Assembly (NCBI RefSeq): GCF_004104375.1
Contig: NZ_QOVM01000001.1
Coordinates: 124,001 to 188,000 of the forward strand
Length of the DNA: 64,000 nt
Direction of reading: 5' to 3'
From: Leeuwenhoekiella aequorea
GTDB taxonomy: Bacteria; Bacteroidota; Bacteroidia; Flavobacteriales; Flavobacteriaceae
The notes under the pieces are model-generated. The model was given only the letters and a program-made list of their open reading frames with translations, had not been told where the DNA came from and did not search any database. Of this stretch, positions 1 to 64,000 are shown one piece after another (positions within the stretch are counted from its first letter, which is position 1; each line of letters begins with the position of its first letter). Both the position numbers and the translations under genes were made by a program.

Positions 1-942
1 TAATAGAGCAGTTTTCCACGTATAAACAAGGTATAAATCTTGCAATTCGATATTTGCCGATAGCAAAATAAACAGCAATGATATTAGAAGTACACTTAGT
101 GATTCTTTAAAATATAACAGTTCTTTTAAATTTGGTAGCTTCATATTACCCATTACCATTCCCATCACTACAACAGATAGAAGTCCGCTTTCATGTGCAA
201 AAAGGTCTGATAACACAAATACACCAAGTACAGAAGCCAGTGTAAATACATTTAATAAGTAATGCGGAATAATCTTTCTCTTAATACACAATGCCAACGC
301 GTGTGCAAACGTAAACCCAAACGTAAACCCGAAGAGAACTATTTTTCCAAATTCTTCTAGAGCAGTAATAGTAAACTCACTTCCCGCGTCTACACTTATA
401 AATTCAAATACTAATACCGCAACTAACGCCCCTATAGGATCGATAAGAATACCTTCCCATTTTAAAATAGTAGATATATCTTTTTTAAGCGGAATATTTC
501 TTAGTATAGGTGTAATAACCGTAGGTCCTGTCACAATTATTAGTGCAGAAAATAGAAAAGATATACGCAAACTCAAATCAAAAATATAATATGCTGCTGC
601 ACCAGCTCCAAAAAAGGTCACCAGTGATCCTACAATTATAAGTTTAGTGATTACTGGTCCTACGTTTTTAATCTCACTAAAACGTAAGGTAAGTCCGCCT
701 TCGAAAAGTATAATTCCTATTGCCAGCGACACAAAATTAAATAAACGCTCTCCCGGGAAAATACCATTTTCTCCATTCCATATAGGTTCTATCCATTTTG
801 AACCGTCGTAAGATAATAATGTTGAAATAGGACCAACAAAAAGCCCGATAAGTATTAGTGGCAAAATTGCCGGTATTTTAAATTTCCATGCTACCCATTG
901 CGCTAATATTCCAAGTATTATAATTCCTCCCAGTTCTAACAT
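1..942 (-). CDS. Na+/H+ antiporter, CPA1/NhaP-like (3' part beyond window)
   Basis: An open frame of 314 codons runs leftward from an ATG (complement of 940-942) to the first base, so the C-terminal part is missing. The product is almost wholly hydrophobic, with about ten membrane segments. It carries the conserved stretches VTGPTVITPI and IDPIGALVAV, which are typical of monovalent cation:proton antiporters of the CPA1 family. Such proteins exchange Na+ or K+ for H+ across the inner membrane in pH and salt homeostasis. Whether a regulatory TrkA-type domain follows cannot be seen. No Shine-Dalgarno sequence precedes the start, which is normal for this group. The next gene is divergent, with about 240 bases between them. 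Confidence 0.85.
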   Translation of the reverse strand, partial: MLELGGIIILGILAQWVAWKFKIPAILPLILIGLFVGPISTLLSYDGSKWIEPIWNGENGIFPGERLFNFVSLAIGIILFEGGLTLRFSEIKNVGPVITKLIIVGSLVTFFGAGAAAYYIFDLSLRISFLFSALIIVTGPTVITPILRNIPLKKDISTILKWEGILIDPIGALVAVLVFEFISVDAGSEFTITALEEFGKIVLFGFTFGFTFAHALALCIKRKIIPHYLLNVFTLASVLGVFVLSDLFAHESGLLSVVVMGMVMGNMKLPNLKELLYFKESLSVLLISLLFILLSANIELQDLYLVYTWKTALL

Positions 943-1182
943 GTATTCAAGTTTTTGCTATGATACGTTTTTCTTCAATGATTCTAAAGCTCGCAAAGCC
1001 TATTCTGTGTTAAATATAGCTTAATTAGATGGCTAGAAAAATTTGATTTAACAGGCATTTAGTATTTTGCATGACTTTACCTAATGTTAGGTTTTCTATT
1101 TAATGAAGTGTTTTTTGACGTTATAATTCCTAAATACTTACTTAAATGTTTACTTACTCATTAGCAATCAGAATTCTACAAT

Positions 1183-2040
1183 ATGACGATACACGCAATC
1201 GATGCCGGTAGTTTTAAACTAGACGGTGGTGCTATGTTTGGGGTAGTTCCTAAAACCCTCTGGATACGTACAAATCCCGCAGATACTAATAATATGATAG
1301 ATATAGGGGCACGCTGCCTTCTTATCGAAAATGGAGATCGACTCACACTCATCGATACGGGAATGGGAGATAAGCAAAGTGATAAGTTTTTTAGTTACTA
1401 TCATCCCTGGGGAGATGCTACATTAGAAAAATCTCTACTTCAAAAAGGATTTCATCCTAATGATATCACAGATGTGTTTCTTACTCATTTGCATTTTGAT
1501 CATTCTGGAGGATGCATAAAGTGGTCAAAAGACGGTAAATCATTACTACCCGTTTTTAAAAATGCAACTTATTGGAGTAATCAAGATCATTGGGAATGGG
1601 CTACAAAACCTAATGCTCGAGAGAAAGCCTCTTTTTTAAAAGAAAATATTCTGCCTATTCAAGAAAGTGGGCAACTTCAGTTTGTAGATAAGCCTACAAG
1701 CGCTTTTTCTGCAACATCTGCACTTGATTTTGGTATTTTGTTTGTAGATGGTCATACCGATAAGCAAATGATTCCGCATATACAGCACAAGGATAAAACA
1801 CTTGTTTTTATGGCAGATTTATTGCCTACCGCAGGTCATTTACCCTTGCCTTACGTTATGGGTTTTGACACAAGACCTCTATTAACATTAGGAGAGAAAG
1901 ACAGTTTTTTGAACGAAGCTGCAGATAAAAATTACTACTTATGGTTAGAGCACGATGCACATAACCCTATAATTACGGTAGAACATACCGAAAAAGGAGT
2001 ACGGTTGAAAGACACCTTTAAAATTGAAGATGTACTGTAG
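1183..2040 (+). CDS. MBL-fold metallo-hydrolase
   Basis: A 285-residue protein of the metallo-beta-lactamase superfamily. The metal-binding signature HLHFDHSGG lies at residues 102-110. It is preceded by the strand LTLIDTGMG (54-62) and followed by the later ligand regions FVDGHTD, FMADLLP and EHDAHN. There is no signal peptide, so it is probably cytoplasmic. Members of this branch (quorum-quenching-lactonase-like and other hydrolases) act on varied ester or lactone bonds, and the substrate cannot be told from sequence. The gene stands alone, divergent from the antiporter and followed by the lipoprotein protease after a short gap. Confidence 0.85.
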   Translation: MTIHAIDAGSFKLDGGAMFGVVPKTLWIRTNPADTNNMIDIGARCLLIENGDRLTLIDTGMGDKQSDKFFSYYHPWGDATLEKSLLQKGFHPNDITDVFLTHLHFDHSGGCIKWSKDGKSLLPVFKNATYWSNQDHWEWATKPNAREKASFLKENILPIQESGQLQFVDKPTSAFSATSALDFGILFVDGHTDKQMIPHIQHKDKTLVFMADLLPTAGHLPLPYVMGFDTRPLLTLGEKDSFLNEAADKNYYLWLEHDAHNPIITVEHTEKGVRLKDTFKIEDVL

Positions 2041-2105
2041 CAATTCGTATTGTTGCTGTATTGTAAATAACAAATTATCAAGCAAAATCTAAATAACACC
2101 TATTA

Positions 2106-3755
2106 ATGAAAAAAGTTTTTATTGCTGCCTTTAGTGCCGCACTGTTTCTGAATGCTTGTGGTACTGCACCACTAATCTCAATACCGGAAGAAAATGTTGA
2201 TAAACTTCCTTTAAAAATTAGCGAACTTGAAGAAGACCAACTTAAAGCTTGGCCTACTTTAGACATTATGCAGGATACTGTTCCTGGAATGAGCGTCGAA
2301 AAAACGTATGCCGAACTTATAAAAGGTACAGGTGCATCTATTATTGTTGCAGTTGTTGACAGTGGAATTGATATTGAACACGAAGATCTTAAAAATGTAC
2401 TCTGGACAAACCCAGGTGAAATTGCCGGAAATGGTATTGATGATGACAACAATGGATTTATAGATGACGTTCATGGATGGAATTTTCTTGGAGATATTGT
2501 TCAAGAACAGTTAGAAAAAAGTAGGATTGTTCAAAAGTATAATGCTCAATTTAGCGGAAAAACTTTAGATCAAATACCAGCTGCTCAAAAGGATTTGTTC
2601 AACCTTTATACTGAAGCAAAAAATCAGGTTGATACAGAGCGTGACGAATTAATACAGCAAAAAACGCAATATGATGGTTTACTTGCTGCTGTAAAAACAG
2701 CACATACTGCTGCTACCGAAAAATTAGGTAAGGAAGACTATACTGCAGAAGAGGTTGCAACATTGCCAGAAACTACTGCCATGGAAGAGCGTAACAAAGG
2801 TGTACTTACACAAATGCTTACTTATGCAGAGACTATTCCTGAATTTGTGGAAATGCTTACAGAACAGTTAGAGAGTATGACAGATCGCCTTAACAACAAT
2901 TATAATATTGAAGGTGATTATCGTAGTGTTTTAGGAGACAATCCAGATGATATTAAAGATGCTGTTTACGGTAACAATAATGTAACAGGACCAGATCCTG
3001 ATGCGGCTTTACATGGAACTCACGTAGCCGGTATTATTGCCGCAGAGCGTAATAATGGTATTGGGATGAACGGTGTAGCAAATAATGTGAAGATTATGAC
3101 TATACGAGCGGTACCTGACGGTGATGAGCGTGATAAAGATATTGCTCTTGCCCTAAGATATGCTGTTGATAATGGTGCAAAAGTTATAAATACAAGTTTT
3201 GGTAAATATTTTGCAACAAATCCAGAGTGGGTATATGATGCTATTAAATATGCTGCTAAAAAAGATGTATTAATTGTAAATGCTGCAGGAAACGAAAGTA
3301 TAGATCTTGATTCAGGAGATACTGTATATCCTAATGATCAATTAGATAATACTACTGAGTTTGCAGATAATGTAATTACTGTAGGTGCTTTAAACTATAA
3401 ATATGGAGGCAAATTGATTGCAAGCTTTTCCAACTATGGTAAATCTAATGTAGATGTATTTGCACCAGGAGTACAAATCTGGTCAACAACTCCAGACAAT
3501 TCGTATCAGTTTTTACAAGGTACTTCTATGGCTTCTCCAGAAGTTGCTGGTGTAGCTGCAATGTTACGTTCTTATTATCCACAATTTTCTGCAGCTCAAA
3601 TCAAGCAAATTATCTTGCAAAGTGGAATTTCTACTAACATTCAGGTTTCTGCAGGAGAAGGAGGAGAGACTGTAAAGCCATTTAATGCGCTGTCAAAATC
3701 GGGCAAAATGGTTAATATGTACAATGCCTTTAAAATGGCAGAATTGTCAAAGTAA
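2106..3755 (+). CDS. S8 family serine peptidase (subtilisin-like lipoprotein)
   Basis: A 549-residue exported protease. The N-terminus is a lipoprotein signal with lipobox LNAC and Cys18. The catalytic triad is visible: Asp85 in VVDSGID, His303 in HGTHVAG and Ser474 in GTSMASP, with the oxyanion Asn396 in NAAGNES. The stretch between Asp and His is about 218 residues, far longer than the roughly 30 of subtilisin. It contains an Asp-rich segment (GIDDDNNGFIDD) and a charged helical insert at about 130-270. The lipobox predicts anchoring in an envelope membrane. No T9SS C-terminal domain is seen, since the protein ends just after the catalytic domain. Two M1 peptidase genes follow in the same direction, suggesting a peptide-degradation cluster. 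Confidence 0.92.
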   Translation: MKKVFIAAFSAALFLNACGTAPLISIPEENVDKLPLKISELEEDQLKAWPTLDIMQDTVPGMSVEKTYAELIKGTGASIIVAVVDSGIDIEHEDLKNVLWTNPGEIAGNGIDDDNNGFIDDVHGWNFLGDIVQEQLEKSRIVQKYNAQFSGKTLDQIPAAQKDLFNLYTEAKNQVDTERDELIQQKTQYDGLLAAVKTAHTAATEKLGKEDYTAEEVATLPETTAMEERNKGVLTQMLTYAETIPEFVEMLTEQLESMTDRLNNNYNIEGDYRSVLGDNPDDIKDAVYGNNNVTGPDPDAALHGTHVAGIIAAERNNGIGMNGVANNVKIMTIRAVPDGDERDKDIALALRYAVDNGAKVINTSFGKYFATNPEWVYDAIKYAAKKDVLIVNAAGNESIDLDSGDTVYPNDQLDNTTEFADNVITVGALNYKYGGKLIASFSNYGKSNVDVFAPGVQIWSTTPDNSYQFLQGTSMASPEVAGVAAMLRSYYPQFSAAQIKQIILQSGISTNIQVSAGEGGETVKPFNALSKSGKMVNMYNAFKMAELSK

Positions 3756-3765
3756 TTTAAAAATT

Positions 3766-3802
3766 ATCTGAGAGAATGTATATTTATTACATTTTCTCAG
3801 AT
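3766..3802 (+). terminator. Hairpin terminator after S8 peptidase gene
   Basis: A 15-bp stem (ATCTGAGAGAATGTA pairing with its near-perfect complement, one G-T pair) sits 11 bases after the protease stop. The T-run is weak, so termination may be partial before the M1 peptidase gene. Confidence 0.6.
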
Positions 3803-3851
3803 TTATACAAGACATTTTTAATACCACAACGTGGGAAAATCTAAATTAACT

Positions 3852-5690
3852 ATGAATTTAAAAGCTTTAATTAGTCTTTCTTTTTTAAGTGTTTTTGCAT
3901 TTGCGCAAGCACAAAATAATACATCTTACTGGCAACAGCATGTTGATTATAAGATGAATATTGATATGGATGTTGATAACTATACCTATACTGGTGATCA
4001 GGAATTGGTTTACACAAACAACTCTCCAGATACATTAAGTCAGGTGTTTTATCATCTTTATTTCAATGCATTTCAACCGGGTAGTGAGATGGATGTGCGC
4101 TCTTTAAATATTAAAGATCCAGACGGTAGAGTAAAAGATCGTATATCTAAGTTAAAACCAGATGAGATAGGATTTATTAAAGTTGATAAACTCACTCAAA
4201 ATGGTTCTGTATTAACTTATACAGTTGCAGGTACTGTTCTTGAAGTAAATCTAGCTAGTCCCATTGCTCCAGGCGAGAGTACTACATTTAATATGAATTT
4301 TAATGGACAGGTACCTGTTCAAATACGTAGAAGCGGACGTAATAATGCTGAAGGTGTAGCTTTATCAATGACACAATGGTATCCAAAATTAGCAGAGTAT
4401 GACTTCGAAGGCTGGCATGCAGATCCTTATATCGCACGTGAGTTTCACGGAGTATGGGGAGACTTTGATGTGAAAATTACTATAGATTCTAAGTACACAA
4501 TAGGTGGTACAGGAAATCTTCAAAATCCTGAAATAGGTCACGGATATGGAGAGCCGGGTCAAAAAGCAATAAAGCCAGTAAAAGGAAAATATACCTGGCA
4601 TTTTGTAGCCCCTAATGTTCATGATTTTGCTTGGGCTGCAGATCCAGATTACATTCACGATAAGTTAACTGCAGAAGATGGTACAGTTCTTCATTTTTTC
4701 TATAAAGATGATAAAGAAATCATTGAAAACTGGAAAAAATTACAACCTAAAACTGCAGATCTATTAGCCTATTATAATGAGCACGTAGGTCCTTATCCTT
4801 ATGATCAATATTCGGTTATTCAAGGTGGAGATGGTGGAATGGAGTATGCAATGTGTACATTAATTACCGGCGGAAGAAATCTTGGGAGCCTTATAGGTGT
4901 AACTGCACACGAATTTGCACACACTTGGTTTCAGTTTTTAATGGCTACCAATGAACAAAAACACGAATGGATGGATGAAGGTTTCACCTCATATATCTCT
5001 GATGAAGCTATGAACGTGGTAATGGATGAGAAAAAACCTAATCCTCAAGCAGGTAATTACAATTCATACTTTAGATTAGCTACCAGTGGTTTTGAACAAC
5101 CCCAAACAACCTATGCAGATCGTTACTCTTTAAATGCTGCATATGGAGCTTCTGCTTATTCTAAAGGTGCTGTTTTTATGGCACAACTAGGATATATCAT
5201 AGGTAAAGAAAATCTTGATAAGACTATTAAAAATTATTACAAAAACTGGCATTTTAAACACCCAACACCTAATGATTTTAAGCGTGAAGCTGAAGCTGTA
5301 AGTGGTATGCAGTTAGATTGGTATCTGGTAGATTGGACACAAACTACAAATACTATTGATTATGCAATCAAAAATGTAGAAGAAGTAAATGGAAAAACTG
5401 AGGTTACTTTAGAACGTAAGGGTCTTATGCCTATGCCTATAGATCTTTATGTAAACGCTACAGATAATGCAAATGAGGCATATTATATTCCGCTACGTAT
5501 GATGCGTGCAGATAAATCAAATCCATTTCCAGATATGAAGCGTACGCAATTAGAGGACTGGCCCTGGGCATTGCCAACGTATACTTTCACAATAGACAAA
5601 CCTCTTTCTGAAATAAAAGCAATGACTATAGATGCTCAACAACTTATGGCAGATATAGACCGTTCAAATAATACGTGGACAAAACAATAA
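3852..5690 (+). CDS. M1 family metallopeptidase, exported
   Basis: A 612-residue zinc aminopeptidase of family M1. I choose the ATG that gives a clean Sec signal peptide (MNLKALISL...FAQAQ). A GTG seven codons upstream would only add a polar tail. The substrate motif GGMEY is at 328-332. The zinc site is HEFAH at 353-357, followed after 18 residues by Glu376 in WMDEGF, giving the full HExxH-x18-E arrangement. The protein is predicted periplasmic or surface-exposed. It degrades peptides from the N-terminus, but the precise specificity is unknown. It lies between the S8 protease and a second, longer M1 enzyme and is closed by its own strong terminator. Confidence 0.92.
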   Translation: MNLKALISLSFLSVFAFAQAQNNTSYWQQHVDYKMNIDMDVDNYTYTGDQELVYTNNSPDTLSQVFYHLYFNAFQPGSEMDVRSLNIKDPDGRVKDRISKLKPDEIGFIKVDKLTQNGSVLTYTVAGTVLEVNLASPIAPGESTTFNMNFNGQVPVQIRRSGRNNAEGVALSMTQWYPKLAEYDFEGWHADPYIAREFHGVWGDFDVKITIDSKYTIGGTGNLQNPEIGHGYGEPGQKAIKPVKGKYTWHFVAPNVHDFAWAADPDYIHDKLTAEDGTVLHFFYKDDKEIIENWKKLQPKTADLLAYYNEHVGPYPYDQYSVIQGGDGGMEYAMCTLITGGRNLGSLIGVTAHEFAHTWFQFLMATNEQKHEWMDEGFTSYISDEAMNVVMDEKKPNPQAGNYNSYFRLATSGFEQPQTTYADRYSLNAAYGASAYSKGAVFMAQLGYIIGKENLDKTIKNYYKNWHFKHPTPNDFKREAEAVSGMQLDWYLVDWTQTTNTIDYAIKNVEEVNGKTEVTLERKGLMPMPIDLYVNATDNANEAYYIPLRMMRADKSNPFPDMKRTQLEDWPWALPTYTFTIDKPLSEIKAMTIDAQQLMADIDRSNNTWTKQ

Positions 5691-5710
5691 TTATAAGTCT
5701 ATCTTATTTT

Positions 5711-5742
5711 AAAGCCGTTTTCATTGTGAAAACGGCTTTTTT
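5711..5742 (+). terminator. Rho-independent terminator after M1 peptidase
   Basis: A perfect 13-bp stem, AAAGCCGTTTTCA, with a 3-base loop (TTG), followed by a T-rich tail, begins 21 bases after the stop codon. Confidence 0.85.
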
Positions 5743-5812
5743 ATTTTAGAACTGTTGTTAATCTGTTGCTGAGATTTTTCCGATATTTAAAATTTTCAAT
5801 TTTATATTTATA

Positions 5813-8386
5813 ATGAAATTTCTATATCTTTTTTCTTTACTGCTTATAAGCTTCTCATCTTGTCAAGAATCTACAACGGAAAACATTTCTCCAGAACCGG
5901 GAATATCCTTGGAATTAGCAGAATTCCGTAAAAAACAGATAAGTGATATTGTATATAAATTAGAGTTTAAGATTCCTAAAAATCTTGAAGATTCTATTCC
6001 TGCAGTATTAGAATTAGACCTCATCATACACGATAATTCACAACCCTTAATTTTAGACTTTAACGTTGATGAAAGTCACCTTAAAACGATCAAAACAAAT
6101 GGTAAAGAAGTAAGTATTCAGCTGGTTAACGAACATATAATTATACCTAAAGAGCATCTAAATAAAGGTGCAAATACTATTGATATCAATTTTATTGCAG
6201 GTGAACAATCACTTAATCGCAATTTAGATTTTCTATATACTTTATTAGTTCCCGATCGTGCGAGTACACTTTTTCCTTGTTTTGATCAACCTAATTTAAA
6301 AGCCAATTATATTCTTAACATAACTGCTCCTAACGAATGGGAAGTATTATGTGGCGCACCAGAGTTAAAGAAAATAGAGAAAGGAGATTTTATTGAGCAT
6401 CAGTTTGATAAATCTGATTTGATGAGTACCTATTTATTTTCTTTTGTAGCCGGTAAATTTAATGTTGATAAACAAAAGATAGCTAACTTGGATATGACGA
6501 TGCTTTATAGAGAGACAGACTCCATTAAAGTAAAGAATAGTCTAGATCCTATTTTTAAACTACATGCAGTTGCTGTTGCATTCTTAGAAAACTATACCGC
6601 GCAGGATTTTCCTTTTGTAAAATTAGATTTTGCTTCTATTCCTATCTTTCAGTATGGTGGGATGGAGCACGTAGGAGCAATTCAATATAAAGAATCATCA
6701 TTATTTTTAGATAATACAGCTACAGACAGTGATAAATTAGGAAGGGCTAAGCTTATTGCACACGAGACGGCACATATGTGGTTTGGAGACTTAGTTACAA
6801 TGAACTGGTTTAATGATGTATGGATGAAAGAGGTTTTTGCAAATTTTATGGCAGATAAAATTGTTAACCCTGCATTTCCAACGATTAATCATGATCTGGT
6901 ATTTGTAGTTAATCATTACCCGGGTGCATACGGTGAAGACCGCACAAAAGGTGCAAATCCCATTAGGCAAGAACTAGATAATTTAAAGAATGCCGGCTCT
7001 CTATATGGGGGAATAATTTATCACAAAGCACCTATTATGATGCGACAATTGGAGCTTACAACGGGAAAAGATAAATTTAAAGAAGGTATACAAGAGTATA
7101 TAAAAAACTATGCAAATAGTAATGCCGTATGGAATGATCTCGTATCAATATTAGATAATAAAACTGCGATAGATCTAAAAGAATGGAGTGATGTATGGGT
7201 TAACCAAAGCAGTAGACCAGTATTTACAGAACATGTGATCTATGATGATCAAGAAAAAATAAGTTCATTTATTCTTAAACAAAGTGCTGAAGATAAGAGT
7301 ACTAAAATCTGGCCTCAAACATTTGAAATAGGTCTTGTTTATGCAGATTCTACACATAGAATCACAGCGAATGTTACTAATGCACAGCTAGAGCTAGAAG
7401 AGGTCAAGGGCTTACCTAAACCACTTCAGATAATTTATAATTACGACGGAATGGGGTATGGTATTTTTCCGCAGCAGAAAGATGCTTTATTAAATATACC
7501 AGAAATTAAAGATGAGGTAGCTCGGGGTTACAGCTATATAAATACCTATGAGAATTTATTAAACGGAAGTATAGATCCCATAGCAGCTTTTAACCTCTTT
7601 AAAAAAGGAATTGAAACAGAACGCAATGAATTAATTCTAGGTAGAATCACCAGTCAAATGAATAGTCTGTACTGGACTTATTTTACAGGTGAACAAAGGG
7701 ATGCGCATCAAAAAGAGCTTGAGAATCTGGTCTATCAACAATTGCAAAAAGAATTACCAGCTAATATAAAAAAGACCTTATTTGGTTTATTTAGTTCTAT
7801 AGCACACTCAGAAACCGGTAAAGAAAAGTTGTTTAAGATTTGGAGCAAAAAAGTAAATATTAAGGATTTAAAGCTCAATCAGGACGATTATACATCAATG
7901 GCAATGAATCTCGCTGTATTTGAGCATTCAAAAACCGATTTGATATTAAAAGAAACTGAAGCTGAAATTACAAATCCAGATAAGAAAAAGAGATTTATTT
8001 TTCTAAAGCCTGCTTTATCAACAGATAGCGCAGTTCGTAACTCATTTTTTGACACGTTCAAAGACGCAAAAAATAGAGAAAAAGAGTCTTGGGTAGTTTC
8101 TGCATTGCATTATATTAATCACCCATTAAGGCAAGATGCAGGAGAAATAAACTTAAAAGCTTCACTAAATTTATTAGAAGAAATTCAACGCACTGGTGAC
8201 ATCTTTTTTCCAAAAAACTGGCTAAATGCTACAATAGGTAAATACTCATCTAAAAAAGCTTTTGAAATACGGGAGGAGTTTTTAGCTGCACATCCTAATT
8301 TGAATCCTGTATTAAGAAGTAAGCTATTACAAGCTACCGATGATTTAGATCGTATTAATAATTTGGATAATAGCAAAGACGATTAG
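5813..8386 (+). CDS. M1 family aminopeptidase (lipoprotein)
   Basis: An 857-residue aminopeptidase N-type enzyme. The N-terminus is a lipoprotein signal ending in the lipobox FSSC (Cys17), so it is membrane-anchored in the envelope. The exopeptidase motif GGMEH is at 282-286. The zinc motif HETAH is at 317-321, and the third ligand Glu340 follows after 18 residues in WMKEVFANF. The usual NEGFA wording around that Glu is changed to KEVFA, which still keeps the ligand. The long C-terminal half is helical, as in the ERAP1-like C-terminal domain of larger M1 members. It probably releases N-terminal residues from imported peptides. It is separated from the preceding M1 gene by a terminator and from rnpA by about 90 bases. 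Confidence 0.92.
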   Translation: MKFLYLFSLLLISFSSCQESTTENISPEPGISLELAEFRKKQISDIVYKLEFKIPKNLEDSIPAVLELDLIIHDNSQPLILDFNVDESHLKTIKTNGKEVSIQLVNEHIIIPKEHLNKGANTIDINFIAGEQSLNRNLDFLYTLLVPDRASTLFPCFDQPNLKANYILNITAPNEWEVLCGAPELKKIEKGDFIEHQFDKSDLMSTYLFSFVAGKFNVDKQKIANLDMTMLYRETDSIKVKNSLDPIFKLHAVAVAFLENYTAQDFPFVKLDFASIPIFQYGGMEHVGAIQYKESSLFLDNTATDSDKLGRAKLIAHETAHMWFGDLVTMNWFNDVWMKEVFANFMADKIVNPAFPTINHDLVFVVNHYPGAYGEDRTKGANPIRQELDNLKNAGSLYGGIIYHKAPIMMRQLELTTGKDKFKEGIQEYIKNYANSNAVWNDLVSILDNKTAIDLKEWSDVWVNQSSRPVFTEHVIYDDQEKISSFILKQSAEDKSTKIWPQTFEIGLVYADSTHRITANVTNAQLELEEVKGLPKPLQIIYNYDGMGYGIFPQQKDALLNIPEIKDEVARGYSYINTYENLLNGSIDPIAAFNLFKKGIETERNELILGRITSQMNSLYWTYFTGEQRDAHQKELENLVYQQLQKELPANIKKTLFGLFSSIAHSETGKEKLFKIWSKKVNIKDLKLNQDDYTSMAMNLAVFEHSKTDLILKETEAEITNPDKKKRFIFLKPALSTDSAVRNSFFDTFKDAKNREKESWVVSALHYINHPLRQDAGEINLKASLNLLEEIQRTGDIFFPKNWLNATIGKYSSKKAFEIREEFLAAHPNLNPVLRSKLLQATDDLDRINNLDNSKDD

Positions 8387-8476
8387 ACTTACATGCAATA
8401 AGTCTGATTGAATTTTAGTGATACAATAGTTAACTATCTTTACCAAACTAATATTTTCACCTGAGGGTAATTTATA

Positions 8477-8866
8477 ATGAATCAAACTTTCCCTAAAAAA
8501 GAACACTTAAAACGCAAAAAACTCATTGACTTGTTGTTTAAACAAGGTCAAAAAGTTAGCGCTTATCCATTATTACTTTTTTATACTCAGGCACCTTTAT
8601 TTGAAGAAGATGTGGTTATACAAGCAGGCTTTTCAGTAGCAAAACGTAACCATAAGCTTGCGGTAACAAGAAATAGGTTAAAACGCCTAATGAGAGAGGT
8701 TTATCGAAAAAATAAACTATGTTTTCAAACTAATGAGTTAACTTTTGCGTTTATGTTTATTTACACCGGTAGGGAAGAAGTAAGTTATATAGAATTGGAA
8801 AAAGCTATGCTTAAGCTTATCTCAAAATTTAATAGCAAAGTAAGCGCTGGATCAGACGATATCTAG
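8477..8866 (+). CDS. rnpA: Ribonuclease P protein component
   Basis: A 129-residue basic protein that assists the RNase P RNA in removing 5' leaders from tRNA precursors. The RNase P signature is seen as AGFSVAKRNHKLAVTRNRLK and then RLMREVYR (residues about 55-77), and the N-terminus KKEHLKRKKLIDLLFKQG fits the family. It is not beside rpmH here; instead an S41 protease gene follows, about 105 bases downstream on the same strand. A possible -7 element TATCTTTA lies about 40 bases upstream of the start. Confidence 0.95.
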   Translation: MNQTFPKKEHLKRKKLIDLLFKQGQKVSAYPLLLFYTQAPLFEEDVVIQAGFSVAKRNHKLAVTRNRLKRLMREVYRKNKLCFQTNELTFAFMFIYTGREEVSYIELEKAMLKLISKFNSKVSAGSDDI

Positions 8867-8971
8867 AACGTAATCTATTAAGCAACTCAATCTGGTATTA
8901 GTATTAAATACTGGAAAGTTGTACTTAAAATTAGCAACTTAATTCAACTAGAAACATCAACATAATTTATT

Positions 8972-10597
8972 ATGAAAAAAAGGATATTCGTTTCTACAGC
9001 AGCTGTATTACTGTTTTTGAGTACAGTAAGTTTCAAAAGCGATTTTTTTGAAATCGCTAAACAACTCGAAATTTTCACGACGCTTTTTAAAGAGCTTAAT
9101 ATGAATTATGTCGATGAGGTAAATCCGTCAGAGTTAATGGATGCTGCTATCGAAGGTATGCTGTCAAAACTTGATCCCTATACAAAATACTGGACAGAAC
9201 AAGAGGTTGAAGATGCCCGTATCAATAACACGGGTGAGTATACCGGTATAGGAGCTTCTATATTAACACGAGATAAAAAAATAATAATTTTAGAAGCATA
9301 TAAAGATTATCCTGCAGATAAAGCGGGATTACAAGCAGGTGATGAACTTCTAAAAATAGGGGATATCACAATTGCAGATTTTAATTCTGATGCAGGTGAC
9401 TTACTTCAGGGGGCACCAGGAACTAGCATTCCTATATCATTTAAACGTCAAGGATCTATTAAACAAACAACTCTAAAACGTGAAGAAATAGATATAAAAG
9501 CAGTCCCTTATTATTCATTAATTGAGGGTACTATTGGTTATATCGTATTATCAAAATTTAATAAGAAAGCTTCCGAAGAAACAGCAGAGGCTATATCCCA
9601 ACTTAAAAGCGAAGGTGCAACCTCTATAATTTTAGATTTAAGAGGAAATCCCGGAGGATTACTTACTGAAGCAATTAATGTTAGCAATTTATTTATTCCA
9701 AAAGATAGAGTTATAACAACGACAAAATCTGTTATTGAAAAATATAACCAAGAATATAGAACTCAAAATGAAGCATTAGATATTCAGATACCCGTTGCAG
9801 TTCTTATTAATGGTCGTAGTGCTTCTGCCAGCGAGATTGTTTCAGGATCTTTGCAAGATTACGATCGTGGCGTAATAATAGGGGCTAGAAGCTTTGGAAA
9901 AGGACTGGTACAGCGTCCTAAAGAACTTACGTATGGAACCCAACTCAAAGTAACTATATCTAGATATTATACGCCTAGCGGGCGTTGTATACAAGCTCTT
10001 GATTATTGGAATAGAGACGAGCAAGGAAACGCTATACGTACAAACGTTGAAGATTATAATGAATTTAAAACAGCAGCAGGCAGAAGTGTTTATGACGGCG
10101 GTGGAATTTTACCTGATGTTCAAATAGAATCTGCACAATTAAGTGCAATAACTGAAGCCCTTTTAATGGATCAGGCCATATTTGATTTTGCTACAGATTA
10201 TTATTATAAACATACATACGAGCGTATCTCTGACTTTAAATTTACCAATGCAGACTATATTTCTTTTAAAAATTTTCTGATTAAAAATGGTTTTGAATAT
10301 CAAACCCAAACTGAAAAAGAATTAGAACAATCGTATATACGCGCAGATAAAGATGATTTGCAAGGAGAAATTAGTACAGCATATGCGAGTTTGATGAAAA
10401 CCATAGATGCAGCTAAAAAGCAGCAGTTGGATCTTAAAGAGAAAGAAATTTCTAATTTAATAATCGACGAATTGGTGAAGCGTTATTTCTATAGAGACGG
10501 ACTTTATGAATATCAAATTAAGCATAATGAAGAAATCGCTCAGGCGATAGCTATCTTAAAAGATAGTAAGAGATATTCTCAAATTCTAAAATTGTAA
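8972..10597 (+). CDS. S41 family C-terminal processing peptidase with PDZ domain
   Basis: A 541-residue CtpA/Prc-type protease. The N-terminus is hydrophobic (signal peptide or anchor). A PDZ domain lies at about 85-170 (YTGIGASIL...DKAGLQAGDELLKIG). The catalytic core has Ser285 in GRSASASE and Lys310 in FGKGLVQ, 25 residues apart as in E. coli Prc. The strand ILDLRGNPGGLL precedes the nucleophile. A C-terminal helical part of about 150 residues follows. Enzymes of this type trim or degrade proteins in the periplasm from their C-termini. The gene follows rnpA on the same strand. Confidence 0.93.
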   Translation: MKKRIFVSTAAVLLFLSTVSFKSDFFEIAKQLEIFTTLFKELNMNYVDEVNPSELMDAAIEGMLSKLDPYTKYWTEQEVEDARINNTGEYTGIGASILTRDKKIIILEAYKDYPADKAGLQAGDELLKIGDITIADFNSDAGDLLQGAPGTSIPISFKRQGSIKQTTLKREEIDIKAVPYYSLIEGTIGYIVLSKFNKKASEETAEAISQLKSEGATSIILDLRGNPGGLLTEAINVSNLFIPKDRVITTTKSVIEKYNQEYRTQNEALDIQIPVAVLINGRSASASEIVSGSLQDYDRGVIIGARSFGKGLVQRPKELTYGTQLKVTISRYYTPSGRCIQALDYWNRDEQGNAIRTNVEDYNEFKTAAGRSVYDGGGILPDVQIESAQLSAITEALLMDQAIFDFATDYYYKHTYERISDFKFTNADYISFKNFLIKNGFEYQTQTEKELEQSYIRADKDDLQGEISTAYASLMKTIDAAKKQQLDLKEKEISNLIIDELVKRYFYRDGLYEYQIKHNEEIAQAIAILKDSKRYSQILKL

Positions 10598-10707
10598 TCT
10601 AAACAAAATACAAGGAAATTTTAATTTTACTGTTCGTATTAACTTTCCACTTAGTGCTTTAACCGAAATTTAAGAGAATTTAAATTCTAATTTGTTATCT
10701 TATCAAA

Positions 10708-11085
10708 ATGATAACTATTGATAAAGACACCGATAAGAATACAGAAATTTTAGGAACTGCAATTAGCTATTTAGAAGATCGTGGATTTGAAAACATAAAA
10801 GCCGATACTGAAGGCTTTGAAAGTCCAAAATCATACATTAAAAAAGGTAGTGAAATATCTATTACGCCAGATATAGTTGCAGAGCGTGACGGCGAGAAAC
10901 ATATATTTGAACTTAGTTTAAAGTCTAAGAAACCCAGATTATTAAAGTCTAAATGGCTTTTTCTAGATGTTTTAAGTACAATGAAGAACTTCAAATTTAA
11001 AATTTTGACCACCCGTGGACATTATAAATTTACAGATGAGATGCTTGATAGTATAAGTTTGAATAAAACACCACTCAAAATCTAA
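10708..11085 (+). CDS. Conserved hypothetical protein, possible PD-(D/E)xK nuclease fold
   Basis: A 125-residue cytoplasmic protein that I do not recognise as a named family. The middle part reads TPDIVAERDGEKHIFELSLK (residues 53-72). A Pro-Asp followed about 12 residues later by a hydrophobic strand ending in Glu and then Lys resembles the core of PD-(D/E)xK proteins, though the spacing Glu-x-x-x-Lys is not the textbook E-x-K. A basic segment (KSKKPRLLKSKW) follows. It lies after the S41 protease and converges with an acetyltransferase gene across a shared terminator. Function is unknown, and the fold is my inference only. Confidence 0.7.
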   Translation: MITIDKDTDKNTEILGTAISYLEDRGFENIKADTEGFESPKSYIKKGSEISITPDIVAERDGEKHIFELSLKSKKPRLLKSKWLFLDVLSTMKNFKFKILTTRGHYKFTDEMLDSISLNKTPLKI

Positions 11086-11110
11086 ATAGCATTTAGACAT
11101 AACAGAACAA

Positions 11111-11130
11111 CCGCCAATTGGCGGTTTTTT
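11111..11130. terminator. Bidirectional terminator between convergent genes
   Basis: The perfect hairpin CCGCC-AATT-GGCGG is followed by seven T on the + strand. It lies between the ends of two convergent genes. Its T-tail overlaps the stop of the minus-strand acetyltransferase, so it chiefly serves the + strand. Confidence 0.85.
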
Positions 11131-11573
11131 TATTTGCTTTTTATCATCTTTATATGCGGAATATTATCTTCTAAATAACCTTCACCAACTTTGTTAAAAC
11201 CGAGTTCTGTATAGAATTTACCGAGATACTGTTGTGCAGAAATTTCTATTGTATCCACCTTAAACTGATTTTCTAAATAATCGATAGAAGCTTGCATAAT
11301 TACTTTACCATAACCAAACTTACGATATTGAGTATGCGTTAAAACTCTTCCTATACTAGCTTCTTCAAAGTAATCACCTCTATTAAAAATGCGAGTATAA
11401 GCAACTAAAGTATTATTCTCATATCCCAATACATGTAATGCTTTAAAATCTTTACCGTCTATATCTTGGTAAACACAATTTTGCTCTACTATAAAGACTT
11501 CTGCGCGTAATTGTAATAGTTCATATAATTTAGAAGCCGTTAGCTGCTCAAAGGGAAGTATCTTGATTTCCAT
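11130..11573 (-). CDS. GNAT family N-acetyltransferase, ElaA-like
   Basis: A 147-residue acyl-CoA-dependent N-acetyltransferase. The N-terminal stretch LYELLQLRAEVFIVEQNCVY, followed by QDIDGKD, matches the ElaA branch of GNAT proteins. The acetyl-CoA loop region is RVLTHTQYRKFGYGKVIM (about residues 75-92), and the C-terminal strand-helix YLGKFYTELGFNKVGEGY is typical. The substrate is unknown. Its upstream side opens on the 1-kb non-coding region that I propose as a candidate origin. Confidence 0.88.
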   Translation of the reverse strand: MEIKILPFEQLTASKLYELLQLRAEVFIVEQNCVYQDIDGKDFKALHVLGYENNTLVAYTRIFNRGDYFEEASIGRVLTHTQYRKFGYGKVIMQASIDYLENQFKVDTIEISAQQYLGKFYTELGFNKVGEGYLEDNIPHIKMIKSK

Positions 11574-12246
11574 TTTAGTTTGTGAGATTGTTTGAAACTT
11601 AATAAGTGCAAGTTTCCTATAAATATTTAAACTGACTTCAATATTTATGATTAAGTCTAGAATTTTTCAAAGGTGATTTACAGAGAAAATACGGTCTTAT
11701 TTTAGTGTATAATAACCACATTTAACTGCTATAAACTTAATTTATTTAGTATCAATTAGATATAAATAGTGAAACTTGAAATAAGCTTAACTATCAATGA
11801 GTTAACATATAGTTAACATGCTTGTTAATAAGTTGTATTCAAAAAATCAAAATGAAAATTGGTTTCTAAATAAAAAAATACAAAGCAGAACATGGGTAAT
11901 ACCATGCAAGAAAATCTTTCTAAATTTTGTGTTCAGTTTATGAGCAAAAAAAAATTCTAATCTTAATAATTGTTAGTAAAAACTTATCTTAAAAATCTAT
12001 TTAATTAGGGTTATCAACAATTGTTAACAGTGATTAAAATCTCCTTGAAAATCAAGTGTTTTAGACTTTATAAACCTATTAATAATACGTTCATAAGTAC
12101 CTATAATTAATAATCCTAAGAACATGATCTAAAACTTATACCGCTATTAACACACTATAATAACAAACAGATTTTATTTAAAATTTTAAAAAGAAAAATG
12201 ATTATTATATATACTGTTAACAAGTGTAAGATTTAATCAAAAAAAA
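11574..12246. other. Candidate replication origin (oriC-like AT-rich non-coding region)
   Basis: There is no plausible gene here, and the base composition is visibly more AT-rich than the genes around it. Four GTTAAC motifs (at 11801, 11812, 12023, 12216) and DnaA-box-like 9-mers are clustered: TTATCAACA at 12011-12019, one mismatch from TTATCCACA, and TGTTAATAA at 11823-11831, the complement of TTATTAACA. A direct repeat with an 11-base period sits at 11800-11819. Two parS-like sites lie 15-18 kb away, and rnpA lies 3 kb away, as near many origins. Against this, dnaA is absent, so the assignment is inference. Confidence 0.4.
11800..11819 (+). repeat. Short direct repeat AGTTAACAT, 11-base period
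   Basis: Two perfect copies of AGTTAACAT start at 11800 and 11811, exactly about one helical turn apart, inside the large AT-rich non-coding region. Such phasing is common for binding sites of a protein that acts as an oligomer. It may be part of the candidate origin. Confidence 0.6.
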
Positions 12247-12269
12247 AGAGTTCCAAATTATGGAACTCT
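12247..12269 (-). terminator. Terminator of the small membrane-peptide gene
   Basis: A perfect 9-bp stem AGAGTTCCA / TGGAACTCT with a 5-base loop. On the minus strand it is followed by a run of eight or more T (the A-run at 12239-12247). It sits 28 bases after the stop of the 34-codon minus-strand ORF and would end that transcript. Confidence 0.8.
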
Positions 12270-12297
12270 AGAAATTAAATATTTTGAAAATTGATTT

Positions 12298-12402
12298 CTA
12301 AAATTGTGAATTTACGTGTGTAAAGACAACTATAATTCCAAGTATAAGTATACTTAGAAATATATAAAAAATTGCATTTTTCTTGATACGTAGTATCTTC
12401 AT
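12298..12402 (-). CDS. Small single-span membrane protein (34 aa), unannotated type
   Basis: A short frame of 34 codons plus TAG, read leftward from an ATG. The peptide begins MKILRIKKNAIF, a basic N-terminus, and continues with one hydrophobic span (YIFLSILILGIIVVF, residues 13-27) and a short polar tail THVNSQF. This follows the positive-inside pattern of a one-pass inner-membrane peptide. A perfect intrinsic terminator with a T-run follows 28 bases after the stop, which argues for a real transcript. It lies alone in the large non-coding region, divergent from rnr. I know of no family name, and the function is unknown. Confidence 0.6.
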   Translation of the reverse strand: MKILRIKKNAIFYIFLSILILGIIVVFTHVNSQF

Positions 12403-12606
12403 AGCATTAATAAGAGTTCATTATAGTTGTAAATTTAAGTTTATTTTAACAATAAACTAAGTTTAAAGATTAAGAAGTGGTTATCAAACCTTTAAATAGT
12501 CTCTTAAAAGGCTAATATGACCAAGATTAACTTAAAGTTCACGTTCCTAAAGACTCAGTTAAAGCGATTAACCCTAATTTTACGAATATTAAATACAAAG
12601 CATTGA

Positions 12607-14817
12607 ATGCCAAATAAAAGAAGAAGAAGACCCATTACACAAATAGCAGACCTATCTCAGAAAATTCTGAAGATTTTAAAAAGAGAACCTGGAAAGCTTT
12701 TTAATCATAAACAAATAGCTGCTAAATTAAAAGTTGACGACCCTAATAGTCGTAATGAGATTGTTAAAGAACTGTCTCAACTTACAGCTAAAAAGCACGT
12801 TGAAGAAAAAGAACGAGGAAAATTTAGCTTTAACGCTACATCCCACTACCATACCGGCAAACTTGATTGTACTTCTAAAGGCGATGGTTATGTTATTGTA
12901 GAAGGAATGGAACAGGATATTTACATACCTAAAAACAATATGAACAAAGCCTTAAACGGTGATACCGTTAAGGTTTATGTATATAAACAACGTCGTAGTA
13001 AGAAACACGAAGGCGAGATTGTCGAAATTCTAGAGCGTAAAACGGAAGAATTTGTAGGTGTGATACAAATGCAGAAGAATTTTGCATTTGTAAATACATC
13101 TGCAGAAGGAAAAATGCGTACTGATGTATTTGTTCCGAAGAATAAAATAGGGGATGCAAAGGATGGTGAGAAAGTTTTAGTTAAAATAGAAGATTGGCCA
13201 GAAAAAGCTGATTCTCCATTTGGAAAAGTTATTAAAGTCCTAGGAATGCCTGGGGAACACAATACCGAAATTCATTCTATACTTGCACAGTATGGATTAC
13301 CGCACGATTTCCCTAAAGAAGTTGAAGATTATGCTAATAATATAGATACGAGCATAAAAGAAGATGAGATAAAAAAACGTCGGGATATGCGCGATGTTTT
13401 GACATTTACAATAGATCCTAAAGATGCAAAAGATTTTGATGATGCATTAAGTTTTCAAAAATTAGAAAATGGTAATTATGAGATAGGAATTCATATTGCA
13501 GATGTATCGCATTATGTGGTACCTGGTACCATTTTAGATGATGAAGCTTATGAGCGTGCTACTTCGGTGTACCTTGTTGATCGAGTAGTACCTATGCTTC
13601 CTGAAATTTTATCTAACAATGCATGTTCCCTACGACCTAATGAAGAAAAATATACATTTTCTGCGGTTTTTGAATTAGATAAATCATCAGGTAAAGTTCT
13701 GGATCAGTGGTTTGGACGCACTGTTACATACAGTGATGCCCGTTTTGCTTATGAAGAAGCGCAGCATATTATAGAAACCCGTGAAGGCACTATACCTGCA
13801 GAGATTTCTTTAACAGGAAAAGAATATACTTCTACTGATGCTATTGTAGAAGCTACTATAGAACTAGATAGATTAGCTAAGATCATGCGTAAACAACGTA
13901 TGAAAAATGGTGCTATTTCTTTTGATAAAGTGGAGGTTAAATTTAATCTTGATGAAGATAATGAGCCTGTAGGTGTGTTCTTTAAAAGCTCTAAAGATTC
14001 CAACAAACTTATTGAAGAATTTATGCTTCTTGCCAATAAGAAAGTAGCAGAATTTATAGGTAAGCAAACGCCTAAAAAAACATTTGTTTATCGAATTCAT
14101 GATGAACCGAATGATGAAAAATTAGCGGCATTACAAACTATAGCCGGTCGATTTGGTTATAAAATGAACTATAAAGATCGCAAGAGTACCACAGCATCTT
14201 TAAATAATTTATTGAGTGATGTAGCTGGTAAAAAAGAGCAAAATCTTATTGATACATTAACTATACGTACAATGAGTAAGGCTGTTTATAGTACAGATAA
14301 TATAGGCCATTATGGTTTAGCATTTGATTATTATTCCCATTTTACCTCACCTATAAGACGTTATCCAGATGTAATGGTTCATCGTTTATTACAACATTAC
14401 TTGGATCAGGGTAAGTCTGCAAATGAAGAAGAGTACGAGCAAAAATGTAAGCATAGTAGTGATATGGAATATTTAGCTACTAGCGCAGAGCGCGATTCTA
14501 TTAAGTATATGCAGGTTAAATTTATGCAAGATCATAAGGATGAAACTTTCTTAGGTGTAATTTCTGGTGTTACCGAATGGGGAATTTATGTAGAGATTAT
14601 CGATAATAAGTGTGAGGGAATGATTCGTTTACGCGATATCAAAGGCGATCATTATGATTTTGATCAAGAGCAATATGCTATTGTAGGTAGAAAATCAAAA
14701 CAGACAATTACGTTAGGCGATGAGGTTTATGTAAAGGTTAAAGAAGCCGATCTAGTAAAAAAACATCTTGATTTTACTTTGATTGGTACAAAAGCAGAAT
14801 ATGAGAATAAAGCCTAA
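12607..14817 (+). CDS. rnr: Ribonuclease R
   Basis: A 736-residue 3'-to-5' exoribonuclease of the RNase II/R family. The order of parts is an N-terminal winged-helix region (about 1-75), cold-shock/OB domains (about 80-220), the RNB catalytic domain (about 255-585) and a C-terminal S1 domain (about 640-725). The catalytic acidic residues are seen in IDPKDAKDFDDA: Asp270, Asp276, Asp278 and Asp279. The RNB signature HIADVSHYV follows. It degrades structured RNA in quality control and stress. The start is the ATG directly after a long AT-rich leader; a -7-like TAATTTTA lies about 30 bases upstream. A DUF2807 gene follows after 61 bases. Confidence 0.96.
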   Translation: MPNKRRRRPITQIADLSQKILKILKREPGKLFNHKQIAAKLKVDDPNSRNEIVKELSQLTAKKHVEEKERGKFSFNATSHYHTGKLDCTSKGDGYVIVEGMEQDIYIPKNNMNKALNGDTVKVYVYKQRRSKKHEGEIVEILERKTEEFVGVIQMQKNFAFVNTSAEGKMRTDVFVPKNKIGDAKDGEKVLVKIEDWPEKADSPFGKVIKVLGMPGEHNTEIHSILAQYGLPHDFPKEVEDYANNIDTSIKEDEIKKRRDMRDVLTFTIDPKDAKDFDDALSFQKLENGNYEIGIHIADVSHYVVPGTILDDEAYERATSVYLVDRVVPMLPEILSNNACSLRPNEEKYTFSAVFELDKSSGKVLDQWFGRTVTYSDARFAYEEAQHIIETREGTIPAEISLTGKEYTSTDAIVEATIELDRLAKIMRKQRMKNGAISFDKVEVKFNLDEDNEPVGVFFKSSKDSNKLIEEFMLLANKKVAEFIGKQTPKKTFVYRIHDEPNDEKLAALQTIAGRFGYKMNYKDRKSTTASLNNLLSDVAGKKEQNLIDTLTIRTMSKAVYSTDNIGHYGLAFDYYSHFTSPIRRYPDVMVHRLLQHYLDQGKSANEEEYEQKCKHSSDMEYLATSAERDSIKYMQVKFMQDHKDETFLGVISGVTEWGIYVEIIDNKCEGMIRLRDIKGDHYDFDQEQYAIVGRKSKQTITLGDEVYVKVKEADLVKKHLDFTLIGTKAEYENKA

Positions 14818-14878
14818 TCGCTTTCTAAGTGTAACAAATCAAAAAAGAGTTTGTCTTTACATTACAAAATCAAAACGT

Positions 14879-15550
14879 ATGAAAAATTTAATTATGTTGT
14901 TAGTTCTTCTAACAATAGGTGCAGCTAATGCACAGAATAACGAACGAAATATAGGTGATTTTACAGAGGTCAAAGTGTTTGACCGTATGCGAGTTAATCT
15001 TATTAAGTCTTCTGAAAATAAAGTTATTTTAAAGGGAAAGGATACCGAAAATATAGAACTCGTAAACAGCGATGGAGTTTTAAAAGTGCGTATGAATCTT
15101 GATAAAATATTTGATGGTAATGAGACTTTTGTAGAAGTATATTATAACAATTTACGTGTAATTGATGCTAATGAAGGTGCTCAAGTTGAAATTAATGAAC
15201 TTTTAGAACAAAGTAGAATTGAAATACGTGTACAGGAAGGCGCAATTGTTAATGCAGGATTAGATGTAGAATTTGCAGAAATGCGTGCTGTAACCGGAGG
15301 TATTATTAAAGCTAAAGGTTCTGCAGAAAAGCAAAATGTAGAGATAAATACCGGAGGTATTTTTGAAGGAAAATCTTTAGAAACTACAGACACAACCTTA
15401 AGAATACAAGCAGGTGGAGAAGCAGACATTTTTGCTCGTAGAACGGCTCAAATTAAAATAAGAGCAGGAGGAGATGTTGATGTTTATGGTAATCCTACCG
15501 AAGTCATCCAAGACAAATTTATAGGAGGCCGTATTAACGTTGTGAAGTGA
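14879..15550 (+). CDS. Exported DUF2807-type (head GIN domain) protein
   Basis: A 223-residue exported protein. I place the start at the ATG that begins a clean signal peptide (MKNLIMLLVLLTIGAANAQ). A longer frame reaches into the end of rnr but adds 32 residues unlike a signal. The mature part is a series of short beta-strands with repeated Gly and alternating hydrophobic residues (FTEVKVFDRMRVNL, NTGGIFEGKSLE, RAGGDVDVYGNP), as in the right-handed beta-helical domain named DUF2807. Function is unknown; such proteins are common in Bacteroidota envelopes. It may be cotranscribed with rnr. Confidence 0.85.
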   Translation: MKNLIMLLVLLTIGAANAQNNERNIGDFTEVKVFDRMRVNLIKSSENKVILKGKDTENIELVNSDGVLKVRMNLDKIFDGNETFVEVYYNNLRVIDANEGAQVEINELLEQSRIEIRVQEGAIVNAGLDVEFAEMRAVTGGIIKAKGSAEKQNVEINTGGIFEGKSLETTDTTLRIQAGGEADIFARRTAQIKIRAGGDVDVYGNPTEVIQDKFIGGRINVVK

Positions 15551-15566
15551 TTTAACTCAATTTAGT

Positions 15567-15574
15567 TACTTTTG
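15567..15574 (+). promoter_or_regulatory. Promoter -7 box upstream of LysE-type gene
   Basis: TACTTTTG fits the Bacteroidota -7 consensus TAnnTTTG and lies 24 bases before the start codon. No well-placed -33 TTG is seen. Confidence 0.55.
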
Positions 15575-15598
15575 TAGCACATCGATTTTTAAATCCTA

Positions 15599-16315
15599 AT
15601 GTTACAAGATTTTACAACAGCTATACCTTTAGGTTTTTTACTTGCATTTCTGGTAGGACCTGTATTTTTCGTATTGCTAGAAACAGCTGCTTTAAAGGGA
15701 TTTAGAGCAGCTTTTATTTTTGATATAGGTGTAGTTCTTGCAGATATTACCTTTATTCTAATTGCCTATTTTAGTACAAACCAGCTTCTGGCAAAGGTCA
15801 AAGATGATCCGGCACTTTTTATTTTTGGAGGAATGCTTCTAGCGATGTACGGGGTCATTTCTTTTTTAAGAGTCAAAAATAATAAGCTTGAAGATGATGA
15901 GCATCCTACGGTTGTGATGAGTAAGCGTAATTATTTTGGATTGATGGTAAAGGGATTTCTACTCAACTTTATCAATATAGGAGTTTTGGGATTTTGGCTT
16001 GTAATTTTAATATCTGCAGGTCCTGCATTAGATATGGATTCAGATAGGCTACTTCTATTTTTCGGTGGAATATTAAGTACCTATTTAATAACAGATATTT
16101 TTAAAATACTGCTGGCTAAGAAGTTGAGAAGTAAATTAACACCTACACGTATTTCTATAATTAAGCGCAGTATTAGTGTTTTAATGTTTGTCTTCGGATT
16201 AATTTTAATTTCTAAAGGAATGTTTCCTGCAAAAATTGAACAGATCGAAAAACGAATTGAAGAGATTGCTCCAGAAACGCAGTTCAATATTCATGGGGAC
16301 TCCATAACCCTATAA
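15599..16315 (+). CDS. LysE family translocator
   Basis: A 238-residue inner-membrane protein with about six hydrophobic spans. The N-terminal pattern AIPLGFLLAFLVGPVFFVLLETA is the hallmark of LysE/RhtB exporters, which expel amino acids or related small molecules. A soluble charged segment (KVKNNKLEDDEHPTVVMSKR) separates the two halves, and a short helical tail (KIEQIEKRIEEIAPE) ends the protein. The substrate is not predictable. The gene has its own TAnnTTTG promoter and is followed by a palindromic terminator shared with the convergent tRNA gene. Confidence 0.88.
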   Translation: MLQDFTTAIPLGFLLAFLVGPVFFVLLETAALKGFRAAFIFDIGVVLADITFILIAYFSTNQLLAKVKDDPALFIFGGMLLAMYGVISFLRVKNNKLEDDEHPTVVMSKRNYFGLMVKGFLLNFINIGVLGFWLVILISAGPALDMDSDRLLLFFGGILSTYLITDIFKILLAKKLRSKLTPTRISIIKRSISVLMFVFGLILISKGMFPAKIEQIEKRIEEIAPETQFNIHGDSITL

Positions 16316-16390
16316 ATTTTCCGTAGTTAGATTTTAGAAATCTTCAATTAATTGCTAACTAAAATAATATCAATATTTTAAACAAAAAAA

Positions 16391-16412
16391 GACTCTTCAA
16401 ATTTGAAGAGTC
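16391..16412. terminator. Terminator for tRNA-Cys (and possibly LysE-type gene)
   Basis: The 22-base perfect palindrome starting GACTCTTCAAA has an A-run on its left, giving a T-run on the minus strand directly downstream of the tRNA. The + strand side has only TTTG, so it mainly serves the tRNA transcript. Confidence 0.75.
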
Positions 16413-16419
16413 TTTGTTG

Positions 16420-16490
16420 AGGTGTCGAGCGGATTCGAACCGCTGTAGCAGCTTTTGCAGAGCTGAGCCTAGCCACTCGGCCACGACACC
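16420..16490 (-). tRNA. tRNA-Cys (GCA)
   Basis: A 71-base cloverleaf on the minus strand. The acceptor stem is GGTGTCG/CGACACC. The D arm contains GAGTGGCTA. The anticodon arm CAGCT-CTGCAAA-AGCTG has anticodon GCA, and the T arm is AGCGG-TTCGAAT-CCGCT. The discriminator base is T (U73), a known identity element for cysteine tRNA. CCA is not encoded. Confidence 0.97.
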
Positions 16491-16540
16491 CTTTGTATTG
16501 GGAGTGCAAATTTAAGATTTTTCTTTGGATATAAAAGAGA

Positions 16541-16897
16541 TTAACGTTTTTTAGTTATAGATACTCCTACAGAAGCTACATCACCACCTATGGGAGGGTT
16601 TACTTTACGTACCGTTACTGTGGCTTTCTCTATACTCGATATTTCTAAAAATGAACGATCTAAAATACGTTTGCATACGTGCTCAAGAAGTTTTGATCGT
16701 ATCGCCATTTCCTCTTTAATTATTTTATTTAGATGCACATAATCTACAGTATCGCTAAGATTATCTGTAATTGCAGGCGTAGTCAAATTTGTTCTAATTT
16801 TTAGATCTACAAAATAATCCGACCCTATTTGACCTTCTTCAATTAAACAGCCGTGATATGCATATACTTTAACTTTATTCAATTTTATAACTCCCAT
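16541..16897 (-). CDS. folB: Dihydroneopterin aldolase
   Basis: A 118-residue enzyme of folate synthesis that converts 7,8-dihydroneopterin to 6-hydroxymethyl-dihydropterin and glycolaldehyde. The family pattern is clear: the N-terminal KVYAYHGCLIEEGQIGSDY, the central DNLSDTVDYVHLNKII, LLEHVCKRI with the conserved Glu-His, and the C-terminal VRKVNPPIGGDV. Length is normal. It lies upstream of tRNA-Cys on the same strand and is divergent from glnS. Confidence 0.95.
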   Translation of the reverse strand: MGVIKLNKVKVYAYHGCLIEEGQIGSDYFVDLKIRTNLTTPAITDNLSDTVDYVHLNKIIKEEMAIRSKLLEHVCKRILDRSFLEISSIEKATVTVRKVNPPIGGDVASVGVSITKKR

Positions 16898-17132
16898 ATA
16901 TTTTAATTTCTGAAGGGTAAATTTAATTGCAATTAGATGATGTTCTTTGTCCTATCTATTAGCTTATCTAAGCAATTTTTTAAATTTTACGCTCTTGGCG
17001 ATATTAGATCGCGTAAAGATATTATATGTTTGATGAAGCTGTAATATTATACAGCTCTAAATAGAATATATTAAGCGATCTTAGACGTGTATTTTTAGTA
17101 ATTTTACACTCTCATACAGCACAGATAATACA

Positions 17133-19163
17133 ATGGCAGAAGATTATATAGCGCTCAATTTTTTAGAGCAAATAGTAGAAGAAGATATCAATAACGGATT
17201 TCCAAAAGAAAATCTACGCTTTAGATTTCCTCCAGAACCTAATGGTTATTTACATATAGGTCATAGTAAGGCAATCTGTATTAGCTTTGGGTTAGGAGAG
17301 ACTTATAACGCACCTGTAAATTTGCGTTTTGACGATACTAATCCGTCTAAGGAGGAGCAGGAGTATGTAGATGCTATTCAGGAAGATATTAAGTGGTTAG
17401 GTTACAAATGGGATAAGATTTGTTATTCTTCAGATTATTTTCAGCAACTGTATGATTGGGCTGTACAACTTATCAAAGATGGCAAAGCTTATGTAGATTC
17501 TCAATCGAGCGAAGCTATGGCATTGCAAAAAGGGACTCCTACAGAACCCGGTACAAATAGTCCTTACAGATCCCGATCTGTAGAAGAGAATTTGAGATTG
17601 TTTGAAGGAATGAAAAATGGTGAGTTTGCAGAAGGCATTCATGTTTTACGTGCAAAAATTGATATGGAATCTCCTAATATGCTTCTGCGGGATCCTATAA
17701 TGTATCGTGTAATTAATAAAGCACATCATCGTACAGGTACCGCCTGGAATATTTACCCAATGTATGACTGGGCTCACGGTGAAAGTGATTATCTGGAACA
17801 AGTATCTCATAGCTTGTGTTCTTTAGAGTTTAAACCCCATAGACCTTTATATGAGTGGTTTGTAGATAATATTTTTACAAACGGTGTAAAACCAAAACAG
17901 CGTGAGTTTGCTCGTCTGAATTTGAGTTATACAATTATGAGCAAGCGTAAATTGCTTAAGCTTGTCGAAGAAGGTATTGTAAGTGGATGGGATGATCCTA
18001 GAATGCCTACCATTTCTGGGTTTAGAAGAAGAGGATATACACCAGCATCTATACGTAATTTTATTGATGCTGTGGGTGTAGCAAAGCGTGATAACGTTAT
18101 TGATGTGTCGCTTTTAGAATTTAATATACGTGAAGATTTAAATAAAACTGCTCCACGTGTAATGGCAGTTCTTGATCCTGTAAAGTTAATTATAGATAAT
18201 TATCCGGCAGATCAAGAAGAATGGCTGGATGCAGAAAACAATCAGGAGGATGATAGCGCGGGCTTTAGAAAAGTACCTTTTTCTAAGGAGCTTTATATAG
18301 AACGTGATGATTTTAAAGAATCTGCAAATAATAAATATTTTAGACTAAGTATAGGCAAAGAAGTACGCTTAAAAAATGCTTATATCATCAAAGGAGAATC
18401 TGTTGTTAAGGATTCACAAGGAACTATTACTGAAATTCATTGTACGTATGATCCCGATTCTCAAAGTGGAAATGGTACAGAAGCCAGTTTACGCAAAGTA
18501 AAAGGAACACTACATTGGGTTTCTATAAAACACGCTATAAAAGCAGAAATACGTCTTTATGATCGCTTATTTAATCACGAGTCTCCAGATGGAAATAAGG
18601 ATGTAGATTTTATGGAGTATTTAAATCCTGATTCTTTAGAAGTAATAACTGGCTATCTGGAACCAAGTTTAAGTGATGTAAAACCGCTTGATATCTTTCA
18701 ATTTCAACGTATGGGTTATTTCAATGTTGATAAAGAGAGCACACCATCAAATCTAATCTTCAACAAAACAGTAGGTTTAAGAGATACTTGGGCAAAAACT
18801 GAAACAAAGTCTACAGTTGTGCCTCAAAAGAAAGAAGTACCAGTAAAGGAAATACCGCAAATACCGGCTCTAAATGAAATCAAAAAGATAGGGAAGAAGT
18901 TAGGTCAACTACCAGAAGAAAAGCGTTTAAAAAGTATCAAACAAATTCAAAATCTGGCTAAGGATGTTGATTACGAAGAGCTAAAAGAATTGTTTAATAC
19001 ATCAGCTAAAAAAATAGGTACACGATTAGCTGTTTTAGAGACGCTAATTGTTCTTATTGAAAATGGTATTGTTTCTAAAGATGATGCAGATGTAGCTGCT
19101 TATCTCACTGAAATGAAAAACTCTGGAGACTCACTTCTTGAGCAAAGCGCAGATATGGTATAA
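17133..19163 (+). CDS. glnS: Glutaminyl-tRNA synthetase with C-terminal extension
   Basis: A 676-residue class I aminoacyl-tRNA synthetase that charges tRNA-Gln. HIGH-type motif PNGYLHIGHSKA lies at about 33-44 and the KMSKS equivalent TIMSKRKL near residue 270. The anticodon-binding beta-barrels occupy about 340-555. Canonical GlnRS ends near there (about 554 residues in E. coli). Here a Lys/Pro-rich linker (about 557-580) leads to a helical tail of about 95 residues. Some GlnRS enzymes carry a YqeY-like tail at this place; I cannot confirm that this is one. A -7-like TAATTTTA and an inverted repeat lie upstream. Confidence 0.95.
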   Translation: MAEDYIALNFLEQIVEEDINNGFPKENLRFRFPPEPNGYLHIGHSKAICISFGLGETYNAPVNLRFDDTNPSKEEQEYVDAIQEDIKWLGYKWDKICYSSDYFQQLYDWAVQLIKDGKAYVDSQSSEAMALQKGTPTEPGTNSPYRSRSVEENLRLFEGMKNGEFAEGIHVLRAKIDMESPNMLLRDPIMYRVINKAHHRTGTAWNIYPMYDWAHGESDYLEQVSHSLCSLEFKPHRPLYEWFVDNIFTNGVKPKQREFARLNLSYTIMSKRKLLKLVEEGIVSGWDDPRMPTISGFRRRGYTPASIRNFIDAVGVAKRDNVIDVSLLEFNIREDLNKTAPRVMAVLDPVKLIIDNYPADQEEWLDAENNQEDDSAGFRKVPFSKELYIERDDFKESANNKYFRLSIGKEVRLKNAYIIKGESVVKDSQGTITEIHCTYDPDSQSGNGTEASLRKVKGTLHWVSIKHAIKAEIRLYDRLFNHESPDGNKDVDFMEYLNPDSLEVITGYLEPSLSDVKPLDIFQFQRMGYFNVDKESTPSNLIFNKTVGLRDTWAKTETKSTVVPQKKEVPVKEIPQIPALNEIKKIGKKLGQLPEEKRLKSIKQIQNLAKDVDYEELKELFNTSAKKIGTRLAVLETLIVLIENGIVSKDDADVAAYLTEMKNSGDSLLEQSADMV

Positions 19164-19285
19164 TTACAGATCGATTAAAATATTTTTAGCATTACTTTAA
19201 GGTAAATAGCTTAATTATTAACCGGTTATTAACGGTGATTGGTTTTAAACAATGCTAATTTTGAGTGAAACTTAAAACCATAACC

Positions 19286-19669
19286 ATGTCAAAAGCAGGA
19301 AATACAATTTTAGCACTTATCACTGGAGCAGCAATTGGAGCAGGTCTAGGATTATTATATGCACCAGAAAGCGGTGATAAAACAAGAAAGAAAATATCTA
19401 AAAATGCTAAAGAAGCAAAGAGAAAGTTAGAGCAACAGATTAACGAGACTTCAGAAAACTTGAGCGCTTCTGCAAAGCAGGCAAAGAAATCTTTTGATGC
19501 TAAGTTAGAAGATACTCTTAAAACTGCTAGTACAAAGGCTGACGATATTTTAGTGACTATGGAGCGTAAACTTGAAGAGTTGCGATCTAAAAATGCTAAA
19601 ACCGCGAGCAAAGTAGAAGAAGAAGTACAGGATATTAAAGATATCAATGTACCAACCGCAAAAGTATAA
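19286..19669 (+). CDS. YtxH domain-containing protein
   Basis: A 127-residue small protein with one N-terminal hydrophobic segment rich in Gly (ILALITGAAIGAGLGLLYAPESG), followed by a long Lys/Glu-rich amphipathic helix. This is the YtxH pattern (Gly-rich span plus APxSG motif). I choose ATG over the GTG seven codons upstream because the family begins close to the Gly-rich span. These proteins are often linked to general stress or envelope functions, but none has a firm biochemical role. It is the first of three closely spaced genes. Confidence 0.82.
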   Translation: MSKAGNTILALITGAAIGAGLGLLYAPESGDKTRKKISKNAKEAKRKLEQQINETSENLSASAKQAKKSFDAKLEDTLKTASTKADDILVTMERKLEELRSKNAKTASKVEEEVQDIKDINVPTAKV

Positions 19670-19675
19670 GCGGAA

Positions 19676-20131
19676 ATGTCAATATTCAATATTTCAAAAC
19701 ATATAAATGTTGTAGCTGATGATGCTAAAAAATATCTTGATAGTAGTATTGAATATTACAAACTAGATATTTTTAAAAAATCAATGAGTGGTGCTGTATC
19801 ACTAGTAAATTTACTAGTAATGGGTAGCATTTGTGTGATTTTTGTACTCTTCATCTCTGTAGGTTTAGCGATTATTATAGGTGAATCATTAAATAGTGTT
19901 AGCTATGGGTATTTTATTATGGGTGGTTTTTACCTATTAATTTTATTGCTATACCGCACATTTGGAAAACCTATTATCACTAAAATTGTTCTTACAAAAT
20001 ATTCTGAAATTTTCTTTCAAGAGGATGAAGATGATTTCAAAAAGGAAGATTATAGTAAGAAAGCAGAAGATACTACTGTAATTTATCAACAAGATGTAGA
20101 ACCAATACGAGCAACTCATGAAAGTTTATAA
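19676..20131 (+). CDS. Phage-holin-like (Holin_X/DUF1469 type) membrane protein
   Basis: A 151-residue protein with two adjacent membrane spans (about 42-65 and 72-92: VSLVNLLVMGSICVIFVLFI and YFIMGGFYLLILLLY), flanked by an amphipathic N-terminal helix and an acidic C-terminal tail (EDEDDFKKEDYSKK). This layout fits the putative actinobacterial-type holin or competence-associated small membrane proteins that often follow YtxH genes. It lies 6 bases after the YtxH gene and overlaps the next by 14 bases, so one operon is likely. No phage genes are near, so a lysis role is improbable. Confidence 0.75.
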   Translation: MSIFNISKHINVVADDAKKYLDSSIEYYKLDIFKKSMSGAVSLVNLLVMGSICVIFVLFISVGLAIIIGESLNSVSYGYFIMGGFYLLILLLYRTFGKPIITKIVLTKYSEIFFQEDEDDFKKEDYSKKAEDTTVIYQQDVEPIRATHESL

Positions 20132-20363
20132 ATCTTTTTTAGAAATAGAACACGATTTAAAAGTTCTCAAACTTCAAAATCAGATTGATCGTGAGCAGGT
20201 AAAGCTTAGTATTAACGATGTTAAATCTTCCTTTTCACCAATTTCTATGGTAGCGAATACAGTAGGAGCAATAGCTCAAAAAACTATTGTTTTAAAAGCT
20301 GTTAATTCGATTTTAGGTATTAAGCGAGTCAAGGTTAAAAACGTCGAAGGAGAAAACGAGTAA
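20118..20363 (+). CDS. Small conserved hypothetical protein of the YtxH/holin operon
   Basis: An 81-residue protein. The N-terminal half (LEIEHDLKVLKLQNQIDREQ) is a charged helix. The C-terminal half contains a moderately hydrophobic region (ISMVANTVGAIAQKTIVLK), perhaps a membrane-associated helix. The ATG overlaps the upstream gene by 14 bases, implying translational coupling. I do not recognise a named family. The operon ends at a strong terminator about 28 bases on. Confidence 0.7.
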   Translation: MKVYKSFLEIEHDLKVLKLQNQIDREQVKLSINDVKSSFSPISMVANTVGAIAQKTIVLKAVNSILGIKRVKVKNVEGENE

Positions 20364-20391
20364 ATTTTTTAGTTACTTAATAAAATAAATA

Positions 20392-20419
20392 AAATGCCTC
20401 AGATTTATCTGAGGCATTT
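20392..20419. terminator. Bidirectional terminator
   Basis: A perfect 13-bp inverted repeat beginning AAATGCCTCAGAT with a tight centre and T-rich sequence on both sides. It separates the YtxH operon from the convergent SPFH gene. Confidence 0.85.
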
Positions 20420-20440
20420 TATTTATACTGAAATAATCAA

Positions 20441-21433
20441 TTATATCTCATCATCAAAGTTAGAATCATAACCACTTTCAGGACGTGGTTTTCTTATCTT
20501 CTTTTTAGGAACTATCCCATTAGCTTCATTCTTCTTTTTCATCTCTTCACCTATTTGATTTGAGGCGACAAAACTAGCAATCATATTATTGAGCATTTCG
20601 CTTCCGGCTTGAGGTGAATTAGGCATAAGAATAAGATTTGAATTTGTATTCTCACCTACAGATTGTAAAGTATCATAGTGCTGGGTAACCACAATTAAAG
20701 CTGACGCTTCTTGTGAATTTATACCAACATTATTTAAAACCTCTACAGACTCTTCTAGACCTCTTGCAATCTCTCTACGCTGGTCTGCTATACCTTGACC
20801 TTGTAAACGCTTACTTTCGGCCTCTGCACGTGCCTTAGCTACAATTTTGATACGTTCTGCCTCAGCTTCGTATTCAGCTGCTACTTTTTCACGTTCTGCA
20901 GCGTTAATTCTGTTCATTGCAATCTTTACTTGTTGATCTGGATCTATATCTGTTACCAGCGTTTTAATAATATCATATCCATAATCTGTCATCGCTTGGT
21001 TCAATTCACTTTTTACAGCTATAGCAATATCATCTTTACGCTCAAAAACATCATCAAGTTTCATTTTTGGAACTTCAGATCGTACTACGTCAAATACATA
21101 AGAAGTTATTTGATTTTGGGGATCCTCTAGTTTATAAAAAGCATCGTATACATTATTTTTCACTACTTGAAATTGTACCGAAATCTTTAAGCGTACAAAA
21201 ACATCATCCTTAGTTTTAGTTTCAACGATAACATCTAATTGCTGAATTTTTAAATTAATACGCCCTGCAATTTTATCAACAAGAGGTAATTTAAGCTGGA
21301 TACCCGAATTACGAACACTGGTAAAACGACCAAAACGTTCAATTACAGCAGCTGTTTGCTGTTTAACAATAAAAACTGAAGAGATAAGAATAATTAATCC
21401 TAGAAATAGGATTACAGGTAAAAAGTAAGTCAT
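20441..21433 (-). CDS. SPFH/band 7 (stomatin-like) protein
   Basis: A 330-residue membrane-bound protein. One N-terminal span (FLPVILFLGLIILISSVFIV) is followed by the SPFH domain (about 25-200: KQQTAAVIERFGRF, LKLPLVDKIAGRI, DVFVRLKISVQF), a heptad-like region (EREKVAAEYEAEAERIKIVA) and a basic C-terminal tail. Stomatin-type proteins form oligomeric membrane microdomains and often regulate membrane proteases. The usual NfeD partner gene is not adjacent here. It is divergent from the outer-membrane protein gene. Confidence 0.92.
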   Translation of the reverse strand: MTYFLPVILFLGLIILISSVFIVKQQTAAVIERFGRFTSVRNSGIQLKLPLVDKIAGRINLKIQQLDVIVETKTKDDVFVRLKISVQFQVVKNNVYDAFYKLEDPQNQITSYVFDVVRSEVPKMKLDDVFERKDDIAIAVKSELNQAMTDYGYDIIKTLVTDIDPDQQVKIAMNRINAAEREKVAAEYEAEAERIKIVAKARAEAESKRLQGQGIADQRREIARGLEESVEVLNNVGINSQEASALIVVTQHYDTLQSVGENTNSNLILMPNSPQAGSEMLNNMIASFVASNQIGEEMKKKNEANGIVPKKKIRKPRPESGYDSNFDDEI

Positions 21434-21483
21434 AGTAATTCTTTTAGATTATATCTCCTTTAAGAGACTCATTAAAAATACAA

Positions 21484-21491
21484 TACATTTG
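21484..21491 (+). promoter_or_regulatory. Promoter -7 box for outer-membrane protein gene
   Basis: TACATTTG fits TAnnTTTG and lies 28 bases before the TTG start of the following gene, which supports that unusual start. Confidence 0.5.
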
Positions 21492-21519
21492 TCGTCCTAT
21501 CCTAAATTTTGTAACGCTT

Positions 21520-22182
21520 TTGAAAACACTATTTTATATACTGATATTTATAATTTATAGTTCTGTAGCTGCTCAGAGCTATAAAACACAATACAACCAC
21601 ATTGGTTTACAAGGTCAATACGCACTTCTCAATTTAAATACATCAAATTTTAATACGGAGCAGGGTAGTGGATATATTGCAGGATTATCGCAAAGAGGTG
21701 CATACTTTAATAATTTTGATCTTATTTACGGTGTAGATTTTATTCAAGCTTCTGCTAAAATGAGTACACGAGATTTAACAAATAAAGCTCAAGATGTAAA
21801 TTATACAACTACAGGAGCACAAATAAAATTATTGCTAAGTTACCTTATACTTGCTGAAAATTTAACCATCGAATTTGGACCTGTATTGCAAATCAATAGT
21901 GCTTTAAAGCTACAAAATGAAGATCAGAAAAAGTATATTATTGAAGGCTACGACTCATTAAGAGCAGAAGATATTCAAGAGTGGTCGCGACTCAACGGAA
22001 TGATCCTTGGTGGTTTTTCTGCAGGAATTGATAATGTACGTTTTATTGCCAGATACCAATATGGTGTGACCAACGCGCTTAAGAAATTAAATAAAAAGAA
22101 TCTTGAAAATAAAGATCCTGCAGCAATAAATTTTAAAGGAAACTTAAGCCTTATCACTGCAGGAATTGTTTTTTACTTATAA
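21520..22182 (+). CDS. Outer-membrane beta-barrel protein, hypothetical
   Basis: A 220-residue exported protein. The only start that keeps the whole signal peptide (KTLFYILIFIIYSSVAAQ) is a TTG, placed 28 bases after a TAnnTTTG box. The mature part has alternating polar and hydrophobic strands, many aromatic residues at strand ends and a terminal FYL, as expected for a small eight- or ten-stranded outer-membrane barrel. Function is unknown. Its 3' end overlaps the convergent gltX gene by 6 bases. Confidence 0.75.
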   Translation: MKTLFYILIFIIYSSVAAQSYKTQYNHIGLQGQYALLNLNTSNFNTEQGSGYIAGLSQRGAYFNNFDLIYGVDFIQASAKMSTRDLTNKAQDVNYTTTGAQIKLLLSYLILAENLTIEFGPVLQINSALKLQNEDQKKYIIEGYDSLRAEDIQEWSRLNGMILGGFSAGIDNVRFIARYQYGVTNALKKLNKKNLENKDPAAINFKGNLSLITAGIVFYL

Positions 22183-23691
22183 CTTTTCGATAGCATATCG
22201 TATACGCTCAAGTGTGCGTTCTTTGCCTATTGTTTCTGCAATGACGAAAACATCTGGGCCAGACATAGATCCTACTAAGCTTAATCTAAAAGGTTGCATT
22301 ACTTTACCAAAGCCTAAACCCTCTGCTTGAATCCATTCTTTAACATTTGCAGATAAATTTTCTGCTGTAAACTCTTCGGTTTCATTTACAAGTTTAGATA
22401 CGATAAGCATTAACTCTGCTGTATCATCTTTCCAAGTTTTTTTAGCTGTTTTTTCGTCATAGTTCTCTGGTCTCTCAAAAAAGAAGTTTCCTTGTTCCCA
22501 TAAGTCGGCTACAAATACAGCACGTTCTTTAACCAGATGTATTACTTTTTGAACATAAGCATCATCATAATCAAGATTTTTACCAGCTAAAATGGCTTGC
22601 AATCCCTTTACTAAAGAAGCGTCAGAAGCTATATGCAATTGCTGCTGTTGAAACCATTTTGTTTTTTCAGGATCAAATTTTGCTCCCGATTTATGCACTC
22701 GTTGAAGATCAAAATCCTGAATTAACTCTTCAAGATTGTAAATTTCCTTTTCAGTACCAGGATTCCACCCTAAAAAGGCTAACATATTTATTACAGCTTC
22801 TGGCAAATAGCCATCTTCGCGGTAACCTGCAGAAACATCATTTGTTTTAGGATCTTTCCATAAAAGTGGAAATACAGGGAATCCCATTTTATCACCATCG
22901 CGCTTGCTAAGTTTTCCTTTACCTACCGGCTTCATAATTAACGGTAAGTGTGCAAATTTTGGAGCATCCCAGCCAAAAGCACGGTAAAGTAAAACGTGTA
23001 AAGCCATTGAGGGTAACCATTCTTCACCACGTATAACGTGAGTAATTTCCATTAGATGGTCATCTACAATATTAGCAAGATGATAAGTAGGCATACCGTC
23101 AGACTTAAATAACACTTTATCGTCTAATAAGGCTGTGTTAACTTCTACGCTACCTCTTATAAGATCATCTAGTTCTAGAATTTCACTTTCGGGACATTTA
23201 AATCGAATCACATAATCTTCTCCGGCTTCAATACGTTTAAGAGTTTCTTCTTGGCTTAAATTGAGTGAGTTATCGAGTTTATTGCGATTATGCCAGTTGT
23301 ATATAAATGTTTTTCCCTGGTCTTCGTGATTTTTACGGTGAGTATCTAATGCTTCAGCAGTATCAAAAGCATAATAAGCGTCTCCTAATGCAATTAATTT
23401 TTCAGCAAAAGCAACGTATTTATCCTTACGCTCACTTTGTCTGTAAGGTCCATAACCAGCTTCTTTACCCGGACCTTCGTCATACGGGATTCCGCACCAA
23501 TTAAGGGCTTCTATTATATAATTTTCGGCACCTTCAACGTAACGATTTTGATCTGTATCTTCGATACGTAAAATAAAAGTTCCATTGTTTTTTTTTGCAA
23601 AAAGATAATTATAAAGAGCGGTGCGTACACCACCTATATGAAGAGGTCCTGTAGGACTTGGTGCAAACCGCACACGAACATTATTAGACAT
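22177..23691 (-). CDS. gltX: Glutamyl-tRNA synthetase
   Basis: A 504-residue class I synthetase charging tRNA-Glu. The HIGH motif appears in FAPSPTGPLHIGGVRTAL (residues 8-25) and the KMSKS loop as GKLSKRDG (about 255-262). The C-terminal helical anticodon-binding domain is of normal length. No zinc-binding Cys cluster is seen in the acceptor-binding insert, a common state. The gene has a clear TAnnTTTG box just upstream. A separate glnS in the same window means GltX need not supply Glu-tRNA-Gln. Confidence 0.96.
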   Translation of the reverse strand: MSNNVRVRFAPSPTGPLHIGGVRTALYNYLFAKKNNGTFILRIEDTDQNRYVEGAENYIIEALNWCGIPYDEGPGKEAGYGPYRQSERKDKYVAFAEKLIALGDAYYAFDTAEALDTHRKNHEDQGKTFIYNWHNRNKLDNSLNLSQEETLKRIEAGEDYVIRFKCPESEILELDDLIRGSVEVNTALLDDKVLFKSDGMPTYHLANIVDDHLMEITHVIRGEEWLPSMALHVLLYRAFGWDAPKFAHLPLIMKPVGKGKLSKRDGDKMGFPVFPLLWKDPKTNDVSAGYREDGYLPEAVINMLAFLGWNPGTEKEIYNLEELIQDFDLQRVHKSGAKFDPEKTKWFQQQQLHIASDASLVKGLQAILAGKNLDYDDAYVQKVIHLVKERAVFVADLWEQGNFFFERPENYDEKTAKKTWKDDTAELMLIVSKLVNETEEFTAENLSANVKEWIQAEGLGFGKVMQPFRLSLVGSMSGPDVFVIAETIGKERTLERIRYAIEKL

Positions 23692-23708
23692 ATAATTTTT
23701 TTAGGCTG

Positions 23709-23716
23709 CAAAGGTA
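23709..23716 (-). promoter_or_regulatory. Promoter -7 box for gltX
   Basis: On the minus strand TACCTTTG matches TAnnTTTG and is followed by GC, 18 bases before the gltX ATG. Confidence 0.6.
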
Positions 23717-23904
23717 CTCAATCTTACTAAGTGTAGCACTTGCAGTGAACTATGTTAATCGTTTTTTTAAATTGAGATCAGCTCTTCATTGCGTTTTATA
23801 CACGGTTTATTATCTCATAAGAACCTTTTATTTTTGCTATTACTAACTAGAATATATTGACGTAGCTTTAGTTACTAGAAAACAAGCTAATTAAAGAGGT
23901 AGCT

Positions 23905-26900
23905 GTGGAAGGTTTAGAGAGAAAATTAGAAAGCTTTATTAAGAAATATTATAAGAATGAGATTCTTAAGGGTTTTCTATTTTTTATTGGTATTGGACTT
24001 ACTTATTTGCTGGTTGTTTTAGCAATTGAATATTTTTTCTGGTTAAGTAGTTGGGGGAGGGGATTTCTATTTTGGTCATTTGTAGGTATCGAGTTGTTAC
24101 TAATCTATAGGTTTATACTTATTCCTACGTTTCGATTATTTAAACTTTCTAAGGGTATTGATTTTACAGAGGCTTCCTTAATAATTGGAAATTATTTTCC
24201 CGAGGTACGGGATAAATTAATTAATACGCTTCAGTTAAAATCAAATTCTCAGCAATCAGATTTGGTAGAAGCTAGTATTCTTCAAAAAAGCCACGAATTA
24301 GAACCCATACCATTTTCATTAGCTATTAATTATAAATCCAATGCAAAATATATCAAGTATTCCGCTATTCCGGTTCTTATATTTTTAGCTATTAGTTTAA
24401 GCGAATCTTCAAATATTCTAGGTAGTAGTGCAAAGCGTGTTATTAATTATAAAGAGGTATATACACCACCGGCGCCATTTCAATTTACACTTCTTAATAG
24501 AGAACGATCTATTATTTCTGGTAGTGATTTTGAAATTCGTGCTAAAGTTGCGGGTTCAGAAATTCCAGAAGAAGTGTCGATTACAATAAATGAGGTCACT
24601 TATTTTATGAAAAATAAGGGAGGAGGGATTTTTACTTATAAAGTGAATCAACCTAATAAAAATCTCAAGGTAAATTTTTCAGGAAATGGAATATTTTCTA
24701 CAGCGTATGAGTTTAAGATTGTTCCGACTCCGATTATACAATCCTTCAATATGCATCTCCATTTTCCATCTTATTTACAGATGGAAGATAAAATTATAAA
24801 CAATTCGAGCACTATAAAAGTTCCTGAAGGCACAAAAATTGACTGGTTACTTTCAGCAAAAAACACGTCTGAAGTATCGTGGAAAAATGATACACTAGTA
24901 TCGTATTTTAATTTGAATTCAGATATTTTCAGTTTTTCAAAAACTATTTATGAGACTGTAAATTATCAAATAGCTACAAGTAATAAACAGGTGAAAAATT
25001 ATGAAACGCTTAATTATTCAGTTGAAGTTATCCCAGATTTATTTCCAGACATTACTATTGAATCTAAAAAGGATACGTTAGGTACGAGTCAAACTTATTA
25101 TAAAGGATTAATTTCTGATGATTACGGTTTACATGACTTAAACTTAGTTTATTATATTGATAATCAATTAAATAATAAGAAAAGTATTGCTATTCCCACA
25201 AACAATAGCACTATTGACCAATTTTACGTTTCATTTCCCGGTAATCTCAAATTAACTACTGGAGTTTCATATTCCTATTACTTTGAAGTGCGTGATAACG
25301 ATGCTATACACGGCTATAAAAAAACCCAGTCTGAAATCTTTATTTTTCAATCATTAAGTCGTGAAGCTGCAGTAGATAAACAATTAGAATTGCAGCAGAA
25401 TAGTCTTAAAGGAATAGATAAATCTATTAACAAGTTTACTAAACAGCAAGAAGAATTAAAGGTAATACAGAATTTACAAAAGGAAAAGAATAAGCTCGAC
25501 TTTAATGATAAGCGAAAACTCAAATCTTTTATAGAAAGGCAGCAGGCTCAGGAGGAGATAATGAAAAGTTATTCTGAAAAATTAAAAAATAGCCTTAAGG
25601 AATTAGACAAACTGAATGAAAATTCCAACCCTGAAAGCGAGCAGCTAAAATCTAGAGTTGAAGAAAATGAGAAGGAACTTGAGGAACAGGAAAAACTGTT
25701 AGATGAATTGTCAAAGCTCCAGGATTTGATGAGTGATGAGGAGTTAAAAGAGGAGCTCAATAAAATGGCAAAGAATAGCAATAATTCTAAAAGGAGTATG
25801 CAACAACTATTAGAATTAACGAAGCGTTTTTATATTAAAACCAAAGGAGAACGCATAGCGAGACAGCTTATTAATACAGGAGATAAACAGATTAAGGAGG
25901 GTACAAATACAGAATCATCTAATAAAGAAAAGCAGAAAAAGTTAAATGAAGAATTTAGTATTATACAACAATCTCTGCGTGATCTAGAGAAAGAAAATCA
26001 AGGTCTTAAACAACCTCTGGAAGTGCCTAGTGATAGAAACTTAGAACAACAAATAAAAGATGCCCAAAATAAGGCACTTAAAAATTTGGACAATCCTTCT
26101 AACTCTAGTGATTCTAATCCCAAAGAAACTCAAAAGGAAGCTGGTCAAAAACTGAAGAAGCTAGGAAAAAAATTACTTGATTCTTTTGAGTCTGGTGGAG
26201 GAGGGGATACTCAGCAGCTTCAAGAAGATGTTGAGATGCTTCGTCAAATTTTAGACAACTTAATTACGTTCTCTTTTGATCAAGAAGCACTAATGGATAA
26301 TTTTAAATCTATTAATAATTCTAATCCTTCTTTTTCTAAGTTCCTTTTAAAACAGAATGTTTTGCGTGAGAATTTTAAGCATATTGATGATAGTCTCTTT
26401 GCTTTATCGCTTCGCAATGGTTCACTTAAGGAAGATATAAATAAAGAGCTTACTAATATTACTTTCAATCTGGACGCTTCTATTGAGCGGCTTTCTGATA
26501 ATAATGTCGATATGGGTGTGGTTAGTGAGCGGTATGTTGTAAGTTCTTCAAACACACTTGCAGATATGCTATCGAATATTTTAGATAATATGCAAGATCA
26601 ATTGTCGTTAGCTTTAGGCAGTGGTTCTAGTGGTAAGCCTATGCCGCTCCCTCAACACGGAGGCCGGGGATCAGGTAAGCAGCTTCAAGATATTATAATG
26701 TCTCAGCGTGAAATTGCAGAGCAATTAGGTAACGATCAAAACGGTCAAGGAAATGGAGGGGAATCTGGTAAAGATTCTAATTCTAAAGAGTCCGGATCTG
26801 GTAAAAAGGGAACTAACGATTCTAAAAATCCCAAAGTAAATAGTGGCGCTGGTGTAAGTGAAGACGAATTGGCACGACAATTTGAGATTTATAAACAACA

Positions 26901-27270
26901 AGAGTCGATTAGAAAAAGGTTAGAAGATCTTATTAGGCAAGAAGGAATTATAGAGAATGCCTCACAGATTTTCAAGAATATAGATCAAATTGAATCTGAT
27001 CTTTTAAACGGAAATTCTGAACAGGCAAAGCGTAGAATAAATGAAGTTATTCAACAATTCTTAAAACTCGAAGATGCCTCTCAGGAAAAGGACAAAAACT
27101 CTAATCGAGAATCAGTTTCAAATGATAAACTCTTTTCTAATTCGGCTAAAGATATTATTCCTGATAGCGTTCAATATTTTAATTCTAAGGAACTTTTGAA
27201 TAGAGATGTGTTACCTCTTAATACTAGTTACAAGATAAAGGTTAAAGAATATTTACAAGACAATGATTGA
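23905..27270 (+). CDS. DUF4175-like large membrane protein
   Basis: A 1121-residue protein. Two membrane spans lie close to the N-terminus (about 23-45 and 52-72) and a third at about 150-168. A long extracytoplasmic beta-rich part follows (about 185-470). Then come Lys/Glu/Gln-rich coiled coils (about 480-770) and a Gly/Ser/Asn-rich low-complexity stretch (about 890-980). The start is GTG, because no ATG exists in frame before an upstream stop; AGAGG five bases ahead is a rare Shine-Dalgarno-like element here. Proteins of this layout in flavobacteria are labelled DUF4175 and have no known role. It overlaps ybeY by 8 bases. Confidence 0.85.
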   Translation: MEGLERKLESFIKKYYKNEILKGFLFFIGIGLTYLLVVLAIEYFFWLSSWGRGFLFWSFVGIELLLIYRFILIPTFRLFKLSKGIDFTEASLIIGNYFPEVRDKLINTLQLKSNSQQSDLVEASILQKSHELEPIPFSLAINYKSNAKYIKYSAIPVLIFLAISLSESSNILGSSAKRVINYKEVYTPPAPFQFTLLNRERSIISGSDFEIRAKVAGSEIPEEVSITINEVTYFMKNKGGGIFTYKVNQPNKNLKVNFSGNGIFSTAYEFKIVPTPIIQSFNMHLHFPSYLQMEDKIINNSSTIKVPEGTKIDWLLSAKNTSEVSWKNDTLVSYFNLNSDIFSFSKTIYETVNYQIATSNKQVKNYETLNYSVEVIPDLFPDITIESKKDTLGTSQTYYKGLISDDYGLHDLNLVYYIDNQLNNKKSIAIPTNNSTIDQFYVSFPGNLKLTTGVSYSYYFEVRDNDAIHGYKKTQSEIFIFQSLSREAAVDKQLELQQNSLKGIDKSINKFTKQQEELKVIQNLQKEKNKLDFNDKRKLKSFIERQQAQEEIMKSYSEKLKNSLKELDKLNENSNPESEQLKSRVEENEKELEEQEKLLDELSKLQDLMSDEELKEELNKMAKNSNNSKRSMQQLLELTKRFYIKTKGERIARQLINTGDKQIKEGTNTESSNKEKQKKLNEEFSIIQQSLRDLEKENQGLKQPLEVPSDRNLEQQIKDAQNKALKNLDNPSNSSDSNPKETQKEAGQKLKKLGKKLLDSFESGGGGDTQQLQEDVEMLRQILDNLITFSFDQEALMDNFKSINNSNPSFSKFLLKQNVLRENFKHIDDSLFALSLRNGSLKEDINKELTNITFNLDASIERLSDNNVDMGVVSERYVVSSSNTLADMLSNILDNMQDQLSLALGSGSSGKPMPLPQHGGRGSGKQLQDIIMSQREIAEQLGNDQNGQGNGGESGKDSNSKESGSGKKGTNDSKNPKVNSGAGVSEDELARQFEIYKQQESIRKRLEDLIRQEGIIENASQIFKNIDQIESDLLNGNSEQAKRRINEVIQQFLKLEDASQEKDKNSNRESVSNDKLFSNSAKDIIPDSVQYFNSKELLNRDVLPLNTSYKIKVKEYLQDND

Positions 27271-27688
27271 ATTTAATAGTCAAAATAATTTCAGTTTAGA
27301 TTTAGTAGATCAAACTGAGAATTGGATTAAAGCAGCAGCTTTAAAAGAATCGTATGGGATAGAAATGTTGGGTTACGTATTCTGTTCTGATGAGTACTTG
27401 TTAGAAATCAATGAGCAATTTTTAAAGCACGACACCTATACAGATATTGTTACTTTTGACTATACCGAGGGTAAACTTCTAAATGGTGAGATGTATATTA
27501 GTACAGATCGTGTTGCTGAAAATGCAGATAAATTTGGTGTTGAATTTAACACAGAACTTCGCCGCGTTATGATTCATGGACTTTTACATATGTGTGGTTA
27601 TGGAGATAAATCCGAGGATGAAATTAGACTTATGCGGAATAAGGAGGATTATTATTTGAATTTATGGAATACTGCAGAGCCATCTTAG
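27263..27688 (+). CDS. ybeY: rRNA maturation RNase YbeY
   Basis: A 141-residue endoribonuclease needed for 16S rRNA 3' processing and ribosome quality control. The metal site is HGLLHMCGYGDKS, with His105 and His109. The third ligand position of the usual H-x3-H-x5-H motif is Asp115 rather than His. The preceding motif TDIVTFDY (60-67) is typical. The ATG overlaps the DUF4175 gene by 8 bases, so the two are probably translated from one message. Confidence 0.93.
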   Translation: MIEFNSQNNFSLDLVDQTENWIKAAALKESYGIEMLGYVFCSDEYLLEINEQFLKHDTYTDIVTFDYTEGKLLNGEMYISTDRVAENADKFGVEFNTELRRVMIHGLLHMCGYGDKSEDEIRLMRNKEDYYLNLWNTAEPS

Positions 27689-27703
27689 GCGCTTAATTTT
27701 TAG

Positions 27704-27711
27704 TATCTTTG
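27704..27711 (+). promoter_or_regulatory. Promoter -7 box for mnmG
   Basis: TATCTTTG followed by C, a perfect TAnnTTTG, lies 45 bases before the mnmG start and just upstream of the parS-like site. Confidence 0.6.
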
Positions 27712-27739
27712 CGGCCATTTTTAAGGAAGTATAATTAAA

Positions 27740-27755
27740 TGTTTCACGTGGAACA
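27740..27755. promoter_or_regulatory. parS-like site (ParB-binding palindrome), upstream of mnmG
   Basis: TGTTTCACGTGGAACA is a 16-base near-palindrome with one mismatch to the widespread parS consensus TGTTnCACGTGAAACA. It directly abuts the mnmG start codon. ParB binds parS near replication origins and recruits SMC for chromosome segregation. A second site lies just after mnmG. No parA/parB gene is in the window. Confidence 0.8.
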
Positions 27756-29633
27756 ATGAGTTTTTTTGATCAAACATATGATGTAATTGTAGTAGGTGGC
27801 GGCCACGCAGGTTGTGAGGCCGCAGCTGCAGCTGCAAATACCGGAAGCAGCACGCTGCTAGTTACAATGAATTTGCAAACGATCGCTCAGATGTCATGCA
27901 ATCCTGCTATGGGAGGAATTGCTAAAGGACAAATCGTTCGTGAAATTGACGCAATGGGAGGCTATAGCGGGATTGTTTCCGATAAGACTGCTATTCAGTT
28001 TAAGATGTTGAATAAAAGTAAGGGGCCTGCTATGTGGAGTCCCAGAGTGCAAAGTGATAGAATGCGTTTTGCAGATGAGTGGCGACTTATGTTAGAGCGT
28101 ACACCTAATCTTGATTTTTATCAAGAAATGGTAAGTGGTCTATTAATGGATGGCGATCGCATAGGTGGAGTAATTACTTCATTAGGAATTGAAATAAAAG
28201 CCAAATCAGTTGTTCTTACAAATGGTACGTTTTTAAATGGATTAATTCATATTGGAGATAAACAATTTGGAGGTGGTAGAGCAGGGGAGCGTAATTCAAA
28301 AGGAATAACAGAACAATTACTTGAGTTAGGTTTTGAATCTGGCAGAATGAAAACGGGTACGCCTCCTCGAGTAGATGGTCGCAGTTTAGATTTCTCAAAA
28401 ATGATCGAGCAGCCAGGAGATGTCAATCCACAAAAGTTTAGTTATAGCAATGTAACAAAACCACTAACAAAACAACGATCTTGTCAAATGAGCTATACAA
28501 GCTTAGAAGTACATGATTTATTGCGAGAAGGTTTTGATAGATCACCTATGTTTAACGGTAGAATTAAAAGTACCGGACCACGATATTGTCCTTCAATTGA
28601 AGATAAGATTAATCGTTTTGCAGATAAAGACAGACACCAACTTTTTGTAGAACCAGAAGGATGGGATACAATTGAATATTACGTAAATGGTTTTTCTACA
28701 TCTTTACCAGAGGAAGTACAATTTAAAGCTTTAAGAAAGGTAGCCGGATTTGAAAACGTGAAGTTTTTTAGACCTGGTTATGCAATCGAATATGATTATT
28801 TTCCACCTACACAATTAAAACATACATTAGAAACTAAGGTAGTTTCTGGTTTGTATTTTGCCGGGCAGATAAATGGAACTACAGGATATGAAGAAGCTGC
28901 TTCACAAGGATTAATGGCTGGAATTAATGCGAGTTTAAAAGTTAAAGAAAAAGACGCTTTAATTCTCAAAAGAGACGAAGCTTATATAGGTGTATTAATA
29001 GATGATTTAATTACTAAAGGAACCAAAGAGCCGTATCGCATGTTTACTTCACGTGCAGAATACAGAACTTTATTGCGTCAGGATAATGCAGATAGTAGAC
29101 TTACACCTTTAGCTCATAAGATTGGCTTAGCTAGTGATGATAGAATGTACGCTTTAGATGTAAAAGAAAAAGAAGCTCAAAATCTAGTGGACTTTTTCAA
29201 CACGACGAGTATTTCTCCAGAGGAAGCAAATCCTATACTTGAGGAGAAAGGGACTTCTCCTATGAAACAATCTGATAAGATGGTGAAGATCTTTAGCAGA
29301 CCTCAAATTGAATTATCAGATATGTTAGATTTTGTTGACGTAAAAGATTACGTTCAGAAAAATAATTTAGATACTGAAGTATTAGAGCAGGCTGAAATTA
29401 GAGTTAAGTATGCAGGATATATTGCTAAGGAAAAAGCTAACGCAGATAAACTTCAGAGACTAGAGAATATCAAGATTCCTGATAACTTTGACTATACGAA
29501 GTTAAAGTCATTAAGTTATGAAGCTCGCGAAAAGCTTTCTAAAATTCAACCTACAACTATTTCTCAGGCCTCTCGTGTAAGTGGTGTATCACCAAGCGAT
29601 ATTTCAGTAATGTTGGTTTATATGGGACGTTAA
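27756..29633 (+). CDS. mnmG: tRNA uridine-5-carboxymethylaminomethyl modification enzyme MnmG
   Basis: A 625-residue FAD enzyme which, with MnmE, modifies the wobble uridine of several tRNAs. The dinucleotide-binding motif VVGGGHAGCEAA sits at residues 12-23. Further family signatures are SCNPAMGGIAKGQIVREIDA and MKTGTPPRVDGR. Later comes GLYFAGQINGTTGYEEAASQG, from which the flavin-contacting glycines can be recognised. The C-terminal helical domain is complete. The coding region is bracketed exactly by two parS-like palindromes, one touching its start and one five bases past its stop. Confidence 0.97.
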   Translation: MSFFDQTYDVIVVGGGHAGCEAAAAAANTGSSTLLVTMNLQTIAQMSCNPAMGGIAKGQIVREIDAMGGYSGIVSDKTAIQFKMLNKSKGPAMWSPRVQSDRMRFADEWRLMLERTPNLDFYQEMVSGLLMDGDRIGGVITSLGIEIKAKSVVLTNGTFLNGLIHIGDKQFGGGRAGERNSKGITEQLLELGFESGRMKTGTPPRVDGRSLDFSKMIEQPGDVNPQKFSYSNVTKPLTKQRSCQMSYTSLEVHDLLREGFDRSPMFNGRIKSTGPRYCPSIEDKINRFADKDRHQLFVEPEGWDTIEYYVNGFSTSLPEEVQFKALRKVAGFENVKFFRPGYAIEYDYFPPTQLKHTLETKVVSGLYFAGQINGTTGYEEAASQGLMAGINASLKVKEKDALILKRDEAYIGVLIDDLITKGTKEPYRMFTSRAEYRTLLRQDNADSRLTPLAHKIGLASDDRMYALDVKEKEAQNLVDFFNTTSISPEEANPILEEKGTSPMKQSDKMVKIFSRPQIELSDMLDFVDVKDYVQKNNLDTEVLEQAEIRVKYAGYIAKEKANADKLQRLENIKIPDNFDYTKLKSLSYEAREKLSKIQPTTISQASRVSGVSPSDISVMLVYMGR

Positions 29634-29637
29634 TTAC

Positions 29638-29653
29638 GGTTCCACGTGAAACA
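29638..29653. promoter_or_regulatory. parS-like site (ParB-binding palindrome), downstream of mnmG
   Basis: GGTTCCACGTGAAACA differs from the parS consensus TGTTnCACGTGAAACA only at the first base. It lies between the mnmG stop and the following methyltransferase gene. With the upstream copy it forms a pair 1.9 kb apart. Confidence 0.8.
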
Positions 29654-29674
29654 ATCATCATCATCAAAATTATA

Positions 29675-30520
29675 ATGCCATCAAAATCTAAAGTAGAATC
29701 AACAATGCAGATTAAGGACTTTTCAGTTTCAAAGGAAGAGTTTAATTTGATTTACAATAAAGAATTAGATAAATACACTACAGATCCCATACCTAATAAT
29801 TTAGAGGATTATTACGTAAGCGAAAATTATATTTCACACACCGATTCTAAAAAAACGCTGATAGATAGAATATATCAACTTGTAAAAGGATATATGCTAA
29901 AAAAGAAGCTACAGCATATTAATAGATATAGAAACGGGAATCAGTTATTAGATATTGGTGCCGGAACAGGAGATTTTCTTGTAGCAGCAAAAAATGACGG
30001 ATGGAAGGTAAACGGTATAGAGCCGAGTAAGATTGCAAGAAAAAATGCCGAGAAAAAAGATCTCACTTTATTCGAACTGAAATCTAATTTGAATAATCAA
30101 AAATTTGATTTGATCACTATGTGGCATGTTCTAGAACACGTACCAGATTTAAAAGATCAACTTCAATGGTTAGTTGATCATTTGTATGAGAATGGTACAT
30201 TAGTAATTGCAGTGCCCAATTTCAATTCGTATGATTCAAAACATTATAAAGAATATTGGGCTGCTTGGGACGTGCCAAGACATATTCATCACTTTTCTAG
30301 AAAAAGTATGATTATGCTTTTTTCGGAATTTGGTTTCAATTTGATTGAAGAAAAACCAATGTATTTTGATTCTTACTATGTAAGTCTGCTTTCAGAAAAA
30401 TATCAATCTGGAAATTCTAATATTTTTAAAGCTATAATGAGTGGTTTTAAATCAAATTGGAAAGCTAGACATAGTAATGAGTATTCTTCAATAATATATA
30501 CGTTTAAGAGGGGTAAATGA
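29675..30520 (+). CDS. Class I SAM-dependent methyltransferase
   Basis: A 281-residue cytoplasmic protein. The SAM-binding motif I is LLDIGAGTGDFLVAA (about 91-105), with the acidic residue of motif II in VNGIEPS and motif IV-like TMWHVLEHVPDL. These place it among class I methyltransferases of the Methyltransf_23/UbiE-like kind that often act on small molecules or lipids. The N-terminal 85 residues are a separate helical cap. The substrate is unknown. It follows mnmG after the parS-like site. Confidence 0.85.
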   Translation: MPSKSKVESTMQIKDFSVSKEEFNLIYNKELDKYTTDPIPNNLEDYYVSENYISHTDSKKTLIDRIYQLVKGYMLKKKLQHINRYRNGNQLLDIGAGTGDFLVAAKNDGWKVNGIEPSKIARKNAEKKDLTLFELKSNLNNQKFDLITMWHVLEHVPDLKDQLQWLVDHLYENGTLVIAVPNFNSYDSKHYKEYWAAWDVPRHIHHFSRKSMIMLFSEFGFNLIEEKPMYFDSYYVSLLSEKYQSGNSNIFKAIMSGFKSNWKARHSNEYSSIIYTFKRGK

Positions 30521-30711
30521 TAAAATAAGCCCTTTTAAGCCGGTTTTATAGTTAAACTGAGTAAATGGGTTCAAAATAATTTATAATTCATTAGAAACAG
30601 CCTCTGAATGTAGTTTTTAATAAAGGTAAGCTATAGATCTTCTGTTTCACATTAATTTGTTTTATAGTAAATAAATAGTGAAATTTTTAAATTTTAAAAA
30701 GAACTACTTAT

Positions 30712-30719
30712 TACTTTTG
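30712..30719 (+). promoter_or_regulatory. Promoter -7 box for OmpH-type gene
   Basis: TACTTTTG followed by C fits TAnnTTTG and lies 19 bases before the start codon. Confidence 0.6.
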
Positions 30720-30738
30720 CAGCAAATTTTAAGAAATT

Positions 30739-31311
30739 ATGAAAAACATATTAGGTGCACTTTTAATAACAATTACATTAGCTAGTTGTTCAAAATCAAA
30801 ATCTGCTTATGTAGACACTCAAAAACTTTTTGAAGGGTATACAGAAATGACAGAAGTACAAGACAAGTATTCAAAACTTACTGAAAGTGTACGTGCGGAT
30901 TTAGAACCAAAAATTCAGGCATTCCAGATTAAATTAGATTTGTACCAAAAAAATGTTCAATCGATGAGTGCTGCAGAGCGTCAATCAAAAGAACAAGAGC
31001 TTGGAGCTTTACAACAACAAATTCAGCAAGAGCAACAAGCTAGAGGAGGTCAATTACAACAGGAAAGTCAAACTGCAATTGATACAGTTGTAAGCAAAGT
31101 GAGAAAATTTATTGATACTTACGGCGAAGAAAATGGATATGATTTTATCTACGGTAAAAATGATAGTGGCAACATCTTATTCGGCAAAAAAGAATTTGAC
31201 ATTACAGATCAAGTGTTAGAAGCTTTAAACAAAGAATACACACCAGATTCAACAGAAGTTCCTGCACAAACTCCGGCTGCTACTACACCAGCTGAAGAAA
31301 CTACAGAATAA
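30739..31311 (+). CDS. OmpH/Skp family periplasmic chaperone, lipoprotein
   Basis: A 190-residue protein. The signal ends in lipobox LASC (Cys17), so it is membrane-anchored. The mature part matches the OmpH/Skp layout: YVDTQKLFEGY at the start, two long Gln/Lys/Glu-rich helices (about 50-125, with QQQIQQEQQARGGQLQ) and a closing strand NGYDFIYGKNDSGNILFG. It ends with a Thr/Pro/Ala-rich tail. Skp chaperones hold unfolded outer-membrane proteins in the periplasm. The gene has its own promoter and a strong shared terminator. Confidence 0.9.
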   Translation: MKNILGALLITITLASCSKSKSAYVDTQKLFEGYTEMTEVQDKYSKLTESVRADLEPKIQAFQIKLDLYQKNVQSMSAAERQSKEQELGALQQQIQQEQQARGGQLQQESQTAIDTVVSKVRKFIDTYGEENGYDFIYGKNDSGNILFGKKEFDITDQVLEALNKEYTPDSTEVPAQTPAATTPAEETTE

Positions 31312-31330
31312 GAAGATTAAAACGAAATAA

Positions 31331-31356
31331 AAAAGGCGGCCAACTGGCCGCCTTTT
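31331..31356. terminator. Bidirectional terminator
   Basis: A perfect 12-bp GC-rich stem (AAAAGGCGGCCA / TGGCCGCCTTTT) with a 2-base centre, A-run to the left and T-run to the right. It separates the OmpH-type gene from the convergent delta' gene. Confidence 0.9.
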
Positions 31357-32505
31357 TTATGCTTTCGTATGTAATAATCGCGTTAGTTTTATGGAAAGAT
31401 CGGTAAGTACAATTTTTGCATTTCCATTTCGCTCAATGTGAAAAGAGGCCGTTTGGAGTTCGTCAATAATAGAATTGATATTATTTCCGTGAATAAAGGG
31501 TGCAAATTTAGCAAGTTCAAATTTTGTTTGCGGTTGTAGATATACGAGTTCTTTGGCTCCATAATTAAGAAGCATCGCTTGTCTAAAAAAATCTTCACAG
31601 TAAGCTAAAAAATTTTTTTGTGTTTCTCTTCCTGTCGCCGCGATTTGTTCGCTCCACGCTATAAGATCTAAGATTGCTTTCTTGTTACCGCGTGCTTTAA
31701 ACGCAGTACGTACCCAAGAAACAAACCAGGTTTCAAATTCTTCTTCGTCGCTGTTATTTTCTAATAAATGCAGCGCTAGGTTATAATCCCCGTGAGCTTT
31801 AATAGCAATTTTTTTTGCTTCAGAAGGCTCACAATTATGTTGATTTATTAATGCAGCTTCTAATGAATCTGCAGCTAACGGCGGAAAATTTAATACCTGA
31901 CAACGGGATTTAATTGTATCTAAAATTTGATCCTCATTTTCAGCAATAAGTAAAAAAACTGTTTTCTGAGGAGGCTCTTCAATAAGTTTTAATAATTTAT
32001 TTGAAGCCGCATTATTCATCTTATCTGCCATCCAGATAATCATCACTTTATAACCTCCTTCATAAGATTTTAAAGACAATTTTTTGACTATATCTTGTGC
32101 TTCGTCAACTCCTATTTTCCCTTGTTTTTTCTCAATACCAATATGTTGATGCCAATCATATAAACTTCCATAGGAATTTTGAGTGACAAATGTGCGCCAT
32201 TCTTTTGCAAAATTATCAGAAACTGGATGATTTTTAATGGAGTCTGTAGTTGCTACAGGATATGCAAAGTGTAAATCTGGATGGGCAAGATGATCAAACT
32301 TTAAGTTGCAGGAAGTATTGACACCTGTATTTTCTCCCTCACTGTTTGCGCAAATTAAATATTGCGCATAGGCAATTGCACAAGGAAGCACACCACTACC
32401 ACTCGCACCAACAAAGAGCTGCGCATGAGCTACCCGCTTGCCGTCAATGCTTGCCGTTAGATGCTTTTTAATAAATTTTTGACCGAGAATATCTTGAAAT
32501 AACAT
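31357..32505 (-). CDS. holB: DNA polymerase III subunit delta' (clamp loader)
   Basis: A 382-residue AAA+ clamp-loader subunit. The start MLFQDILGQ and the motifs YKVMIIWMADKMNNAASNKL, KLIEEPP and IKSRCQ identify the delta'/DnaX fold; SRC carries the arginine finger. The Walker A place reads GASGSGVLP, without the essential Lys, as expected for delta', which does not bind ATP productively. The zinc-type Cys cluster is incomplete. A TATATTTG box ends only 4 bases before the ATG, so the transcript may be leaderless. Confidence 0.9.
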   Translation of the reverse strand: MLFQDILGQKFIKKHLTASIDGKRVAHAQLFVGASGSGVLPCAIAYAQYLICANSEGENTGVNTSCNLKFDHLAHPDLHFAYPVATTDSIKNHPVSDNFAKEWRTFVTQNSYGSLYDWHQHIGIEKKQGKIGVDEAQDIVKKLSLKSYEGGYKVMIIWMADKMNNAASNKLLKLIEEPPQKTVFLLIAENEDQILDTIKSRCQVLNFPPLAADSLEAALINQHNCEPSEAKKIAIKAHGDYNLALHLLENNSDEEEFETWFVSWVRTAFKARGNKKAILDLIAWSEQIAATGRETQKNFLAYCEDFFRQAMLLNYGAKELVYLQPQTKFELAKFAPFIHGNNINSIIDELQTASFHIERNGNAKIVLTDLSIKLTRLLHTKA

Positions 32506-32509
32506 GGGT

Positions 32510-32517
32510 CAAATATA
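32510..32517 (-). promoter_or_regulatory. -7 box very close to delta' start codon
   Basis: On the minus strand TATATTTG fits TAnnTTTG, with its last base only 5 positions before the A of the start codon. Transcription from it would begin at or near the ATG. Confidence 0.4.
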
Positions 32518-32552
32518 ACAGAAATGTAACGTATATTTTGTGCCTTATCTGT

Positions 32553-32560
32553 TATATTTG
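32553..32560 (+). promoter_or_regulatory. Promoter -7 box for pgk
   Basis: TATATTTG matches TAnnTTTG and lies 84 bases before the pgk ATG, leaving a moderately long leader. Confidence 0.5.
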
Positions 32561-32644
32561 TTAGCTAAAGCTGGCATTCTATACAGGTTTGCTTAAGCGA
32601 AATTCCAAAAAATTTATTACTGACTCTGTAAATAATAACTATTC

Positions 32645-33832
32645 ATGAAAACCATCGACGATTTTAATTTTGAAAATAAAAAAGCACTTATTCGTGTTGA
32701 TTTTAATGTTCCTTTAGATGAAAACTATAAAGTAACAGATGCAACACGTATCGAAGCTGCAAAACCTACAATTTTAAAGGTTCTAGAAGATGGTGGATCT
32801 GCGATTTTAATGTCGCATTTAGGACGACCTAAAAATAACGAACCTGAGTTTTCTTTAAAAAACATCGCAGATTCTGTCACTGAAATTATAGGTGTACAGG
32901 TAAAATTTGTATCAGATTGTACTGGTGAAGAAGCTGAGAAGGCTACTGCAAATCTTGAGCCTGGGGAAATCTTATTATTAGAAAACCTGAGATACCACAA
33001 AGAAGAGGAGGCGGGAGATACTGCATTTGCCGAGGAGCTTTCAAAATTAGGAGATATTTACGTTAATGATGCGTTTGGTACTGCACATAGAGCACACGCC
33101 TCAACTACTATAATTGCTCAGTTTTTTCCTGAGAAAAAATGTTTTGGTTACCTTCTTGCCAAAGAAATCAAAAGTATAGATAAGGTGCTTAATGATAATG
33201 AAAGTCCCGTATTAGCGATATTAGGTGGCGCTAAAGTATCTTCAAAAATTACCGTTATAGAAAATGTTCTTGACAAAGTAGATGATTTAATTATTGGCGG
33301 TGGTATGGCTTATACATTTATCAAAGCCCAAGGCGGAAAAATAGGAAGTTCTATTTGTGAGGATGATAAGCAAGATTTAGCACTTGAAATTTTAAAGAAA
33401 GCGAAAGAAAAGAATGTAAATATCCATTTACCGGTAGATGTAATTGCAGCAGATGACTTCTCTGAATTTGCAAATACTCAAATTGAAGATATTTATACAA
33501 TTGCTGATGGATGGCAAGGACTTGATGCAGGTCCAAAATCTCTAGAAAATTTCGCCAAAGTTGTTTCAAATAGTAAAACTATTTTATGGAATGGACCGCT
33601 TGGTGTTTTTGAAATGGAGCCTTTTGCTAAAGGCACAATTGCACTTGGTAATGCGATTGCAGATGCGACTGCAAATGGAGCATTTTCTCTTGTAGGTGGA
33701 GGAGATAGCGTTGCTGCAGTAAAACAATTTGGTTTTGAAAATAAAGTTTCTTACGTATCTACCGGTGGTGGTGCAATGTTGGAAATGCTTGAAGGTAAAG
33801 AGCTTCCGGGTATTGCAGCTATTCGTGATTAA
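32645..33832 (+). CDS. pgk: Phosphoglycerate kinase
   Basis: A 395-residue glycolytic enzyme that transfers the phosphate of 1,3-bisphosphoglycerate to ADP. The signatures are present: RVDFNVPLD (residues 17-25), MSHLGRPK (57-64), the hinge region and C-terminal nucleotide site [13 protein letters not shown] followed by [13 protein letters not shown]. It is cytoplasmic and of normal length. It is followed by a lytic transglycosylase gene, which has no metabolic link to it. Confidence 0.97.
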
Positions 33833-33917
33833 CTTGTAAAGGATTCTACTTTTTTCTGAGCATTTTTGATTTCGGTTAAAAAATACGACTTTAGCGTTTG
33901 CATCGTTCTAAATAGAT

Positions 33918-35486
33918 ATGAGAAAACGTTTTATTATTGGTTATTTTTTGATAACCGCAGTGAGTACATTTGCTCAGAAAAAAGTTATAAATTCTGAAAT
34001 TATAGAGGATGAAAGTTTATCTGATACACTTTCAGTCGTAGATACCTTAGAAATAAAAGAGCTACAAGAGGAAATGTCACAAAATTTCCTTTTTAAGCAA
34101 CGTAAAGGAGGGAAAGTTACTTACAACTTAAATGACCAGGAGTTTCCCTCAAAAATTGATAAAAAGTGGGTTAGAGAGCTTACAAATGGATCGCTATATG
34201 ATTCTATCGAAGCTATAATTGATGAAGACTACCATCTCACAGAAGTAGATTTTCCTGAGCTTACCACAGAAATTCTCAAAAAACGATTATCAGATCTAAA
34301 TGCCCGCACTCCTTTCAATATAGAATACACCCCATCTCTAGAAAATGTAATTAAATCATATCTAAAAAGGCATAAGCCTACTTTAGAGCGATTAATGGGT
34401 TTATCTGAATTTTACTTTCCAGGTTTTGAAGCCACATTTGATAAATACAATATGCCATTGGAGCTAAAGTATTTAGCGATTGTAGAATCTGCACTGCGAC
34501 CAAGAGCAAAATCAAGGGTAGGCGCAACCGGGATGTGGCAGTTTATGTACAGTACAGGAAAATTATATGGTCTTGATATAAGTTCGTATGTAGATGAGCG
34601 TATGGATCCTATTTTATCTACAGAGGCAGCAGCTCAATACCTATCAAAACTTTATGAGATTTTTGGAGATTGGGATTTAGCACTTGCTTCTTATAACTCT
34701 GGACCAGGAAATGTGAGTAAAGCGATTAGACGTAGTGGCGGTAGCACAAATTACTGGAATATACGTCACAATCTTCCACGTGAAACTGCTGGATACATAC
34801 CTGCTTTTTTAGCAACAATGTACATATTTGAATATGCACAAGAGCACGGCTACAAACCGGTTAAACCAGATATTAATTATTTTACTACAGACACCGTTAG
34901 GATAAAACAAACCTTAACGCTTCAGCAAGTATCAGCATATACGGGTGTCTCTTTTGATGAGGTTCAATTTTTAAACCCATCTTACAAGCTTGATGTTATT
35001 CCTTATGTTAGTGATGAAGAATATTATTTACGCCTCCCTGTAGAAGCGCTAGGTTCTTTTGTGGCTAATGAAGATGCTATTTATGCTACTGCAGAAAAAG
35101 AATTACAGCGTGATGAAGCTACATTACCGGCTTTTGTTGAAAATCCTACTAGTGTTACTTATCGTGTGCGTAGTGGTGATTATTTAGGGAAAATTGCTTC
35201 GAAGTACGGTGTAGGGATTTCACAAATAAAACGATGGAATAATCTTCGGTCAAATACCTTACGTATAGGACAGCGACTAACATTGTATCCAACAAAATCT
35301 ATTGTTTCTAGTTCGTCTTCGAGCACTTCAAAAAGTAAATCTCAAAAGTATATTGTTAGAAAGGGAGATAGCTTGTGGAAGATTGCTCAAAAATTTCCTG
35401 GGGTTAGTCCAGATAATTTGAAAAAGTGGAACGATATTAGTGGTAATAAATTAAAACCAGGAATGACCCTGGTGATTGCCAACTAA
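33918..35486 (+). CDS. Lytic transglycosylase with two LysM domains (MltD-like)
   Basis: A 522-residue exported peptidoglycan hydrolase. A signal peptide (MRKRFIIGYFLITAVSTFAQ) opens it. An SLT domain lies at about 165-300, with catalytic Glu190 in IVESAL, followed by GATGMWQFM and LASYNSGPGNV. Two LysM modules are at about 413-458 (YRVRSGDYLGKIA) and 476-522 (YIVRKGDSLWKIA), joined by a Ser-rich linker. It cleaves glycan strands to 1,6-anhydro-muropeptides during wall growth. It is followed 18 bases later by a DUF4837 lipoprotein gene, probably in one operon. Confidence 0.94.
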   Translation: MRKRFIIGYFLITAVSTFAQKKVINSEIIEDESLSDTLSVVDTLEIKELQEEMSQNFLFKQRKGGKVTYNLNDQEFPSKIDKKWVRELTNGSLYDSIEAIIDEDYHLTEVDFPELTTEILKKRLSDLNARTPFNIEYTPSLENVIKSYLKRHKPTLERLMGLSEFYFPGFEATFDKYNMPLELKYLAIVESALRPRAKSRVGATGMWQFMYSTGKLYGLDISSYVDERMDPILSTEAAAQYLSKLYEIFGDWDLALASYNSGPGNVSKAIRRSGGSTNYWNIRHNLPRETAGYIPAFLATMYIFEYAQEHGYKPVKPDINYFTTDTVRIKQTLTLQQVSAYTGVSFDEVQFLNPSYKLDVIPYVSDEEYYLRLPVEALGSFVANEDAIYATAEKELQRDEATLPAFVENPTSVTYRVRSGDYLGKIASKYGVGISQIKRWNNLRSNTLRIGQRLTLYPTKSIVSSSSSSTSKSKSQKYIVRKGDSLWKIAQKFPGVSPDNLKKWNDISGNKLKPGMTLVIAN

Positions 35487-35504
35487 CATCAAATAGAAAA
35501 TATT

Positions 35505-36473
35505 ATGCAAAAATTACTTTTGGCACTTGTGCTATTTACTTTGATTGCGTGTAATGATAAACCGGAAGGAAAAATTTTATCATCATCTTCGGGAGCATTA
35601 AATACCTTAACTGTAGTAATGCCTAATGATTTATGGGCAGGTAGTGTAGGTGAAAGTATTAGAGAAAAACTTGCTGGTCCTGTTAATGGCTTGCCTCAGG
35701 TAGAGCCTATGTTTGAAATTAACCAAATGCCTATAGAAGCTTTTTCGGGATTTATGCGTAAACAGCGTACATTCTTAAAGATTGAACAAGCAGATGTTCC
35801 GGCCTTAGAGGTAGTTTCTGATGCTTATGCAAGACCTCAAACGGGTATAATTTTAAGAGGACCTACCGAAGAGTCAATCATAAATCTTATTAAAAGTGAC
35901 AGTGCTAAAATTGTAGACACCTATAAGGCGGCAGAGGTTAAAGAAAAAATAAGACGTATTAGTTTATCGCTTAAAGAAGACGAGGATATCACTAAGAGTT
36001 TTGGGATAACCATGAAATTTCCATCAGCTTATAGATATGCTAAAACCGATCCAGGTTTTTTCTGGATTCGTAAGGACATTCCTAATGGCGATATGAATAT
36101 TACCATCTATGAAGTTCCCTACAATATGATCGATGCAGATAGTAATACTATAGGATCGTTAATAAAGATGAGAGACTCTATCGCTGGAGATAATATAGTT
36201 GTGAATGAAGGTATGCGTTTTATAACAGAAGCAGCTTTTGCCCCGTATCTTAATGAGACTACAATAGACGGAAAAAAAGCCTTTGAGATGAAAGGAATGT
36301 GGGAGGTAAAAGGAAGATTTATGGCAGGACCGTTTGTAAACTATACGGTAGACGATAAAGAGAATAACCGGTATCTTGTATTAGAAGGTTTTGTATTTAA
36401 GCCGTCTGCAAATAAGAGAGACAATATATTTGAACTAGAATCTATACTTCGATCTGTAAAATTTGTTGATTAA
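35505..36473 (+). CDS. DUF4837 family lipoprotein
   Basis: A 322-residue protein with lipoprotein signal MQKLLLALVLFTLIAC (Cys16). The body contains two similar alpha/beta halves (about 28-150 and 155-322) and the stretch FFWIRKDIPNGDMNITIYEVPY, typical of the Bacteroidota family DUF4837. Function is unknown. Its place right after the lytic transglycosylase suggests an envelope role. It ends at a strong shared terminator. Confidence 0.85.
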   Translation: MQKLLLALVLFTLIACNDKPEGKILSSSSGALNTLTVVMPNDLWAGSVGESIREKLAGPVNGLPQVEPMFEINQMPIEAFSGFMRKQRTFLKIEQADVPALEVVSDAYARPQTGIILRGPTEESIINLIKSDSAKIVDTYKAAEVKEKIRRISLSLKEDEDITKSFGITMKFPSAYRYAKTDPGFFWIRKDIPNGDMNITIYEVPYNMIDADSNTIGSLIKMRDSIAGDNIVVNEGMRFITEAAFAPYLNETTIDGKKAFEMKGMWEVKGRFMAGPFVNYTVDDKENNRYLVLEGFVFKPSANKRDNIFELESILRSVKFVD

Positions 36474-36495
36474 AGATTCTAAAAATAAACAAAAA

Positions 36496-36527
36496 AAAGC
36501 CGCCTCAAATTAATTTGAAGCGGCTTT
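36496..36527. terminator. Bidirectional terminator
   Basis: A long stem of about 15 pairs starting AAAGCCGC, with one C-A mismatch, has an A-run before and a T-run after. It separates DUF4837 from the convergent tatA gene. Confidence 0.88.
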
Positions 36528-36548
36528 TTTTTTAGAAGTAAATACGTA

Positions 36549-36755
36549 TTATAACTTTTTATCTTCTATAGTGTCGTCAGATTTTCTAGGAGCGTCCTCG
36601 TCTTTAGAAGCATCTTTAAACTCTTTGATACCACTTCCTAAACCACGCATCATCTCAGGTATTTTTTTACCTCCAAAAAGTAAAAGTATAACAACCACGA
36701 TAAGACCTATTTGCCAAGGTCCAACCATTCCTAAAAATATCGATAGTAAATTCAT
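36549..36755 (-). CDS. tatA: Twin-arginine translocase subunit TatA/E
   Basis: A 68-residue protein of the Sec-independent Tat pathway, which exports folded proteins. The N-terminal span (GPWQIGLIVVVILLLFGGKKIPEM) has the family signature LLFGGKKIPE at the hinge. The amphipathic helix GLGSGIKEFKDASK follows, then an acidic/basic tail. No tatB or tatC lies beside it; in Bacteroidota tatC is often elsewhere. Confidence 0.95.
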   Translation of the reverse strand: MNLLSIFLGMVGPWQIGLIVVVILLLFGGKKIPEMMRGLGSGIKEFKDASKDEDAPRKSDDTIEDKKL

Positions 36756-36849
36756 ATTATTCTAATTTAGGCAGTAAATATAAAAAGAATTCGTCAGATT
36801 AGGTTGCTCCTTAAGAAACTTTAGCAAGTGAGAAACGCCTTTTAAATTT

Positions 36850-36857
36850 TATATTTG
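36850..36857 (+). promoter_or_regulatory. Promoter -7 box for M23 peptidase gene
   Basis: TATATTTG followed by C, a perfect TAnnTTTG, lies 17 bases before the start codon. Confidence 0.6.
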
Positions 36858-36874
36858 CATAAGCACAAAACAAT

Positions 36875-37741
36875 ATGGCTAAACCTAAAGAAAGAAAGAA
36901 ATTTAGAAAGCGCCTTCTGCATAAATACAGGTTGGTGATTCTAAACGAAGACACTTTTGAAGAGCGTGTTTCTTTTAAGCTTACACGGTTAAATGTATTT
37001 ATCGTTGTGGGCTTCTCAATAATCATACTTATTGCTTTAACAACATTCTTAATCGCATACACTCCATTGCGGGAGTATATCCCCGGATATTCATCTGTAA
37101 AATTAAAAAAGCAAGCTACTGAGTTGATCTTTGAAACAGATTCACTTAAAAGACAATTAGATATTAATCAGCAGTATTACGCTAGTATAAAAAAAGTGCT
37201 TACAGGAGATGTTGATCGGGTGAACTTCAATAAAGATTCGCTACTATTAGTAGATCAGGAAGAAAATGGAAGTTTAAGCTTTAAAATATCTAAAGAAGAT
37301 AGCATTTTGAGAGAACAAGTAGCTAATGAAGACCGGTATAATTTGTTTGAACCGGCATCTACTAAAGTGAATTTCTCTTTATTTCCACCGGTGAAAGGAA
37401 ATATTACTGAAAAATACAATTTAGATAGAAAGCATTACGCGGTAGATGTTGTTGTTCCTAAAAACGAACCTATAAAAGCCGTGGCCGATGCTACCGTTAT
37501 TTTTTCAGAATGGACTTCAGAGACGGGTAATGTTCTCATACTCGATCACGGAAATAATCTAATTTCGGTTTATAAGCATTGTGCCTCTAGAATTAAAGAT
37601 CAGGGAGATCTGGTAAAAGCAGGTGAGGTGATTGCTACTGCAGGATCTACCGGTGAATTTACCACAGGACCACACCTGCATTTTGAACTTTGGAACAACG
37701 GTTACCCTGTGGATCCAACTAATTATATCGCATTCGAATAA
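36875..37741 (+). CDS. M23 family metallopeptidase, membrane-anchored
   Basis: A 288-residue LytM-type endopeptidase. It has a basic cytoplasmic N-terminus, one membrane span (about 45-66) and a helical linker. The peptidase domain (about 170-285) has the zinc ligands His187 and Asp191 in HYAVD, plus the HxH motif His267-Leu-His269 in GPHLHFELW. It probably cuts peptidoglycan cross-bridges or acts as an activator like EnvC, but the intact ligands favour an active enzyme. Its TAA shares one base with the ATG of the GH3-like gene, so the two are coupled. Confidence 0.93.
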   Translation: MAKPKERKKFRKRLLHKYRLVILNEDTFEERVSFKLTRLNVFIVVGFSIIILIALTTFLIAYTPLREYIPGYSSVKLKKQATELIFETDSLKRQLDINQQYYASIKKVLTGDVDRVNFNKDSLLLVDQEENGSLSFKISKEDSILREQVANEDRYNLFEPASTKVNFSLFPPVKGNITEKYNLDRKHYAVDVVVPKNEPIKAVADATVIFSEWTSETGNVLILDHGNNLISVYKHCASRIKDQGDLVKAGEVIATAGSTGEFTTGPHLHFELWNNGYPVDPTNYIAFE

Positions 37742-39234
37742 TGTCTATAAAATCATTTTCAGCAAAACTTTTTGCAAAATATATTGTTTCAAAAACTCAA
37801 AAGTGGTCTTCAGAACCCGAGGAGACACAGCAGAAAGTATTTGAATATCTAATTAAAAGTGCCTCTCAAACTCGTTTTGGCAAGGATCATGACTTTAAAA
37901 ATATAAGCACATATCAAGATTTTGCTAAGCGTGTGCCTATACGTGATTATGAAGAATTAAAAAGCTATGTTGATGAGGTAGTAGCTGGCGAAAAAGACAT
38001 TTTGTGGCCGGGAAAACCGCAGTATTTTGCTAAAACTTCTGGAACCACTTCCGGAGCTAAATACATTCCCATTACTGCAGAGTCTATGCCTATGCATACC
38101 AGTGCAGCACGTGATGCAATACTGCATTATATTGCTGAAACAGATAACCGAAGTTTTGTAGATAAGAAGATGATTTTTTTACAAGGCAGTCCAGAACTTC
38201 AAGAACAAAACGGAATACAAACCGGAAGACTTTCTGGTATTGTTGCACATTATGTGCCGGGATATCTTCAAAAAAACCGAATGCCCAGTTGGGAAACTAA
38301 TTGTATCGAAGACTGGGAGACAAAAGTAGAAGCTATTGTAGCAGAGACCACAAAGGAGGATATGAGCGTAATAAGCGGTATTCCTTCTTGGGTGCAAATG
38401 TATTTTGAACGATTAACTGCTAAAACAGGAAAAAAAGTAGGTGAGCTCTTTCCTAATTTTAATCTCTTTATCTACGGGGGTGTGAATTATGAACCTTACC
38501 GTAAAAAGTTTGAAAACCTTATAGGTAGAAAAGTAGATAGTATAGAATTATATCCCGCAAGCGAAGGGTTTTTTGCATTCCAGGATTCACAAAATGAGAA
38601 AGGCATGCTTCTCTTGCTAAATAGCGGTATTTTTTATGAATTTATCAAAGCTGATACATTCTTTAATGAAAATTCAGATCGACTTACCATAGGTCAGGTA
38701 GAAGTGGGTGTAAATTATGTAATGATAATTTCAACTACAGCGGGGCTTTGGGCATACAATGTAGGAGACACGATTATGTTTACTTCAACAAAACCGTATA
38801 GAGTTGTTGTTTCTGGTCGTATTAAGCACTTTATTTCTGCTTTTGGAGAACACGTGATAGGGAAGGAGGTAGAAGAGGCATTAGCGAGTACAGCGACCTC
38901 TTTTAATGTACAGGTAAGCGAGTTTACTGTGGCACCTCAAATAAATCCCACAGAAGGCTTGCCGTATCACGAGTGGTTTATAGAGTTTGATAAGGAACCT
39001 GAAGACATTAATGCGTTTGCAAAAGCAATAGATGGAGCACTTCAAAAGCAAAACAGTTATTACAAAGATTTAATTACAGGAAAAGTTCTGGAAACATTAA
39101 AAATTAATGTGGTTTCTAAAGGAGGCTTTAACCAATATATGAAATCTAAAGGAAAGTTAGGAGGACAAAACAAACTCCCAAGACTGGCAAACGACCGCAA
39201 AATCGCAGATGCCTTAAATGAATTTGGTTTTTAA
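37741..39234 (+). CDS. GH3 auxin-responsive promoter family protein (acyl-adenylating superfamily)
   Basis: A 497-residue protein of the GH3 family, named after plant enzymes that join amino acids to jasmonate or auxin. The ATP-binding motif reads KTSGTTSGAKYIPIT (about 99-113). Later come SIELYPASEGFFAFQ and VGDTIMFTSTKPYRVVVSGRIKHF, the adenylation-domain hinge. Bacterial members are common in Bacteroidota, but their substrates are unknown. It overlaps the M23 peptidase gene by one base, hinting at envelope-related work, although the protein is cytoplasmic. Confidence 0.9.
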   Translation: MSIKSFSAKLFAKYIVSKTQKWSSEPEETQQKVFEYLIKSASQTRFGKDHDFKNISTYQDFAKRVPIRDYEELKSYVDEVVAGEKDILWPGKPQYFAKTSGTTSGAKYIPITAESMPMHTSAARDAILHYIAETDNRSFVDKKMIFLQGSPELQEQNGIQTGRLSGIVAHYVPGYLQKNRMPSWETNCIEDWETKVEAIVAETTKEDMSVISGIPSWVQMYFERLTAKTGKKVGELFPNFNLFIYGGVNYEPYRKKFENLIGRKVDSIELYPASEGFFAFQDSQNEKGMLLLLNSGIFYEFIKADTFFNENSDRLTIGQVEVGVNYVMIISTTAGLWAYNVGDTIMFTSTKPYRVVVSGRIKHFISAFGEHVIGKEVEEALASTATSFNVQVSEFTVAPQINPTEGLPYHEWFIEFDKEPEDINAFAKAIDGALQKQNSYYKDLITGKVLETLKINVVSKGGFNQYMKSKGKLGGQNKLPRLANDRKIADALNEFGF

Positions 39235-39239
39235 AAAAG

Positions 39240-39247
39240 TATATTTG
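39240..39247 (+). promoter_or_regulatory. Possible internal promoter -7 box
   Basis: TATATTTG fits TAnnTTTG, but its last base lies only 5 bases before the following start codon, so any transcript would be leaderless. It could equally be chance. Confidence 0.3.
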
Positions 39248-39252
39248 ATTTG

Positions 39253-40944
39253 ATGAGTTTAATAAAACAAGAAAACAGAACACGTGCGCAAGAAAGCTCT
39301 GCAGCTATTGAGCGTATGTACATAACTATGAGACACCTTTTTAACCGTGGTTTTTATAAACCTATGGGTGTTTCTGGAGATACATTACGTGAAGCGCTTT
39401 TAATTTTGCGACCAGAAATATATGGGACTATTGCTGAAGAAAAAGTAGAGCTCAACGGACTATTATACGTTATTGATCGTCTACCGGAAGGTATTGAGGA
39501 ATGTCGGTTTATAAATCTTACAAGTGACGAAGGATACAAAAACTCGCATTTTAAGCCTATAGTTCCGCCAAAAAGACGACGTAATTGCTACCGAATTGAT
39601 GATGAACAAATGAATATTGAGATTACCAGAGGTAGATCTGAAATTTATGATATTCTAACACACTTGACCTTTTTGTTTGTAGAGTCACACAAGATTATGA
39701 AACGTGTGATAATTAATGAAGAAGGTCAGACTACTCGAGACTGGAAGAAACTGGAAAAAGCAGTTTTATCTGAAGAACCTTTATCTCAAAAAGAACGCGA
39801 AATAGCATTAACGCATACCGCAAATATACTCGGAAGAACATTTCACGAGGTAACTGTCATTTATAGTAAATTCTCTGCTCCTACAAATGAGAAGCGCTTT
39901 TTGAGCCTCGTATATTGGCTAGGAAAACGTGCCATTGAGGAAATATCTGAAAATGACAAACGTATAGTCACTTTCTCTCCAGTACTTAGAGAGCGCTTAG
40001 GGCATCATATTCACGGTGAAGTTTGGGCAGATACAATTAAAAAAGAGCTAGATACAAGAGGACTTCTTAATCGCCCTATTCACATCATAAGTGCAAATAT
40101 GCATAGTGTTATGAATACGCTTTTTGCACCTGTAGCTCTTGCAAAAGAAATGGCAAAAAAGGAAAATCTTGAGATTTATGAGATTCTGAGTGATGCCGGT
40201 AGTGGTAAATTACGCGCTCGTGTTGAAAAAACTGCATTACAAAATGGTATGATTTCGGTGCCAGATCAAAGCGGAACAAATATAGATGTTCAGCTATTTG
40301 ATACGGCAAAATTAGATATTGACCAGAATAATTTTTGCTCAAAATCTTCTTATCCACAAGGTAAAGAACCTGTGATCATAGTTATGGATTATGCATTTGG
40401 AGAGCAGGCTTATGAGACGATGGAAGAATTATTAAAACCTTATGGAGAACCAGAAAATCTTACATATCTAGATGTGAAATCGGTTTCTATAATGGGTAAA
40501 GCGGGTATTCTCGAAGGTGGAAAAGGAGATATTATGATACCGAGTGCCCATCTATTTGAAGGCACTGCAGATAATTATCCGTTTGACAACCAACTTAAAA
40601 AAGAGCATTTTGAAGGACACGGAATTTCAGTTTGTGAGGGCGCTATGATATCTGTTTTAGGTACCTCTCTTCAAAATAGGGATATCCTACGCTTCTTTTA
40701 CGAAAGCACCTGGAATGTTATCGGTCTTGAGATGGAAGGTGCTCACTATCAAAAAGCAATACAAGCAGCGGCAAAATTAAGACGCAGTATAAGCGACACC
40801 GTAAAAGTACGATATGCGTATTATGCATCAGATAACCCTCTAGAAACCGGAAGTACACTCGCCTCTGGAGGACTTGGTACTACCGGCGTTAAACCTACTT
40901 ATTTAATTACTGAGCAGATCTTGGAGCAAATCTTCAAAGATTAA
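39253..40944 (+). CDS. Conserved protein with nucleoside-phosphorylase-like C-terminus (DUF6909-like)
   Basis: A 563-residue cytoplasmic protein. I place the start at ATG, although a TTG lies one codon earlier. The N-terminal half (about 1-260) is helical and unfamiliar. The C-terminal half looks like the phosphorylase superfamily: FGEQAYETMEELL, SVSIMGKAGILEGGKGDIMIPSAH, CEGAMISVLG and GLEMEG at 491-496, which recalls the MEG/EMEG purine-site motif of PNP/MTA phosphorylases. The label DUF6909 is from memory and uncertain. It may act on a nucleotide-like substrate. Its stop overlaps the next start by one base (TAATG). Confidence 0.75.
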   Translation: MSLIKQENRTRAQESSAAIERMYITMRHLFNRGFYKPMGVSGDTLREALLILRPEIYGTIAEEKVELNGLLYVIDRLPEGIEECRFINLTSDEGYKNSHFKPIVPPKRRRNCYRIDDEQMNIEITRGRSEIYDILTHLTFLFVESHKIMKRVIINEEGQTTRDWKKLEKAVLSEEPLSQKEREIALTHTANILGRTFHEVTVIYSKFSAPTNEKRFLSLVYWLGKRAIEEISENDKRIVTFSPVLRERLGHHIHGEVWADTIKKELDTRGLLNRPIHIISANMHSVMNTLFAPVALAKEMAKKENLEIYEILSDAGSGKLRARVEKTALQNGMISVPDQSGTNIDVQLFDTAKLDIDQNNFCSKSSYPQGKEPVIIVMDYAFGEQAYETMEELLKPYGEPENLTYLDVKSVSIMGKAGILEGGKGDIMIPSAHLFEGTADNYPFDNQLKKEHFEGHGISVCEGAMISVLGTSLQNRDILRFFYESTWNVIGLEMEGAHYQKAIQAAAKLRRSISDTVKVRYAYYASDNPLETGSTLASGGLGTTGVKPTYLITEQILEQIFKD

Positions 40945-41897
40945 TGGAAAATTCAGCACAGGATATAGATTTATTTGATTTTTTTAAATGGCTCCGCAGG
41001 CAGTTTAGAAATTTTCTTATTTATCTATATCGTCTGGGGCGATTTCTTCTTAGAAATATTGGAATACTAGCAGGCTTAATGATATTAGGCTTTGGTATAG
41101 GTTATGTAGTTTCAAAAATTGTAGACGAGAAAAGAATTGCTGAAATAATTGTCGTTCCCAATGTGAACACAACAAGCTATTTATACAGTAAAATAGATCA
41201 AATTAATCACGGGATTTCTAGTAAAGATTCTAGCTTATTAGCAGAATTGCAAGGCTATTTCCCTAATTTAGATATCCACGAAATACGCGTAGAGCCGATT
41301 GAGGATATTTCAAATTTGCTAGAAAATACGGCATTCAACAGTGAAGAATTGTTGGAAATGATTGCAGATTATGACGATGATGGTCCGTTTTACGATAAGC
41401 CGCAATATACTACTTCTTATGATGCTCATAAAATTACAATAACTGCTTCAGGAGTTTTTAGAAATCCAGAAGGGCTAATTCAGTTTTTAGAAGGAGATCA
41501 ATATTTAGAAATAAAACGGGAAGCGGGAGTAGATAATTTAACGGCAGAATTAATATCTAATGAATTTACGATACAACAGATAGATAGTGTTCTTCAAAAT
41601 ATTAATAGAGCGTTGCAGACGGGGCAGCAATCTTTGTCTATACTGGCTGCTAGAGATGAATCTAACTTAAGTGCAGTACTAGAAAGTAAAGCAAGTTTAG
41701 TCACTCGAAATACCGAGATTAAGGAAAAGCTCTTATATCTGGATTCGGTTTTTAAGGTTTACACTTCTTCAAAATGGCTTCAAAGCACCTCGCTTGTTAG
41801 TGTTTTAAAATATATACTACCGCTAGTATTTGTTCTCATATTTCTTTTTTATCATGCATTACTTAAGTTTAAAAAGCGATTTCAGGCTTACTTATAA
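40944..41897 (+). CDS. Wzz-like membrane protein (polysaccharide chain-length/co-polymerase type)
   Basis: A 317-residue protein with one span near the N-terminus (about 38-58: NIGILAGLMILGFGIGYVV) and one at the C-terminus (about 287-306). Between them lies an extracytoplasmic domain of about 220 residues with helical parts. This two-span layout is that of polysaccharide co-polymerases (Wzz). Sequence similarity is not obvious to me, so the call rests on topology and on the flippase gene that follows. It overlaps the upstream gene by one base, linking the polysaccharide locus to it. Confidence 0.65.
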   Translation: MENSAQDIDLFDFFKWLRRQFRNFLIYLYRLGRFLLRNIGILAGLMILGFGIGYVVSKIVDEKRIAEIIVVPNVNTTSYLYSKIDQINHGISSKDSSLLAELQGYFPNLDIHEIRVEPIEDISNLLENTAFNSEELLEMIADYDDDGPFYDKPQYTTSYDAHKITITASGVFRNPEGLIQFLEGDQYLEIKREAGVDNLTAELISNEFTIQQIDSVLQNINRALQTGQQSLSILAARDESNLSAVLESKASLVTRNTEIKEKLLYLDSVFKVYTSSKWLQSTSLVSVLKYILPLVFVLIFLFYHALLKFKKRFQAYL

Positions 41898-41962
41898 TCA
41901 CTACATAAATTTTTATTCTAGGTAATTTTTGAACTATCGCTTATACCTTCGGAAGAATATGT

Positions 41963-43273
41963 ATGTTAAAAACAATTAGAAATAAGATTTATAATAGTAC
42001 TACGACCTCTGCATTGGGTGGTATAATTAGCGTATTGCTTATAAGAGTATTTGGGATCCTATTTTTATTTGGGATCACTATTTATCTTACAAATTTTTAC
42101 GATCCAGCTCTCGTAGGTGCTTATGAGTTCACACGATCTGCATTATTCTTAATAGGTGGTTTTGCAATTTTAGGCACAGACCAATCAATATTATTTTTTT
42201 CAGGTAGATTTTTAAAGAGAAATCAGGTAAAAACTTTCTTTAGAATTTATCTCAAAATGGTACTGTTAATATTACTTATAAGTGTGGTAATATTGATTGG
42301 TACACTCTCCGTACCACAACCTGTTTTTGATTCGCTTTTTAATGATATAACATCCGGAACTCTTTTAATCAAGACCTCTTTTTGTGTGTTTTTCTATGCC
42401 ATTACTTTATTAAATACCGAATTATATCGCGGTTTTGTTTTGCAGAAAAAGTCTGAGTTATATCGGGGTCTCTACAAGCAACTGCCATTTGCTGTAGGAT
42501 TATTTATACTTTATATTTTTGAAGCGAAAGCCTATTTAGTAGACGTATTTCTGGCTAGTTATCTTCTATTAGCTATCATAACCTCACTAGAAGTACTTAA
42601 GATATATTCACGAAATACCTTTAGCAATTCACCTAGTAAGCCGGTCTTGTTTAAAACAATTTTAAAATCTACTATGCCCATTGCTATGAGTGCACTAGGA
42701 TTTTATTTACTCATAAGCATAGATATATTTTTTCTAAAAATATACACAGACTTTAAAACGCTCGCGTATTATGGAACGGCTGTTAAAATTATATTTCTTA
42801 TATCGACGATTGTAAGCACTATAAGCTCCTACATTGCAGTAGAGATTGCAGAGTTATATGTCAAAAATAGAGAGGAACTACAAGTATTAATGCGTAAAGG
42901 CGTGCGTATAATTTCATCACTTTCCGTTCTACTTTCTGTTTTCTTATATTTCTGCTCAGAACTCATTTTAAACATTTTTGGAGCTGAATATACAGAAGCA
43001 AATGAATCATTACGTATTTTAATTATAGGTCACTTTTTGAGTACACTTTGCGGAATCACAGCCGTATATTTAAATATGACCAAGAAGCAAATTACATTGC
43101 AATATATTATAGCTTTTACAGTTGTTTTTAATGGTATTCTCAATTGGATTTTAATTCCTAAAATGGGAATGAACGGAGCAGCAATAGCTTCTGCACTTAG
43201 TGTTGTGATGTGGAATGTGATCGCCGGTATCATCATCTACCGAAAGGATAAAATTAATCTCTTTATACATTAA
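41963..43273 (+). CDS. Polysaccharide flippase (Wzx-like, MATE/MOP superfamily)
   Basis: A 436-residue inner-membrane protein with about 12-14 spans. The N-terminus TSALGGIISVLLIRVFGILFLF and the later stretch GAEYTEANESLRILIIGHFL, ending in PKMGMNGAAIASALSVVMWN, are characteristic of the oligosaccharide flippase (Polysacc_synt) family. It moves lipid-linked repeat units across the inner membrane before polymerisation. The next gene starts 2 bases after its stop, so it is part of an operon with the two following membrane proteins. Confidence 0.9.
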   Translation: MLKTIRNKIYNSTTTSALGGIISVLLIRVFGILFLFGITIYLTNFYDPALVGAYEFTRSALFLIGGFAILGTDQSILFFSGRFLKRNQVKTFFRIYLKMVLLILLISVVILIGTLSVPQPVFDSLFNDITSGTLLIKTSFCVFFYAITLLNTELYRGFVLQKKSELYRGLYKQLPFAVGLFILYIFEAKAYLVDVFLASYLLLAIITSLEVLKIYSRNTFSNSPSKPVLFKTILKSTMPIAMSALGFYLLISIDIFFLKIYTDFKTLAYYGTAVKIIFLISTIVSTISSYIAVEIAELYVKNREELQVLMRKGVRIISSLSVLLSVFLYFCSELILNIFGAEYTEANESLRILIIGHFLSTLCGITAVYLNMTKKQITLQYIIAFTVVFNGILNWILIPKMGMNGAAIASALSVVMWNVIAGIIIYRKDKINLFIH

Positions 43274-43275
43274 GT

Positions 43276-44346
43276 ATGGGACACTTAAAGATACATAAGT
43301 CTTTATTTGTCTATCTCGCTCTATGTATAATAGTAGTAGTTTTGGGATGTTTATCGTATTACATTTTACCAGAGCGATTTTTTTTTGATGCAATTATAAT
43401 TACCGAAGATTTTTATAATGAAAAAGGCTTTTTCCGCAGTTACCCAGTTACAATGCTTTTTTATGACAGTACAGGATTAGGTAAGCTACCATTCTCAATT
43501 GTCGCTTTAGTTCAATTACCTATTGTCTTATTGGTTCTCTTTAATTTAGGGATTCCGCGGCGATTTGCACATTTTACACTCCGTAATGTTCTGGCATATA
43601 TCTGTATTATCTTATTGGCTTTCTTTATAGCTATGCCATCTAAAGAATTTATAACCTTCCTCGTCATAGCTTGTATTCCGTTAATTTTGAAAAGCAGAAA
43701 ATATAATTTGAGAACGACGGTTTTTATTTTATTTGCTCTAATTGTTTTATTCGGAATCTGGTATAGACCCTATTATATTTTAATACCTATAATTTCTGGG
43801 GTTATTTACTTAACAAGCCTGATAAATTTTAAGAGGAAGGTTTTAGCTGGTATTTTTTCAGGACTCTTAGTCTTAGTTTTTTTATCCCTTTCTTATGGCG
43901 TGGTACAAGGAGAATATTTATCACAAAGTACTCGAGAAGAACTTAATGAGCAACGTGCGGGAGAAGAAGCTACAAATTCTGCAATTACATCCCCTGTAGC
44001 AACAGAATCCTGGTATGGTGAGGCAGTAGGTATATTCTACGGATTTGCATCTGTAAACCTGCCTTTAAATGGCTTAAAGCACATTTTAAAACCACAAATT
44101 CTGGCTTTTGTTATCTGGCAGTTACTTTTGACATTTTATTTACTATTTCTCTACCGTAATTGTCTCAAAAATAAATCTGTTTATAGCTATGAGATATGGG
44201 CTTTTTATCTGGTCTTCGCTTATTTTATTGTTCAGGGAGTATTTGAACCAGATCTAGGCTCTGCCGTTAAACATAAAATAGGCATATTGCCACTTATTTA
44301 TTTTGCACTGTATTATGATAGTTTCAGAAAGAGCGTATCGATATAA
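43276..44346 (+). CDS. Polytopic membrane protein of polysaccharide locus (Wzy/EpsG-like candidate)
   Basis: A 356-residue protein with about eight to ten membrane spans. No named domain is recognisable to me. A conserved-looking loop FFIAMPSKEFITFLVI sits after the fourth span, and a large periplasmic loop (SQSTREELNEQRAGEEATNS...ESWYGEAVG) comes later. This loop layout is common in O-antigen polymerases. It lies between a flippase and an O-antigen-ligase-like gene, so a polymerase role is likely but unproven. It overlaps the next gene by 32 bases. Confidence 0.65.
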   Translation: MGHLKIHKSLFVYLALCIIVVVLGCLSYYILPERFFFDAIIITEDFYNEKGFFRSYPVTMLFYDSTGLGKLPFSIVALVQLPIVLLVLFNLGIPRRFAHFTLRNVLAYICIILLAFFIAMPSKEFITFLVIACIPLILKSRKYNLRTTVFILFALIVLFGIWYRPYYILIPIISGVIYLTSLINFKRKVLAGIFSGLLVLVFLSLSYGVVQGEYLSQSTREELNEQRAGEEATNSAITSPVATESWYGEAVGIFYGFASVNLPLNGLKHILKPQILAFVIWQLLLTFYLLFLYRNCLKNKSVYSYEIWAFYLVFAYFIVQGVFEPDLGSAVKHKIGILPLIYFALYYDSFRKSVSI

Positions 44347-45598
44347 CTATAACCTCTGGCTTATCGTAATTGCAGTTGCTCTCCTTTTTAGAGTACCGGC
44401 AACTTACCTCTTGATTTTATTTACAGCATATAATCTTATTTTTTATAAGCAATTTTTTTTTACAAATAAACATCTCCTATTTTCGGGCTTAATAGCCAGT
44501 CCCTTTTTATTAGATCTCCTCTTTATAGGAAATAACGATTCAATTCTGGAAGGTTTTAAGCACGCTGAAAAACGGATAAGTCTTCTGGTACTTCCGCTTT
44601 TAATTTTAAATCAGAATCACCGTATTAATGCACCACTCATTTTACGTGTGTATGGCGTAATTACAACTTTAATCTTAGGTTTTTGCTTAGTACGCTTTGC
44701 TTTTGTCTCTCCAGAATTATTTGTGAAGTATCTCCACGGAAAAGACCTCTGGGAGATGGGTTACAAATTTGCAAACTCTATAGGAAAGCATGCGCCTGCG
44801 CTTAATCTCCATGTGGCTTTTGTAGTGGTAATAAATTATTATTTTATTAAAGAAGGCATAGGAAAACTTAAACGGAACCTACTATTTTGGCGTATCGCGA
44901 TATTTATTCTTTCGATACTTATTCTATTTTATATAAATACCCGTTTAGCCATTACTAATGCTTTTATCGGAATATTGTTAATCACATTTTATAAGGAAAA
45001 TGGGTTTTTAAAATTTAGAAATTATAGAAAGACATTTCTAGGAATCGGCGTGTTCCTAATTTTGGCAGTTGCATTCATTGCTGTTTTTCCGTATTCGTTA
45101 CAAAAGTTTACAACGGTTACTTTTGGGCATCTTGATAAAGTGGGGAAATTAGACGAATTAGAAAATCCCGAAAAAACTGTTTTTAATGGTCTGGTAACAC
45201 GATTGAGCATTTGGAAATCTGGTATCGAGCTTGCTTCTAAAAATTCGATAATAGGTGTGGGAGCAGCAGACGGAAAAAAAGAACTAACGCGCTACTTTAA
45301 AGAAACAAATCAGAATTTTTTACATAAATATGAATTTCCGGTTCATAATCAATATCTGGACTTCTTTATAAAGTTTGGATTACTCGGTCTTATAGTGTCC
45401 TTGCTTTATGTGAGCCTTTTTGCTTATATAGGCATTACTTCAAAACAAATACTGTGTATATATTTCTTTATACTTTTTGCTACATCAAACTTTGTAGACG
45501 ATTTTTTAATCCGTTTTGATGGAATTGTATTTAGTGCTTTATGGCTAAGTATATTCACCAAGAACGCTATTGATAATCAGAAGAATAAATTGAGATAA
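44315..45598 (+). CDS. O-antigen ligase/polymerase family protein (Wzy_C)
   Basis: A 427-residue membrane protein with about ten spans. The O-antigen ligase domain is recognised by INTRLAITNAFIG in the later membrane part, and then RLSIWKSGIELASKNSIIGVG, followed by PVHNQYLDFFIKFGLLG, the typical periplasmic loop with conserved His. I start at the ATG that overlaps the upstream gene by 32 bases; a TTG four codons earlier is possible. It may polymerise or ligate the polysaccharide to its carrier. Its 3' end overlaps the convergent glycosyltransferase gene by 32 bases. Confidence 0.85.
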   Translation: MIVSERAYRYNYNLWLIVIAVALLFRVPATYLLILFTAYNLIFYKQFFFTNKHLLFSGLIASPFLLDLLFIGNNDSILEGFKHAEKRISLLVLPLLILNQNHRINAPLILRVYGVITTLILGFCLVRFAFVSPELFVKYLHGKDLWEMGYKFANSIGKHAPALNLHVAFVVVINYYFIKEGIGKLKRNLLFWRIAIFILSILILFYINTRLAITNAFIGILLITFYKENGFLKFRNYRKTFLGIGVFLILAVAFIAVFPYSLQKFTTVTFGHLDKVGKLDELENPEKTVFNGLVTRLSIWKSGIELASKNSIIGVGAADGKKELTRYFKETNQNFLHKYEFPVHNQYLDFFIKFGLLGLIVSLLYVSLFAYIGITSKQILCIYFFILFATSNFVDDFLIRFDGIVFSALWLSIFTKNAIDNQKNKLR

Positions 45599-46655
45599 GT
45601 TTGTTGAAATTGCGCGAACTATCAAAAAGTAAGCTGCAACGCTCGTAATTTGCCATGCCCATTTTTTTACGTTTGTGAGGAGCTTCTATCGTGTTTAGAG
45701 CAACTTTAAAATCTGATGCTTCTTCAATTAATATTCCGGTTTTTCCGTTTACTATAATATCCCGATTTCCTATAATCGCTGTAGCAATTATAGGAATTTT
45801 TTGTGCAGCGGCTTCTAGAAGTGCAATGGGCAAACCTTCCCAAAGGGAGGTTTGCAGATAAACATCTGCTTTGCTCAAAGTAGATAATGCAACATTACGA
45901 TCTTCAAACCATCCGGTAACTTGAATGTTAGGAGCAGTAATCACGTGTTTTAATTCTCCGTCACCTATCCAGATAAAGTTGAGGTCTGGATTTTGGAGTG
46001 CAATGGCGTTAAAGAGCTTAGGATTTCTTGCATAGGTAATTCTTCCCAGGGTGACAATATTCTGAATGCGATCTGATTTTAGAGTTTCCTGTTGAAGTGC
46101 ATTTTTAAAATTTATTCCATTACGTACCAGTATAGACGGTCCTATTTTTTTTGAATATTTTAGTTCTGTATCACCACAAGCAACTATTTTCCCACCGGTT
46201 AATTTTTGACTCAAAAATTCTATTGTAAAAAAGGCAAAACGCTTGATGACACTAATGTCTTTTCTTAAAAATGAATACCCATGCGGGGTATAATATAGCT
46301 TGGTATTAAATTTAAAAGCTGCTAAAAATGCCAACCTTCCTAAAATGCCTGCCTTTGATGAATGTAAATGCAAAACATCGGGCTTTAATTTTTTTAGTTC
46401 GCTGCATAAGTCTTTAAATGAATTATAATCTGCTACAGGAGAAATCTCGCGGAGCATAGCAACTTTTATCAATGTAGTGTCAGGATGAAAGTCTTTTGCA
46501 ATTTTGTTTGCATTGATCTCTTGTCTTTTATCACTATAAATCACAGTGAGATCAATATTAGGATGTGGTGCGAGCACCTGTGTTAGATTTATAAAATAGC
46601 TGTATATACCTCCTCCTAGTGCCTCGACGATATGAACTACCTTTAGTTTTGTCAT
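45567..46655 (-). CDS. Glycosyltransferase family 4
   Basis: A 362-residue GT-B enzyme. The N-terminal domain opens with KVVHIVEALGGGIYSYFINL. The C-terminal donor-binding domain has IVTLGRITYARNPKLF and YLQTSLWEGLPIALLEAAAQKIPIIAT, the E-x7-E region typical of GT4 enzymes. It adds a sugar from a nucleotide-sugar donor to the growing lipid-linked unit. It is transcribed against the surrounding locus, and its end overlaps the O-antigen-ligase-like gene by 32 bases. Confidence 0.92.
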   Translation of the reverse strand: MTKLKVVHIVEALGGGIYSYFINLTQVLAPHPNIDLTVIYSDKRQEINANKIAKDFHPDTTLIKVAMLREISPVADYNSFKDLCSELKKLKPDVLHLHSSKAGILGRLAFLAAFKFNTKLYYTPHGYSFLRKDISVIKRFAFFTIEFLSQKLTGGKIVACGDTELKYSKKIGPSILVRNGINFKNALQQETLKSDRIQNIVTLGRITYARNPKLFNAIALQNPDLNFIWIGDGELKHVITAPNIQVTGWFEDRNVALSTLSKADVYLQTSLWEGLPIALLEAAAQKIPIIATAIIGNRDIIVNGKTGILIEEASDFKVALNTIEAPHKRKKMGMANYERCSLLFDSSRNFNKLISIYSSDYQ

Positions 46656-46847
46656 GACTAAGCCCGAAGATTAATGGCGAATTTTGCTGTTAAGTATAAA
46701 AATATAGTTGGTGATCAATATGAAATTGATAATTTGATGCAGTTTAAACAAATAATTATTCAATTTAGCAGCAGTTATCTTACTTTTCATTCATTATCTT
46801 TTAACTAACTTTATATGTTTAGACAAACTTTTATCGGGTAGCTGTAT

Positions 46848-48200
46848 ATGATTGTAAATGACACAAAACATAATTATCTAGTACAACCTATAATTGCAAG
46901 TATAGATATTCTTATTTTAATAGGCTTTGCTAAATTTTTTGATTTCTCCTCGCACAGTTATTTACTATTTGCTGTATTCATAACCATTAGCTGGCTAATC
47001 ACGGCATATGGTTTTAGTTTTTACTCTATTTATAGATTTACCCCATTAGTACGTATTCTCACTATAATTGCCAGACAATTTTTCTTATTAGTCATATGCT
47101 CATTTACTTTTCTAGGCATATTTAATGAAATTAATACCTCTGTACGCGCTGTACTTGAATATACTTGTTTAAGTATGGGTGTTATTGCAATTTTAAAAAT
47201 CACCATTTTTAATGTACGTAAACGATTTAGAAAACAGCTAGGTGGTGATATGGTACGTGTGATTATTATTGGGAAGAACACAAAAACCGAACGCTTAAAA
47301 AACTTTTTTAATTACAATCCGGCTTATGGATTTCAACTCATAGCGAATTTAGATGTGCTCGATCCTGATATTGATATAGAATACATTAAAGATTTTGTAT
47401 TGAAAAATGATATTAGCCAGATGTTTTGCTCCATTGCAGAGCTTAAAAATAAACAGATTAGAGCGTTAATTCAGTTTGCAGATAATAATCTTGTAAGCCT
47501 CAAATTTCTACCCGATAATAAGAAGATTTTTACAAAGAAAATGGAGTTTCAGTATTATGGTATTACGCCCATTTTAGCTTTACGAACGTTACCTATTGAT
47601 ACTCCTGTTAATTTATTTTTAAAACGTTCTTTAGATCTTACCATCAGCTTAATTGTTGTTATTGGGATTCTATCTTGGTTAACTCCATTAGTATCACTTC
47701 TCATAGCATTTGATAACAAAGGACCCATTTTTTTCAAACAAAAACGCAACGGAATAGGAGGCTCAGAGTTTTACTGCTATAAATTTAGATCTATGAGAGT
47801 CAATACAGCGGCAAATGATTTGCAGGCGAGTAAAACTGATGTACGAACCACTAAAGTGGGTCGTTTTTTACGTAAAACAAGTCTTGATGAGATGCCTCAA
47901 TTTTATAATGTTCTAATGGGAGATATGTCTGTGGTAGGACCTCGGCCGCATATGGTGGCTCACACGCACTCGTTTGCTACCCAAATAGATAAATTTATGC
48001 TTAGACACTTAGTTAAGCCGGGAATTACTGGTTTAGCTCAAATAAGTGGTTATAGAGGAGAAATAGAAAGTAAGCGCGATATAAAAAACCGGGTTCGCTT
48101 TGATATATTTTATGTAGAAAATTGGTCTATATTGATGGATCTGCGTATAATCGCAAAAACATTCATTAAAGTAATTTATGGAGATACAAAGGCCTACTAG
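46848..48200 (+). CDS. Exopolysaccharide polyprenyl glycosylphosphotransferase (WcaJ-like initiating enzyme)
   Basis: A 450-residue membrane enzyme. Four N-terminal spans (about 15-125) are followed by a CoA-binding-like domain (about 135-240), another membrane hairpin (about 262-285) and the catalytic bacterial sugar transferase domain. Its signatures are FFKQKRNGIGG, CYKFRSMR, KTSLDEMPQFYNVLMGDMS, VGPRPH and KPGITGLAQISGYRG. It moves a hexose-1-phosphate onto undecaprenyl phosphate, the first step of repeat-unit assembly. The GT2 gene starts inside its 3' end (23-base overlap). Confidence 0.94.
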   Translation: MIVNDTKHNYLVQPIIASIDILILIGFAKFFDFSSHSYLLFAVFITISWLITAYGFSFYSIYRFTPLVRILTIIARQFFLLVICSFTFLGIFNEINTSVRAVLEYTCLSMGVIAILKITIFNVRKRFRKQLGGDMVRVIIIGKNTKTERLKNFFNYNPAYGFQLIANLDVLDPDIDIEYIKDFVLKNDISQMFCSIAELKNKQIRALIQFADNNLVSLKFLPDNKKIFTKKMEFQYYGITPILALRTLPIDTPVNLFLKRSLDLTISLIVVIGILSWLTPLVSLLIAFDNKGPIFFKQKRNGIGGSEFYCYKFRSMRVNTAANDLQASKTDVRTTKVGRFLRKTSLDEMPQFYNVLMGDMSVVGPRPHMVAHTHSFATQIDKFMLRHLVKPGITGLAQISGYRGEIESKRDIKNRVRFDIFYVENWSILMDLRIIAKTFIKVIYGDTKAY

Positions 48201-48945
48201 TGCTCAAAACCCTCTTATTTCTATTGTTACTCCTTGCTTTAATGCCCAAAAGTATATTGCTGAAACAATACATTCGGTTCAAAATCAATCTATAGTAGAT
48301 TGGGAATTACTACTTGTTGACGACGCTTCTACAGATCAAACAAAAAATATCATTTTAGGTTTTCAAGAACTTGACCCGCGAATAAAATATTGTAGATTGA
48401 AACACAATAGGGGGGCAGCTCACGCTCGGAATATTGGAATTAAAAATGCCCGCGGAAATTATCTGGCTTTTATTGATGCAGACGATCTCTGGCTGCCTGA
48501 TTTTCTTAAAAAATGTCTGGCTCAAAATCAAAGTTTTGTTTTTACATCAGCAGTCCGTGTCGATGAGAAGCTAAAGCCTATTTTAGAACCTTTTATTGTA
48601 CCGCAGAAAGTCTGTTATAACGATATTTTAAAAAGTAATTCTATCATTTGCTCCACCGTATTTATAAATATTAACCAACTAGGTAAACGTTATATGCCAC
48701 TTATGAGAAAGAGGCAAGATATGGGGTTGTGGTTGCAGTATCTAAAAAAAATCGATTTTGCATATGGCATTCAAGAACCATTGGCTATTTATAGAATTCG
48801 TAAAAATTCACTTTCACGGAATAAACTTGACGTAGTCAAATATCAATGGCAATTATATCGAGAGGTCGAAAACATCTCAATATTGAAAAGTCTTTATTTA
48901 ATGTTATGTTGGAGCTATTTGGGTTACGTGAAATATAAAAAATAG
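48178..48945 (+). CDS. Glycosyltransferase family 2
   Basis: A 255-residue GT-A enzyme. The N-terminus LISIVTPCFNAQKYIAETI is followed by LLVDDASTDQT (nucleotide binding) and NYLAFIDADDLWLP, which holds the D-x-D metal site. The middle region RQDMGLWLQYLKK carries the likely catalytic-base area. It transfers a sugar to the lipid-linked intermediate, and the donor is unknown. It overlaps the initiating transferase gene by 23 bases and ends one base before the convergent CapK-like gene ends. Confidence 0.92.
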   Translation: MEIQRPTSAQNPLISIVTPCFNAQKYIAETIHSVQNQSIVDWELLLVDDASTDQTKNIILGFQELDPRIKYCRLKHNRGAAHARNIGIKNARGNYLAFIDADDLWLPDFLKKCLAQNQSFVFTSAVRVDEKLKPILEPFIVPQKVCYNDILKSNSIICSTVFININQLGKRYMPLMRKRQDMGLWLQYLKKIDFAYGIQEPLAIYRIRKNSLSRNKLDVVKYQWQLYREVENISILKSLYLMLCWSYLGYVKYKK

Positions 48946-50247
48946 CTAAAAACTACGGGTAAATTGCTTCAGCTTACCACGATTGCTTCGGTTTAATGAT
49001 GATTTTTGTATAATCTCTATAGTGACAGATTGTTTGATATAGGTTAACAAACTTTTTTTGATTTTAGCTCGTTGACTTTCAGATAGTTTATTTTCAGCTA
49101 CATAAATTATTTTAAAATTATTGGGTGCTTGCTGGTCAATAACAAATTCTTTTATATTACCACTGTCATCAATAACGTTTTTAGTCACGTAGTAAAAAGC
49201 GAGTGCAGGTATCTTACTGCCATCTGGTAATACTGCATAATCTCCTATTCTACCCTCCAGACTGGTAAGTATTTTATTTCCATTGCTATCACGATTTATT
49301 ACTCCGATGTCTCCTAGTTGATATCTGATAAAGGGATGAGCTTTATTAAAAAAAGATGTAACTATAATTTTACCATTTTTTCCATCTGGCACTGGTTTAT
49401 TAGATGCATCAAGAATTTCTACATATATTAAAGCCTCGTCTATTTTCATAGAGTGTTGAGCTGTACCTATTGCAATTACACCAGTTTCAGAAGCGCCATA
49501 TTCATTGATTACAGGTACTGCAAATTGATGTTCTAAAAATTGTTTATCAGATTCGAGAAGCATTTCTGCAGTAACAATACAGTGAGTCAGAGTGGGGCAT
49601 ATATCTCTTAAAATAAGATGCTTTGTATTGAGGTATTTAGCAAACAAAAGCAGCGTACTGGTGTATCCGTTGAGGTGTCCAAATTTATTGTGTTTGAACT
49701 TGGCTATAAAATTTTCAAAATTATGATAAGAAGAATCAAATATCGAGAAGCGATATCTATGGCTTAAAAAGTCTTTAAAACGCTCTTTATAACGCGAAAT
49801 TCCACTTTGCGGAATTCCATAAAAACGTGCTTCGTACGATGTGTTGAGATCAATACCTTGCGTCAAATATAAATTTTGAATAGACGCCCAGGTGAGTGCA
49901 TGGCAGTATTTGTCTTTAGCAAAAATAAATGGAGTACCCGAGGAACCTGAAGTTTTATGGATGTGGCAGTTTTTATTAGAATAGCCTACTGAGAGCCGTT
50001 TATTTAAAGGGATTTGTAAATCTGATTTAGTCATAATGGGTAGTGCATCCCATTCGGTAGATTTTTCAGAGACAAATCGGCTATAGAATTCGTTATTTTT
50101 TAAGTGGAAATCTAAAATAGCTGCTTTGTGTTGAGCATTATAGCGTTCAGTATTTTGTAAAACCTTTTTGTTTAAAATATCAAGCTCCTTTTTAGCAGAA
50201 GCGATATCGTAGCCATTAAGAGATAAACTAAGGTTGGTTAAATTCAC
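48946..50247 (-). CDS. CapK/PaaK-like adenylate-forming enzyme
   Basis: A 433-residue member of the ANL superfamily close to phenylacetate-CoA ligase and the capsule protein CapK. The ATP loop is HKTSGSSGTPFIF (about 96-108). The later motif VINEYGASETGVIA matches the adenylation A5 region, and FIRYQLGDIGVINRD holds the conserved Asp-Gly-type nucleotide contact. It may activate an acid to decorate the polysaccharide. It is convergent with the GT2 gene with no spacer, divergent from purD, and closes the polysaccharide locus. Confidence 0.88.
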   Translation of the reverse strand: MNLTNLSLSLNGYDIASAKKELDILNKKVLQNTERYNAQHKAAILDFHLKNNEFYSRFVSEKSTEWDALPIMTKSDLQIPLNKRLSVGYSNKNCHIHKTSGSSGTPFIFAKDKYCHALTWASIQNLYLTQGIDLNTSYEARFYGIPQSGISRYKERFKDFLSHRYRFSIFDSSYHNFENFIAKFKHNKFGHLNGYTSTLLLFAKYLNTKHLILRDICPTLTHCIVTAEMLLESDKQFLEHQFAVPVINEYGASETGVIAIGTAQHSMKIDEALIYVEILDASNKPVPDGKNGKIIVTSFFNKAHPFIRYQLGDIGVINRDSNGNKILTSLEGRIGDYAVLPDGSKIPALAFYYVTKNVIDDSGNIKEFVIDQQAPNNFKIIYVAENKLSESQRAKIKKSLLTYIKQSVTIEIIQKSSLNRSNRGKLKQFTRSF

Positions 50248-50317
50248 AAGACTAAAATTAGTAGGTCAATTTACAAACATTTATTTTTGAGGCTTAATCT
50301 AATTTCAAGTTACTACG

Positions 50318-51589
50318 ATGAATATTCTAATTCTGGGTTCTGGTGGTCGTGAACATACCTTTGCCTATAAAATTGCTCAAAGTCCTAAGTGTGAACGCTT
50401 GTTTGTTGCTCCTGGTAATGCCGGAACAGCAAAACTCGCGACAAATGTTGACCTTAGTGTAAATGATTTTGAAGCTGTTAAAAAACTTGTATTAGCAGAA
50501 AATATTGAGATGGTGGTTGTGGGGCCAGAAGACCCCCTTGTAAATGGTATTTACGACTTTTTTAAAAATAATAAGTCTTTAGAAAAGATAGCCGTTATTG
50601 GCCCTTCAAAAAGAGGAGCATTATTAGAAGGAAGTAAAGAGCGTGCTAAAGAATTTATGGCGATGTATTCTATTCCTACTGCCGCCTACGAAAGCTTTAA
50701 AGCAGAAAGCCTTGAAGCAGGAAAAGCTTTTTTAGAAACGCTTAATCCGCCTTATGTACTTAAAGCAGATGGGCTTGCTGCCGGTAAAGGCGTTGTAATT
50801 CTGGAGGATATAGAAGATGCAAAGTCAGAATTAGAAGACATGCTTACCAATAAAAAATTTGGTACTGCCAGTGAAACGGTAGTAATTGAAGAATTTCTAG
50901 ATGGTATAGAACTTAGCGTCTTTGTACTTACCGATGGTAAAAACTACATAACACTTCCTACAGCAAAAGACTACAAGCGTATAGGTGAGGGAGATAAAGG
51001 GTTAAATACTGGTGGTATGGGAGCTGTATCGCCAGTGCCATTTGCTGATGCGGCCTTAATGGAAAAAATCGAAAATCGTATTATTAAACCTACTGTTGAA
51101 GGTCTGGCTGCTGAAGATATTGAGTATAAAGGATTTATTTTTATAGGATTAATAAAAGTAGGAGATGAACCAAAAGTTATAGAATATAACGTACGTATGG
51201 GTGATCCTGAAACAGAGGTTGTGCTTCCACGTATTAAAAATGATTTGGTTACTATGTTTGAGCAGGTAGCTGCTCAAAAGCTAGATGAGGTTACTCTTGA
51301 TCTAGATCCTAGATATGCTGCAACAGTTATGCTGGTGAGTGGTGGTTATCCTGAAACATATGATAAAGGTTTAAAATTAACCGGTTCTGAAGAGGTAAAT
51401 AGCTCTCTCGTTTTTCATGCGGGTACTTCATTAAAAGATGGAGAAGTGATCACGTCTGGAGGACGCGTTATGGCAGTAACTTCGTTGCACGAAGATTTCA
51501 AAGAAGCGTTAAACACATCTTATGAGAATATAAAGAAAATCTCGTTTGATAAAATGAATTATAGAACAGATATTGGATTTGATTTGTAG
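50318..51589 (+). CDS. purD: Phosphoribosylamine-glycine ligase
   Basis: A 423-residue ATP-grasp enzyme of purine synthesis that joins glycine to 5-phosphoribosylamine. Signatures are LILGSGGREHTFAYKI (4-19), VVGPEDPLVNGIYDFF, VLKADGLAAGKGVVIL and EYNVRMGDPETEVVLPRI. Length is normal. It stands divergent from the CapK-like gene and ends at a clear terminator. No other pur gene is close by. Confidence 0.97.
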   Translation: MNILILGSGGREHTFAYKIAQSPKCERLFVAPGNAGTAKLATNVDLSVNDFEAVKKLVLAENIEMVVVGPEDPLVNGIYDFFKNNKSLEKIAVIGPSKRGALLEGSKERAKEFMAMYSIPTAAYESFKAESLEAGKAFLETLNPPYVLKADGLAAGKGVVILEDIEDAKSELEDMLTNKKFGTASETVVIEEFLDGIELSVFVLTDGKNYITLPTAKDYKRIGEGDKGLNTGGMGAVSPVPFADAALMEKIENRIIKPTVEGLAAEDIEYKGFIFIGLIKVGDEPKVIEYNVRMGDPETEVVLPRIKNDLVTMFEQVAAQKLDEVTLDLDPRYAATVMLVSGGYPETYDKGLKLTGSEEVNSSLVFHAGTSLKDGEVITSGGRVMAVTSLHEDFKEALNTSYENIKKISFDKMNYRTDIGFDL

Positions 51590-51604
51590 CAGTATCAAAT
51601 AATT

Positions 51605-51631
51605 AAAAAGCCTGCTATGAGCAGGCTTTTT
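51605..51631. terminator. Bidirectional terminator
   Basis: A perfect 11-bp stem AAAAAGCCTGC with loop TATGA and a T-run lies between purD and the convergent DUF6341-type gene. Confidence 0.88.
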
Positions 51632-51656
51632 AATTATTCTATATTTTGTGAAGAGC

Positions 51657-51872
51657 TTATTTATTCAAGTTATGATGCTCGTCTTTATCAAATTTCTTTA
51701 ATTGTAAAGTCCAGTATGTAAATGCAGCAGCAGCTATTAAGATAAATACAAAGTTTAGCAAATTTGCAGCAATCCAGCTACTATCTTGTAATTCTCGTAT
51801 TGCATCTAACGGCGCTAAAGCAACATTCACAAAAAAATCTTGAATACCGTAAAATAAATCTTTCAATTCCAT
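51657..51872 (-). CDS. Small membrane protein, DUF6341-like
   Basis: A 71-residue protein with an amphipathic N-terminus (ELKDLFYGIQDFFVNVAL) and one clear membrane span (NLLNFVFILIAAAAFTYWTL), ending in a charged tail. It resembles the flavobacterial small family DUF6341, usually found next to DUF6427, as it is here (divergent, 81 bases apart). Function is unknown. Confidence 0.75.
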   Translation of the reverse strand: MELKDLFYGIQDFFVNVALAPLDAIRELQDSSWIAANLLNFVFILIAAAAFTYWTLQLKKFDKDEHHNLNK

Positions 51873-51953
51873 AATTGTATACTTTTACATCGTTATTAGC
51901 GAAGTCGCACGTTCAATGTCTTATTGTGCGGTGCAAAAATATAAAAAACTAAG

Positions 51954-52886
51954 ATGCTTACAAGCTTTTTTGGCGTTTCAAAACCTATAAATTTTGCAAT
52001 TATTGTAATTGCAGTGCTTATTTATTTTTCGGGTCTATATGTATTATCAGATTTTTATGAGTTAACAGCATATACTATAATAAACCAGTTTTTTATTCTG
52101 CTCGTTTATTTGTTTTCACTGGGTGTGCTTAATTTTGTGGTCAAAAAAAATACACTTACTAAGCGTAACACATATATCGTCTATCTTTTTGTCTGTTTTT
52201 CATTTGCAGTACCTACTACATTTTTTAATTCAGATATTATAATTTCGGGAGCTTTTATTCTCTTAGCATTAAGACGCATCATAAGTTTAAAGTCTTCTAA
52301 TGATTTTAGTAAAAAAGTCTTTGACGCCGCTTTCTGGATTACGATAGCATCCTTGTTTTTTTTCTGGAGCTTTTTGTTTTTGATTGTGCTTTACTTTGCC
52401 ATCTTATTTTATGGGCGCTTAGATTATAGAAACTGGTTAATTCCTTTTACAGGGATATTTGCGGTACTTATTATTGCCGTTACGTACAGTATGTACACAG
52501 ATGGCGTAGTAGATTTTGCATTAAATTATGTGCAACTCCCCACCTTAGACTTTACAGCTTATAGTTCGCTAAGTCTATTATTACCGGCCTCATTTTTCCT
52601 AGCACTTTATTTGTGGTGTGGTACATTTTACATTTCACAGATTTCTGATGCTTCTCAAACACTTAAGGCTTCTTATTTTTTAATTTTAATAAGCTCTGCA
52701 GTTGCTTTAATAATTATACTCTTTTTAGCCCCTTTACGAGATGGTAGCGAATTGTATTTTATCTTTGGCCCGTTAGCTATAATTAGTGCTACTTATATTG
52801 AAAAACATAAGAGTTTCTGGTTTAAAGAAATGCTTTTATGGCTTGCATTACTCATCCCTTTATTTTTATTGTTTTGGCACAATTAG
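51954..52886 (+). CDS. Polytopic membrane protein, DUF6427-like
   Basis: A 310-residue protein with eight to ten predicted spans and almost no hydrophilic domain. It fits the flavobacterial family DUF6427, whose role is unknown. Its neighbour DUF6341-type gene is divergent. The reading frame runs 13 bases into the start of the restriction-enzyme candidate. Its ending WLALLIPLFLLFWHN is plain membrane sequence, so this overlap looks like a join between an old core gene and a newer one. Confidence 0.75.
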   Translation: MLTSFFGVSKPINFAIIVIAVLIYFSGLYVLSDFYELTAYTIINQFFILLVYLFSLGVLNFVVKKNTLTKRNTYIVYLFVCFSFAVPTTFFNSDIIISGAFILLALRRIISLKSSNDFSKKVFDAAFWITIASLFFFWSFLFLIVLYFAILFYGRLDYRNWLIPFTGIFAVLIIAVTYSMYTDGVVDFALNYVQLPTLDFTAYSSLSLLLPASFFLALYLWCGTFYISQISDASQTLKASYFLILISSAVALIIILFLAPLRDGSELYFIFGPLAIISATYIEKHKSFWFKEMLLWLALLIPLFLLFWHN

Positions 52887-53518
52887 ATTTAGTAAAACTT
52901 GAGCAGGAGCTCAAAAAGCGGTGGCCTTACAGAGATATTTGGTTTAGGAAACAAAACGATGTTTGGGATAAATACAGCAATTTTATATATAATATTCAAG
53001 AGTTTGAAGCGCTTCTCGAGCGTATAAGGGAAACTGTAGATAAACACCGTTTAAACAAAAAACATTTCTTTTATTATACAGTTAATCGCTGGTATAATTT
53101 CTGGAGTGCCTGTGCTGTAGAGCAAGTATTTATTGAACTTGACGGGGTAGATGCTGCTAAGAATAAAAAAGATAGGCTTGTTGATTTTAGCATCCAAGGA
53201 ATAAAGTTTGATCTTAAGACTTCAAAATTCCCTAAAGGTTTTGGGAGAGATCTTGATTTTGCCATGTCACATCAACAAAAACTTATTAAGTGGCTTTACC
53301 TCAATCAAAGTACAGGTAGACGGTATCATATAGAAAACAGATTGTTCCTTATTGTTTACAGTGAAGATGGAGATCATTATAAGTTAAAAGCAGAAATCGA
53401 ATGGCTTAAAACTCATATTGAAGAGTATGTAGAAAGCTTTGATATCTATAATTTAAAGCGGCCACATATAACCGAAACAAAACCTGCATATTCAGACATA
53501 ATCTGGGCGATTAAATGA
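52874..53518 (+). CDS. Putative type II restriction endonuclease (PD-(D/E)xK fold)
   Basis: A protein of about 214 residues. I prefer the TTG start that overlaps the membrane-protein gene by 13 bases; an ATG 12 codons earlier would add a hydrophobic piece that is only the frame-shifted end of that gene. The segment RLVDFSIQGIKFDLKTSK holds Asp104 and then Asp113-Leu-Lys115, the layout of a PD-(D/E)xK nuclease site, with an upstream helix Glu (CAVEQVFIEL). Its ATGA overlap with an adenine methyltransferase gene makes a cognate restriction enzyme likely. I recognise no named enzyme. Confidence 0.6.
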   Translation: MAQLDLVKLEQELKKRWPYRDIWFRKQNDVWDKYSNFIYNIQEFEALLERIRETVDKHRLNKKHFFYYTVNRWYNFWSACAVEQVFIELDGVDAAKNKKDRLVDFSIQGIKFDLKTSKFPKGFGRDLDFAMSHQQKLIKWLYLNQSTGRRYHIENRLFLIVYSEDGDHYKLKAEIEWLKTHIEEYVESFDIYNLKRPHITETKPAYSDIIWAIK

Positions 53519-54510
53519 ATTATATAGGTTCAAAACATAAACTTTCTCATTGGTTACTCACTAACATTCAATCTGTTTGTGGAACCGATTTGTCTGCAAA
53601 AATATGCTGTGATCTTTTTGCAGGCACGGGTAGCGTAGGCCGCAAACTTAAACCGCTCGTAAAGGGGGTAATAGCAAATGATCTTGAATATTATAGCTAT
53701 GTTTTAAATCGAAATTATATAGGCAATAACATTAATCTAGATGCTGAAAAATATCTTGAAGAACTAAATAATTTAAAACCCGTAAGCGGATTTATATATC
53801 AAACCTATAGCGAGTCTGGAGCGGCAAACCGACTTTATTTTTCTGCAGAGAATGGAAAAAAAATAGATGCTATACGCGCGCAAATTGAGAAATGGTACAT
53901 TTCAAATAGTATCAATAAAGATCTTTATTTTTTTCTTCTGGCTTCTCTGTTAGAAAGTGCAGATAAAGTTGCAAATACAGCATCTGTGTATGGAGCATAT
54001 TTAAAAAATATTAAAAAATCTGCTCAAAAATCTTTAGTACTTAAAGCTGCAGATTTTGAATGCACAAACGGCTCACATACGGTATTTAATGAAGATAGTA
54101 ATGCGCTCATTCAAAGTATTGAAGGTGACATTTTATATTTAGACCCTCCTTACAATGCGAGACAATACGGGGCTAATTACCATTTACTAAATACTATTGC
54201 AAAAAAAGATACCTTTGTACCTAGAGGCAAAACAGGTCTGCGCGACTATTCAAAAAGTGCCTTTTGTAGTAAACTAGAAGTAGAACAGGCATTTGATAAC
54301 TTGATCGCTTCTGCAAATTTTAATACAATCTTTCTAAGCTATAATAATGAAGGATTAATGCCTGCAGAACTTGTAAAAAAGATAATGCAGCGTTATGGTA
54401 AATATGATTTAGTAACTACAGAATATCAGCGGTTTAAAGCAGATAAAACTGAAAGTAGAAATCATAAATCCACAACAACAACAGAATTTTTACACATATT
54501 AGAAAAATAG
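53515..54510 (+). CDS. DNA adenine methyltransferase, D12 class
   Basis: A 331-residue N6-adenine DNA methyltransferase. The N-terminus NYIGSKHKLSHWL is the D12 opening motif. SAM motif I is DLFAGTGSVGRKL (about 33-45) and the catalytic motif IV is DPPYNARQYG (about 209-218). The order of motifs (SAM site first, DPPY later) is that of alpha-type Dam-like enzymes. It overlaps the preceding nuclease candidate by 4 bases (ATGA) and is followed 6 bases later by DUF4254. It would protect host DNA from the partner nuclease. Confidence 0.92.
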   Translation: MNYIGSKHKLSHWLLTNIQSVCGTDLSAKICCDLFAGTGSVGRKLKPLVKGVIANDLEYYSYVLNRNYIGNNINLDAEKYLEELNNLKPVSGFIYQTYSESGAANRLYFSAENGKKIDAIRAQIEKWYISNSINKDLYFFLLASLLESADKVANTASVYGAYLKNIKKSAQKSLVLKAADFECTNGSHTVFNEDSNALIQSIEGDILYLDPPYNARQYGANYHLLNTIAKKDTFVPRGKTGLRDYSKSAFCSKLEVEQAFDNLIASANFNTIFLSYNNEGLMPAELVKKIMQRYGKYDLVTTEYQRFKADKTESRNHKSTTTTEFLHILEK

Positions 54511-54516
54511 AATACC

Positions 54517-55134
54517 ATGATTACACATACCGCAAAGCGAATTTTTGAGCGCGCTGTCGATGATTATCACATTAAAAATGATGTAGACCAGCCTTTTAAA
54601 AATCCGTTTGATACAGACGTAGATTTCTTAGAACATTTACTTTACCGTAAAGCTTGGATCGATACTGTACAGTGGCATTATGAAGATATTATACGTGATC
54701 CGCAAATAGATCCTGTTGCAGCACTTAAATTGAAGCGTCAAATAGACTCTTCAAATCAGGAACGTACAGATATGGTGGAGTATATAGACAGTTATTTTCT
54801 TAAAGAATATAAGGATATTGAGCCTAATGATAATGCAACGATTAATACAGAAAGTCCGGCGTGGGCATTAGATCGTTTATCTATTCTTACCCTTAAAATT
54901 TATCATATGGAAGAAGAAGCAAACCGCCAGGATGCTTCAGATGACCATAAAGAAGCTTGCCAGAAAAAACTAGATATACTTTTAGAGCAACGGGTAGATT
55001 TATGTGCCGCCATAGACACACTTATCATTGATATTCGCAATGGAGATAAGTACATGAAAGTTTACAAGCAGATGAAAATGTACAATGATGATGAGCTAAA
55101 TCCAGTATTGCGTAATCAGAACAGAAACTCATAA
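54517..55134 (+). CDS. DUF4254 family protein
   Basis: A 205-residue soluble, mostly helical and acidic protein. It has conserved-looking stretches NPFDTDVDFLEHLLYRKAWIDT near the N-terminus and PAWALDRLSILTLKIYHM in the middle. This matches the Bacteroidota family DUF4254, which commonly stands before a GT9 glycosyltransferase gene, as here with no spacer (TAA then ATG). A role beside lipopolysaccharide core synthesis is plausible but unproven. Confidence 0.88.
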   Translation: MITHTAKRIFERAVDDYHIKNDVDQPFKNPFDTDVDFLEHLLYRKAWIDTVQWHYEDIIRDPQIDPVAALKLKRQIDSSNQERTDMVEYIDSYFLKEYKDIEPNDNATINTESPAWALDRLSILTLKIYHMEEEANRQDASDDHKEACQKKLDILLEQRVDLCAAIDTLIIDIRNGDKYMKVYKQMKMYNDDELNPVLRNQNRNS

Positions 55135-56172
55135 ATGGCAATAAAATCGCCACATATATTATGCATACGCTTTTCTGCTATGGGTGATGTGGCGATGACC
55201 ATTCCGGTTTTAATCGCGTTAACACGCAGATACCCTGATCTGGAAATAACTGTGGTGTCAAAACCTTTTTTTGCGCCTCTTTTTCAATCTATTGAGCGTG
55301 TTCATTTTTATGGAGCAGATGTTAAAACAAAATACAAAGGCGCATTAGGTCTTTATAAACTTTTTAAGGATCTCAAGCCCGAGCGTTTTACCGCAATTGC
55401 AGATTTACATAGTGTTATAAGATCACATGTTTTAAAATCTTTTTTTCGCTTGCGCGGAAACTATACCGCTCAAATAGATAAAGGCCGAGCTGAGAAAAAA
55501 GCCCTAACAAAATCTGTTAATAAAGATTTTAGACCTTTATTAACCACACACGAGCGATATGCTTCAGTTTTTAAAAAAATAGGTTATCCCGTACAACTTG
55601 ATGGAAGTGAGATTCTAGCAAAGCAGAGTTTAAGCAATAATGTGCGAGCTATGTTAGGAAATGAACCTCAAAAGTGGTTGGGAATTGCACCTTTTGCGGC
55701 TCACGATGGTAAAAAATACCCTTTAGAATTACTCGATGAAGTTTTAGCTGCATTAAGTGAAAAGCCTTATAAAATAATTCTTTTTGGTGGTGGTAAAGAA
55801 GAAGAGCGGCTATTAAACTTATTGGCATCAAAATATGACGCTGTATGTAGTGTTGCCGGTTGCTTTAGTTTTTCCGAAGAAATCGCCTTGATATCTCATT
55901 TAGATGCTATGCTTGCCATGGATAGTGGAAATGGACATTTGGCTGCACTTTTTGGGATTCCTACACTTACGATTTGGGGTGCTACACATCCTTATTTGGG
56001 GTTTGCACCGTACAAACAATCAACAGAAAATCAATTACTTGCAGATCGTGAGAGGTATCCTGCGATACCCACATCTGTTTATGGTAATAAAGTTCCACAA
56101 GGATATGAAAATGTCATGCATACCATATTGCCAGAGCAAGTTTTACAACGCATTTACGCACTTCTAGATTAG
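55135..56172 (+). CDS. Glycosyltransferase family 9 (heptosyltransferase-like)
   Basis: A 345-residue GT-B enzyme of family 9. The N-terminus ILCIRFSAMGDVAMTIPVL is the classic ADP-heptose:LPS heptosyltransferase signature. The C-terminal domain has LGIAPFAAHDGKKYPLELL and AMDSGNGHLAALFGIPTLTIWGATHP, the donor-binding region. It probably adds a sugar to the lipopolysaccharide core on the cytoplasmic face. It begins immediately after the DUF4254 stop and is followed after 6 bases by a nitronate monooxygenase gene. Confidence 0.93.
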   Translation: MAIKSPHILCIRFSAMGDVAMTIPVLIALTRRYPDLEITVVSKPFFAPLFQSIERVHFYGADVKTKYKGALGLYKLFKDLKPERFTAIADLHSVIRSHVLKSFFRLRGNYTAQIDKGRAEKKALTKSVNKDFRPLLTTHERYASVFKKIGYPVQLDGSEILAKQSLSNNVRAMLGNEPQKWLGIAPFAAHDGKKYPLELLDEVLAALSEKPYKIILFGGGKEEERLLNLLASKYDAVCSVAGCFSFSEEIALISHLDAMLAMDSGNGHLAALFGIPTLTIWGATHPYLGFAPYKQSTENQLLADRERYPAIPTSVYGNKVPQGYENVMHTILPEQVLQRIYALLD

Positions 56173-56178
56173 AATATT

Positions 56179-57123
56179 ATGAAAAAAACACTCAAGCAAC
56201 TTCTTAATATTGAGCACCCTATTATTGTTGCTCCTATGTTTTTAGTTTCTAATGTAGCAATGATAAAATCAGCAATGCAAGCAGGAGTTGCAGGATGTAT
56301 TCCTGCATTAAATTATCGTACACTTCCAGAACTGCGAGAAGCGATCACTCAATTAAAAGCCTCAAAAACAGAAAATGGGGCTTTTGGTTTCAATTTAATT
56401 GTAAATAAATCCAATCTTAAATTTCCAGATCAATTAGAGGTATGCTGCGAGATGGGTGTAGATTTTATAATTACATCACTGGGAAATCCTAAACAAGTAA
56501 TTGAAGAAGCGCACAAAAAGGGAATTCTTGTATTCTGTGACGTTGTAAATATTGAACAAGCCTTAAAAGTAGAAGCATTAGGCTGTGACGCCGTAATTGC
56601 TGTTAACAATGAAGCGGGAGGTCATAGAGGGGACAGGTCACCTAAACAATTGACAAAGGAGATTAATGAAGCGTTAAAAATCCCTGTGATTTCTGCCGGT
56701 GGGGTAGGTAATAAATCTGAGCTGGAGGAGAAGATGAGCTATGGTGCAGTAGGAGTAAGTATTGGGAGTCCGTTTATTGCATCAGAAGAAGCAGGGGTCT
56801 CTAAAGAATACAAAGAAGCTTGTGTGGCGTATGGGGCAAAAGATATAGTAGTTACTCAAAAGATAAGCGGAACGCCTTGTACAGTCATTAATACACCTTA
56901 TGTACAGGAAATAGGTACAGAACAATCGTGGATTGAAAGCCTATTGAATAAAAATAAATGGCTTAAAAAGTATGTAAAGATGCTGCGCTTTTTTAAAGGG
57001 ACTAATATGGTTACCAAAGCAGCGGCAGGAGCGACTTATAAAACGGTATGGGTTGCGGGACCTACAATTGAACATACAACATCTATTGAGTCTCTTCAAA
57101 AAATTATTCAACGATTCATCTAG
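56179..57123 (+). CDS. NAD(P)H-dependent flavin oxidoreductase / nitronate monooxygenase family
   Basis: A 314-residue TIM-barrel FMN protein of the 2-nitropropane dioxygenase family. Signatures are the N-terminal HPIIVAPMF, the substrate loop EAGGHRGDRSP (with the conserved His), VISAGGVGN and GVSIGSPFIASEEA, which bind the FMN phosphate. Members oxidise alkyl nitronates or act as enoyl reductases, and the real substrate here is unknown. It lies last in a run that began with DUF4254 and ends at a strong terminator. Confidence 0.9.
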   Translation: MKKTLKQLLNIEHPIIVAPMFLVSNVAMIKSAMQAGVAGCIPALNYRTLPELREAITQLKASKTENGAFGFNLIVNKSNLKFPDQLEVCCEMGVDFIITSLGNPKQVIEEAHKKGILVFCDVVNIEQALKVEALGCDAVIAVNNEAGGHRGDRSPKQLTKEINEALKIPVISAGGVGNKSELEEKMSYGAVGVSIGSPFIASEEAGVSKEYKEACVAYGAKDIVVTQKISGTPCTVINTPYVQEIGTEQSWIESLLNKNKWLKKYVKMLRFFKGTNMVTKAAAGATYKTVWVAGPTIEHTTSIESLQKIIQRFI

Positions 57124-57143
57124 CGAGAAACAAGAATATATTT

Positions 57144-57183
57144 AAAAAAAAGCACCTCAGATTTTAATCTGAGGTGCTTTTTT
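57144..57183. terminator. Bidirectional terminator
   Basis: A 13-bp stem beginning AGCACCTCAGATT with a 2-base centre, flanked by an A-run and a T-run. It lies between convergent genes. Confidence 0.9.
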
Positions 57184-57201
57184 AGGAGAATAATTTAATC
57201 T

Positions 57202-58254
57202 CTATAAATCATCATAATCAACTGTCAAGTTTGCTGAGGTAGCTAATGCCTGGCAGGTTAGAATTAATCCTTCTGCTACTTCACCGTCTGTAAGAATTTG
57301 ATTTTTACGCATCACAGCGGTCCCTTCTGTTACACGAGCTATACAACTACTACAAATACCCCCTTGACAAGAATAGGGTACATCGATGTCATTATCTAAA
57401 GCTGCATCTAAAACAATTTTATCTTGATTTATTGTAAGTTCAAACTCCTCATCGTCAACCACAATTTTAAGCTGGGTAACACCATCTAAAGCTTCAGCGA
57501 TTTCTGCACCGTCATTTGAACTGGTAAATAGCTCAAACTTAATTTTGTCTTCAGCTATATTATTTTCAGCAAGAATAGCGCTAACCCCTTTGATCATTTC
57601 TTCAGGACCACATAAAAAATACTGATCAAAATCATGAGATTTAAACTTGTTCTTCAGTATATAATTAACTGTTGCATTCTCGATACGTCCAAAATGAGAA
57701 TCTGTTTCTTGCTTTCGGCTAAATACAAATTCTAAAAATAAACGTTCGGGATATTTTAGCTGAAGTTCTAAAAGCTCTTTATGAAAAATCGTTTCTTCGA
57801 TTGTTCTGTTTCCGTATAGCAAAACAAATCTGCTATTCGGCTCTTGTTCTAAAACCGTTTTTACAATAGATAGTACTGGCGTTATACCACTTCCTGCTGC
57901 AAATGCTGCGTAATCTTTATTGTTATCAGCATTGGTTTCAATAAAAAATTTGCCTTCTGGAGGATGAACTTCAAGAGATTCACCTACTGTTAATTTATTA
58001 TTAGCCAGCACAGAAAATGTACCACCTTCTACTTCCTTTACAGCAACCTTAAGTTTACCACTTTGAGGTGTTGAACATAGAGAATATGCACGGCGTATTT
58101 CTTTCCCTTCAATTTCGGTTTTTAAAGTAACATACTGCCCGGCTTTAAATTCAAATTGCTTCTTTAGTGCGTCAGGTACACCAAAAGTTATGCTTACAGC
58201 TTGTGCCGTTTCGCGTGTAATATCTTGTATAGTAAGTGCGTGAAAATCGCTCAT
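57202..58254 (-). CDS. Ferredoxin-NADP reductase-like / PaaE-type oxidoreductase
   Basis: A 350-residue electron-transfer enzyme in three parts. The FAD-binding barrel has RRAYSLCS with R55-x-Y-S58. The NAD(P)-binding domain holds GSGITPVLSIVKTVL and YFLCGPEEMI. The C-terminal plant-type [2Fe-2S] ferredoxin domain has Cys296, Cys301, Cys304 and Cys334 (C-x4-C-x2-C-x29-C). The same build is seen in PaaE, the reductase of phenylacetyl-CoA epoxidase, but no paaABCD genes are near, so the partner oxygenase is unknown. Confidence 0.92.
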   Translation of the reverse strand: MSDFHALTIQDITRETAQAVSITFGVPDALKKQFEFKAGQYVTLKTEIEGKEIRRAYSLCSTPQSGKLKVAVKEVEGGTFSVLANNKLTVGESLEVHPPEGKFFIETNADNNKDYAAFAAGSGITPVLSIVKTVLEQEPNSRFVLLYGNRTIEETIFHKELLELQLKYPERLFLEFVFSRKQETDSHFGRIENATVNYILKNKFKSHDFDQYFLCGPEEMIKGVSAILAENNIAEDKIKFELFTSSNDGAEIAEALDGVTQLKIVVDDEEFELTINQDKIVLDAALDNDIDVPYSCQGGICSSCIARVTEGTAVMRKNQILTDGEVAEGLILTCQALATSANLTVDYDDL

Positions 58255-58358
58255 TGCTTAAAAATTTTGGCAAAAATACAAAGCATGATGGTTATGAAGC
58301 GTAACATTTTTATAATTTTCACACTAATAGTATGACCATAAGCCAAAAAATAAATTAG

Positions 58359-59828
58359 ATGATTAAACACTTTCTCAATCTAGAGTGGAAAAGCTTTTTT
58401 AGATCTGCTGCCTTTCAAACAAATATTATTCTTAAAATATTCATGGCGCTGGGAGCGCTTTATTTTATTGGAATATTCTCTATGGCGGGTGTAGGAGCCT
58501 ATTTTGGCCTGGAAAAGGCAGGATTAGAGCCGCTGCAAACCGTAAATCGTTTTCTAATTTACTACCTGGTTGTAGATCTTCTCATCAAATATTTTTTACA
58601 AAAAATGCCCGTGGTAAATATAAAACCGCTGCTTATAATTCCGTTTAAAAAATCTAAGATCGTAGATTTTGCATTAGGCAAAACAATGGTTTCTTTTTTT
58701 AACTGTATCCACGCATTTTTCTTTATTCCATTTAGTGTGGTATTACTCATTAAGGGTTATGATCCCTTACATGTAATTACTTGGCATATTGGCATTTTAG
58801 CGATGATTTACATAAATAATTTTATAAATGTATTTCTTAACGACGCTCTTGCTCTGGTTGTAGGTTTTGCGACTGTAATTGCAGCTTTTGGAGCCTTACA
58901 GTATTATGAAGTATTTGATGTAACACCTTATATAGGTGCTTACTTTCAGGGTCTTTATGATTATGTGTGGCTATTTATAATTCCGGTTGTAGTAGTTGTA
59001 ATTTTTTATAAGGTTGCACATAGCTTTTTCTTAAGAAGACTTTATCTAGATGCAGGACTCGCTACTAAAGCTCAGATGGCATCTACCGAAAATCTTGACT
59101 GGTTGGATCGATTCGGGAAAACGGCCAGTTTTTTAAAAAATGATATAAAACTCATAAAACGCAATAAGAGGTCGCGTACTACATTGATTATGAGTGTGGT
59201 GTTTCTTTTTTACGGTCTTCTATTTTTCTCTGGCGGAATTGAAAGTTATGACAATCCATTTATGAAGATATTTGCCGGTATATTTGTTTCTGGCGGATTT
59301 ATGTTCAGTTTTGGTCAGTTTGTACCTAGTTGGGATAGTTCGTATTACCCCTTAATGATGACTCAAAATATTAAGTATCAGGAATATTTAAAGTCAAAAT
59401 GGATGCTGGTTGTAATTGCTACAGCTATATCTACGGTTCTTGGTGCTTTTTACCTTTATTTTGGATGGGAAGCTTACGCAGCTATTCTTGTAGGAGGCAT
59501 TTTTAATATGGGTGTTAATGGCCACGTGGTTCTGCTAGGCGGTGCTTATATCAAAACTCCAATAGATTTAACGAGTAATAAAAAAGCATTTGGAGACAGC
59601 TCTTCTTTTAATGTAAAAACCCTTTTGATCACTGTGCCTAAATTATTGCTGCCCATTGCTTTGTATGCACTAGGTCATTTTACACTAGGACCCGTTTTAG
59701 GTTATGCATTAGTCGCGCTCGCCGGTCTGGCTGGGTTTGCATTTAGAGATTTTATGTTCAAAAAAATTGAAAGTGTGTATAAAGCCGAAAAATATAAAAC
59801 CATCGCAGCCTATAAACAAAAGAACTAA
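58359..59828 (+). CDS. DUF5687 family ABC transporter permease-like protein
   Basis: A 489-residue membrane protein with about 11-12 spans. A soluble loop in the middle (MASTENLDWLDRFGKTASFLKNDIKLIKRNKRSR) is typical of DUF5687. It starts HFLNLEWKSFFRSAAFQTN, a short amphipathic N-terminus seen in ABC-2-like permeases. The ATPase gene follows 59 bases later, so the two should form one exporter. What it moves is unknown. Confidence 0.85.
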   Translation: MIKHFLNLEWKSFFRSAAFQTNIILKIFMALGALYFIGIFSMAGVGAYFGLEKAGLEPLQTVNRFLIYYLVVDLLIKYFLQKMPVVNIKPLLIIPFKKSKIVDFALGKTMVSFFNCIHAFFFIPFSVVLLIKGYDPLHVITWHIGILAMIYINNFINVFLNDALALVVGFATVIAAFGALQYYEVFDVTPYIGAYFQGLYDYVWLFIIPVVVVVIFYKVAHSFFLRRLYLDAGLATKAQMASTENLDWLDRFGKTASFLKNDIKLIKRNKRSRTTLIMSVVFLFYGLLFFSGGIESYDNPFMKIFAGIFVSGGFMFSFGQFVPSWDSSYYPLMMTQNIKYQEYLKSKWMLVVIATAISTVLGAFYLYFGWEAYAAILVGGIFNMGVNGHVVLLGGAYIKTPIDLTSNKKAFGDSSSFNVKTLLITVPKLLLPIALYALGHFTLGPVLGYALVALAGLAGFAFRDFMFKKIESVYKAEKYKTIAAYKQKN

Positions 59829-59887
59829 TCCCTTGTTAGCCTTAAGAAAGGGAAAAACAATTATCTACGAACAAAGAACTATACAAT

Positions 59888-60607
59888 ATGATACATATTC
59901 ACGATTTATCAAAGACCTATAACGGAGTTACCGTTTTGAAGATTGAAGAACTTAATATTCCTAAAGGGGAAGCTTTTGGTCTTGTAGGAAACAATGGCGC
60001 AGGAAAAACAACACTATTTAGTGCGCTATTAGATCTTATACGACCTACTACAGGATATATTCAAAATGGAGAAGTTAAGGTTAATGAGAGCGAAGCATGG
60101 AAATCACACACCGCATCATTTATTGATGAAAGCTTTTTAATAGGTTATTTAACTGCAGAAGAATACTTTTATTTTATAGGAGAGTTACGGGGTCAAAACA
60201 AAGCAGATGTTGATGCATTATTAGCAGGTTTTGCAGATTTCTTCAATGATGAGATTTTAGGCAAACGTAAATATCTGCGTGATCTTTCTAAAGGAAACCA
60301 AAAGAAAGTAGGAATCGTTGCCACTTTAATAGGTAATCCTGATGTGATTATTCTTGACGAGCCTTTTGCAAATCTCGATCCTACAACACAATTTAGACTT
60401 AAAGGCATTATTAAAAAACTAGCTCAAGATACAGATATCACTGTGTTAGTTTCTAGTCATGATCTTATTCATGTTACAGAAGTGTGCGAGCGTATTGTGG
60501 TTCTGGAAAAAGGAAGTGTAGTTAGAGATATTAGAACCTCTGAAGCCACGCTGAAGGAGTTAGAGACTTATTTTAGCAAAGAGGATACTGTGGCTGAGAA
60601 TGTTTAA
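59888..60607 (+). CDS. ABC transporter ATP-binding protein
   Basis: A 239-residue ATPase. Walker A is GNNGAGKTT (34-42, Lys40), the signature motif is degenerate LSKGNQKK (133-140), Walker B is VIILDEP (153-159) and the switch is SSHD. The divergent signature is usual in exporters of this kind. It pairs with the DUF5687 permease just upstream, and the subfamily resembles ABC-2-type transporters for hydrophobic or peptide substrates. Confidence 0.93.
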   Translation: MIHIHDLSKTYNGVTVLKIEELNIPKGEAFGLVGNNGAGKTTLFSALLDLIRPTTGYIQNGEVKVNESEAWKSHTASFIDESFLIGYLTAEEYFYFIGELRGQNKADVDALLAGFADFFNDEILGKRKYLRDLSKGNQKKVGIVATLIGNPDVIILDEPFANLDPTTQFRLKGIIKKLAQDTDITVLVSSHDLIHVTEVCERIVVLEKGSVVRDIRTSEATLKELETYFSKEDTVAENV

Positions 60608-60690
60608 TGTTAATGTGATTAAAAAGCGTGTTTAAGTAATCAATTTTGGCGCATTAAATTTATTTCAATAGCTATTTAAACCGTTCATAC

Positions 60691-60698
60691 TAATTTTG
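60691..60698 (+). promoter_or_regulatory. Promoter -7 box for sprE
   Basis: TAATTTTG fits TAnnTTTG. It implies a transcription start at about 60705, and so excludes the most upstream TTG start of the following gene. Confidence 0.5.
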
Positions 60699-60733
60699 CT
60701 ACTTTGCAGTTATTGCTTTATACTAAACTAGAT

Positions 60734-63271
60734 TTGCAAACTCAGGTACAAAAAATACTCATCTTAGCAGTGTTAGCGAGTGGTCTTGTGGGGTGCTCGC
60801 GTAAAAAAGACAAATTTCTAAGTAGAAATTTTCACGCACTTACTACAGAATACAATACGCTGTTTAACGGTAGGCAAGCTTTTGAGCAAGGTCGTGATGC
60901 TCTTATTAACGGGTATCAAGATAATTTTTGGTCTATTTTACCAGTTGAGCGTTTAGAAAATCCAGAGTACATTCCCTTACCCGGAGATGCTGTAGATCCA
61001 AGTTTTAAAATTGCTGAAGAAAAAGCTATTAAAGCCATTCAAAAGCACAGTATGCAAATAAATGGCTCTGAGCGCAATCCGCAAATGGATGAAGCTTTTA
61101 TGCTTTTAGGAAAATCCCGCTATTACGATATGCGGTTTGTTCGCGCCCTTGAAGCTTTCAATTATATTCTCGCCTATTATCCCGCCAGTAATAATATCGC
61201 TCAAGCAAAAATTTGGAAGGCAAAAACAGATCTTAGATTAGATAATACTAAAATCGCCATTGAGCAACTTCACAAACTTCTCAAAGAAGAAAAAGAACTT
61301 GATGCACAGGATTATGCAGATGCATCTGCCATGTTAGCGCAAGGTTATATTACAGAAAACCGCATAGATAGTGCGCTGGTCTATATTGAAAAAGCGGCCT
61401 TTTTAACTCGTAAAAATGAAGAGAAAGGCAGGTATTATTTTATTCAAGGGCAATTGTATGATTTAGTAGATCAACCTCAGTTAGCAAATGCCAATTACGA
61501 TAAGGTAATTGATTTAAATCGCAAGTCGCCACGACGATATATGATTAATGCTTATGTGAATAAGATTGCAAATTTTGATTATCAATCTCAGGATCAACAG
61601 CAACTTTTTGAACTGCTTACAAATTTAGAGAGCAATAGGGAAAACAGACCTTATTTAGATATTATAAATTATCAGTTTGCGCAGTTTTATCTAAATGTGG
61701 GACAACAAGATTCCGCAGTTTCTTATTTCAATAAATCTCTTACCTCAAAAAGTGCTGATAATTTTCTAGTCTCACGGAATTACCTAAGTCTTGGCGAACT
61801 TAATTTTGACAATTCCGAGTATCTACAAGCAGGTGCTTATTATGACAGTACATTGTCTTTTATTCCTGAAAATACCCGAGAGTTCCGTGACATTTATAAG
61901 AAACGTACAAATCTAAATGACGTCATACTTTATGAAGGTATTTCTAAGAGCAACGATAGCATATTAAAATTGGTTGCAATGAATTCTGCAGATCGTAAAA
62001 GCTATTTTGAAGATTATATATTTCAATTAAAAGAGCAACGAAGTAAGGATTCTATATCGGCATCAATCGCTGAAGCTACTATTGCTAATAATGAATTTTT
62101 TACTCCAGACACACAGGTCCCGACAGGAAGTGTATTTTATTTTTATAACCCAGTACAGGTTGCACAAGGTAAACTAGATTTTAAATCCAGATGGGGATCT
62201 AGAGCTAATGAAGATAACTGGCGTATATCTAATAAACAAGGAGCACTGCAAGAAGAAAAAGTAGCTTCTGGAAGAGAAGACGAGTTAAAACTTACGGAAG
62301 ACGGTTTGTATTCTGTAGATACTTATATTTCAAAAATTCCATCTCAACAACCTGTAATTGATAGCATAAATACAGCACGTAATTATGCTTATTATCAGCT
62401 TGGACTTATTTACAAAGAAAAATTAAAAGAGCCTCAGCTAGCTATACAGCGGTTAGAGGCGCTTTTACAAAATGATCCTGAAGAACGTCTAATACTGCCA
62501 GCAAAATATAATCTTTACCAACTGTATGCCTCTCAGAATGAAGCATTCAATAGAGATAAGTATAAAAATGATATACTTATAAATTATGCAGATACTCGAT
62601 ACGCTAGTATAATTAATAATCCTGGTAATGTGTTGGCTAAAGATGCAGACAGTCCAGAGGTTTTGTATAATAATTTATATGAACAGTTTGAAAATCAAAA
62701 CTTTAAACAAGTCATTGTGAATGCAGATCGTTATATTGACGAATTTGCAGGAGATTCTTTTGTGCCAAAATTTGAATTACTGAAAGCTACAGCAATCGGT
62801 AGATATCGCGGCTTTGAAGCATATGAAGCAGCTTTAAATTATGTTGCTTTAAATTATCCTAATCAAGAGGAGGGCAAACGTGCTAAAGAATTAATTGAAA
62901 AGGCACTACCACAATTGAAAAGTGCTGATTTTGCACCAGATTCTCAGGTACTTAGTTTTAAGATACTTTATGCAATTAATAAGCAAGACTTAGAGCAGGT
63001 AAATCTGTATAATGATTTCTTTACACAGTTTATAAAAGAACAAGGGTCTTCAGCCATTTTCACATCTCGGGATGTGTATGATTCAAACACGACTTTTGTT
63101 GTAATACACGGTTTTAAGACTGCAGCAGACGCGATGTTTTTTGCTGAAAAATTAAAGAAATCTGAATCTACTACAGTTAAAACAGAACCAATTGTAATAA
63201 GCGCAGACAATTATAGAATTGTTCAGATACATAAAAATATAGAAGCATTTAAAAACAAAGAAGTAGAGTAA
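60734..63271 (+). CDS. sprE: Type IX secretion/gliding motility lipoprotein SprE (PorW)
   Basis: A lipoprotein of about 845 residues. No in-frame ATG precedes the signal. Of the TTG codons at 60704, 60713 and 60734, I choose the last because the promoter box at 60691-60698 places the transcript start after the first. The signal is QTQVQKILILAVLASGLVGC, and the Cys is followed by SRKKDKFLSRNFHALTTEYN, the typical SprE start. The rest is TPR-like helical repeats. In Flavobacterium johnsoniae SprE is needed for gliding and T9SS secretion. A bactofilin gene starts 4 bases downstream. Confidence 0.9.
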   Translation: MQTQVQKILILAVLASGLVGCSRKKDKFLSRNFHALTTEYNTLFNGRQAFEQGRDALINGYQDNFWSILPVERLENPEYIPLPGDAVDPSFKIAEEKAIKAIQKHSMQINGSERNPQMDEAFMLLGKSRYYDMRFVRALEAFNYILAYYPASNNIAQAKIWKAKTDLRLDNTKIAIEQLHKLLKEEKELDAQDYADASAMLAQGYITENRIDSALVYIEKAAFLTRKNEEKGRYYFIQGQLYDLVDQPQLANANYDKVIDLNRKSPRRYMINAYVNKIANFDYQSQDQQQLFELLTNLESNRENRPYLDIINYQFAQFYLNVGQQDSAVSYFNKSLTSKSADNFLVSRNYLSLGELNFDNSEYLQAGAYYDSTLSFIPENTREFRDIYKKRTNLNDVILYEGISKSNDSILKLVAMNSADRKSYFEDYIFQLKEQRSKDSISASIAEATIANNEFFTPDTQVPTGSVFYFYNPVQVAQGKLDFKSRWGSRANEDNWRISNKQGALQEEKVASGREDELKLTEDGLYSVDTYISKIPSQQPVIDSINTARNYAYYQLGLIYKEKLKEPQLAIQRLEALLQNDPEERLILPAKYNLYQLYASQNEAFNRDKYKNDILINYADTRYASIINNPGNVLAKDADSPEVLYNNLYEQFENQNFKQVIVNADRYIDEFAGDSFVPKFELLKATAIGRYRGFEAYEAALNYVALNYPNQEEGKRAKELIEKALPQLKSADFAPDSQVLSFKILYAINKQDLEQVNLYNDFFTQFIKEQGSSAIFTSRDVYDSNTTFVVIHGFKTAADAMFFAEKLKKSESTTVKTEPIVISADNYRIVQIHKNIEAFKNKEVE

Positions 63272-63275
63272 TACG

Positions 63276-63680
63276 ATGAGAAAAGATAAATCTGTAAATA
63301 ATCTAGACCAAGGAAGTAAACAAAATAGGATAAGTGATGGCACCTCAATTGTAGGAGATGTAAAATCACAAGGAGATTTTAGACTCGACGGATCATTAGA
63401 AGGTAAATTAGAAAGTACAGGAAAAGTAGTAATAGGTAAAAACGGACTTCTAAAAGGAACTCTCATCTGCAAAGATGCAGATATTGAAGGCAAAGTAGAA
63501 GGGATTTTAAAAGTAGAAGAACTTCTTAATTTACGTGCAAGTGCAGTTGTAAATGGCGATGTTTCTACAGGAAGACTTGCTGTAGAGCCAGGAGCAGATT
63601 TTAATGCGAGTTGTGAAATGGGTAATGGAGTAAAAAATCTTTCAAACAATGTCAGAAAAGAAACCGGAAAATCAGCTTAG
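63276..63680 (+). CDS. Bactofilin (polymer-forming cytoskeletal protein)
   Basis: A 134-residue protein with the bactofilin core (about 22-115). It is a right-handed beta-helix of short Gly/Val repeats (SIVGDVKSQGDFRLDGSLEG, KVVIGKNGLLKG, DADIEGKVEGILK, SAVVNGDVSTGRLAVEPGA). Bactofilins self-assemble into filaments without nucleotides and organise wall or surface machinery. It lies between sprE and AtpZ, overlapping the latter by 32 bases. A link to T9SS or gliding is possible. Confidence 0.92.
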   Translation: MRKDKSVNNLDQGSKQNRISDGTSIVGDVKSQGDFRLDGSLEGKLESTGKVVIGKNGLLKGTLICKDADIEGKVEGILKVEELLNLRASAVVNGDVSTGRLAVEPGADFNASCEMGNGVKNLSNNVRKETGKSA

Positions 63681-63864
63681 CACCTGGGCAAAATTTTCAA
63701 CAATAGCTATTCAAATGGGAGGAACTATTTTTTTAGGTAACCTCCTTGGATCTTGGTTAGACACCAAGTTTGAAACCACATATTTAGAATCAACCATTAC
63801 TTTACTCGCTGTATTTTTATCGATGTATATCGTTATTCGGGGAGTAAAACAACTCAACAAATAA
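63649..63864 (+). CDS. AtpZ/AtpI family protein
   Basis: A 71-residue small membrane protein with two spans (about 20-36 and 46-65: GGTIFLGNLLGSWLDTKF and STITLLAVFLSMYIVIRGV). The motif GSWLDTKF is typical of AtpZ/AtpI proteins, which support assembly of the F-type ATP synthase or Mg2+/K+ handling. Its start lies inside the bactofilin gene, and its stop overlaps the next start (TAATG), so it heads towards an atp operon beyond the right edge. Confidence 0.88.
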   Translation: MSEKKPENQLSTWAKFSTIAIQMGGTIFLGNLLGSWLDTKFETTYLESTITLLAVFLSMYIVIRGVKQLNK

Positions 63865-64000
63865 TGCTTACAAAGCGCTTAGTCACCTATTTTGTAATAA
63901 TTGCAGCTCTTTTTTTATTAGGATATTTTATCCACACTGCCCTATTGAGCAGTTTAGAAATTGAACACCCGTTTTCGTTATTAAATATTTATTTATTTCA
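63864..64000 (+). CDS. Membrane protein, 5' part only (DUF6168-like, ATP synthase locus)
   Basis: An ATG overlapping the AtpZ stop opens a frame that stays open for 45 codons to the right edge. The visible part, MLTKRLVTYFVIIAALFLLG and then YFIHTAL, is one membrane span after a short basic N-terminus. In flavobacteria a small polytopic protein (which I recall as DUF6168) sits here before atpB. The assignment rests mainly on position. Confidence 0.6.
   Translation, partial: MLTKRLVTYFVIIAALFLLGYFIHTALLSSLEIEHPFSLLNIYLF

Follow-up and report, generated by a model that had tools for sequence, protein, structure and literature searches.

Candidate parS Sites Flank mnmG in Leeuwenhoekiella aequorea and in Most Bacteroidota Examined

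Two Palindromes at the Borders of mnmG

The window (the whole stretch of DNA analysed, 64,000 nucleotides of the Leeuwenhoekiella aequorea genome) contains mnmG, also called gidA, between ybeY and a methyltransferase gene, with a parS-like palindrome at either border of mnmG. The features considered below are, in window coordinates:

900–1182, no strand: approximate cumulative GC-skew minimum, ahead of the plus-strand ORF at 1183; inferred origin side
27263–27688, plus strand: ybeY, endoribonuclease (PF02130), upstream neighbour of mnmG
27740–27755, no strand: parS-like palindrome 1, TGTTTCACGTGGAACA, in the mnmG leader, abutting the start codon
27756–29633, plus strand: mnmG (gidA), tRNA uridine modification enzyme (TIGR00136, 837.7 bits; PF01134), the constant neighbour of the sites
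29638–29653, no strand: parS-like palindrome 2, GGTTCCACGTGAAACA, between mnmG and the SAM-methyltransferase gene
29675–30520, plus strand: class I SAM-dependent methyltransferase (PF13489), downstream neighbour of mnmG
33918–35486, plus strand: MltD-like lytic transglycosylase with LysM domains (PF01464, PF01476; NF008050 below cut-off), carrying the third site
34772–34787, no strand: possible third, weaker parS-like site, TCTTCCACGTGAAACT, in the transglycosylase coding sequence at conserved LPRET codons

A sequence-only reading of this DNA had placed one palindrome against the mnmG start codon and the other just past its stop, each with one mismatch to the consensus TGTTnCACGTGAAACA. All of this is accurate: the upstream copy ends at 27755 and the ATG begins at 27756, four bases separate the stop codon (29631–29633) from the downstream copy that starts at 29638, and either copy departs from TGTTnCACGTGAAACA at one position. 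Against the degenerate form TGTTYCACGTGRAACA, which is our own pooling of half-site types, the upstream copy matches throughout and the downstream copy at all but one position. Against TGTTTCACGTGAAACA, the search form (two mismatches allowed) of PMC10197239, the two copies have one and two mismatches.

Five places in the window match TGTTYCACGTGRAACA with up to three mismatches, compared with a mean of 0.54 in shuffled sequences, and none of 100 shuffles reached five. In the whole genome (3,458,071 bases, 18 contigs) palindromes 1 and 2 are the sole places within one mismatch of this form. Two mismatches admit five places, of which three lie in the window within 7.1 kb (27740, 29638 and 34772); the other two, on contig 4 and contig 7, both lack the CACGTG core. 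The motif is thus clustered in the genome rather than scattered. The earlier list of sites was right about the two main palindromes but lacked the third, weaker one at 34772–34787. Its count of “about a dozen” further CACGTG hexamers was near the actual figure, ten besides the two sites.

CACGTG occurs 12 times in the window (1–64000), where shuffled sequences average 3.6; the excess may come from half-sites near the origin or from coding constraint. A scan for σ70 promoters around mnmG found 13, with 16.0 expected. By eye, a promoter of the TAnnTTTG type can be seen at 27704–27711 (TATCTTTG). Upstream of ybeY lies a gene for a 1121-residue protein (23905–27270) with a sub-threshold match to DUF4175 and no NCBIfam match.

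The Flanking Sites Are Conserved in Relatives

We next consider 80 loci from named relatives, some of them short on one side. They were fetched by MnmG and are the 80 best among at least 592 stretches that matched. Sites with up to two mismatches were present upstream of mnmG in 78/80, downstream in 75/80 and on both flanks in 74/80, compared with 29 of 2735 background 430-bp intervals from the same loci. One locus has neither site (L182), one is without the upstream copy (L191) and four are without the downstream copy (L192, L198, L201 and L202). When 120 genomes of the family were searched with the pattern, mnmG was present in 29 of the 30 best-matching loci, the exception being L028. All 13 sites with up to one mismatch in five complete relatives lie at mnmG or within ca. 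9 kb of it.

The distance to the mnmG start codon was 0 to 120 bp in 73 of the 76 loci with a core site and negative in three, by our start calls, and the number of copies per locus varied from one to six. Upstream copies that keep the core were sorted by half-site type across the 80 loci, giving C/G (60), C/A (17), T/G (15) and T/A (14); these variants fit a dimer that would read two half-sites.

Several loci depart from the common form. In five Tenacibaculum/Polaribacter loci (L169, L175, L176, L178 and L185) the flanking sites are degenerate in the outer bases or the core (for example, AGTTCCACGTGGAACT), which suggests a shifted ParB specificity in this clade. A CACATG core, TGTTCCACATGGAACA, occurs in several sites near mnmG in L133, L152 and L167 (a Flavobacterium, a Kordia and an uncultured locus). 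In L211 the 600 bp ahead of mnmG contain eight sites, mostly 37–62 bp apart, and L133 has a further array ca. 0.4–1.2 kb upstream of the mnmG start.

Conservation across Bacteroidota and Its Exceptions

A draw of 198 genomes from the phylum included 197 with mnmG, and 116 genomes representing all 39 families were examined. The first 100 consisted of all 49 genomes of the class, the window's own included, and 51 others, nearly one per genus; 16 genomes were added late, from the nine families whose MnmG diverges most, and were searched by position. Counts of two-mismatch matches per genome were dropped because the reversed-pattern control was similar in size in many genomes, and linkage to mnmG, scored as a site within 600 bp of the gene, was used alone.

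Among the first 100 genomes, a site beside mnmG was found in 91: 19/19 in the family, 2/2 in the order, 21/28 in the class, and 18/20 and 31/31 in the rest of the phylum. The reversed pattern was found beside mnmG in 0/100, and a match inside mnmG occurred in 2/100. In the nine divergent families, 14 of the 16 genomes were positive, ten of those on both sides (the misses are G227 and G297). Altogether at least one flank is occupied in 105/116 genomes and both are in 44/116, some of the counted sites (for example, in G174 and G289) having matches with two mismatches only. Conservation in relatives, which had been named as a check on the sequence-only reading, is therefore seen both in these genomes and in the 80 named loci. 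At least one positive genome was present in 35/39 families; none was found in f5, f17, f38 and f39.

The occupied side follows the clade. Both flanks carry sites not only in the family of the window but also in several of those most distant from it, and for this reason the bracketing of mnmG may be old in the phylum. Most of the class, together with families f15 and f33, has sites upstream only; f22, f28 and f11 have them downstream only.

The 11 genomes (of 116) with no flanking site comprise 7/28 in the class, five of them in family f5, 2/20 and 0/31 in the rest of the phylum and 2/16 in the late addition. Among the nine negative genomes of the first 100, G210 has no site with up to one mismatch anywhere, and the other eight carry such sites away from mnmG; the two later misses are G227, with four sites on another contig, and G297, with none. 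In G191 the flanking site is weak and a better one lies elsewhere. Off-flank sites are ca. 26 kb from mnmG in G283 and G191, 12–18 kb in G296 and 118 kb in G295, and are on other contigs in the remaining four f5 genomes and in G153. In f5, mnmG is without sites in all five genomes, and threonine synthase adjoins the site in three of the five (L275, L276 and L278). Since sites are found elsewhere in genomes that lack them at mnmG, motif and gene can occur independently of one another, which argues against a plain mnmG operator.

The Sites Lie near the Skew-Inferred Origin

On the window's contig the cumulative GC skew reaches its minimum near 125 kb, i.e., at about window position 1000 and ca. 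27 kb upstream of the upstream palindrome. Three complete relatives were sampled with twenty 20-kb stretches per genome, and in each of these family genomes the minus-to-plus switch of GC skew contains or abuts the site cluster. The switch falls between samples at 350 and 520 kb in the first (sites at 353–361 kb), 790 and 985 kb in the second (sites at 932–943 kb) and 200 and 390 kb in the third (sites at 192–202 kb). Gene-strand bias changed in the same interval in the first relative and one step away in the other two. Fine maps placed the minimum near 230 kb in G040 (sites at 200–202 kb) and, less sharply, at 400–430 kb in G059 (sites at 359–361 kb). The switch brackets mnmG too in one genome from a different class; in G152, from the same class as the window, skew is too weak to place the origin. 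By GC skew of its own contig and of the family genomes, the region is near the origin, as the sequence-only reading had supposed.

The dnaA gene lies 0.83–1.52 Mb from the sites in the five complete relatives. A search for oriC by DnaA boxes found no dense cluster, with at most two boxes per 600 bp. PMC10197239, which deals with 12 gut species including two Bacteroidetes, reports that the origin can lie away from dnaA and that clusters of parS are of help in marking it.

A Matching ParB Is Encoded on Another Contig

Adjacent parA and parB genes are present on contig 2 of the same genome, followed in the same locus by a frame that we take to be dapB. The dnaA gene is also on contig 2, ca. 409 kb from parB. 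The product of parB matches solved ParB and Spo0J chains (7bnk, E 2.2e-51) and carries the sequences GERRFRA and ENIQR, which are presumably linked to CTP binding. Two longer, closely similar ParB-domain proteins, 601 and 559 amino acids from the listed starts, are encoded on contig 3 (L007, 82–1887) and contig 5 (L008, 1402–3081) and perhaps belong to mobile elements.

To compare specificity residues, ParB was numbered, by motif, after PMC7383237. Relative to the residues given in that paper, the protein has Q162, G170, K171, R173, N178, G201 and R204, and departs at 172 (N instead of S), 179 (Y) and 184 (K). In the same source, R173 and G201 go with parS binding, and the Noc type, which binds NBS sites, has Q173 and R201. 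The protein thus has the parS-type pair and not the pair of a Noc-type binder of NBS sites. It resembles Noc in belonging to a related DNA-binding family, with 239.6 bits on TIGR04285, and in K184, a residue common in Noc; unlike Noc, it scores below the cut-off of that model (315) and has the ParB-type R173 and G201.

The Palindromes as Chromosomal parS

We consider the palindromes to be parS loading sites of a chromosomal ParABS system, with a loading zone tied to the flanks of mnmG in most Bacteroidota examined; the probability of this reading is, in our estimate, about 0.92. The sites themselves, their clustering, their conservation, their proximity to the origin by skew and the matching ParB were observed directly, and they lend support to the ParB loading zone near the origin that had been predicted from the window. 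By every sequence test made, these putative sites belong with chromosomal parS. As in the systems of Bacillus subtilis (Spo0J) and Caulobacter (ParB), the 16-bp palindromes have CACGTG at their centre, are few in number and cluster near the origin inferred from skew, and the genome has adjacent parA and parB genes and a ParB with parS-type specificity residues. Unlike in those systems, the cluster brackets mnmG, parAB and dnaA are on another contig, and dnaA is 0.8–1.5 Mb away in five complete relatives.

By analogy with the known family, ParB made from the parAB pair on the other contig would recognise each palindrome as a dimer, close there into a CTP-dependent clamp and slide or spread into neighbouring DNA. 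A partition complex would form, and ParA would use it to separate newly copied origin regions. ParB binding, clamp loading and chromosome segregation are what such sites would be expected to serve.

Among the literature matches listed (titles and abstract beginnings), we found no description of parS flanking mnmG in Bacteroidota, and the survey of Livny 2007 (J Bacteriol) may include some of the sites. The element is of a known kind; its near phylum-wide anchoring to mnmG and a possible third site go beyond the sequence-only reading. PMC5603330 lists a gidA-gidB-parA block next to the origin on chromosome 1 of Vibrio cholerae. The present genome resembles that arrangement in having mnmG (gidA) next to the skew-inferred origin, there near a partition gene, and differs in that parAB and dnaA are not beside mnmG; in Bacteroidota the mnmG address may be a remnant of a similar block. 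Since one gene has kept its sites in 35/39 families, the reason for so lasting a parS address becomes a directly testable question. For many Bacteroidota a working rule would be to take the flanks of mnmG rather than dnaA as the place to look for the centromere and the origin side.

Regulation of mnmG and Other Readings

The upstream copy sits in the mnmG leader, so an effect of ParB on mnmG is possible. A stronger proposal, which we regard as unlikely, is that the Bacteroidota centromere is locked to mnmG, with ParB clamps at both flanks tuning mnmG transcription and coupling tRNA-modification output to origin copy number and partition-complex state. If true, such tuning would explain why parS has stayed with mnmG, often on both sides, across families with differing other neighbours: the longest ORF on each side at 15 loci included mnmE, glutathione peroxidase, WYL regulators, SIS-domain proteins, methyltransferases and others. 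PMC3909081 mentions unpublished tests, done in E. coli, in which neither ParA nor ParB regulated the gidA promoter region of Pseudomonas.

The constancy of mnmG among changing neighbours, and sites at both gene borders with one copy inside the leader, would also be in line with operators for a local regulator of mnmG and its neighbour that have nothing to do with segregation. We find this improbable. The motif is that of parS, and a matching ParB is encoded in the genome. A fixed side and spacing relative to mnmG, looked for as the mark of an operator or a leader RNA element, was not found; instead, the occupied side varies by clade, and start-codon distance and copy number vary as given above. 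The f5 genomes, with their sites away from mnmG and in three cases beside threonine synthase, likewise speak against operators.

Still less credible is a role of the upstream palindrome at the RNA level, either by folding into a hairpin or by providing a micro-ORF (ATG TTT CAC GTG GAA CAA TGA) coupled to mnmG translation. A six-codon ORF does overlap the mnmG ATG in the window, and six-codon ORFs start from the nearest site in 14 of the 76 core-site loci, but an ATG is present at the site in only 34/76 and ORF lengths differ. In a transcript hairpin only T/G hybrids would keep the pair; among upstream sites these (15) are no commoner than the pair-breaking C/A hybrids (17), and two types of about equal frequency are not expected of such a hairpin. 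The downstream copy, moreover, is outside the leader. Hairpin and micro-ORF were both rejected, as the spacing varies, the strands show no asymmetry and conservation is poor.

Chance resemblance in an AT-rich genome, which could appeal to the CACGTG excess in the window and to the many genomes with as many reversed-pattern as two-mismatch matches, has next to no likelihood given the shuffles, and for the two main sites it is refuted by the conservation in named relatives and across the phylum.

A Possible Third Site in a Lytic Transglycosylase Gene

The weaker site at 34772, a candidate parS, may also be a chance resemblance. The site encodes LPRET, so its likeness to parS could be a by-product of coding. 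To contain the CACGTG core, LPRET has to be written with the codons CCA CGT GAA, which codon use in the window would yield in ca. 6% of cases (about 0.063). The transglycosylase gene is present in 29 of the 80 named loci; with three genes encoding LPKET left out, CACGTG was found in 12 of 26 LPRET genes.

A second sample of 34 genomes gave the locus in 30 (not in G187, G099, G131 and G214). LPKET genes, one near the sites and four far from them, were again left out. Of the LPRET genes lying no more than 20 kb from the sites, 9/17 contain CACGTG, vs. 0/8 of those at a greater distance or on a different contig (Fisher p 0.022, kinship ignored). Selection for parS in the coding sequence is only suggested by these counts, since relatedness is uncorrected in them; the conserved codons at the third site may double as parS.
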